Part shown: positions 1 through 28,894 of the stretch, one piece after another | Numbering within the stretch: position 1 is the stretch's first letter | Layout: each line of letters starts with the position of its first letter | Virus record (IMG/VR): IMGVR_UViG_3300025407_000093 | Span: 1-28,894 of that record | Strand: one strand, 5' to 3' | DNA: 28,894 bases | Source of the DNA: a virus | The notes under the pieces: generated by a model | Database searches by the model: none | What the model was told of the DNA's origin: nothing | The model's input: only the letters and a program-made list of their open reading frames with translations | Position numbers and translations under genes: made by a program

Positions 1-6
1 TTAATA

Positions 7-402
7 ATGATTACTTACAAATGGTCAATCCCTAAGATGACGGTTAATCCATCTGTTGATGGTAAGACCGATGTGGTGATCTATGCCGATTGGATGTGTG
101 TCGGTACGGATGACGTTAACAACCTGATTGCTGCGGCTGCTGGAACGGCTAAGTTGGGTGAGCCAGCCAATCCATTTACAGCTTACAACAATTTGCAAGA
201 AGCTCAAGTCTTAGCTTGGTGCTTCGAGCCTGTAACGTATAGCATTACAGATGAAGATACCAACGTAACGACTACAATTACGACTAATCTGCAACCAGAT
301 ACAGAAGCCCAAGTAGCAGGTCAATTAGCTCGCCAACTGGCTGCTATTTCTGCTAATCCTCCTTTACCGTGGGTCAAAAATGGAAACGCCAATCAGCCAT
401 GA
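7..402 (+). CDS. Conserved phage protein of unknown function, downstream of the tail gene region
   Basis: A 131-residue soluble protein. It starts at the ATG at 7, which overlaps a TAA (5-7), as if coupled to a gene lying to the left of the window. It is rich in Thr, Ala and Asn with a central acidic/Thr stretch (residues about 80-95), has no membrane segment or signal peptide, and ends in a Pro/Asn-rich tail. I recognise the type as a small protein often found just after tail-fibre or tailspike genes in podoviruses, but I know no activity. Its last 23 bases overlap the next gene. A virion or tail-accessory role is only a guess from position. Confidence 0.75.
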   Translation: MITYKWSIPKMTVNPSVDGKTDVVIYADWMCVGTDDVNNLIAAAAGTAKLGEPANPFTAYNNLQEAQVLAWCFEPVTYSITDEDTNVTTTITTNLQPDTEAQVAGQLARQLAAISANPPLPWVKNGNANQP

Positions 403-604
403 GCAAATCTATCAACGCTTGCTAGAAGTTGAGGCTAAGGTCGATTCCATTGACCGCAACACTAAAGAGCTAATTGATACTTTTCAGGCGTTTAAAGGCG
501 CTATGAGGGTAATTGACATGATGGCGTCACTTGCCAAGCCAATGATGTATATCACTGGTTTTCTTGGCGTTATTGGCGTTGTATGGACTAACTGGAAAAA
601 ATAA
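380..604 (+). CDS. Small membrane protein with N-terminal helix and C-terminal TM (holin-like or lysis-associated)
   Basis: 74 residues. Residues 5-40 look like a charged amphipathic helix or coiled coil (heptad-like L/V/I spacing), and one membrane segment lies at about 54-70, followed by a short basic end (NWKK). Proteins of this build are frequent next to podovirus lysis genes and are usually left as hypothetical. It starts inside the previous gene (23-base overlap) and its TAA shares a base with the ATG of the next gene, so it is probably translationally coupled on both sides. Holin or antiholin-like function is possible but unproven. Confidence 0.75.
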   Translation: METPISHEQIYQRLLEVEAKVDSIDRNTKELIDTFQAFKGAMRVIDMMASLAKPMMYITGFLGVIGVVWTNWKK

Positions 605-1110
605 TGATTGACCCAATCACAGCTCTAGCAGCGATACAGTCAGCCGTTAAGCTCGTCAAAAAGATGAGTTCAACGGTAGACGATGTTGCCTCGCTTGGCC
701 CTGTGTTGGGCAAATACTTTGATGCTAAGAGCAACGCTGTTCAAGCAGTTAAGGAAGCTAAAGATTCTGGTCAGGCTTCCAACATGGGAACTGCTATCCA
801 GATTGAAATGGCTTTAGAGCAAACACGGCAATTTGAGGGTGAGCTTCAAATGCTGTTTATGCAAGCTGGCAAGATTGACGTTTGGAATAAAATCAAAGAG
901 CGCACAGCGCAAATGGACAAGGCTGACAAGTTTGCCGAGCAAGCAGCCAAAGACCGAGCAGCCGCCAAGAAGAAAGAGCAAGAAGAATTCTTTATTGCTG
1001 GTCTGATTGTGGTGCTGGTTGTTGTCTTTGGTTACGTTGGCTATCTGTTTGTGCAGGAATCAATTGACTATGCTAAAAAGAATAGCCATTCTGTTCGCAA
1101 GCACTCTTAG
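604..1110 (+). CDS. Phage membrane-anchored protein with long helical N-domain
   Basis: 168 residues. Residues 1-125 are mainly helical and Ala/Lys/Glu/Gln-rich, with a highly charged Lys/Ala/Glu stretch at 105-128. A strong membrane helix lies at about 129-150 (IAGLIVVLVVVFGYVGYLFV) and a basic tail follows, so it is C-terminally anchored. The start ATG overlaps the preceding TAA (TAATG). Such proteins recur between tail fibre and lysis genes of small podoviruses, but their function is unknown to me. The 3' end overlaps the lipoprotein gene that follows in another frame. Confidence 0.75.
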   Translation: MIDPITALAAIQSAVKLVKKMSSTVDDVASLGPVLGKYFDAKSNAVQAVKEAKDSGQASNMGTAIQIEMALEQTRQFEGELQMLFMQAGKIDVWNKIKERTAQMDKADKFAEQAAKDRAAAKKKEQEEFFIAGLIVVLVVVFGYVGYLFVQESIDYAKKNSHSVRKHS

Positions 1111-1282
1111 TTTGTTTGGTTGCGATGACCGAACAAGATACCAGTGTCAAATCCCAAGCCAATTTACGGCTGCGAAATGCCAAAGGCCAGTTTGTGAGTT
1201 CGCACAAAATTGCCCCGAGTATTTGGTCGCTCCTATTCTCCAGAAAAACCTACCAAATGCGCCTGACACCAGAGGAAATTAA
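1070..1282 (+). CDS. Small phage lipoprotein
   Basis: 70 residues from the ATG at 1070. A longer reading from an upstream in-frame codon at 1007 would add a stretch lying inside the previous gene and spoil the signal peptide. The N-terminus is a clean lipoprotein signal: MLKR, hydrophobic core, then LFGC with Cys18 as the predicted lipidated residue. The mature part begins DDRTRYQC and is Cys-rich (CQ...KCQRPVC...NCPE), a pattern I recognise from small unannotated podovirus lipoproteins near lysis genes. It overlaps the next gene out of frame for about 158 bases. An envelope or lysis role is inferred from context. Confidence 0.7.
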   Translation: MLKRIAILFASTLSLFGCDDRTRYQCQIPSQFTAAKCQRPVCEFAQNCPEYLVAPILQKNLPNAPDTRGN

Positions 1283-1535
1283 AATCCGAATGTGGGCCTT
1301 TGTGGTCTTTTCGGTGGTCTTTGTGTTTGTGTGCATCACATTCATGATGCTCTATTCCCTGACCTTTGTTGAGCAGCCAATGAAGGCAATGGCTCCTATT
1401 GACCAGGCTTATACAAAGATGCTTAATGACATAGTGCTATTGATTGTTGGCGCTATTGGTGGCATTGCTTCTGAAAAGGGTTTGGGCATGGTTAGCACAG
1501 TTATTGCTAAGAATCATGAGGAGCAGCCAAAATGA
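1125..1535 (+). CDS. Two-helix membrane protein, holin candidate
   Basis: 136 residues from ATG 1125; an in-frame TTG at 1116 is less likely. The N-terminal ~55 residues are basic and cytoplasm-like. Two membrane segments follow at about 57-79 (Phe/Val-rich) and 99-115, with a short acidic/polar tail. Two helices, a charged N-terminus and a place directly before Rz/Rz1 and the endolysin make it the best holin candidate in the window, though no family signature was recognised. Its stop overlaps the Rz start (ATGA). It shares 158 bases with the lipoprotein gene in a different frame. Confidence 0.7.
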   Translation: MTEQDTSVKSQANLRLRNAKGQFVSSHKIAPSIWSLLFSRKTYQMRLTPEEIKIRMWAFVVFSVVFVFVCITFMMLYSLTFVEQPMKAMAPIDQAYTKMLNDIVLLIVGAIGGIASEKGLGMVSTVIAKNHEEQPK

Positions 1536-1993
1536 TGATACCTTGGAAGCTAATTGCTATATTGGTAAGCTGGTTGGTTATTGCTGTGGCTGTTTATGAG
1601 CATGAGCAATCAGAATTTGACAAAGAACGTGCAATAGCACAGGCTGCACTAGAGGCGGCTAACCAGAAAGCAAAGGAAATATCTAATGACCGAGATCAAC
1701 GAATTGCCTCGATTTCTAGCGATTTGGCCTCTACGCAAGCCAAGGCTGACCAAGCTGCTAAAACGCTTCGGAATAATCTTGCCTCTGGTGCTGTGCGGCT
1801 GTCAATCCCAGTTGCCAGTTGTAGCTCAATGCCCAACGATTCCTCCTCTGCCAGCGGGAATACAGAAGCAAGAGCCGACCTTGACGCAGGAGTTAGTGAA
1901 GCTCTTGTCTCCATCACAGAAAGAGGCGACCAAGCAATCAACCAATTGAACGCTTGTATCTCAGCATATAACTCACTATTGGAAATTAAATGA
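1532..1993 (+). CDS. Rz: Rz-like inner-membrane spanin (i-spanin)
   Basis: 153 residues: an N-terminal membrane anchor at about 6-21, then a long Ala/Gln/Lys/Asp-rich coiled coil (about 25-85), a segment beginning LSIP...C, a Ser-rich variable patch, and a C-terminal helix with the GDQAINQLNACISAYNSL type ending of phage Rz proteins. Rz spans the periplasm and, with Rz1, fuses inner and outer membranes in the last lysis step. The Rz1 gene is nested inside it in the +1 frame. It is coupled by ATGA overlaps to the holin candidate before it and the endolysin after it. Confidence 0.88.
   Translation: MMIPWKLIAILVSWLVIAVAVYEHEQSEFDKERAIAQAALEAANQKAKEISNDRDQRIASISSDLASTQAKADQAAKTLRNNLASGAVRLSIPVASCSSMPNDSSSASGNTEARADLDAGVSEALVSITERGDQAINQLNACISAYNSLLEIK
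1686..1949 (+). CDS. Rz1: Rz1-like outer-membrane spanin lipoprotein nested in Rz
   Basis: 87 residues entirely inside Rz in the +1 frame. An AAGGA-type ribosome site lies about 9 bases before the ATG at 1686. The signal region has basic residues (R17, K18, K23, K26, R27) and a hydrophobic core ending LCGC, with Cys39 as the predicted lipidation site. The mature protein of about 49 residues has a proline-containing segment (CPTIPPLPAG), as expected of an o-spanin. The N-terminal extension before the signal is longer than usual, so a non-ATG start nearer 1747-1755 is possible. Nesting, lipobox and position make the call solid. Confidence 0.85.
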   Translation: MTEINELPRFLAIWPLRKPRLTKLLKRFGIILPLVLCGCQSQLPVVAQCPTIPPLPAGIQKQEPTLTQELVKLLSPSQKEATKQSTN

Positions 1994-2583
1994 ACATCGA
2001 ACAACTACGCCAGCTTGACATTCCTGAAGAATGGTTTGAACCCTTCCAAGAAACTTTTGCTCGATTTGAGATCAATACAGCTTTGCGTAAAGCTGCTTTT
2101 ATTGGTCAATGTGGGCATGAATCAGGTGGCTTTCGTGTTTTAGAAGAAAACCTCAACTACAAACCTGAAGCTCTAATGCGTGAATGGCCTAGCCGTTTTG
2201 ATGCTGAGAATGTTGATGAATACGCTCACGAACCTGAAAAGATTGCAAACAAGGTCTATGCTGGTCGCATGGGCAACGGCAATGAAGAATCAGGCGAGGG
2301 CTGGAAGTATCATGGTCGTGGCCTTATCCAATTGACAGGCAAGGACAATTACACTTTGTGTGGTGATTCGTTGCAGACTGATTTATTGCATCATCCTGAA
2401 TTGCTTGTTGGTCAGCAATACGCCGCTTTGTCTGCTGGCTGGTTTTGGCGCAAACACGGCTTAAACGAGCTTGCAGATACAAAACAATACGAAACCATGA
2501 CTAAGCGCATTAACGGCGGTCTATTGGGCCTAGATGACCGTTTAAAGCGCATTAACCATGCTTTAGAAGTGTTGAGCGAATAA
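1990..2583 (+). CDS. Endolysin, glycoside hydrolase family 19 (chitinase-like)
   Basis: 197 residues, about the whole length of single-domain phage GH19 lysins. It carries the CGHESGGF motif (residues 41-48) with the likely catalytic Glu44, followed by LEENLNY holding the second acidic residue (Glu52/53), then YHGRGLIQLTGKDNY (107-121), characteristic of the family's substrate groove. The predicted role is cleavage of the glycan strands of peptidoglycan at lysis. There is no signal peptide, so export should depend on a holin. The start overlaps the Rz stop (ATGA). The last 21 bases overlap the convergent HNH-like gene on the other strand. Confidence 0.93.
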   Translation: MNIEQLRQLDIPEEWFEPFQETFARFEINTALRKAAFIGQCGHESGGFRVLEENLNYKPEALMREWPSRFDAENVDEYAHEPEKIANKVYAGRMGNGNEESGEGWKYHGRGLIQLTGKDNYTLCGDSLQTDLLHHPELLVGQQYAALSAGWFWRKHGLNELADTKQYETMTKRINGGLLGLDDRLKRINHALEVLSE

Positions 2584-2829
2584 TCTCTCAATCGTCACGT
2601 TAAGGGCATCCAATTCATTCATTTTGCGGATTGCCCAAGCTCTCTTTTGGCCATGCCACCCCATCATTGACCCTCGATGGCAGTCTGGGCATAGCGCTAT
2701 GCAGGTAAATTGAAGCCCTTGCTTTATGTGGTGGGCTTCACTTGGCCCAGGTTGGTCACACACGCTGCACGACAATTCCTTTACTCTTGCTAAATAGGCT
2801 CGTTCCAGCTTGTTGAGTTTGTTGTTCAT
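2563..2829 (-). CDS. HNH-like nuclease, resembling phage P1 Ref-type proteins
   Basis: 88 residues. A Cys/His pattern is visible: C21-x2-C24, then EAHHI with H33/H34, then C47-x2-C50-H51 and WHG with H59, which matches a treble-clef/HNH nuclease core with its zinc site. The order 'AHHI...LCPDCHRG...GWHG' resembles the RecA-dependent nuclease Ref of phage P1 and related small phage proteins. This is recognition by eye only. It is the last gene of the leftward operon, overlaps the previous minus-strand gene by 74 bases, and meets the endolysin tail to tail with a 21-base overlap. Confidence 0.75.
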   Translation of the reverse strand: MNNKLNKLERAYLARVKELSCSVCDQPGPSEAHHIKQGLQFTCIALCPDCHRGSMMGWHGQKRAWAIRKMNELDALNVTIERLFAQHF

Positions 2830-2959
2830 CTGACTTCTTTAATTTAGCTGATACGTCCTCTACGCCTTCAATGGTGTAGATGCGGCTTGCAATCTTGTCT
2901 AGCAGGTCTGGGTCGTGTTCTTTGACCAGCATTTTAAGTTTGATTGTTAATTCTTTCAC
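2756..2959 (-). CDS. Small protein of unknown function in the leftward operon
   Basis: 67 residues starting with GTG at 2959, chosen because that GTG overlaps the TGA of the upstream gene (GTGA). A GTG at 2971 in the same frame would lie inside that gene. The first ~45 residues are Lys/Leu/Asp-rich and probably helical, the rest is polar (Gln, Ser, Lys) and ends VQRV. No family was recognised. The C-terminal third overlaps the HNH-like gene in another frame, which lowers certainty about the 3' part. Confidence 0.5.
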   Translation of the reverse strand: MKELTIKLKMLVKEHDPDLLDKIASRIYTIEGVEDVSAKLKKSDEQQTQQAGTSLFSKSKGIVVQRV

Positions 2960-3219
2960 GCTAATTCCCACTCTCGTTCTTCACGGTTTGATTTTGATTT
3001 GACAGTCTTGCCCGTTAGCCTGACCAGCCCAAGCTGCATCATTTCTTTTAAACGCCTAGCGACTTGGTTAGGGTCAAGCATTGATCGGTCTGCTATACCG
3101 TCTTTGCCTTGTGGCCCACTAAGCACCAACACCGCTAGGATTTGGTCATAGTGCTTGGCTTTGAAGTCTACTTTGTCCGCAGCCAACTTGCTGGTTATGG
3201 GGTCATTGTTTCGGTACAT
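2956..3219 (-). CDS. Winged-helix DNA-binding protein
   Basis: 87 residues with a compact winged-helix look: helix 1 (HYDQILAVLVLSGPQGKDGIADR), recognition-type segment DPNQVARRLKEMMQLGLV, then a wing with basic residues (TGKTVKSKSNREERE). The DPNQV.RRL...LGLV layout recurs in small phage proteins annotated as helix-turn-helix or hypothetical. A DNA-binding regulatory role is likely, its target unknown. It lies within the leftward microgene operon, overlapping its upstream neighbour by 17 bases and its downstream neighbour by 4. Confidence 0.75.
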   Translation of the reverse strand: MYRNNDPITSKLAADKVDFKAKHYDQILAVLVLSGPQGKDGIADRSMLDPNQVARRLKEMMQLGLVRLTGKTVKSKSNREEREWELA

Positions 3220-3328
3220 CTTTTTCCCTTAATTTAGCCTCAAGAAGGCGCACAAATTCTTTGACTGATGCGTAGGGTGCTGACAAGCCCGAATCACGCA
3301 TTAAACGGGCTATATCACGCTTGGTCAT
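3203..3328 (-). CDS. 41-residue protein of unknown function
   Basis: A short open frame from ATG 3328 to TGA 3203. The product is charged and probably helical: MTKRDIARLMRDSGL, then a segment with KEFVRLLEAKLREKD. It resembles a shortened version of the MTxxxI...-type small proteins encoded further upstream in this operon (3857-4099 and 4096-4347), so it may be a remnant or a minimal member of that group. The frame fits exactly between its neighbours, with a 17-base overlap into the winged-helix gene. No obvious strong ribosome site. Confidence 0.5.
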   Translation of the reverse strand: MTKRDIARLMRDSGLSAPYASVKEFVRLLEAKLREKDVPKQ

Positions 3329-3330
3329 GG

Positions 3331-3411
3331 TTATTTCCAGTATTCATACACTACAAAGTAAATGCCAATCCAAAACAGGACAGCCCAAAAAATGCTGATA
3401 AGCGTTTTCAA
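3331..3411 (-). CDS. 26-residue single-helix membrane microprotein (TTG start)
   Basis: The predicted product is nearly all one membrane helix (TLISIFWAVLFWIGIYFVV) with a YEYWK end. The TTG start at 3411 overlaps the TGA of the preceding gene (TTGA), the same stop/start coupling used elsewhere in the operon. Aromatic belts (Trp, Tyr, Phe) at both ends suit a bilayer-spanning peptide. No family known; such microproteins can act on host membrane complexes, but that is speculation. Support is the coupling, the helix and the absence of any other gene in this slot. Confidence 0.45.
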   Translation of the reverse strand: MKTLISIFWAVLFWIGIYFVVYEYWK

Positions 3412-3500
3412 AACGGCGCATCCTCAAAGTTGTCTGAATTGAACTTAGGCTCACCAGGTTTGCTTGGTGGTAATTGGTTTGGAAAAGGCCAGTTACTCAT
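3408..3500 (-). CDS. 30-residue microprotein with an SSB-like acidic C-terminal tail
   Basis: From ATG 3500 to TGA 3408. The protein is Pro/Asn-rich and unstructured-looking (MSNWPFPNQLPPSKPG...) and ends NSDNFEDAPF. Bacterial SSB proteins end in an acidic stretch closing with Pro-Phe (DDDIPF in E. coli), which docks many repair enzymes, so this could be a free mimic of that tail. Its ATG overlaps the stop of the zinc-ribbon gene by 4 bases and its stop overlaps the next start. The SSB-like protein at 9713-9967 ends similarly (DSDVPF). The coding call is fair; the function is inference. Confidence 0.5.
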   Translation of the reverse strand: MSNWPFPNQLPPSKPGEPKFNSDNFEDAPF

Positions 3501-3706
3501 GTGTTCTTATCCTTGAGTTGATACCCCTCGCCCGTCCAGCGGCAGACCAAGCAGGTTGCTGGTGAATCTGCATCTTGCGTTTTCATGCTGTGGCAATAGT
3601 GTTCGCCTGTATTACGCATGAACATCTGGTGATGCTCAGTCGTCACTTGGTCGCTTCCACATTCAGGACAGTGGTATGTCGGTTCTTCGGTTTTCTTTTT
3701 AGTCAT
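3497..3706 (-). CDS. Zinc-ribbon protein
   Basis: 69 residues with two Cys pairs, C13-x2-C16 (YHCPECGSD) and C52-x2-C55 (ATCLVCRWTG), spaced like a zinc ribbon, and extra His/Cys between (H25, H26, H37, C38). It is basic at the start (MTKKK). Such small zinc ribbons in phages are mostly uncharacterised; nucleic-acid or RNA-polymerase binding are the usual guesses. It overlaps its upstream neighbour by 8 bases and its downstream neighbour by 4 (ATGA). Confidence 0.75.
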   Translation of the reverse strand: MTKKKTEEPTYHCPECGSDQVTTEHHQMFMRNTGEHYCHSMKTQDADSPATCLVCRWTGEGYQLKDKNT

Positions 3707-3860
3707 TCTTAGCCTCTCTTAATGCTTTAAGTTCATTTCTCAGGCGTGTGTAGCCTGCGTAGTGCAGGGCCATCTCATAAGAGCCATCCTGTGCGCTCTG
3801 CCAATGTGCCTGTGCCTCTCTAATCTTTTCCATCTCAGCGATGATTTGTTCTTCAGTCAT
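3699..3860 (-). CDS. 53-residue helical protein, MTEEQI-type
   Basis: From ATG 3860 to TAA 3699. The sequence is charged and helical (MTEEQIIAEMEKIREAQAHW..., later LRNELKALREAKND). It begins with the same MTxEQI signature as the next two genes upstream, hinting at common origin or copied start regions. The start overlaps the preceding TGA (ATGA), and the stop overlaps the zinc-ribbon start by 8 bases. Function unknown. Confidence 0.6.
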   Translation of the reverse strand: MTEEQIIAEMEKIREAQAHWQSAQDGSYEMALHYAGYTRLRNELKALREAKND

Positions 3861-4119
3861 GCTTCACCTCTTGCTCGGATGGCATCAGCACAAACTAATT
3901 TCATGCTATTAGCTGAACGTGGGTCTTCACGCTCGTAGTGGTCTTGAGCCTCACACAACTTTGCACACGCCTCACGCTCTGCGGCAGCGGCAGTCTCAAG
4001 AAGAATCTCTAACATAAGCGGAACATAGGGCTTGCCTTCATATACAGTCAGCGGATAGCCTGCCTTTTTAACAATATCAAGGATTTCTTGCTCAGTCATG
4101 CTTCACCTCTTGCTCGGAT
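3853..4119. repeat. 28-base direct repeat (3853-3880 and 4092-4119) at two successive gene junctions
   Basis: The same 28 bases occur at 3853-3880 and 4092-4119. On the minus strand each copy encodes the end (IRARGEA-stop) of one small gene and the overlapping MTE start of the next. The copies are exactly one gene length apart (239 bases), the expected trace of tandem duplication, and could recombine to delete or amplify the gene between them. Confidence 0.85.
3857..4099 (-). CDS. Small phage protein of the 'EREACAKLCE...IRARGEA' type
   Basis: 80 residues: MTEQEILDIVKKAGYP, a middle segment, then AAAEREACAKLCEAQ and a C-terminal CADAIRARGEA. The EREACA...C...IRARG pattern is very common in small unannotated phage proteins, often in several copies per genome. 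It is likely helical, with conserved cysteines but no recognised catalytic site. It shares its ending with the upstream paralogue, and the shared DNA at the two gene junctions is a 28-base exact repeat. ATGA overlaps occur at both ends. Confidence 0.7.
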   Translation of the reverse strand: MTEQEILDIVKKAGYPLTVYEGKPYVPLMLEILLETAAAAEREACAKLCEAQDHYEREDPRSANSMKLVCADAIRARGEA

Positions 4120-4347
4120 TCTTTCGGCATAAAAATCAAGCGCAGAATCAACTGCTGGTTGTAATTGTGGAACATGGCTATTTGGAATGGCTGACAAAGT
4201 TTTGCGCAACTCTGCACACGCCTCACGCTCATGCTGTGCTACCAGTTTGGCAAACTTTACGGGGTCTAATTCGCCAGCAACATAGTCATCATTGCTTTCA
4301 ATAACCAAGGCTTGGTCATACAGTTTTGCAATTTGTTCGTCAGTCAT
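4096..4347 (-). CDS. Paralogue of the preceding small phage protein
   Basis: 83 residues from ATG 4347. An earlier in-frame start at 4383 is rejected because ATG 4347 overlaps the TGA of a 30-codon membrane microprotein gene (ATGA), the operon's usual junction. It begins MTDEQIAKLYDQ, has QHEREACAELRKTL in the middle and ends IRARGEA exactly like its neighbour, so the two are tandem duplicates that have diverged. Function unknown. Confidence 0.7.
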   Translation of the reverse strand: MTDEQIAKLYDQALVIESNDDYVAGELDPVKFAKLVAQHEREACAELRKTLSAIPNSHVPQLQPAVDSALDFYAERIRARGEA

Positions 4348-4436
4348 ACTAAAGCCACCGCCAAAAACCAAGCCAACAGACAAGCAATGACAACAGCCAA
4401 TGCGTAATCCAAGAATGTTTCAAAAAGGGAGTTCAT
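4344..4436 (-). CDS. 30-residue single-helix membrane microprotein
   Basis: From ATG 4436 to TGA 4344. It has an AAGGA ribosome site about 7 bases upstream. The product is MNSLFETFLDYALAVVI followed by a Leu/Ala/Trp/Val-rich stretch to the end, one membrane helix filling residues about 8-30. The ATGA overlap with the next gene supports real translation. It overlaps the end of the upstream gene by 17 bases. No family recognised; membrane location is the only safe statement. Confidence 0.6.
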   Translation of the reverse strand: MNSLFETFLDYALAVVIACLLAWFLAVALV

Positions 4437-4635
4437 TGCTGTTCCTTTCGTTGAACTGGGGTTGCGAGGAGCCATTTGTCACCAAGGTATCGAACAGAAG
4501 CGACCCAAGAGCGAATGTTGTGTCGGACAATATGACGTTCGATATACGGTCTATCAAAGTGTCCTCGAACCCTTTTGAGTAAAGAAGTTGGCATAGTTGG
4601 TCTAGCTCCATTTGCTGTGTTGAGTTGTCTTGCAT
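4420..4635 (-). CDS. 71-residue protein of unknown function
   Basis: The start is ATG 4635, which has TTAGGAAC 8-10 bases upstream. A longer frame to 4797 would run through the upstream gene and is rejected. The product is acidic/polar and likely helical (MELDQLCQLLYSKGFEDTLI, then SDTTFALGSLLFDTLV) with an Asn/Gln/Ser-rich tail ending ELPF. It is separated from the first gene of the operon by an attenuator-like hairpin. No family recognised. Confidence 0.6.
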   Translation of the reverse strand: MQDNSTQQMELDQLCQLLYSKGFEDTLIDRISNVILSDTTFALGSLLFDTLVTNGSSQPQFNERNSNELPF

Positions 4636-4644
4636 GGTTGTTCC

Positions 4645-4663
4645 TAAAAAGCCCGAAGGCTTA
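4645..4663 (-). terminator. Attenuator-like hairpin with UUCG loop inside the leftward operon
   Basis: On the minus strand the 5-bp stem AAGCC/GGCTT is closed by a TTCG tetraloop and followed at once by a T-run ending TTTTTAGG. It begins at the TAA stop of the first gene (4661-4849) and lies just before the ribosome site of the second. A short stem and T5 suggest partial termination, so the first gene may be made in excess over the other twelve. Seen in sequence; efficiency is unknown. Confidence 0.6.
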
Positions 4664-4849
4664 TTCGTAGGAAAGTTGTTGAAACTCAAAACTGTCTGCA
4701 AACTCAGGAGCGGCAGACTTGCGAATCTCAACAGACACGCAACCAAAACCGTAACGTTCTGCAAAATACTCTTTGGCGGCGGAAGTGTTGGCAACAACTG
4801 TAATTGTTGTTGAGGAAAAATCAGAAGGAAGGAAAGTGAAATCGGTCAT
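4661..4849 (-). CDS. First gene of the leftward operon, conserved small phage protein
   Basis: 62 residues with a near-perfect AGGAGGTCTT ribosome site directly before ATG 4849, the strongest in the operon. The protein looks like a small alpha/beta fold: MTDFTFLPSDFSSTTITVVA, then AAKEYFAERYGFGCVSVEIR, and an acidic aromatic end. I recognise the AxEYFAERYG.GC.SVE.RKS pattern from unannotated phage proteins, function unknown. Strong ribosome site, first position and a following attenuator suggest it is the most abundant product of the operon. Confidence 0.75.
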   Translation of the reverse strand: MTDFTFLPSDFSSTTITVVANTSAAKEYFAERYGFGCVSVEIRKSAAPEFADSFEFQQLSYE

Positions 4850-4894
4850 AAGACCTCCTAAAAGACCGCTTGCGTTTTGCTACGGCATGGATGT

Positions 4895-4922
4895 ATTGTA
4901 GAGCAAAATAGACAGACAACAA
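4895..4922 (-). promoter_or_regulatory. Sigma70-type promoter for the leftward operon
   Basis: On the minus strand: TTGTTG (4917-4922), 16-base spacer, TACAAT (4895-4900). Transcription would begin near 4888, about 40 bases before the first ATG at 4849. The match to consensus is good and it sits where a divergent promoter is needed. Confidence 0.65.
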
Positions 4923-4944
4923 CAACTATTTAAAAATTTTTGTA

Positions 4945-4970
4945 GGGACAAACCCTAACAAACCTTGTCT
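4945..4970. promoter_or_regulatory. Possible operator region between divergent promoters
   Basis: ACAAACC occurs twice (4948-4954 and 4958-4964), 10 bases apart, one helical turn. GACAA (4947-4951) and TTGTC (4965-4969) form an inverted repeat around the same stretch. It lies between the leftward promoter and the Cro-like gene, so it is a reasonable binding site for that protein. No binding evidence; the repeats are short. Confidence 0.35.
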
Positions 4971-4977
4971 AGTTTGA

Positions 4978-4986
4978 TGCTACACT
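4978..4986 (+). promoter_or_regulatory. Extended -10 promoter just before the Cro-like gene, predicting a leaderless mRNA
   Basis: TGC-TACACT is an extended -10 element (TGn plus TACACT at 4981-4986). No good -35 is seen at the right distance. Start of transcription would fall at about 4992-4993, on or next to the ATG at 4993, and there is no ribosome-binding sequence before that ATG. Both facts fit a leaderless message, as known for lambda cI from PRM. Confidence 0.45.
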
Positions 4987-4992
4987 TATGGG

Positions 4993-5148
4993 ATGACCAA
5001 AGAAGAAGCAATTAAAAAAGCAGGTAGCCAAGCCAAGTTAGCCAAGCTCTTAGGCGTGACCAGAGGCGCTATCTACCATTGGAAGGCCATTCCTGCTTTG
5101 CGAATTTATCAGCTTAAAGAGTTAAAACCTGATTGGTTTGGGTTATAG
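4993..5148 (+). CDS. Cro/YdaS-like helix-turn-helix regulator
   Basis: 51 residues, too small for anything but a single HTH domain. A classic helix-turn-helix is seen: SQAKLAKLLGVTRGAIYHWK (residues 12-31), then IPALRIYQLKEL. The 'AIxKAGSQAKLAxLLGVTxGAIxxWK..IPAxRxxQL' layout is that of Cro-like/YdaS antirepressor-type phage proteins. It faces the leftward operon across a 143-base control region, so it likely represses one or both promoters there. No CI partner gene is seen in the window. No ribosome site precedes ATG 4993. Confidence 0.85.
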   Translation: MTKEEAIKKAGSQAKLAKLLGVTRGAIYHWKAIPALRIYQLKELKPDWFGL

Positions 5149-5253
5149 TAGTTTGAAACACGGCTAGGTCTGAAGTCATGAGCAGATCGAAAAGGGTTAC
5201 ACCTTCCCCTGCCGCCGTTTCTTTCCAAAGGTGCGTGAAAAAGGTAAAAATCA
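5149..5253 (+). other. Leader between the Cro-like gene and the replication gene
   Basis: 105 bases without a convincing gene. A frame starting at ATG 5178 could encode 46 residues but runs out of frame into the replication gene, and its product (basic, MSRSKRVTPSPAAVSF...) is unfamiliar. A small stem (AAGG/CCTT around GTTACA) and a C/G-rich stretch precede the AAGGT ribosome site of the next gene. Possible regulatory leader; nothing firmer can be said. Confidence 0.3.
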
Positions 5254-6006
5254 ATGACAAAAAAAGTCGATATATGGATGCCTTTGTATATTGCCGACTA
5301 TATTTCGGCAACATCTAGGCTAACTACTGAACAGCATGGCGCTTATTTGCTATTGCTTATGGACTATTGGAAAAATGGCGCACCGCCTGACAACGATCAG
5401 GTTTTAGCGCAAATTACCAAGCTATCTCCTGATGCTTGGAGTAATGCTCGGACTATGCTTGAAGGATTCTTTGAAGTATCTAACAAGCATTGGTATCAGC
5501 ATAGGTTGGAGGCTGAAATGATTAAAGCCAACAACAACAAACAAGCTAATGTTAAACGTGGAAAAGCAGGCGCAGAGGCTAGATGGGGAAAAAAAGATGC
5601 TTCAAGCATAGTTGACGCATCCTTGGAGATATGCTCGGCAGATAGCACATCACCTTCACCTTCACCTTCACCTTCATCTTTATCTTCAAAAACATCTTCA
5701 ACAGCAAGCAAGCCTGAAGGCGTTTCTGATTTAACTTGGGATGATTTTTTACAACTGAGAAAAAAACAAAAGAAGCCTCTTACGCAAACCGCCTTGAAGT
5801 TGATCGTGAATGAAGCTCAAAAAGCTGGATGGACTATTGAGCAAGCATTAGCTGAATGTTGCACTCGTGGTTGGCAATCATTTAAAGCTGATTGGGTCAA
5901 AAGTCAGGATTTAAGCAGATCAGGTCAAACCAATAAAACGGTTATGAATGGTTTAACTCGTGGAATCGTAGGAGGGACTTCAAATGTCAAATTACTCGGA
6001 AGATAA
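5254..6006 (+). CDS. DUF1376 (YdaU-like) replication-associated protein
   Basis: 250 residues. The N-terminal domain (about 5-110) is DUF1376: DIWMPLYIADYISATSRLTTEQHGAYLLLLMDYW, then a winged-helix-like part ending KRGKAGAEARWGKK. A Ser/Pro repeat linker follows (133-144), then a C-terminal domain (155-220) with DDFLQLRKKQKKPLT...GWQSFKADW, a pattern common in phage replication initiators. Proteins of this build start phage replication modules and probably bind origin DNA. The linker is encoded by a hexanucleotide tandem repeat. The last 23 bases overlap the next gene. Confidence 0.85.
   Translation: MTKKVDIWMPLYIADYISATSRLTTEQHGAYLLLLMDYWKNGAPPDNDQVLAQITKLSPDAWSNARTMLEGFFEVSNKHWYQHRLEAEMIKANNNKQANVKRGKAGAEARWGKKDASSIVDASLEICSADSTSPSPSPSPSSLSSKTSSTASKPEGVSDLTWDDFLQLRKKQKKPLTQTALKLIVNEAQKAGWTIEQALAECCTRGWQSFKADWVKSQDLSRSGQTNKTVMNGLTRGIVGGTSNVKLLGR
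5651..5686. repeat. Hexanucleotide tandem repeat encoding a Ser-Pro linker
   Basis: Four exact CACCTT units (5651-5674) followed by two near copies (CATCTT, TATCTT). The repeat is in frame and encodes the (SP)n linker of the DUF1376 protein. A 6-base unit changes linker length without breaking the frame, so length variation by slippage would be tolerated. Confidence 0.9.
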
Positions 6007-6376
6007 TTTTGGAACAGTCGATGAAGGTTTGGATTACATCTTTGCATATATGGGCAGCGTTTATGGCGCATCTTTTAATCGTCATTGGGACGGCATGGAC
6101 TTGCAAATGGTTCGTGACGTATGGGCTAAAACGCTTGGAAGTTTTTTAACTTACCAGCCAAGCCTTAATTACGCACTAAGCCGTATGGATGAGGACTTTC
6201 CGCCAAGCGCAATCAAGTTCCGCAATCTTTGCAATGCTGGCCCATCTATTCCCATGAAGCCAATCATGGCTATCACACGCCAGCCAACTATCCATGAGCA
6301 AATTAAGGCTGAAGAAGCAAAAGCTAAAGCCAAACAAATGCTTGAGGAATTTAAGCGGGAGCAACGCCATGCGTGA
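5984..6376 (+). CDS. Replication protein, helicase-loader (lambda P-like) candidate
   Basis: 130 residues. The central part reads FNRHWDGMDLQMVRDVWAKTLGSFL...LNYALSRMDEDFPPSAIKFRNLC, which fits the N-terminal domain of P-like replication proteins (W.xxL..F....I..AL......FPPSxxEFRxLC). The C-terminal third is a charged Lys/Glu/Ala helix. It is shorter than full P proteins, so only the helicase- or initiator-binding part may be present. Its position right after the DUF1376 protein, with a 23-base overlap, supports a replisome-loading job. Moderate certainty. Confidence 0.65.
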   Translation: MSNYSEDNFGTVDEGLDYIFAYMGSVYGASFNRHWDGMDLQMVRDVWAKTLGSFLTYQPSLNYALSRMDEDFPPSAIKFRNLCNAGPSIPMKPIMAITRQPTIHEQIKAEEAKAKAKQMLEEFKREQRHA

Positions 6377-6503
6377 CCATTACAACCATGAAGAACTCGA
6401 AGCGGCTCGAATCCTTGACTTGGTTCGCATGGGTGATGATTCTGTGCCATTTACCACAATAACGTGGTGTCTCTGGGTGCTTGGCGATGCAATCGGCAAT
6501 TGA
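6369..6503 (+). CDS. 44-residue conserved small phage protein
   Basis: From ATG 6369, inside the end of the previous gene (8-base overlap), to TGA 6503. The product is acidic: MRDHYNHEELEAARILDLVR, then GDDSVPFTTITWCLWVLGD. Small proteins with an 'ELEAARILD.VR.GDDSVP...I.WCLW.LGD' look occur in phage replication regions; function unknown to me. The longer frame starting at 6294 is rejected since it lies fully inside the neighbour. Confidence 0.6.
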   Translation: MRDHYNHEELEAARILDLVRMGDDSVPFTTITWCLWVLGDAIGN

Positions 6504-6702
6504 AAACACCGTTTTAGAGTTCATGCGTGAGAGCGAGGCTCGTGAATGGGTGGAACGCTACCGCAAGAAAGCCAAGGAATTAGGCTATGGCGAGGCTAAT
6601 GCTTGGTGGTCAGACACGATTGAAAAGATAGAAAAAAAGCGTGGCAAGAAAGAAGCTGAAAACTTACGCCAGCGCATGAACAGAATAAGGGGCAACAAAT
6701 GA
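6487..6702 (+). CDS. 71-residue basic helical protein of unknown function
   Basis: ATG 6487 is preferred to an in-frame TTG at 6481. It overlaps the previous gene by 17 bases. The protein is charged and helical: residues 1-45 are acidic/aromatic (MRESEAREWVERYRKKAKEL) and the end is strongly basic (KKRGKKEAENLRQRMNRIRG). The KKRGKxxAExLRxxM ending is seen in short phage proteins near RusA genes. Possibly nucleic-acid binding; no activity known. The stop overlaps the RusA start (ATGA). Confidence 0.65.
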   Translation: MQSAIENTVLEFMRESEAREWVERYRKKAKELGYGEANAWWSDTIEKIEKKRGKKEAENLRQRMNRIRGNK

Positions 6703-7127
6703 CATTCATGGTTACTTTTCAGGTTGAAGGGCCGCCTCAAGGTAAAGGCAGACCAAGGTTTTCCAATCGTGGCGGCTTTGTCAAAACATACACACCAAAA
6801 CAGACAGCCGACTACGAAACAATGATTAAAGCATCCGCAATGCTGGCAATGGGTGCTTCAGAGCCATTAGAAACGCCTGTAGCCGTGTTTTTACACGTCA
6901 CTAAGGCCATACCAGCGTCATACACTAAAAAACGCATAGAGGCCTGTTTAAGCGGTTCTGAACGTCCAGCCAAGAAACCAGACATTGACAACATTTTGAA
7001 GTGCTATCTGGATGCCATGAATGATGTGGTCTATCTGGATGACAAGCAGGTGGTAACGATTCACGCTACGCAGGTCTACGGCACGTTTCCAGTTGTTGAA
7101 GTTCTGGTGAAAGAGGAATTGCAATGA
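6699..7127 (+). CDS. rusA: RusA-family Holliday junction resolvase
   Basis: 142 residues, typical for RusA. The start VEGPPQGKGRPRF and the central KKPDIDNILKCYLDAMNDVVYLDDKQV hold the family's catalytic acidic residues, here D95, D97 and D114/D115. RusA is a dimeric endonuclease that cuts four-way junctions; in phages it resolves recombination or replication intermediates before packaging. It is coupled to the flanking genes by ATGA at both ends and groups functionally with the ERF and YqaJ genes downstream. Confidence 0.93.
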   Translation: MTFMVTFQVEGPPQGKGRPRFSNRGGFVKTYTPKQTADYETMIKASAMLAMGASEPLETPVAVFLHVTKAIPASYTKKRIEACLSGSERPAKKPDIDNILKCYLDAMNDVVYLDDKQVVTIHATQVYGTFPVVEVLVKEELQ

Positions 7128-7954
7128 ACCCGTTTGAAATTCTTGAGCCAACTTGCATTAGTTTTTCTGGTGGCAGGACTTCAGCTTATATGCTTTGGCG
7201 GGTCTTACAAGCTCACGATATGAGCCTCCCAAATGATGCAATTGTTTGTTTTGCGAATACAGGGAAAGAGGATGAAGCGACTTTAAAGTTTGTTAATGAT
7301 TGCGCTGTTAACTGGAATGTGCCAATTGTTTGGCTTGAATATCAGGATGCAGAAGAATCCAAAGATCGGTGGAAGCAAGTTACTTATGAAACAGCCAGCC
7401 GCAATGGTGAGCCTTTTGAAGCGGTAATTCGCAAAAAAAACTATTTGCCAAATCCAGTTACAAGGTTTTGCACAATAGAAATGAAAATAAGAACAATAGC
7501 TAACTATTTGTTTTCAATTGGTTTATGCGAAACAAGAAGCAAAGGCGAAAACATGAGTTGGGTTGGTATTCGTGCTGATGAGCAAAGACGTGCAGCAAAA
7601 ATACCTCGGGATAGAACGCCTTTAGTAGCTGCTGGTGTGACTAAAGAAATGGTCGGTGAGTTTTGGCGCAATCAATCGTTTGACCTTGAGTTGCCCAACA
7701 TTGGCGGTGTTACCTATCACGGCAATTGCGATTTGTGCTTTTTAAAAGGCATGAGCCAAACAATGAGTTTAATAAAAGAAAAGCCAGAGCGTGCAGTTTG
7801 GTGGGCCAAAATGGAGGCGCTGGCGCTGGCAAGCAAGCCTGATGGTGCGCGTTTTCGTAAAGATCGACCTGGTTACGCTGAAATGGTGCAATACACGACC
7901 GACCAGACAACCATGTTTGATGATGAATCAATAGCTTGTTTTTGCGGAGACTGA
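7124..7954 (+). CDS. PAPS-reductase/PP-loop family protein with Cys cluster
   Basis: 276 residues. PP-loop SFSGGRTSAYM lies at 13-23. Cysteines C116 (TRFCTIEMK), C202-x2-C205 (GNCDLCFLKG) and C272-x-C274 at the extreme C-terminus (ACFCGD) could bind an iron-sulfur cluster or zinc. Phage members of the phosphoadenosine phosphosulfate reductase-like family are common but their substrate is mostly unknown; roles in sulfur metabolism, DNA phosphorothioation-like modification or nucleotide-based defence have been considered for relatives. A GAGGAAT ribosome site and ATGA overlap fix the start. The 7430-7560 stretch is noticeably AT-rich. Confidence 0.88.
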   Translation: MNPFEILEPTCISFSGGRTSAYMLWRVLQAHDMSLPNDAIVCFANTGKEDEATLKFVNDCAVNWNVPIVWLEYQDAEESKDRWKQVTYETASRNGEPFEAVIRKKNYLPNPVTRFCTIEMKIRTIANYLFSIGLCETRSKGENMSWVGIRADEQRRAAKIPRDRTPLVAAGVTKEMVGEFWRNQSFDLELPNIGGVTYHGNCDLCFLKGMSQTMSLIKEKPERAVWWAKMEALALASKPDGARFRKDRPGYAEMVQYTTDQTTMFDDESIACFCGD

Positions 7955-7955
7955 C

Positions 7956-8291
7956 ATGAGCGAAGCACCGCACAGAGCAGTTGAATTTATCCTTAAGACC
8001 GCCCCATTGTTTGCCAAGGCAAAGTCTGATCGGGTTTACATTGAGGAATATCGCAAGAGCAAGAAAGCATTGTTGATGCAGCAAGCCAGCTTAAGAGGCA
8101 CTCAAACGCTAGCTGCCCAGGAACGAGATGCTTATGCTGATGAGGAATATCAGGCTTTGCTTAAAGGCTTGGCTGCTGCTGTTGAGCAAGAAGAAACCCT
8201 CAAGTGGCAACTGACCGCTGCACAGCTAAAAATTGAAGTGTGGCGAAGTGAAAATGCCAACAATCGATTTGTTGATAGGGTTAATACTTAG
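7956..8291 (+). CDS. Conserved helical phage protein
   Basis: 111 residues, Ala/Glu/Lys-rich and almost entirely helical, with likely coiled coils at about 30-60 and 70-100 (YQALLKGLAAAVEQEETLKW, then AAQLKIEVWRSENANNR). The AxLKIEVWRSExANNRxxD ending is one I recognise from uncharacterised proteins of phage recombination modules. There is a GGAG ribosome site. It is the last gene before a hairpin that may end or slow early transcription. Confidence 0.7.
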   Translation: MSEAPHRAVEFILKTAPLFAKAKSDRVYIEEYRKSKKALLMQQASLRGTQTLAAQERDAYADEEYQALLKGLAAAVEQEETLKWQLTAAQLKIEVWRSENANNRFVDRVNT

Positions 8292-8313
8292 ATAAATGTT
8301 GAGAAAACTAGCT

Positions 8314-8352
8314 TATACTAGCGCCATGCCCCGAATTTCTTGGGGTCTTTTT
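8314..8352 (+). terminator. Terminator/attenuator hairpin before the recombination genes
   Basis: CCCC (8329-8332) and GGGG (8342-8345) pair, with a G-T and an A-T pair inside and a 5-base loop, followed by TCTTTTT. It lies between the stop at 8291 and the AGGAG ribosome site before 8363, so it would end or attenuate the upstream transcript. A TATACT at 8314-8319 could be a -10 box, but no matching -35 is seen. CTAGC and GCTAG flank the hairpin and may extend it. Confidence 0.55.
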
Positions 8353-8362
8353 AGGAGCTAGT

Positions 8363-8554
8363 ATGAGCATTACAGTAGAGCAGCACTCAACAGTCATCAA
8401 GGTTGACCAAGGTGGAAAGTTGATGATTGACAAATTTGACGATGGGGCGCACCTATCTATTTTTTTCACAGGCGGCTATTCTTCAGTTGCATTGACCCGT
8501 GAAGAAACCGAAGCCTTGATTCAAGCCCTTCAATTGGCATTGGAGGCAGTATGA
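8363..8554 (+). CDS. 63-residue protein of unknown function, upstream of ERF
   Basis: AGGAG ribosome site, ATG 8363. It looks like a short beta-rich protein (SITVEQHSTVIKVDQGGKLM, DDGAHLSIFF) followed by a helix (TREETEALIQALQLALEAV). Small proteins of this shape precede recombination genes in several phages; function unknown. Its TGA overlaps the ERF start (ATGA), so the two are co-translated. Confidence 0.65.
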   Translation: MSITVEQHSTVIKVDQGGKLMIDKFDDGAHLSIFFTGGYSSVALTREETEALIQALQLALEAV

Positions 8555-9099
8555 AAAACATTGCAACAGCTTTGGTCAAAGCACAAAAAGCATTTGGCCC
8601 TGCCCTGAAAACATCCACTAACCCACATTTTCGTAGCCGTTACGCTGATTTGTCGGCGTGTGTTGAGGCAGTTATTGATTCGCTTAATAACAACGGCATT
8701 GCCCTAATTCAGCGCAACTATGAGGACAATACAGGAATTACTGTTGAAACCTTGTTTTTGCATGAATCCGGCGAAATCTTAGAATGCGGCAAGCTCCACG
8801 TTCCTGCCAGCAAGCAAGACCCGCAAGGTTACGGCTCGGCTTTGACCTATGCTCGGCGCTATTCCCTAATGGCAGCTTGCGGTATAGCCCCAGAGGATGA
8901 TGATGGCAACGCTGCTAGTCGCAAAGCCCCTGCTTATGACGCTGGTCGCCTGGCTGATTGGTTGGCAGAGATTAGCCAAGCACCCAATGCTGACAGCCTC
9001 AAATCGGTTTACACCGAGGCATTTAAAGATACGCAGTCAGACCCAGAAGCACAAAAGAAAATTATTGCAGCCAAAAACGCAAGAAAGGCGGCACTTTAA
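8551..9099 (+). CDS. erf: ERF-family single-strand annealing recombinase
   Basis: 182 residues. The ERF core is clear: LVKAQKAFGPALKTSTNPHF, then SRYADLSACVEAV (28-41), HESGEILECGKLHVP (71-85) and KQDPQGYGSALTYARRYSL (88-106) followed by GIAPEDDDGNAA (111-122). ERF proteins form rings that anneal complementary single strands. Here it pairs with the YqaJ-type exonuclease that follows immediately, the standard two-component phage recombination system. The GGAGGCAGT site before the ATG is strong. The C-terminal 50 residues look like a flexible or partner-binding segment. Confidence 0.94.
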   Translation: MKNIATALVKAQKAFGPALKTSTNPHFRSRYADLSACVEAVIDSLNNNGIALIQRNYEDNTGITVETLFLHESGEILECGKLHVPASKQDPQGYGSALTYARRYSLMAACGIAPEDDDGNAASRKAPAYDAGRLADWLAEISQAPNADSLKSVYTEAFKDTQSDPEAQKKIIAAKNARKAAL

Positions 9100-9711
9100 A
9101 TGGAACAAAGAACAGATGATTGGTTTGCCGCAAGAATTGGAAAAGTCACAGCCAGCCGAGTTGCCGATGTGGTTGCAAAGACAAAATCGGGCTACTCAGC
9201 GAGTCGTGATAACTACATGGCGCAATTGGTCTGCGAACGGCTTACTGGCAAGCCAGCCGAGTCATTTAGCAACGCATCTATGCAATGGGGTACAGAAACA
9301 GAACCACTAGCAAGGGCAGCGTATGAAGCAAAAATGGACGTTTTGGTTGATGAAGTTGGGTTCATCGATCACCCAAGTATTGTCAATAGCGGCGCTTCTC
9401 CTGATGGGCTTGTGGGTATTGACGGACTTATTGAAATAAAGTGTCCAAACACAGCAACGCACATTGATACGTTACTCAGCCAAACAGTACCTAAAAAGTA
9501 TGCAGATCAAATTTTCTGGCAGATGGCTTGCACTGGTCGTGATTGGTGTGACTTTGTATCTTACGACCCACGCCTCCCTTCAGACCTTCAGTTATTTATT
9601 AAGCGTATTCCTAGAGACGATAAATACATTCAGCTCTTGGAAGCCGAAGTAATAGAATTTTTGACCGAAACGGCGCACAAAGTGGCCCAATTACTTAACT
9701 TGAAAGCATGA
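9100..9711 (+). CDS. YqaJ-family (lambda exonuclease-type) recombination nuclease
   Basis: 203 residues. Motifs: RTDDWFAARIGKVTASR (4-20), WGTETEPLAR with E66 or E68 (63-72), SGASPDGL with D102 (97-104), IEIKCP with E112 and K114 (111-116), and YADQIFWQM with Q137 (134-142). These are the PD-(D/E)xK catalytic residues of YqaJ exonucleases. It resects double-strand ends 5'-3' to load the ERF annealing protein encoded just upstream. The start follows the ERF stop directly (TAA-ATG). Full length, no damage seen. Confidence 0.93.
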   Translation: MEQRTDDWFAARIGKVTASRVADVVAKTKSGYSASRDNYMAQLVCERLTGKPAESFSNASMQWGTETEPLARAAYEAKMDVLVDEVGFIDHPSIVNSGASPDGLVGIDGLIEIKCPNTATHIDTLLSQTVPKKYADQIFWQMACTGRDWCDFVSYDPRLPSDLQLFIKRIPRDDKYIQLLEAEVIEFLTETAHKVAQLLNLKA

Positions 9712-9712
9712 A

Positions 9713-9967
9713 ATGAGCAGAACCATTAAAGAAATTACCATTGTTAGCGGCAAATACACTAACAAAGATGGTCAAGAAAAGTCACGCTATCAGCGCATTG
9801 GCTCTATGATTGAAACCAAAAATGGCCCAATGCTCAAAATTGACAGCATCCCAGTAGTGGAAGGCGGCTGGTCTGGTTGGGCTTATTTGAACGACCCAAA
9901 GCCGCAAGAAGGCTATGCTAAAAAGTCAAGCCACAATGATTCGTTTGATAGTGACGTACCCTTTTAA
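9713..9967 (+). CDS. SSB-like small protein with acidic PF tail
   Basis: 84 residues. The body is beta-rich (TIKEITIVSGKYTNKDGQEK, RYQRIGSMIETKNGPMLKID, GGWSGWAYLNDP), suitable for an OB-like fold, and the end is NDSFDSDVPF, like the SSB tail that recruits repair proteins. With ERF and YqaJ upstream, a single-stranded-DNA binding role is reasonable, though it is much smaller than standard SSB. The start is 1 base after the YqaJ stop. Not a sure family assignment. Confidence 0.7.
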   Translation: MSRTIKEITIVSGKYTNKDGQEKSRYQRIGSMIETKNGPMLKIDSIPVVEGGWSGWAYLNDPKPQEGYAKKSSHNDSFDSDVPF

Positions 9968-9976
9968 GGAGCAGCC

Positions 9977-10222
9977 ATGATTCCATTGATTATTTGGGCA
10001 GTCAAAGAGATTGCTGAGGATATTGCTGAGAACGAAGTTGAATCGCTGGCTGGCGGTCTAAAAGACAAGATTCTCAAATCAGCAGGCTTAGATCAAGCTG
10101 AAGTGCTGGCAGACGAAGAAGCTCAAAAACTGATGCAATCATTCAACATCTCAGACATTAGTCAAATCCGAGCGATTGAAGCAAACATTATTGCCAAGAT
10201 AAACGATAACTTGAGCAAATAA
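9977..10222 (+). CDS. Last gene of the early operon, unknown function
   Basis: 81 residues with AAGGAG before ATG 9977. Helical and acidic (IAEDIAENEVESLAGGLKDK, then a Gln/Ala/Ile-rich helix) with a mildly hydrophobic start (MIPLIIWAVKEI). Small proteins with this opening are often found at the end of phage recombination operons, without known role. After its stop comes an A-run and a hairpin that acts as a terminator only on the other strand. Confidence 0.65.
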   Translation: MIPLIIWAVKEIAEDIAENEVESLAGGLKDKILKSAGLDQAEVLADEEAQKLMQSFNISDISQIRAIEANIIAKINDNLSK

Positions 10223-10247
10223 AAAAAAGGGAACTGTTACGTTCCCT
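10221..10247 (-). terminator. Strong intrinsic terminator facing leftward
   Basis: A 7-bp perfect stem AGGGAAC/GTTCCCT (10228-10234/10241-10247) with 6-base loop. On the minus strand it is followed by eight T (10228-10221), an ideal terminator. On the plus strand it has A's before and no T-run after, so it cannot end the early operon. No minus-strand gene is seen to its right, which points to a short non-coding RNA. Confidence 0.7.
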
Positions 10248-10273
10248 AAAGTCGCTCAAATTAGCAACTGCGA
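10221..10273 (-). ncRNA. Candidate ~53-nt antisense or small RNA
   Basis: A minus-strand promoter (TTGTCT at 10303-10308, 17-base spacer, TAGAAT at 10280-10285) would start transcription near 10273, and the leftward terminator ends it at about 10221. The RNA would hold a short 5' stem (TCGC/GCGA) and the terminator hairpin. It is complementary to the 3' untranslated end of the early operon message. Predicted from promoter and terminator only; no conservation test was possible. Confidence 0.4.
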
Positions 10274-10279
10274 TATAGA

Positions 10280-10308
10280 ATTCTACTGCCAATAGGTTAA
10301 GCAGACAA
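10280..10308 (-). promoter_or_regulatory. Minus-strand sigma70-type promoter for the candidate small RNA
   Basis: TTGTCT (10303-10308) and TAGAAT (10280-10285) on the minus strand, 17 bases apart: four of six -35 positions and five of six -10 positions match consensus. No open frame with a ribosome site follows before the terminator. Confidence 0.45.
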
Positions 10309-10475
10309 TCCAGGATGGTGGACTTAGGGAGTTTTTCTGCTTTCTGCCCTAACTTGTTGAACGCCCAAATGGACTATTGGCAATGACTTGGTTAAAATTC
10401 CAATGCTGGCATTGCTATGAGCGTTTAAGGGGTTTGCTCGATTTCCTCTTGGGGTCGTTTTTTTCAATGCCAGCA
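10287..10475. other. Gene-free region rich in inverted repeats, possible structured RNA
   Basis: The gap between 10223 and 10542 contains no convincing gene. Perfect inverted repeats: TGCCAATAG (10287-10295) with CTATTGGCA (10374-10382), enclosing TTAGGG (10324-10329) with CCCTAA (10347-10352); and TGCTGGCATTG (10404-10414) with CAATGCCAGCA (10465-10475). CAATGC/GCATTG at 10401-10414 could pair instead with itself, so alternative folds exist. A weak plus-strand hairpin at 10439-10457 is followed by seven T and may end the early operon. Two tiny overlapping frames (10315-10386, 10383-10481) are not called as genes. Confidence 0.4.
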
Positions 10476-10477
10476 CC

Positions 10478-10505
10478 TTGACTAAATTCCCCATTTTGTG
10501 ATAAT
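10478..10505 (+). promoter_or_regulatory. Strong promoter for the late/structural module
   Basis: TTGACT (10478-10483), 16-base spacer, GATAAT (10500-10505) preceded by TGT, making an extended -10. Transcription would start near 10512 and give a leader of about 30 bases before the TAGGAG site of the gene at 10543. Best consensus match seen in the window. Confidence 0.7.
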
Positions 10506-10542
10506 TGAGCCTGTTAGCTAACATTTATCTTAGGAGCATCCA

Positions 10543-10764
10543 ATGCGTGAACTTCCAATCGAATCGAAAAAAGAACGTGAAATGAAGGGCAAATCTGGCC
10601 TGAAAGACCAAGGTCATTTGCAAAATGCCGCTGATTACGTTCATGGTTGCCGCATTGGTGACCGTAACCACTTTGAGCCGCCAGAAGGCCCTGTGAAAGA
10701 GCCTACCCTGACCAACGGCATCCCCATGTTGCCTCAAAGCAATATCAGCTCTGGTCGTAAATAA
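10543..10764 (+). CDS. Small protein, first gene of the late module
   Basis: 73 residues with TAGGAG 7-10 bases before ATG 10543. Charged start (MRELPIESKKEREMKGKSGL), then HLQNAADYVHGCRIGDRNHF and a Pro-rich end. No family recognised. Position right after the strong late promoter and before virion-type genes suggests a capsid-assembly or structural accessory role, but nothing in the sequence shows this. Shares one base with the next gene (TAATG). Confidence 0.65.
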   Translation: MRELPIESKKEREMKGKSGLKDQGHLQNAADYVHGCRIGDRNHFEPPEGPVKEPTLTNGIPMLPQSNISSGRK

Positions 10765-10985
10765 TGGCTACCAAAGCTCCCATGAAGCCTGCCAAAAAGG
10801 TAGAAGTAATCTCCATGCCTGTAAGGGATATGGACGAAGAAAAGAAGTGGCGGGCTGAGGCAGACTTGCGGACTTTGAAAGAAGCTCGTGAGATTGAATC
10901 CAATCGTTCACGCATGGCTGCTGCCAAGCGTTGTGCTGACGAGCAAATGAAAGCTCTGTCAAAAATTAAGACAATGAGGAAATAA
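10764..10985 (+). CDS. Basic coiled-coil protein of unknown function
   Basis: 73 residues: a Lys/Pro/Ala-rich start (MATKAPMKPAKKVEVISMPV), then a charged helix (EEKKWRAEADLRTLKEAREI...) rich in Arg, Glu and Ala to the end (KALSKIKTMRK). This resembles short helical proteins found at the beginning of late modules in podoviruses. Could bind DNA or another virion part. Function unknown. Confidence 0.65.
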   Translation: MATKAPMKPAKKVEVISMPVRDMDEEKKWRAEADLRTLKEAREIESNRSRMAAAKRCADEQMKALSKIKTMRK

Positions 10986-10987
10986 TC

Positions 10988-11383
10988 ATGGCATATCTTG
11001 GCGTAGCAGTAAGCGACCCAGTTTTTGATACCGTGTTTGCTAACCAGCAAATCGGTTACTCCCTGGCTGCTGAAAGCACTGCAACTCAACTCACTAGCAA
11101 GGCAACTGCTGTTACTTGCAATTTCTCTAATGGTCAAATCACCATGAACAACGCTGCATTGGCTGCTGGCGCTGTGGTGACTTTTACCCTGAATAACAAC
11201 TTGATTAGCCCTCGTGACGTGCTGATCGTTAACGTATCTGGCGGCGCTGCTACTGCTGGTACTTACGTTTCGTTCATTGCGGTTATGGGTAACGGTTCGG
11301 CTACGATTGGTTTGCAAAACATCTCTGGCGGCTCGCTGTCTGAAGCTGTTAAGTTGAACTACGCAATCCTTCACGGTCAATAA
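10988..11383 (+). CDS. Small beta-rich virion protein (head decoration or fibre candidate)
   Basis: 131 residues, Thr/Ala/Gly/Asn-rich and low in charge, alternating beta strands: VTFTLNNNLISPRDVLIVNV, then GGAATAGTYVSFIAVMGNGS and ATIGLQNISGGSLSEAVKLN. The 'VVTFTLNNxLIxxxDVLxVN...GSATIGLxNxSGGxLSEAVxxNYA' arrangement recurs in small phage structural proteins and head-fibre-like domains. It has no transmembrane part. Codon use is very regular and rich in GCT, ACT and GCC, as in the coat gene, which suggests strong expression. Virion role is an inference. Confidence 0.65.
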   Translation: MAYLGVAVSDPVFDTVFANQQIGYSLAAESTATQLTSKATAVTCNFSNGQITMNNAALAAGAVVTFTLNNNLISPRDVLIVNVSGGAATAGTYVSFIAVMGNGSATIGLQNISGGSLSEAVKLNYAILHGQ

Positions 11384-11385
11384 TC

Positions 11386-11541
11386 ATGCCTTTGAAAAAA
11401 TCGACAAGCAAAAAGGCGTTTTCTGAGAATGTGAAAGCCGAACTGAAAGCAGGGAAGCCCCTAAAGCAATCAGTCGCTATCGCCTATTCAGAAAAACGTG
11501 AAGCTGAAAAGAAATCCCCTAAATCGAAAGCAAAAAAATGA
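11386..11541 (+). CDS. 51-residue basic protein (DUF6496-like)
   Basis: From ATG 11386 to TGA 11541, overlapping the next gene by ATGA. Very Lys-rich: MPLKKSTSKKAFSENVKAEL, then AGKPLKQSVAIAYSEKREAE and a Lys/Ser tail. It matches the 'MPLKKSxSKKAxSxNVxxExxAGKPxxQAVAIAxS' small phage proteins that are frequent in phages near terminase genes. Function unknown; the charge suggests DNA binding. Confidence 0.75.
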   Translation: MPLKKSTSKKAFSENVKAELKAGKPLKQSVAIAYSEKREAEKKSPKSKAKK

Positions 11542-11723
11542 GCATCAAAATTGTTCTTGAGCATACTATCGAAGAAGTAGAACACTTGTTTAAAGCATTG
11601 GAAAGCCATGCAAAGGCCCACAATGCGTTAATGGCAAGCGTTAAGCAACAAGCTGAGGCCCAATTGGGTAATGCTGCTCCTGCGCCTGCTGTTGAGCCTA
11701 CTGAGCCACCTCCCGCAGCTTAA
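11538..11723 (+). CDS. 61-residue protein of unknown function
   Basis: ATG 11538 is coupled to the preceding TGA. Helix-rich N-terminal part (EHTIEEVEHLFKALESHAKA) followed by an Ala/Pro-rich disordered tail (PAPAVEPTEPPPAA). No family recognised. The tail resembles a flexible linker, so the protein may tether partners. It ends 13 bases before the methyltransferase. Confidence 0.6.
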   Translation: MSIKIVLEHTIEEVEHLFKALESHAKAHNALMASVKQQAEAQLGNAAPAPAVEPTEPPPAA

Positions 11724-11736
11724 TTGATTTACTGCT

Positions 11737-12951
11737 GTGGAAATAGTCCTCAGAAGCGTAGAGGATTTAATTCCTTACGTTAATAATTCGAGAAAACACT
11801 CTGACGAACAAGTTGCCCAGATAGCGGCAAGCATTAAAGAGTTCGGTTGGACTAACCCTCTCCTGGTGGATGGGAACAAAGGCATCATTGCCGGACATGG
11901 GCGGCTAATGGCTGCTCGCAAGCTGAAAATGAAGGAAGTGCCAACTATTGAGTTGAAGCACCTGACCGACACTCAGCGTAAAGCTCTAATCATTGCCGAC
12001 AACAAGCTGGCGCTGAACGCCGATTGGGACAATGAATTGCTGACCATTGAGCTTAATGAGCTATTGGCTGATGGGTTTGCTTTAGATTTGCTTGGCTTTA
12101 GCGTGGATGAAATTCAATCCTTGCTTGAGCCGGAAGTGGTGGAAGGGCTGACAGATGAGGATGCTGTCCCAGAAGTGCCGGAAGAGCCTAAAACACGGCT
12201 TGGAGACATATACCAGCTAGGCAACCATCGATTGATGTGTGGGGATAGCACCAGCATTGATGCTGTGGATAAGTTGATGGATGGGCAGAAAGCCGACTTA
12301 GTCTTTACTTCACCACCTTACAACGCTAATACAAAAGCGGGTGATGGCGACATTTTTAAAAGCAAGAAATCCAAAAAATTGTATGCTGAAGGATATTCTG
12401 ACAATTTGCCATCAACTGAATACATAGATTTTGCATCTAGCGTTTTGGAAGTTTGTTTTGCCAACACGGATGGATTTATCTTTTGGAATGTCAGTTACAA
12501 CGCCAAATCTAAAAATGAATACATTAAACAAATAGTTAACAGATTAGATTATTTAATTGAACAAGTTTGTTGGAAGAAAACATCTACCATTCCATTCAAG
12601 GGATGCCTGATGCGTGATTGGGAACCGATTTACATTTTTTCTACAAACAAGCAGGGATTGAATACAAAAACAGTTACAAGTAACTTTTGGCAAGTAAGCA
12701 ATACAGGAAGTCAGCAAGAAAATCACAAAGCCTGTTTTCCAGTTGGATTGCCTGAAAAGGGCATTTCTTTGGTAAATGTAAATAGTGGAATCATTTTTGA
12801 ACCATTTTGCGGAAGTGGCACAACGATAATTGCAGCAGAAAAACATGGGCGCAAGTGTTATGGGATGGAGCTAGACCCAAAATACTGCGATGTCATAGTA
12901 AAGCGATGGGAAGAATTCACAGGTAAAAAAGCGGAATTGCTAAGTGCTTGA
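11737..12951 (+). CDS. DNA methyltransferase with N-terminal ParB-like domain
   Basis: 404 residues; start GTG 11737 with a weak ribosome site. Residues 1-90 form a ParB/Srx-like domain (GIIAGHGRLMAARKL at 49-63). Residues 150-395 are an amino-methyltransferase of the beta arrangement: catalytic TSPPY at 191-195 before, AdoMet-binding FEPFCGSGTT at 354-363 after, and HKACFPVGL (330-338) as motif X. TSPPY favours N4-cytosine methylation, but N6-adenine cannot be excluded. The middle (about 12330-12860), which holds the target recognition part, is more AT-rich than both ends, as if swapped in. Such enzymes next to terminase genes likely protect phage DNA from host restriction or mark it. Confidence 0.9.
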   Translation: MEIVLRSVEDLIPYVNNSRKHSDEQVAQIAASIKEFGWTNPLLVDGNKGIIAGHGRLMAARKLKMKEVPTIELKHLTDTQRKALIIADNKLALNADWDNELLTIELNELLADGFALDLLGFSVDEIQSLLEPEVVEGLTDEDAVPEVPEEPKTRLGDIYQLGNHRLMCGDSTSIDAVDKLMDGQKADLVFTSPPYNANTKAGDGDIFKSKKSKKLYAEGYSDNLPSTEYIDFASSVLEVCFANTDGFIFWNVSYNAKSKNEYIKQIVNRLDYLIEQVCWKKTSTIPFKGCLMRDWEPIYIFSTNKQGLNTKTVTSNFWQVSNTGSQQENHKACFPVGLPEKGISLVNVNSGIIFEPFCGSGTTIIAAEKHGRKCYGMELDPKYCDVIVKRWEEFTGKKAELLSA

Positions 12952-12975
12952 TTTATTTAAGTTTTCTTGTAAACT
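12948..12975 (+). promoter_or_regulatory. Possible promoter upstream of the small terminase gene
   Basis: TTGATT (12948-12953), 16-base spacer, TAAACT (12970-12975), overlapping the end of the methyltransferase gene. Start would fall near 12982, about 20 bases before ATG 13002. Reasonable but not strong; it may supplement read-through from the late promoter. Confidence 0.35.
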
Positions 12976-13001
12976 CAGCTCAACACTTCCAGAATATAAA
13001 A

Positions 13002-13334
13002 ATGCTTGAACATCAACCGACCGAAAAGACCAAAGCAACGGTGCAACAGTCATCGGGGTTAGGCTTACCTCAAGAACAGATTGCTGCATTGATTGGTATA
13101 TCGCCTAAGACGCTCACAAAGCATTACCCGATTGAGTTGGCTCTTGGTAAGGCAATGGCATCAGCCCAAGTTGCCAAGTCGCTTTTTAACAAAGCAACGC
13201 AAGGCGACACGACTGCTGCAATTTGGTGGACTAAGACACAGATGGGATGGTCTGAAAAGACGCAGCATGAAATCACTGGTGCTAATGCAGGCCCTCTTGT
13301 TATTAGTCTGAATAACTTAGACGAATCAGCGTGA
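13002..13334 (+). CDS. Small terminase subunit candidate (TerS)
   Basis: 110 residues from ATG 13002; a longer frame from 12948 lacks support. A helix-turn-helix is visible (GLPQEQIAALIGISPKTLTK), followed by a helical part (ELALGKAMASAQVAKSLFNK) and GDTTAAIWWTKTQMGW, a layout I know from TerS-like proteins of phages with P22-type terminases. It sits just before TerL with GTGA coupling. It should recognise the packaging site on phage DNA. Ribosome site unclear. Family assignment by pattern and position. Confidence 0.75.
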   Translation: MLEHQPTEKTKATVQQSSGLGLPQEQIAALIGISPKTLTKHYPIELALGKAMASAQVAKSLFNKATQGDTTAAIWWTKTQMGWSEKTQHEITGANAGPLVISLNNLDESA

Positions 13335-14680
13335 AGCTCCATGCAAAACAAATCGAGGCTCAAAAGCTACTGAGCAGCGATGTTACCTATGCCATGCTAT
13401 TTGGCGGGTCAAGGTCAGGTAAGACATTCCTGCTGGTGCGCCAGATCATCTTGAGGGCATTAAAGGCTCCAGGCTCACGGCATACCATTCTGCGCTTCAG
13501 GTTTAACCATGTGGTGAACTCAATTGTTTATGATACCTTCCCCAAGGTGATGAAGCTGGCCTTCCCTGGTGTGGAATACAAGCTGGACAAAACACACTGG
13601 TATGTCAAGTTTCAGAATGAATCTGAGATTTGGTTTGGCGGCTTGGATGATAAAGACCGCACTGAAAAGATTTTGGGCATGGAGTTCGCTACTATTTACT
13701 TGAACGAATCCAGCCAGATTTCATGGGGGCCAGTTGGGATTGCCATAACTCGTTTAGCTCAAAAGGTTAATCAAGTCATTGAGGGCAAAGAGCCTACATT
13801 GCTCAAGCCTCGGATGTATTTTGACTGTAACCCACCAAATAAGAATCACTGGACATATCAGCTATTCATTCTCAGGCGTGACCCAGACACAAAGATTAAC
13901 TTGGCTAACCCTGAGAATTACGGCTATTTTCAGATTAACCCGAGGGACAATCAGGAAAACTTATCAGACGGTTATCTTGACACATTAGAGAATTTGAGCG
14001 CAAGATTGCGTAGACGGTTCTTGGAAGGCGAATTTACAGACGCTAACCCTAACCAGCTTTTCCCTGATGAGGCTATTGATAGATGGAGGGCTGACAATGG
14101 TGACCTGCCTGATTTTGTTCGTGTTGTTGTTGGTGTTGACCCGTCTGGAGCAGGGGATAGCGATAACGCTGATAACGATGCAATTGGTATCGTGGTTGGC
14201 GCTCTTGGCGTTGACGGTAACGCTTATCTTTTGGAAGACTGCACTGTAAAGGCTGGCCCTGCAACATGGGGCAATGTCGCTGTGTCAGCTTATGACCGAC
14301 ATAAAGCTGATGTGCTGGTCGCTGAAACCAATTATGGCGGTGCAATGGTTGAAGGCGTTATTCAGGCTTCACGGTCTAAAACAAACTTTAAAGCTGTTTC
14401 GGCAAGCCGTGGCAAAGTAATTCGGGCTGAACCGTTTGCATCTTTATACGAGGCAGGTAAAATTAGACACGCAGGTCGATTTGTTGAGCTTGAAGACGAA
14501 TTAAGCGGATTTTCTACGATTGGATTCACTGGAAGTCGCTCTCCGAACCGAGCAGACGCTTGGATTTGGGTTTTAACTGAGCTTTTTCCTGGAATGTTGC
14601 GTCAAAAAGTAGAAAAAAAGAAGTTAGAGACAAAACGACCCCAAAACTGGAATAACTCCCGAGCAGGGTATTGGATGTAA
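13331..14680 (+). CDS. Terminase large subunit (TerL)
   Basis: 449 residues. Start GTG 13331 overlaps the TerS stop (GTGA). ATPase: Walker A GGSRSGKT (25-32), Walker B ATIYLNE with E126 (120-126), coupling segment YFDCNPPN (163-170). Nuclease: VGVDPSG with D270, AETNYGG with E332, RADAW with D409, the three acidic residues of the RNase H-like cleft. The enzyme drives DNA into the procapsid and cuts the concatemer. Length and motifs are complete. Confidence 0.96.
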   Translation: MKLHAKQIEAQKLLSSDVTYAMLFGGSRSGKTFLLVRQIILRALKAPGSRHTILRFRFNHVVNSIVYDTFPKVMKLAFPGVEYKLDKTHWYVKFQNESEIWFGGLDDKDRTEKILGMEFATIYLNESSQISWGPVGIAITRLAQKVNQVIEGKEPTLLKPRMYFDCNPPNKNHWTYQLFILRRDPDTKINLANPENYGYFQINPRDNQENLSDGYLDTLENLSARLRRRFLEGEFTDANPNQLFPDEAIDRWRADNGDLPDFVRVVVGVDPSGAGDSDNADNDAIGIVVGALGVDGNAYLLEDCTVKAGPATWGNVAVSAYDRHKADVLVAETNYGGAMVEGVIQASRSKTNFKAVSASRGKVIRAEPFASLYEAGKIRHAGRFVELEDELSGFSTIGFTGSRSPNRADAWIWVLTELFPGMLRQKVEKKKLETKRPQNWNNSRAGYWM

Positions 14681-14682
14681 AT

Positions 14683-16821
14683 ATGGCTGATAAAGATTCT
14701 GACGTAGTAGCAAGAGCGCAACGCAACTTTAAGGCTTGCCTTGATTGGGAGCAGGACACTAAGCAGCGTTTTCGTGAGGACATTCGCTTCTTATACGCTG
14801 ATTCAGACAACCAAGATCAATGGGAGCCAGCGGTAAAAGCTCGTAGACGGTTGAATACTCAGCCGATGATTACGATCAATAAGACTCACACGCACTGGCT
14901 GCACGTTGTCAATCAATTGAAGGCCAACAAACCAAGCGTAACCATCCACCCGACAGGCAACGAGGCAACTTATGAAGCCGCTGAAGTCTTTGAGGGCATT
15001 GTTAGGCATATTGAATACATCTCAAACGCTAAAGTCGCTTACGACATTGCTGCTGAAACTCAGGTTGGCGGCGGTATTGGCTATTGGACTGTCTCGACTG
15101 CTTACGCCAATGACGAATCATTTGATCAGGAAATCTTTATTAAGGAAGTGCCTGACCCAATGAGCGTTTACCTTGACCCGCATATCAAGAAACGTGATGG
15201 GTCTGATGCTAAATTCGGGTTCATCTATGAGGATATGCCTCTGGAAGAATTCAAGCAACGCTTCCCCAATACGTTGATTCCTATGGTTAGCCCTCAAGGT
15301 AATCAATCTTGGGTGACTAAGGATGTTGTTCGTCTCGCTACCTACTACGAGCTGGAGATGAAGAAAGAATGGCTCTATGCCCTGACTGATGCTGATGGAG
15401 GCACTAAGTTTGTCAAGCAGTCAGACATGAGCAAGGAAGAAGTCAAGATGCTCAATGAAGCTATCCGCATGGGTGCTGACATTGACCGCCGCCGTATTGA
15501 CAAGCGTGTTATCTATAAATACCTGATTGGCGGCAATGAAGTGCTTGAAAAGGGTGTTTGGGCTGGCAAATATATTCCTATTGTGCGTGTCCCAGGCGAG
15601 GAAGTTGTCATTGAAGGCAAGTTAGACCGTAAGGGTCTCGTGCGCTACATGAAGGACGCTCAACGAGCCTACAACTACAACGCCTCTGCTGCTCTGGAAT
15701 ACGGTGCGCTCCAATCTAAGTCACCTTACCTTGCCCCTGTGGAGGCTATTGAGGGCTTAGAAAACTATTGGGCAACGGCTAACACCGAGAATCACGCTTA
15801 TCTGCCTTACAACCATGCGGATGAATCGGGCAATCCTGTGCCAGCGCCAGCTAGAGCGCCTGCGCCTATGTCGGCTCCTGTCTATCAGGAAGGCATGATG
15901 ACCGCTGCTCAAGAGTTGATGATGACCTCGGGGCAGTATGACCAGACTTTCGGCGCTCAAAGCCAAGAATTGTCAGGCGTTGCTATTGGCAAGCGTGTTG
16001 CTCAGGGTGATCGAGTAACTTTTCACTTCCAAGATGCTCAGAATATGGCTATCCAGTTCACAGGCAAAATCTTGGTTGACTTGATTCCAAAAATTTACGA
16101 CACCAAGCGCATTATTAACATCTTGGCTGAGGATGGAACTGAGCAAAAGATTCAGATCGACCCTGAGTTGAAGGTCGCCATGAAACAGAATGAGGATAAA
16201 GAAGAAGGCGTTGTTGAAACGATCTTTAATCCTAATGTTGGAACTTACGATGTGGTTGCCGAATCTGGCCCGAACTTTGATACCCGCCGCCAAGAGGCTT
16301 TTGAAGCTATGACACAATTGCTAGGCTCAAATCCTGAGCTAGCACAGGTTATCGGCGATATTTACATGGGAACTGCTGATTTCCCAAGCTCAGACAAGCT
16401 CCAAGAGCGTATGAGGAACTGGATTCCTGCTAACATCTTGGGAACTGGCCCGACTCCTGCCGAGCAGCAAATGCAGCAACAACTGCAACAAGCTCAAGCG
16501 GTTATTCAGCAGCTTCAACAAGAGTTGCAAGATAAGAAGATCGGTCAGACGATGGAGAAACAACGCTTGGATATGGACGCATTGAACCACTTGGCTTTGC
16601 GTCTGGAGAACGAGCGAGAAGATTTGATTAACGCTTTCAAGGCAGAAACCGAGCGCCTGAAGTTGTTAATCAAAGATGTGTCGCCTCAACAGTTGACAGG
16701 TATTACTGACAAGATGGTGAGCGAGATTGAACAGTCTCGTAACCCTGGCAGAGATGTAAGCCCTGACTATGTTGACCCGTCACAGGTGTTAGCAGCGGAA
16801 ATCCCCACAATAACTCAATGA
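14683..16821 (+). CDS. Portal protein, P22 gp1-like
   Basis: 712 residues from ATG 14683, preferred to an in-frame TTG at 14671 that overlaps the TerL end. Length is close to P22 gp1 (725). N-terminal ARAQRNFKACLDWEQDTKQR, then RRRLNTQPMITINKTHTHW and a long portal core with PDPMSVYLDPHIKKRDGSDA. The C-terminal ~180 residues are helical and Gln-rich (QMQQQLQQAQAVIQQLQQEL), matching the barrel or tail region of large podovirus portals. It forms the dodecameric DNA gate, binds terminase and later the head-closure proteins. Confidence 0.93.
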   Translation: MADKDSDVVARAQRNFKACLDWEQDTKQRFREDIRFLYADSDNQDQWEPAVKARRRLNTQPMITINKTHTHWLHVVNQLKANKPSVTIHPTGNEATYEAAEVFEGIVRHIEYISNAKVAYDIAAETQVGGGIGYWTVSTAYANDESFDQEIFIKEVPDPMSVYLDPHIKKRDGSDAKFGFIYEDMPLEEFKQRFPNTLIPMVSPQGNQSWVTKDVVRLATYYELEMKKEWLYALTDADGGTKFVKQSDMSKEEVKMLNEAIRMGADIDRRRIDKRVIYKYLIGGNEVLEKGVWAGKYIPIVRVPGEEVVIEGKLDRKGLVRYMKDAQRAYNYNASAALEYGALQSKSPYLAPVEAIEGLENYWATANTENHAYLPYNHADESGNPVPAPARAPAPMSAPVYQEGMMTAAQELMMTSGQYDQTFGAQSQELSGVAIGKRVAQGDRVTFHFQDAQNMAIQFTGKILVDLIPKIYDTKRIINILAEDGTEQKIQIDPELKVAMKQNEDKEEGVVETIFNPNVGTYDVVAESGPNFDTRRQEAFEAMTQLLGSNPELAQVIGDIYMGTADFPSSDKLQERMRNWIPANILGTGPTPAEQQMQQQLQQAQAVIQQLQQELQDKKIGQTMEKQRLDMDALNHLALRLENEREDLINAFKAETERLKLLIKDVSPQQLTGITDKMVSEIEQSRNPGRDVSPDYVDPSQVLAAEIPTITQ

Positions 16822-16828
16822 GGAAAAA

Positions 16829-17518
16829 ATGAGCGAACTAATCGAAGCACAAATCCAAGAAGCAACGACTACCCCTGAAGTTGCTCCTGAAACAACCAAA
16901 GAAAACTCTTATCACGACCTGCCTGAATGGGCTCGCCGCCGTATGGGTGAATTGGCCGAGCAAAAGCGCACCGCAGCCGAAAAAGCCGCCGCCTTGGAAG
17001 CTCAACTAAACCAGTTTTCGCAAGCGCCAGCGCCAGCAGCACCTCAAGAAGACGTGATGAAAATGGCTCAACAGATTGCCCGTCAAGAGCTTGAACAACG
17101 CCAATTTGTCGAGAAAATGACCTCGATTGAGCAGACTGCCAAGAAAGAATTTGGAGAGGACTATGACCGTTCTATCTCTAATTTGAGTATGGCTGGTGTG
17201 CAATCTAATGATTTTCTGAGGGCTTTGGCTGAGATTCCTAATCCTGAAAAGGTTTTGGTTTATCTTGGAAAGTCTGAGAATGTCGGTGATGCTGTAAAGA
17301 TTGCGAATATGTCGCCTTTGCAAATGGGTATTGAGCTGACAAAACTTTCTACCAAAGCCGCTAAAGAATTAAGCCCTACAAAATCACGAGCGCCTGCTCC
17401 TGTGGCTGATGTAGATGGTTCTTCTAGCAGCCGTTCTAGTGGCGGTGCAGAGCCTCCAATGAGCGATACAGTTGCTTGGATGGAATGGCGTAAAGCTAAT
17501 GCTCGCAAAAAGCGTTGA
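16829..17518 (+). CDS. Scaffolding protein
   Basis: 229 residues with GAGGAA before ATG 16829. Typical scaffold traits: acidic start, long charged helices (PEWARRRMGELAEQKRTAAE, coiled coil to about 95), Pro/Ala linkers (APAPAAP), a C-terminal Ser-rich linker and a short basic end (WMEWRKANARKKR) like the coat-binding helix-turn-helix of P22 gp8. Position between portal and coat is diagnostic. It directs procapsid assembly and leaves before packaging. Confidence 0.88.
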   Translation: MSELIEAQIQEATTTPEVAPETTKENSYHDLPEWARRRMGELAEQKRTAAEKAAALEAQLNQFSQAPAPAAPQEDVMKMAQQIARQELEQRQFVEKMTSIEQTAKKEFGEDYDRSISNLSMAGVQSNDFLRALAEIPNPEKVLVYLGKSENVGDAVKIANMSPLQMGIELTKLSTKAAKELSPTKSRAPAPVADVDGSSSSRSSGGAEPPMSDTVAWMEWRKANARKKR

Positions 17519-17543
17519 TTAAGTAAAAAATCAGGTATAGAAT
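17515..17543 (+). promoter_or_regulatory. Promoter for the coat protein gene
   Basis: TTGATT (17515-17520), 17-base spacer, TAGAAT (17538-17543). Start near 17550 leaves a leader of about 118 bases before ATG 17668. A second possible promoter lies inside the leader (TTGACT 17594-17599 with TAAAAG 17616-17621), weaker at -10. Extra transcription of the coat gene makes sense, since it is the most abundant virion protein. Confidence 0.6.
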
Positions 17544-17549
17544 AAGCAT

Positions 17550-17667
17550 TAGGTTTAAGCCACCGTAAAAAGCTGTTTCGGGCCGTGAAATGATTGACTC
17601 CTGAAGGCCGAGGGGTAAAAGTAGGTTTCTTTTATTCTTTATCTTTTATTTGAAAGGAGCAGAGTTC
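17550..17667 (+). promoter_or_regulatory. Leader of the coat gene with possible RNA structure
   Basis: About 118 bases between the promoter and the coat ATG. CGGGCC (17579-17584) can pair with GGCCG (17606-17610) with one bulge, giving a hairpin, and a T-rich tract (17626-17650) precedes the AAAGGAG site at 17652-17658. It looks like a translation-controlling or mRNA-stabilising leader. Structure is inferred by eye. Confidence 0.35.
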
Positions 17668-18870
17668 ATGACCACGAATTCGCTTTTGACGATTAACCAG
17701 ATCACCAATGAAGCGGTGCGTCTGTTTACTCAATCTAATGCTTTCCTCCGTACCGTTAGCCGCCAATATGATGACCAGTTCGCTCGCACTGGTGCAAAGA
17801 TTGGTTCAGCTTTGCGGATTCGCCTCCCTAACGATTACACCGTTAGCACTGGCCCTGCCATTACTCCTCAAGGCACTAACGAACAAAACACTACGCTGAC
17901 TGTGGCAACACAAGCCAACGTGCCTGTTTCGTTCGGCACTGCTGAGAAAACCTTGTCTTTGGACGACTTCAGCGAACGTATCTTGGCTCCTGCCGTGAAC
18001 CGTTTGGCTGCTTATGTTGCCGCTGACTTGATGAATGTGGCTGGTCAATCCGCTAACATCGTTGCTAACCTGTCTGGTTCTACCCTGTCTAGCCCCAACG
18101 CTACGACTTGGCTGACCGCTGGCTCGGCTCTCGACCAAAACTTGGCTCCTCGCTCTGATCGTAAGATCATTCTTGACCCTGTTACTCAAGCTCGCACCGT
18201 GTCCTCACTGGCTGGCTTGTTTAACCCTCAAGTTCGCATCTCCGAGCAGTACGAAACTGGCATCATCTCCAAAGACACTTTGGGCTTTGACTGGATGTAT
18301 GACCAAACCACCCAAGTTCACACTGTCGGCTCTTTCAGTGCTGGTACTGTGAATGGTTCGGGTCAAACTGGCTCTACCTTGACTGTTAACGCTATCACTG
18401 GTACTTTGAACCAAGGTGACGTTATTACGATTGCTGGCGTTTACGCTATCAACCGTTTGACAGGCGCTTCACAAGGCCAATTGCGTCAATTCGTTGTGAC
18501 TGCTAACGTAGCCTCTGGCGCTACCAGCATCCCAATCTATCCCGCAATCGTTCCCGCTCCTGCTGCTTTCAACACTGTTACTGCTTCGCCTGCTAACAGT
18601 GCTGCTATCAGCTTGGTGATGCCTGCTTCTAGCCAGTATCGTCAAAATATCGCTTACTATCCTGAAGCGTTTACTTTGGCTACTGCTGACTTGGAAATGC
18701 CTACTGCTGGTGTGGTGCAAGCTGCTCGTGCCAACTTTGACGGTATCTCCTTGCGTATGATCGAGGCTTATGACGTTATGTCTGACTCCTTGATTACTCG
18801 TTTGGACATTTTGTACGGCTACGCTGCTATTCGTCCTGAATGGTCGGCTGTGGTTGCTGACATTGTCTAA
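17668..18870 (+). CDS. Major coat protein, P22 gp5-like
   Basis: 400 residues from ATG 17668, which has AAAGGAG 9 bases upstream; an in-frame start at 17650 lies before the ribosome site. Opening MTTNSLLTINQITNEAVRLF and FSERILAPAVNRLAAYVAAD are coat-like. Residues about 220-340 form the inserted domain characteristic of P22 coat (LTVNAITGTLNQGDVITIAG, AINRLTGASQGQLRQFVVTA). The end (DSLITRLDILYGYAAIRPEW) closes the HK97 fold. Codons are strongly biased to GCT, ACT and GGC, as expected for high expression. Confidence 0.92.
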   Translation: MTTNSLLTINQITNEAVRLFTQSNAFLRTVSRQYDDQFARTGAKIGSALRIRLPNDYTVSTGPAITPQGTNEQNTTLTVATQANVPVSFGTAEKTLSLDDFSERILAPAVNRLAAYVAADLMNVAGQSANIVANLSGSTLSSPNATTWLTAGSALDQNLAPRSDRKIILDPVTQARTVSSLAGLFNPQVRISEQYETGIISKDTLGFDWMYDQTTQVHTVGSFSAGTVNGSGQTGSTLTVNAITGTLNQGDVITIAGVYAINRLTGASQGQLRQFVVTANVASGATSIPIYPAIVPAPAAFNTVTASPANSAAISLVMPASSQYRQNIAYYPEAFTLATADLEMPTAGVVQAARANFDGISLRMIEAYDVMSDSLITRLDILYGYAAIRPEWSAVVADIV

Positions 18871-19087
18871 ACTGGAGACATATTACAGGGGCAAGCTCGT
18901 TGTCCCTGTATATACCTTCATTGAGTATCCTAAGTGGATTACTACGACCGATGGACAGTCGGTTGTAGTAAACACTAAGGAAGAAGAAATCGAGCTAACT
19001 AAGCCAAAGAGAGGCAGGCCAAAGAATGACTCAACCTCTGCCGACGACACCCTCGGACATAATCAGCCTAGCACTGAAAACGGCTAA
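18854..19087 (+). CDS. Small protein with AT-hook-like tail between coat and gp4
   Basis: Up to 77 residues. The start is uncertain: non-ATG codons at 18854 or 18863 (both TTG) overlap the coat stop. The body is beta-like (KLVVPVYTFIEYPKWITT, DGQSVVVNTKEEEI) and the end is KPKRGRPKNDSTSADD, an AT-hook-like GRP motif flanked by Lys/Arg. Similar small EYPKWI...DGxxVVVNxxEEE proteins follow the coat gene in other P22-like podoviruses. The last 62 bases overlap the gp4-like gene. Possibly head-DNA related. Confidence 0.6.
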   Translation: MLTLSKLETYYRGKLVVPVYTFIEYPKWITTTDGQSVVVNTKEEEIELTKPKRGRPKNDSTSADDTLGHNQPSTENG

Positions 19088-19769
19088 CGTGATTGGCGTT
19101 GGTCAAACGCCTCTCGCACAGGACATTAACGACTGTTTTAACCAACTTAATATGATGATGGCGCAGTGGCAGCGCCGCCGTTATATGGTTTATGAGTTGG
19201 TTACAGTCTCCAAACAAGCTACTGGTCAACTGTCTTACACGATTGGCCCAGGTCAAGACTTCAACATTACTCGACCTGTTAAGCTGGAATTCGCTTACTT
19301 TAGGATGAACTCAGGCACTCCCTTGCCTGTGGACTATCCTTTAACTGTTTTGCGGGCGCAAGAGGATTACGACCGCATCTCAATCAAGAACTTAAACGCT
19401 TTTCCTCAATATATCTATTACGATACAGGTTTCCCTGTTGGCAATGTTTACGTTTGGCCTTTGCCAAGCAGCCAATATCAGATTTTCCTGAGCGTGATGG
19501 TGCAATTGCCTCAGTTCCAGCAAATCAACGACCAGATCATCTTGCCTCCTGAATACTTGGATGCACTGCATTGGAACTTGGCTCGCCGGATTTGCGTTAT
19601 GTATGGCTTGCCGATTACGCCTGAGCTGACAGGGTATGCAGAAGCCTCTATGCGGGCCATTGAGGAAGTTAACTCACAGATTCCTCTGTTGCACATGCCA
19701 ACGGCTTTGCGGGGCAAATCAGGGGCTTACAACATCTATGGCGACTTTTATGTTGGGAGCGCAGGGTAA
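19026..19769 (+). CDS. Head-closure/tail accessory protein, P22 gp4-like
   Basis: 247 residues, longer than P22 gp4 (166) but with the expected pattern: IISLALKTANVIGVGQTPLA, NDCFNQLNMMMAQWQRRRYM, then LSYTIGPGQDFNITRPVKLE and YIYYDTGFPVGNVYVWPLPS. gp4 joins the portal ring first after packaging and helps keep DNA inside. The 62-base overlap with the previous small gene and TAATG link to gp10 indicate coupled translation. Confidence 0.88.
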   Translation: MTQPLPTTPSDIISLALKTANVIGVGQTPLAQDINDCFNQLNMMMAQWQRRRYMVYELVTVSKQATGQLSYTIGPGQDFNITRPVKLEFAYFRMNSGTPLPVDYPLTVLRAQEDYDRISIKNLNAFPQYIYYDTGFPVGNVYVWPLPSSQYQIFLSVMVQLPQFQQINDQIILPPEYLDALHWNLARRICVMYGLPITPELTGYAEASMRAIEEVNSQIPLLHMPTALRGKSGAYNIYGDFYVGSAG

Positions 19770-21199
19770 TGGCTAAAGTAGCGTTAGCAACTGGCGCTTA
19801 CCAGACAAAGAGCGTCATTGCTGGTGCTCAAAGGTGTATCAACCTGTTTTTGGAAAAGAATCCAGACGGTTCGGTATTTCCTTTTACGCATTACCCAACC
19901 CCTGGCCTAACTTTGCTTGGGTCTGTGTCAAATGTCCAATGGCGGGGCTTGTATCAGGCTTCCAATGGGCAGCTTTATGGTGTTTGCGCTAACACTGTTT
20001 ATAAAATTAGCTCCTCATGGGTCTGCACGTCAATCGGGACTATTGCTAGTTCAACTGGCACAGTCAGCATGGTTGACAATGATGCTTATGTTTTGCTGGT
20101 TGACGGTACTTCTGCTGGATATCAGATCAAACTTTCTGACAATACTTTAAGCAATGTCACTAATGATGGGACGACAAGCGCCTTTTATGGCTCTAATCAA
20201 GCCAACTACCTTGACGGTTATTTCATTTGCAATCGTCCTGGCACTAATCAGTGGTATTCCTCTCTTGATAACTCGACTACATTTGACCCTACTTACTACG
20301 CTTCCAAGTCTGGATATTCCGACAATCTGGTCGGTATTGGCGTTTCTCGTAGGTTCATTTATCTATTTGGTGAAGTAACGACTGAAGTTTGGTACAACGC
20401 TGGCAACGCTAATTTCCCATTTCAGGAAATGCCAGGGTCGTTCATGCAATACGGCTGTGCGGCTACCAACTCCATCGCTCAAATGGACGGTGAATGTTAT
20501 TGGTTGGCTCAGTCTGCTCAAGGTCAAGCGTTTGTCTGCCGTTCTCAAGGCTTTGCTGCGGTGCAAATCAGCACGTTTGCTATTGACCAAGAGATGCAAG
20601 GCTACGCTACGCTATCTGATGCTATTGGCTACACCTATCAGATCAATGGGCATTTCTTCTATGTGCTGACCTTCCCGACTGCCAATAAGACTTGGGTTTA
20701 TGACCTGTCTAATGGTCAGTGGAACGAATGGATGTATTTGGATTCAAATGGTCAATTGAACCGCCATTTGTCTAACTGCTTCTGTTTTGCTTACAACACT
20801 TTAGTGGTTGGCGATTGGCAAAGCGGCAATCTATACGCTATTGACCAAAACAACTACACAGACAACGGTCAACCAATTAGCAGAGTGCGGGGCTTTTACC
20901 ATTCTGAGGATGATAATTCTGACCGTATTCGCTACAAGCAGTTTATTGCTGAAATGGAATCAGGCAACGGCGACAACAATCAGCCTGTGACGGTCTATTT
21001 GCAATGGTCTGATGATCGGGGCAAGTCTTATGGAAACCCTGTCGGGCAAAACTTGGGGATTGAGGGGCAGTATTTGACCTCGATTTCTTGGTGGCGTTTG
21101 GGTATGGCTCGTGACCGTGTGTTTGAGATATTCTGGAGCGCACCTGTTAAGACTGCTTTGTCTGGTGCTTTTATTGATGCAGCGCCTAATCACAAATGA
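19769..21199 (+). CDS. Packaged-DNA stabilisation protein, P22 gp10-like
   Basis: 476 residues against 472 in P22 gp10. Opening KVALATGAYQTKSVIAGAQR and INLFLEKNPDGS...FTHYPTPGLTLLG are family-like, followed by repeated beta blades (GQLYGVCANTVYKI, YVLLVDGTSAGYQI) suggesting a propeller. gp10 forms the hexameric plug ring below gp4. ATGA overlap with the fibre gene. Placement fixed by gene order. Confidence 0.9.
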   Translation: MAKVALATGAYQTKSVIAGAQRCINLFLEKNPDGSVFPFTHYPTPGLTLLGSVSNVQWRGLYQASNGQLYGVCANTVYKISSSWVCTSIGTIASSTGTVSMVDNDAYVLLVDGTSAGYQIKLSDNTLSNVTNDGTTSAFYGSNQANYLDGYFICNRPGTNQWYSSLDNSTTFDPTYYASKSGYSDNLVGIGVSRRFIYLFGEVTTEVWYNAGNANFPFQEMPGSFMQYGCAATNSIAQMDGECYWLAQSAQGQAFVCRSQGFAAVQISTFAIDQEMQGYATLSDAIGYTYQINGHFFYVLTFPTANKTWVYDLSNGQWNEWMYLDSNGQLNRHLSNCFCFAYNTLVVGDWQSGNLYAIDQNNYTDNGQPISRVRGFYHSEDDNSDRIRYKQFIAEMESGNGDNNQPVTVYLQWSDDRGKSYGNPVGQNLGIEGQYLTSISWWRLGMARDRVFEIFWSAPVKTALSGAFIDAAPNHK

Positions 21200-23610
21200 G
21201 CAATCTTGCATCAAACTTACCGACAAGCCTAACGGCATTTAACACGCCTGCTGGACAGATTAGTACGCCTTGGTTCATGTTTTTGAATCAGGTGTATCAA
21301 CGCACTGGCGGGCAAGCTACTCCAGCTTTAAACCTGACGCAACTCCAGCAAGTTGTTATTACCAGCTTGAACATTAGCTCTAACAATGGTTTTGCTGGCG
21401 ATGTATTGGTCGCTAATAATGCGGCTACCTTGACCCTAAAAACCACTGTCTCGGGCATGGTTAAGGGCAATGGGACTGCTTTGCTGGCGGCTGTTGCTGG
21501 TGTTGACTATGCGCCGCCCACTTCAGGCACTTCAATCTTGTATGGCAATAGTGCAGGGGGATTCTCTAATGTCACTGTTGGCACTGGCCTCACATTTACT
21601 GGCGGTACTCTCGCATCTACTGACGTGCAAACCATTTCTATTGCTTCTAGCAATGGGTTTGCTGGTACTTCTTCTGGTGGATTAAACCCAGTTTTAACGC
21701 TGAATACGACTGTTACAGGCATCCTAAAAGGCAATGGAACGGCTATCAGCGCAGCGGTGTCTGGCACTGATTACGCTCCTGCTACCTCTGGCACGTCTAT
21801 TCTTTACGGTAATGGTGCTGGCGGCTTTTCTAACGTCACGATTGGCTCGGGTGTATCGTTTAGCGGCGGTGTGTTAAGTGCTTCTGGCACTGGCGGCACT
21901 GTCACGGCTGTTACAGGTGTTGCACCTATTACGTCAACTGGCGGCACTACGCCTGCTATTGGTATCACTCAGGCTACCTCGACCACTAACGGCTACCTTT
22001 CATCAACCGATTGGAACACGTTTAATAACAAGCAGCCTGCGGGAAGTTATGTCACTGCTGTTTCGGTTGCCTCAGCTAATGGCTTTGCTGGCACTTCAAG
22101 CGGTGGCACTACGCCTGCTTTGACGCTATCCACTTCAATTACTGGCGTTTTATACGGTAATGGGACTGCGATTAATGCTGCTACTGGCTCGCAGATTGTC
22201 TCTGCTATTGGGTCAACTGCGGTAACAAACGCAACAAACGCAACGAATCTGTTGGGCGGCGCTACTGGCTCGATTCCCTATCAATCAGCCACTAACACGA
22301 CTACATTTTTAGCTGCTGGCTCTAATGGGCAGATCATTCGTCAGGTTGGCGGTGTGCCTACTTGGGGAACTGATTACACAGGAACAGTCACCTCGGTTAG
22401 CGGCACTGGCACTGTCAACGGCATTACTTTAACTGGCACTGTCACAACTTCAGGCAGCTTGACCCTTGGCGGCACATTGTCGGGCATTGGTAATAGCCAG
22501 CTTACAAACTCGACTATCTCAGGCGTTGCGCTTGGCGGCAATCTGTTTAACTTGACCGCTGGAACTGGTGTCAGCTTCAGCACAGGAACGACCTACAACG
22601 GCTCGGCTGCGATTACAATCAATGCCACTGGTTCAGGCGGGACGGTTACTAGCGTTTCTGGCACAGGTTCGGTGAATGGCATTACCCTGACAGGGACGGT
22701 GACTAGCTCTGGTTCTTTGACGCTTGGGGGAACACTAAGTGGCATCTCGAACTCCCAGCTTACGAACTCTAGTGTTACGTTCAATGGCGTTTCTGTTGCT
22801 TTGGGTGCTAGTGGAACGATTACCGCCAACACTACCAACGCCCTTACTATTGGTACTGGACTATCTGGAACGTCTTTTAACGGCTCCAGCGCAGTAACCA
22901 TTGCCCTAGCCAACACGACCGTCAGTGCTGGTAGCTACACTTACGCGTCTCTTACAGTTGACGCTCAAGGTCGATTGACTGCGGCATCTAGCGGGACTGC
23001 TCCTGTTACTTCGATTGGCGTATCTGCTCCGATTACGTCTACTGGCGGCACGACACCGACTATCGGTATTACGCAGGCAACAACCAGCACCAACGGCTAT
23101 CTAAGCAGCACAGATTGGAATACGTTTAACAATAAACAGCCAGCAGGCACTTATGTGACCTCGGTGTCTGGTACTGCACCTGTTGTATCGTCAGGCGGCA
23201 CAACACCTGCTATCAGTATGGCGGCTGCTACGACCAGTGTTAATGGTTATTTAACGTCAACTGATTGGAACACCTTTAACAATAAGCAGTCTGTTTCGGC
23301 TCCTGTGACGGTAGCGGCTTCCACTTATTCGGTAGCGGCTACTGATATTTGGGTGATTAACAATTATGCTGGCACTTTGACTTTGACGCTTCCAACAGCT
23401 TCTAGCTATTCTGGTCGGGTGTTAAACATCCAAAACTACCAAGCGTTTACTGTTGTTTCGGCATCATCCAATGTCGTGCCTATTGCTGGCGGGTCTGCTG
23501 CTACGGCTATTTTGAACGCTATTGCGGGTGATCGTTGCACTTTGGTTTCCAATGGGACTAATTGGGTCGTGACTGATTACACGCCTAACAATATCTTGCT
23601 GTTGAATTGA
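21196..23610 (+). CDS. Large repeat-rich fibre protein in the tail-needle position
   Basis: 804 residues, extremely rich in Gly, Thr, Ser, Ala and Asn, poor in charge: a beta-structured fibre. The N-terminal ~45 residues (SLTAFNTPAGQISTPWFMFL, VYQRTGGQ) look like the virion-binding part. Repeats follow: the NGYLSSTDWNTFNNKQ unit three times (from residues 265, 633 and 683), a 45-residue unit twice (396, 482), and NGFAG...KGNGTA and SGTSILYGN blocks. In P22 this slot holds the tail needle gp26; no needle gene is seen here. Likely a receptor-binding or plug fibre. Confidence 0.8.
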   Translation: MSNLASNLPTSLTAFNTPAGQISTPWFMFLNQVYQRTGGQATPALNLTQLQQVVITSLNISSNNGFAGDVLVANNAATLTLKTTVSGMVKGNGTALLAAVAGVDYAPPTSGTSILYGNSAGGFSNVTVGTGLTFTGGTLASTDVQTISIASSNGFAGTSSGGLNPVLTLNTTVTGILKGNGTAISAAVSGTDYAPATSGTSILYGNGAGGFSNVTIGSGVSFSGGVLSASGTGGTVTAVTGVAPITSTGGTTPAIGITQATSTTNGYLSSTDWNTFNNKQPAGSYVTAVSVASANGFAGTSSGGTTPALTLSTSITGVLYGNGTAINAATGSQIVSAIGSTAVTNATNATNLLGGATGSIPYQSATNTTTFLAAGSNGQIIRQVGGVPTWGTDYTGTVTSVSGTGTVNGITLTGTVTTSGSLTLGGTLSGIGNSQLTNSTISGVALGGNLFNLTAGTGVSFSTGTTYNGSAAITINATGSGGTVTSVSGTGSVNGITLTGTVTSSGSLTLGGTLSGISNSQLTNSSVTFNGVSVALGASGTITANTTNALTIGTGLSGTSFNGSSAVTIALANTTVSAGSYTYASLTVDAQGRLTAASSGTAPVTSIGVSAPITSTGGTTPTIGITQATTSTNGYLSSTDWNTFNNKQPAGTYVTSVSGTAPVVSSGGTTPAISMAAATTSVNGYLTSTDWNTFNNKQSVSAPVTVAASTYSVAATDIWVINNYAGTLTLTLPTASSYSGRVLNIQNYQAFTVVSASSNVVPIAGGSAATAILNAIAGDRCTLVSNGTNWVVTDYTPNNILLLN
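21988..23289. repeat. Protein-level repeats in the fibre gene
   Basis: Unit A (NGYLSSTDWNTFNNKQPAG) at 21988-22044 and 23092-23148, with a close copy at 23242-23289. Unit B (45 codons, starting GTVTSVSGTG) at 22381-22515 and 22639-22773, 41 of 45 residues identical. The DNA of the copies differs strongly at synonymous positions: 12 of 19 codons differ in A1/A2, and 30 of the 41 identical residues in B use another codon. Confidence 0.9.
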
Positions 23611-23611
23611 A

Positions 23612-24010
23612 ATGGATAGAGATTTCATTACGAAAGTAATGCGTGATGATCGGGTTTGGAAGTGGGTTTGCGTTGACGGTATCAACAAAGTAGATTTTCA
23701 ATATCAAGAGCAAGCCACTTACTTTGTGAATGATTATGGGTTTGTTATGTTTAGGCAGGCATACCCGACAACATGGGAAGTTCATGTTTGTATGCTCAAA
23801 GGAGCAAAAGATGTGGATGATTTTGTGATGAATTGCTTAGAGAAAATGCGTCAAAATGGATGCAAGAAATTTATTGCGCCCATTGGACAATGGAACCGTC
23901 CTGCTTTAAAATTGGCTGGTCGGTGTGGTTTTGTGAAAGAAGGCGAACTCTCGAACGTATGGTTCAGGGACGGTAAGCCGCAATCTATGATAATCATGGG
24001 GGGCTTATGA
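23612..24010 (+). CDS. GNAT-like protein in the P22 gp14 position (DUF2824-like)
   Basis: 132 residues. The C-terminal part (CLEKMRQNGCKKFIAPIGQW, NRPALKLAGRCGFVKEGELS) has the N-acetyltransferase-like helix and beta pattern of DUF2824, the family of P22 gp14; the N-terminal part (VWKWVCVDGINKVDFQYQEQ) fits too. gp14 is of unknown function, near ejection proteins. Its place between the fibre and the gp7-like gene matches P22. ATGA overlap with the next gene. Confidence 0.8.
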   Translation: MDRDFITKVMRDDRVWKWVCVDGINKVDFQYQEQATYFVNDYGFVMFRQAYPTTWEVHVCMLKGAKDVDDFVMNCLEKMRQNGCKKFIAPIGQWNRPALKLAGRCGFVKEGELSNVWFRDGKPQSMIIMGGL

Positions 24011-24657
24011 GCTTCATTGGTAATTTACTTGGCGATATAACTGGCACGAATCAGCAAGCCAAAGCCGCACAGCAAGCGTCTCAGCAACAAATTGCTTATC
24101 AACAGCAAGCGTTGCAACAAATGCAGCAAAACCTAGCCCCTTATCAGGCTATTGGTACTTCTGTTTTGCCTCAATTGCTGACTTCTTTGGGCTATCAGGG
24201 TCAATTTGGCTCTAACGGTCAATTGACAGGCGTATCTGGTCAAGGCTTCCAATTTAACCCTTCTAATTTGGAAAACACGCCTGGATACCAGTTCACATTA
24301 GGTCAAGGCTTGAACGCTGTTAACAATCAGCAGTCAGCTATGGGTTTGAATAACTCAGGCGCTCAAGGCAAGGCTCTGGCTAACTACGCTACTGGCTTGG
24401 CACAAAATACTTACAACCAGCAATATCAAAACGCTTTGAACACCTATCAAACCAACGCTAATCAGCTTGGTGGGTTGTTGAGCTTGGGTCAAAACGCTGC
24501 TGCTGGTGTGGGTAACGCTGCTTACAACGCTTATGGCGCTATGGGTAATGCCGCTGCTGCTGGCACTGTTGCTCAAGGTAATCAAGGCGCTAATACTTTC
24601 AATTCTTTGTTAGGCGCTGCTGGCGCTGCATCGAAAATTTATGCCGCAATGGGTTAA
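24007..24657 (+). CDS. Ejection (DNA-transfer) protein, P22 gp7-like
   Basis: 216 residues, Gln/Ala/Asn/Gly-rich. Starts FIGNLLGDITGTNQQAKAAQ, then a Gln-rich helix and repeated aromatic/Asn patterns (QNTYNQQYQNALNTYQTNAN), ending in a Gly/Ala-rich helix (NSLLGAAGAASKIYAAMG). This is the look of small internal virion proteins released with DNA. Position first of three ejection genes as in P22 (7-20-16). Sequence similarity to gp7 itself is weak, so the name rests on order and composition. Confidence 0.75.
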   Translation: MSFIGNLLGDITGTNQQAKAAQQASQQQIAYQQQALQQMQQNLAPYQAIGTSVLPQLLTSLGYQGQFGSNGQLTGVSGQGFQFNPSNLENTPGYQFTLGQGLNAVNNQQSAMGLNNSGAQGKALANYATGLAQNTYNQQYQNALNTYQTNANQLGGLLSLGQNAAAGVGNAAYNAYGAMGNAAAAGTVAQGNQGANTFNSLLGAAGAASKIYAAMG

Positions 24658-24666
24658 GGAATAAAC

Positions 24667-26142
24667 ATGGCGACTATTGACGCATCCATCATTCCTCGAA
24701 GCCAAACGCTTCCTAACTTTGCTGGTTTGTCCTCGGACATTGACCAGATGTTTGGCATCCAAAAAAATAAACTTGCTATTGAGCAGGCTAAATTGGCTTT
24801 GCAACAAGGCCAGCAAGGTTTAGCAGCCAATCAAGCTGTTTCTAATGCTTTCAAAACAAACACAGATGAAACAGGAAACATCAACATTCCTGCAATCATT
24901 CATGCTTTGAGCCAAGACCCAAATGCAGCTATCAACTTGCCGCAAATGGCTGAACAGCTTTACAAAACGCAAGGCAGTCAATTAACCACTCAAAACGCCA
25001 AGTTAGATCAGATTCGCAAGATGACTGATAACTTGATGCCTTTTGTTGCTGATTGGGCCAAAAAAGGCGACAAAGTAAGCAAGCAAGACATTCAAAATGG
25101 CTTTACAAAAGCTATCGCTACTGGTGTCATAGACCCTAATTTAGCTTTGACTCACTTTGGCACATTGCCCAAAGATGAAAAAGACTTGCCTGCATGGGTT
25201 CAACAAGAAGTTACGCATTTGTCCAATGCTCAAACGGCATTGTCAATGATTACGCCTTCTTATCAATCCAATGTTGGCGGCAATCAACCAGGGTTTGTTA
25301 ATCCTTATACGCAGACAATTACACCTGCTAAGTTTGCTAACGCTAATGAAGCGCCTGCTCCGGCTTCGGCTGCTGGTGCTGGTATGCCTGCGGCTGAAGC
25401 TGCTCCTGCAATGCCTCTTAAATATCCAGTTCGCAAGGCTGGTGACATTGCTCCTCAATTGCCTGAAGAAGCAGCAGACCGTGAAACAGGTCAAAAATAC
25501 GTCAATGCTTTGGCATCTCGTAGGGCTGACTTGGCTACGGCTAACCGTAATTTGGATGAAGTGCTGTCCAAAGCCAAAACTTTGCAGGCCAACACTATGC
25601 AAGTTCCTGGCAAGAATCCTGTTAGCGATGTGCTTAACAAAGGCATCCGAGCCGTTCACAATTGGGCAAATGACCCTGATTATTTGGAAATGTCCAAGAA
25701 CTTGGCTAACGTCCAAATGTCTAACATGGCTGCTCAAGGCGGCTCATTGGATACTGTTGCAGGTCAAAACTTACTTGCTCACGCTAATGGCACTGCGGTC
25801 TATCCTCCTGAAGTGTTGGCTGACATTGCCAAACGTGCCAAGGCTGATTTGACTAACATTGACTTGCAAGGTCAAGCTGCTCAGAAGTTTGCTCAAAAGT
25901 ATGGTTACAACAATATCAATACTTTTAAACAAATGTGGGGCGACAACGCTGACAGCAAGTTGTTTGAAATGCGAGCCATTCATGGTGATGCCAACATGAG
26001 CGAAGCTGAGAAAAAGGCCGCTCGTGACAAGCTATTAGGAATTACCTCTAACATGAGCGCAGAGGATAAGAAGAAAATTCTTGCTCCTTACGTTAAAAAG
26101 AACTCTGTTATTGAGAAACTGGTTGAAACAGGTGGTTTGTAA
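24667..26142 (+). CDS. Ejection protein, P22 gp20-like
   Basis: 491 residues against 471 in P22 gp20, with AAGGAAT before ATG 24667. Mostly helical, Ala/Gln/Lys-rich: residues 20-60 form a coiled coil (KNKLAIEQAKLALQQGQQGL), an Ala/Pro linker lies at about 225-250, and a charged C-terminal domain follows (SKLFEMRAIHGDANMSEAEK). No catalytic motif seen. Expected to enter the host envelope with gp7- and gp16-like proteins to build a DNA conduit. TAATG coupling to the next gene. Confidence 0.78.
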   Translation: MATIDASIIPRSQTLPNFAGLSSDIDQMFGIQKNKLAIEQAKLALQQGQQGLAANQAVSNAFKTNTDETGNINIPAIIHALSQDPNAAINLPQMAEQLYKTQGSQLTTQNAKLDQIRKMTDNLMPFVADWAKKGDKVSKQDIQNGFTKAIATGVIDPNLALTHFGTLPKDEKDLPAWVQQEVTHLSNAQTALSMITPSYQSNVGGNQPGFVNPYTQTITPAKFANANEAPAPASAAGAGMPAAEAAPAMPLKYPVRKAGDIAPQLPEEAADRETGQKYVNALASRRADLATANRNLDEVLSKAKTLQANTMQVPGKNPVSDVLNKGIRAVHNWANDPDYLEMSKNLANVQMSNMAAQGGSLDTVAGQNLLAHANGTAVYPPEVLADIAKRAKADLTNIDLQGQAAQKFAQKYGYNNINTFKQMWGDNADSKLFEMRAIHGDANMSEAEKKAARDKLLGITSNMSAEDKKKILAPYVKKNSVIEKLVETGGL

Positions 26143-28658
26143 TGAGCGAATTTGCCGATTTCTTGCAAGATACGCCAGCTAGTAGCTCGCCTATTCCTGA
26201 CCAACTGCTAGATAACTTGCGTAAGACTGAGAGCGGCAAGGACAATCTGGCAGTTAATAAGCAAACCAAGGCAATGGGCGCTTATCAGTTCTTGCCTGAA
26301 ACAGTGCAAATGCTTCACAAACAAGGGATTAAATTTAATCCTTTTGATGAAAAAGAAGCTCGTAATGCCGCCCGCACCTATCTTGAACAGCTTTACAGCA
26401 AGAATGGCGGCGACCTTCAAAAGGCTGTGGCTCAATATGGCGGCTTTGTCAAAGCTGACCCTAAAAACTACACCGAAAAGGTTTTGAAGAATGTAGAAAC
26501 AGCGCCAGCGGCTCCACTTGGCAGCGATTTCTCTAAATTCTTGGCTGGCGAAGAAGAACCCGCACCAGTTCGCATTGAACTCAGCGGTATGGCTAACCCT
26601 GCTCCTTCTGTTGGTCAGCAGGTTATGCAACAGCGTCAAGAGCTTCCTCAACGAATTGCTGGCGCTGCTGATACGTTGCTTAACGCATTGACTCCTGCTG
26701 TTGGCACTGGAACTCAATTCTTAGAACGTGCTTTTGGCATTGAAGGGCCAAAGGAAGCCGAGCAAACTGGCTTGAAAATTACTCAGGCTTTGTCTAATCC
26801 TTTGGGTCGCTTGGCTGGAATTACTAATCAGCCTGCCTACCAGAAGCCTCTTGGCGGTGTTACTGAGCCTTACGTTCAAACAGCCATGCAAGGCGCTAAC
26901 AAGTTGTTTAATTTGTTGGGTGTTACGCCTGAGCAGCTTGCCGAAAAAACTGGTCAACCTGTTGAGGATATTCGTAATCTTGGTCAAGCATTGCCTTTCT
27001 TGGCTCCTGAATTGGCTGGCGCTGCTAGAACTGGTACAAGTGCTGTTAGCAAAGCGATTGCAGAGCGTTTGCCTAAGATTGAGGACTATGGGCCTAATCC
27101 TAGCTTGCTGAAGCCTCAAGCGGCTAAAGATGGTTTGGTTGGTGTTGGCGCTGCGGCTGTTGAAGCCAATCCCTACAAAGGCGCTACTGGTGAAGAAATG
27201 TCTCGGGGGGCTTACCCAAGCTACAAACTGTCAAAGATTACCAAGGATGTACCCCAAGCAGAGCAATTGCAAAATGCTGAAGTCGCCAATGAAATTTTGG
27301 GTGATTCGGGCCAAGTTCGCACTGGTGTAATTACTCAAAACGAAAATGCTTTGAGAAACGAGCATACGACCTCAAAACTTAACACGCCTGAAGGTGAACT
27401 GTTAAAAGAGCAAATTGCCAATGAGCAAAATGCTTTGTCTAACTACGCTCAGAAGCGCATTGAAAACACAGGCGCTAACCCTCGTTTGTTGTCTGATTTG
27501 GAACGTGGTCAGAATGTTAATGCCGCCTTTGCTGGCGATGAAGGCTTAACTGGTTTCCTTAAATCTGAAAAACAAAAACTTTATGACGAGGCTCGTCAAA
27601 AGGTTGGGGATAACCCTATTCAATCAACTCACGTTGATGACCTGTTTAGCGACCCTCAATTTAAAGCTGGCGCTGGCCTAAAAGGTAACGAAGGCGTTTT
27701 GAATAGCGCACAACAACTTATCAAATTAGCCAAGGAAACAGGCTTTAAAGACGAGTTTGGCAATGTCCATGCAGCCAATACCATCAACGCTTGGGACGCT
27801 GTTAGAAAGGCTTTAAACGCTGATTGGACGCCAGATAACGCTTCTATGATTCGCAAGATCAATCAAGCGATTGACAAAGACATTTCTTCTGCTGGCGGTC
27901 AAGAGTTGTTTAAAAAGGCTGATGCTTTGCACCAAGCTGAAAAAACATTGTTTGGTTCTAAAGGCATAAAAACAATGTTTGGCGACATTGACCCTAATGG
28001 GGTTTCAATGGCAACACCGCCCGATCAATTGATGGGCAAATTAAACAAATTACCTTTTGAGCAATGGAGACATATCTATGACACAGCCGACAAAGTCGCT
28101 TCTGGAAAATTGTTTGGCCCTGTGGACGCAGCTACTGGTGCGCCTAAATGGGTTTTGGATGTTCCTGAAGAACTGCAAGCAGCAGCTCAACAAGCTAAAA
28201 ACGAAATAACTGGTAGCTTGGCTCGTGAGGTTTATCAATCAGGTTCTAAAAACGCTGGAACTTGGAATCAAAACGAAGTCAATAAAACACTCAATGGTCG
28301 GGCTGATAAAATCAAATACGCTTTTCCATTGGACGAACAAAGAGCTTTTAACACGTTGAATCGTGGTGGCTACTTGATGCCTGGAATTCACGGTTACGAA
28401 GGCGGCGGCTTGCAATCTGCTCGAGTTCAAACCTTGGCATCTAAGTTGCCTGCTGCTGGTGAGGCATTGGCTGGCGCTGCTGCTGGGTATATGTTTAGCC
28501 CATTAGCCTCTCCTGTTGCGGCTGTGTTGGGTCGCAAAACTGGTGAGAAAATGTTGAACGCAGCAACAGAGAAAAGTTTGTTGAAACAAGCTGAGAAGGC
28601 TCGTCAAGAAATGCGGCAAAATGCTAATAAGCCGAAATTGATGGACTTAGGTGAATAA
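26142..28658 (+). CDS. Large ejection protein with lytic transglycosylase-like domain, P22 gp16 position
   Basis: 838 residues, longer than P22 gp16 (609). Residues about 18-110 resemble a lytic transglycosylase: NLRKTESGKDNLAV with likely catalytic Glu30, MGAYQFLPETV (45-55) and KAVAQYGGFVKADPKNY (94-110). The rest is helical and Ala/Leu-rich with a hydrophobic/Gly-Ala segment near the C-terminus (GEALAGAAAGYMFSPLASPV). A cell-wall cutting domain on an ejected protein would open peptidoglycan for DNA entry. P22 gp16 itself lacks an obvious copy of this domain, so this is a fusion or variant. Confidence 0.82.
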   Translation: MSEFADFLQDTPASSSPIPDQLLDNLRKTESGKDNLAVNKQTKAMGAYQFLPETVQMLHKQGIKFNPFDEKEARNAARTYLEQLYSKNGGDLQKAVAQYGGFVKADPKNYTEKVLKNVETAPAAPLGSDFSKFLAGEEEPAPVRIELSGMANPAPSVGQQVMQQRQELPQRIAGAADTLLNALTPAVGTGTQFLERAFGIEGPKEAEQTGLKITQALSNPLGRLAGITNQPAYQKPLGGVTEPYVQTAMQGANKLFNLLGVTPEQLAEKTGQPVEDIRNLGQALPFLAPELAGAARTGTSAVSKAIAERLPKIEDYGPNPSLLKPQAAKDGLVGVGAAAVEANPYKGATGEEMSRGAYPSYKLSKITKDVPQAEQLQNAEVANEILGDSGQVRTGVITQNENALRNEHTTSKLNTPEGELLKEQIANEQNALSNYAQKRIENTGANPRLLSDLERGQNVNAAFAGDEGLTGFLKSEKQKLYDEARQKVGDNPIQSTHVDDLFSDPQFKAGAGLKGNEGVLNSAQQLIKLAKETGFKDEFGNVHAANTINAWDAVRKALNADWTPDNASMIRKINQAIDKDISSAGGQELFKKADALHQAEKTLFGSKGIKTMFGDIDPNGVSMATPPDQLMGKLNKLPFEQWRHIYDTADKVASGKLFGPVDAATGAPKWVLDVPEELQAAAQQAKNEITGSLAREVYQSGSKNAGTWNQNEVNKTLNGRADKIKYAFPLDEQRAFNTLNRGGYLMPGIHGYEGGGLQSARVQTLASKLPAAGEALAGAAAGYMFSPLASPVAAVLGRKTGEKMLNAATEKSLLKQAEKARQEMRQNANKPKLMDLGE

Positions 28659-28676
28659 ATTTAGAAAGCATCTAAC

Positions 28677-28894
28677 ATGACATACGGTATCCTCCCAAAC
28701 GGTAAACAGCAGTTCATTGATTCCAATGGCAAGCCTTTGGCTAGTGGCCAGGTCTATTACTACATTCCTTCAACCACTACCTTTAAAAACACCTATCAAA
28801 ACTCTGCTGGTACTGTTTTAAATACCAATCCTGTTGTCTTAGATGCCAATGGTCAATGTATCGCTTACGGTACTGGCTCGTATCGTCAGCAAGT
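28677..28894 (+). CDS. Tailspike or tail-fibre protein, 5' part only
   Basis: ATG 28677; 72 codons are visible before the window ends. MTYGILPNGKQQFIDSNGKP then GQVYYYIPSTTTFKNTYQNS and VLNTNPVVLDANGQ are a typical head-binding domain of podovirus tailspikes and fibres (FxDxxGxPLAxGxVYxYxxGTxT...). The receptor-binding or enzymatic part lies outside. Gene order (after gp16) fits P22 gp9. Confidence 0.82.
   Translation, partial: MTYGILPNGKQQFIDSNGKPLASGQVYYYIPSTTTFKNTYQNSAGTVLNTNPVVLDANGQCIAYGTGSYRQQ

Follow-up and report, generated by a model that had tools for sequence, protein, structure and literature searches.

What is encoded at the boundary between the early and late genes of this freshwater phage, and on which strand? 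In the window, by which we mean the whole 28,894-nt stretch of viral DNA analysed here, an earlier note had predicted a minus-strand RNA of ~53 nt (about 10273 to 10221) that could act on the early message or elsewhere. All of the elements it named are present in the sequence. On the minus strand, TTGTCT (10308–10303) is separated by 17 nt from TAGAAT (10285–10280), which together match the promoter consensus at 9 of 12 positions, and a 7-bp hairpin (AGGGAACGTAACAGTTCCCT, 10247–10228) runs into eight Ts (TTTTTTTT, 10227–10220), with no gene or open frame between promoter and hairpin. The hairpin with its T-run (10220–10247) lies directly after the last gene of the early operon.

As a signal, the consensus-like promoter (10280–10308) proved no better than chance: promoter-like sites number 8 in the region from 8 to 13 kb vs 7.5 ± 2.6 in shuffled sequences, and 33 in the whole window vs 37.1 ± 4.8. 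Terminator-like hairpins are in excess across the window (7 vs 2.6 ± 1.6 in shuffles), and so are promoter–terminator pairs, with two observed against 0.37 expected from shuffles or ~0.46 given the real number of terminators, an excess that is only suggestive. One of these two pairs is the predicted minus-strand unit, and the other lies on the plus strand (10370–10398 to 10438). The minus-strand −10 is one half of a palindrome, TAGAATTCTA (10276–10285), whose plus-strand reading carries the same −10, and the minus-strand −35 is composed of letters belonging to P2 and J2-5 of a conserved plus-strand RNA at 10286–10383, described below.

Related viral contigs, which we fetched using proteins from both sides of the gap, allow these features to be weighed separately. 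Seven contigs (L002–L008) are ~94–98% identical to the window and keep everything, including the minus-strand promoter and terminator, but retention among relatives this close says little. Two more distant contigs, L010 and L012, whose flanking or next protein is 70–73% identical, have neither the minus-strand terminator nor the minus-strand promoter. They do retain a stretch (10287–10382, up to 96 bases) delimited by an inverted repeat; the conserved feature is therefore the plus-strand neighbour, not the minus-strand unit. In L009, which is ~70–79% identical around the gap and lacks its middle part, the minus-strand hairpin is retained, its pairs altered (GGGAATC..GATTCCC), and there is a TATAAT at a similar distance; a −35 match for this TATAAT was sought by eye and not found. 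On the basis of the comparison with L009, L010 and L012 and the chance-level promoter score, we regard the minus-strand hairpin as probably real and the minus-strand promoter as unsupported. Promoter and terminator are thus conserved together only in near-identical relatives, and of the near-ideal terminator proposed earlier it is the hairpin that stands, by way of the diverged L009, with no counterpart in L010 or L012. A minus-strand RNA, although compatible with a plus-strand one and consistent with the T8 hairpin, its changed pairs in L009 and the TATAAT there, is in our estimation quite unlikely, given a promoter no better than chance, a −35 that falls within the conserved plus-strand RNA, and the absence of the unit from L010 and L012. 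The expectation of a small noncoding RNA at this gene boundary is borne out on the plus strand, where the evidence falls on 10286–10383, and not for minus-strand 10221–10273.

Two further observations concern these contigs and this hairpin. L009 (3500–3860) has the same flanking genes and retains the late promoter and both terminators but not the RNA block, which can thus come and go as a whole. Separately, TTGAGC (10211–10216) and GCTCAA (10255–10260) flank the minus-strand terminator hairpin (window 10196–10260), but L002 and L004, which read CTAAGC, have lost this pairing.

The sequence evidence identifies plus-strand 10286–10383 as one copy of a structured noncoding RNA, ~98 nt long, that phages carry. 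A covariance model built from phage copies (R2) matches the window at exactly these positions with 92.4 bits (E = 2e-24), a score that arises partly by construction since the near-identical L002 was in the training set. The RNA comprises five helices, P1–P5. P1 pairs TGCCAATAG (10287–10295) with CTATTGGCA (10374–10382), an inverted repeat that covaries at all 8 pairs counted, and is followed by the junction GUUAA (10296–10300; GUYAA in the family), a conserved motif that belonged to the search patterns of our first and third scans and not of the second. The 5′ strand of P2, GCAGA (10301–10305), pairs with TCTGC (10336–10340), with 99.2–100% of cells paired and double changes at all 5 pairs. 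P5 joins TCCA (10309–10312) to TGGA (10370–10373), 98–99% paired, with double changes at three of its four pairs and the fourth invariant. The stretch 10313–10329 holds GGATG and the 5′ strands of P4 (10317–10320, partner 10362–10365) and P3 (10324–10329, partner 10347–10352), both supported by covariation. The 17-nt hairpin loop of P3 (10330–10346) reads AGTTTT, then TCTGC, then TTTCTG, and its middle five nucleotides form P2 with the upstream strand between P1 and P5, creating a pseudoknot. The 3′ half (10347–10382) consists of P3′, a connecting loop, P4′, CAAA, P5′ and P1′, and is likewise defined by the inverted repeat and covariation. From these pairings, P1 is predicted to close the RNA, and P5, P4 and P3 to form a stacked arm.

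This architecture recurs widely among uncultivated phages. Our first IMG/VR pattern, derived from the conserved block, included GUUAA and constrained one end of P2 to fixed letters; it returned 101 stretches, and 58 of 62 distinct sequences were judged true by eye. A second pattern that left the GUUAA motif and P2 free gave at least 120 matches, and a third, for the GUCAA variant with both P2 strands free, gave 50; together the three scans yielded >110 distinct sequences from diverse uncultivated phages. A search of cultured phages gave no real match, and two of the weak matches, which we inspected, lie inside coding genes. The copies share the order P1–GUYAA–P2–C–P5–GGAUG–P4–P3–RUUUU–P2′–UUUCU–P3′–loop–P4′–YAAA–P5′–P1′, often followed by a U-run. 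The invariance of GGAUG, UUUU and UUUCU was partly imposed, as these belonged to the search patterns, whereas pairing in P1, P4 and P5 was imposed by no scan and pairing in P2 was free in the second and third.

In an alignment of 43 non-redundant copies, the paired fraction of pair cells is 93.2% vs 65.2% in shuffles. The covariation score is 0.734 vs 0.203 in shuffles, and it does not exceed 0.122 once the partners are displaced by 1–3 columns. With the GUCAA copies added (52 copies), pairing is 93.6% vs 62.3%, covariation 0.787 vs 0.199, and double-change cells number 433 vs 128 in shuffles; these shuffle controls ignore relatedness among the copies, a weakness lessened by the slide control and by the separate test in a bacterial RNA described below. 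P2 is 99.2% paired in the 52 copies, and each of its five pairs shows double changes. In the GUCAA scan, P2 pairs at 5 of 5 positions in 29 of 35 distinct matches; of the remaining six, two have a single P2 mismatch in an otherwise intact motif, and four resemble chance matches. The existence of an RNA structure is, judged from these alignments, nearly certain, and its compensatory evolution is unusually clear, the pseudoknot included. Paired columns contain 25 G-U against 1 A-C combination, an asymmetry indicating that the plus strand is the transcribed one. We rejected a coding origin, as loop lengths vary by single bases around intact stems and many copies have interrupted frames; no tRNA or tmRNA was found. 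In a search of the whole window against Rfam, no family reached its gathering score, and a search of open-licence papers found neither an account of the phage RNA nor any text about RF02496, the Rfam family considered next.

The Rfam model of Atu_At1 (RF02496) matches the window copy over its full length (1–108) with 23.5 bits, and L010 with 20.5 bits, where the gathering cut-off is 60. Stronger evidence for a link to this family came from the phage side. A first, strict pattern found nothing in 84,980 species genomes, and a looser motif pattern found 66 stretches in the same set; only three of these, all Rhizobiales loci, have GUYAA next to a matching P2, and a covariance model built solely from phage copies (R1) ranks those three first among the 66 candidates. 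They score 98.9–110.6 bits against RF02496 and are thus Atu_At1. R1 gave no other matches in the whole genomes of these three loci, and R2 gave a single match in 121 genomes of Rhizobiales, which is one of the three. The Atu_At1 model itself has matches in 13 of these 121 genomes, with three copies in one.

We then observed that the P2 predicted from phages holds in the bacterial RNA: across 17 Atu_At1 loci its pairing amounts to 98.8% and double changes occur in 9 cells, a level reached in 0 of 500 shuffles. The hairpin that Rfam draws there (GUC/GAC), in a fold that has no P2, does less well, at 88.2% paired and 3 double-change cells, and the Rfam fold of Atu_At1 is probably incomplete. The shared core, consisting of GUYAA, the P2 pseudoknot, and RUUUU and UUUCU around P2′, is present in the phage copies and in the 17 Atu_At1 loci. 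Both RNAs have the motif order GUYAA, P2, GGAUG, P3 5′ strand, RUUUU, P2′, UUUCU, P3′ and the same covarying pseudoknot, and their models match weakly in both directions. Atu_At1 differs in having a different 3′ half and, in the loci inspected, a longer P1 and no U-run behind it; its neighbours are varied, on chromosomes or plasmids. Because it scores below the Rfam cut-off, we did not file the window copy as a member of Atu_At1, and we take the two RNAs to be remote relatives that share the same fold.

Three Atu_At1 copies (L327, L339 and L340) occur in Rhizobium sp. 32-5/1, two on a 1.09-Mb plasmid and one on another replicon, and their P2 sequences differ yet retain pairing, suggesting that the copies arose by duplication while selection on the pseudoknot persisted. 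A search for homologues in 250 genomes from the order of a Comamonadaceae MAG returned none, and shows nothing as it had no positive control; one match in 398 genomes from the phylum of that MAG was rejected, as it lacks every family motif and resembles ordinary coding sequence.

The genomic setting of the phage copies bears on what the RNA may do. They are intergenic or nearly so, with the upstream gene as little as 3–15 nt away, and the neighbours that could be classified are genes for DNA polymerase, SSB, exonuclease, NinG and HNH proteins. Most share the strand of the RNA; the polymerase gene next to it in L197 and L200 has the opposite orientation. In the window, the RNA comes after exonuclease and SSB-like genes and before a likely late promoter (10478–10505, TTGACT-16-GATAAT with TG before the −10, a 10/12 match), with a terminator-like hairpin followed by T7 (10439–10465) between them. 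This hairpin sits within an outer inverted repeat (10404–10414/10465–10475) and is aligned in L009, and the TTTTGTGATAAT of the late promoter is aligned in L009, L010 and L012. Behind P1, the longest T-run averages 4.3 in the phage copies vs 3.1 ± 0.16 in shuffles, although several copies, the window clade included, have no U-run adjoining P1. A −10-like TAGAAT (10276–10281) 5 nt before P1 may be a promoter of the RNA, but the window has no good −35 at 17-nt spacing upstream of it. Such −10-like boxes are only mildly enriched near P1 across all copies, and a promoter of its own for every copy is unsupported as a rule, the evidence being weak and variable among copies.

We slightly favour, on these sequence patterns, a stable small RNA that is released where replication operons end and acts through its fold, its mode of action being a guess. 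Such an RNA would be produced on the plus strand with the replication and recombination genes, driven by a promoter of its own or forming the 3′ end of the mRNA of these genes. Its own 3′ end would lie at the U-run after P1 in many copies and at the terminator at 10439–10465 in the window clade, and it would persist as a compact small RNA. GUYAA, GGAUG, RUUUU, UUUCU and CAAA would form the surface that a host protein or another partner contacts, and as these conserved loop and junction letters would provide that surface, the RNA would act in trans through its fold and not by antisense pairing. Against this reading, the neighbours differ, so context names no function, promoter evidence is weak and variable, and the window clade has no U-run right behind P1. 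Lambda phage 6S RNA is likewise a small RNA near the early/late boundary, but is a leader transcribed from the late promoter, whereas the window RNA precedes the likely late promoter and further copies occupy other places in replication modules.

The same T-runs could be read differently, with P1 and the U-run as a terminator that has the pseudoknotted core as its loop. This cis-acting 3′-end element would close replication operons, perhaps sensing a ligand or protein, and keep early transcripts out of the late promoter, which lies directly behind the element in L010 and L012 and ~95 nt behind it in the window; the enriched T-runs and the occasional 3–15-nt distance to the upstream gene also fit. 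We find it doubtful, since several copies, those of the window clade among them, have no U-run at P1, some lie between replication genes, where termination would be costly, and the Atu_At1 loci inspected have no U-run behind P1. The core could also be a self-cleaving ribozyme that cuts its own transcript, for example trimming the 3′ ends of replication-gene mRNAs. Small nucleolytic ribozymes such as pistol and twister are compact and pseudoknotted with invariant junction letters, and the phage RNA resembles them in each respect and in size, but it matches no Rfam ribozyme family and its conservation implies no cleavage site, making this highly unlikely.

Returning to the fold-based small RNA, we tentatively suggest, at somewhat less than even confidence, that these copies represent a widespread class of pseudoknotted phage RNA that shares descent with a Rhizobiales small RNA, is used by the replication modules of unrelated phages, and works by its three-dimensional fold, through binding of a conserved host factor or small molecule or through self-cleavage, and not by antisense. 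Few structured noncoding RNAs common to unrelated phages are known. This one overlaps the predicted minus-strand RNA with much better support and ties phages to the bacterial small RNA Atu_At1, and its fold, together with >100 natural variants, makes it readily accessible to probing, pull-down and cleavage tests.

Other features of these genomes were noted in passing. In L010 (3840–3980), the likely late promoter TTGACA-16-GATAAT has its −35 within the 3′ strand of P1, such that the end of the RNA and the late promoter overlap. Two terminator-like hairpins in the window are each enclosed by an outer inverted repeat: one at 10404–10475 (..TTGGGGTCG-T7, outer arms TGCTGGCATTG/CAATGCCAGCA) and one at 8317–8362 (CCCCGAATTTCTTGGGG-TCTTTTT, outer arms ACTAGC/GCTAGT), the outer 3′ arm of the latter extending into the start region of the next gene. 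A strict scan for perfect inner hairpins in outer repeats did not recover these nested terminators seen by eye. L012 has a similar nested arrangement upstream of the RNA, and the arrangement may be an attenuator-like module. In the L093 group, AGGGTTTGTCCTA stands just behind the RNA, and at 4930–4975 of the window an operator-like inverted repeat, TAGGGACAAACCCTA, precedes a small Cro-like ORF.
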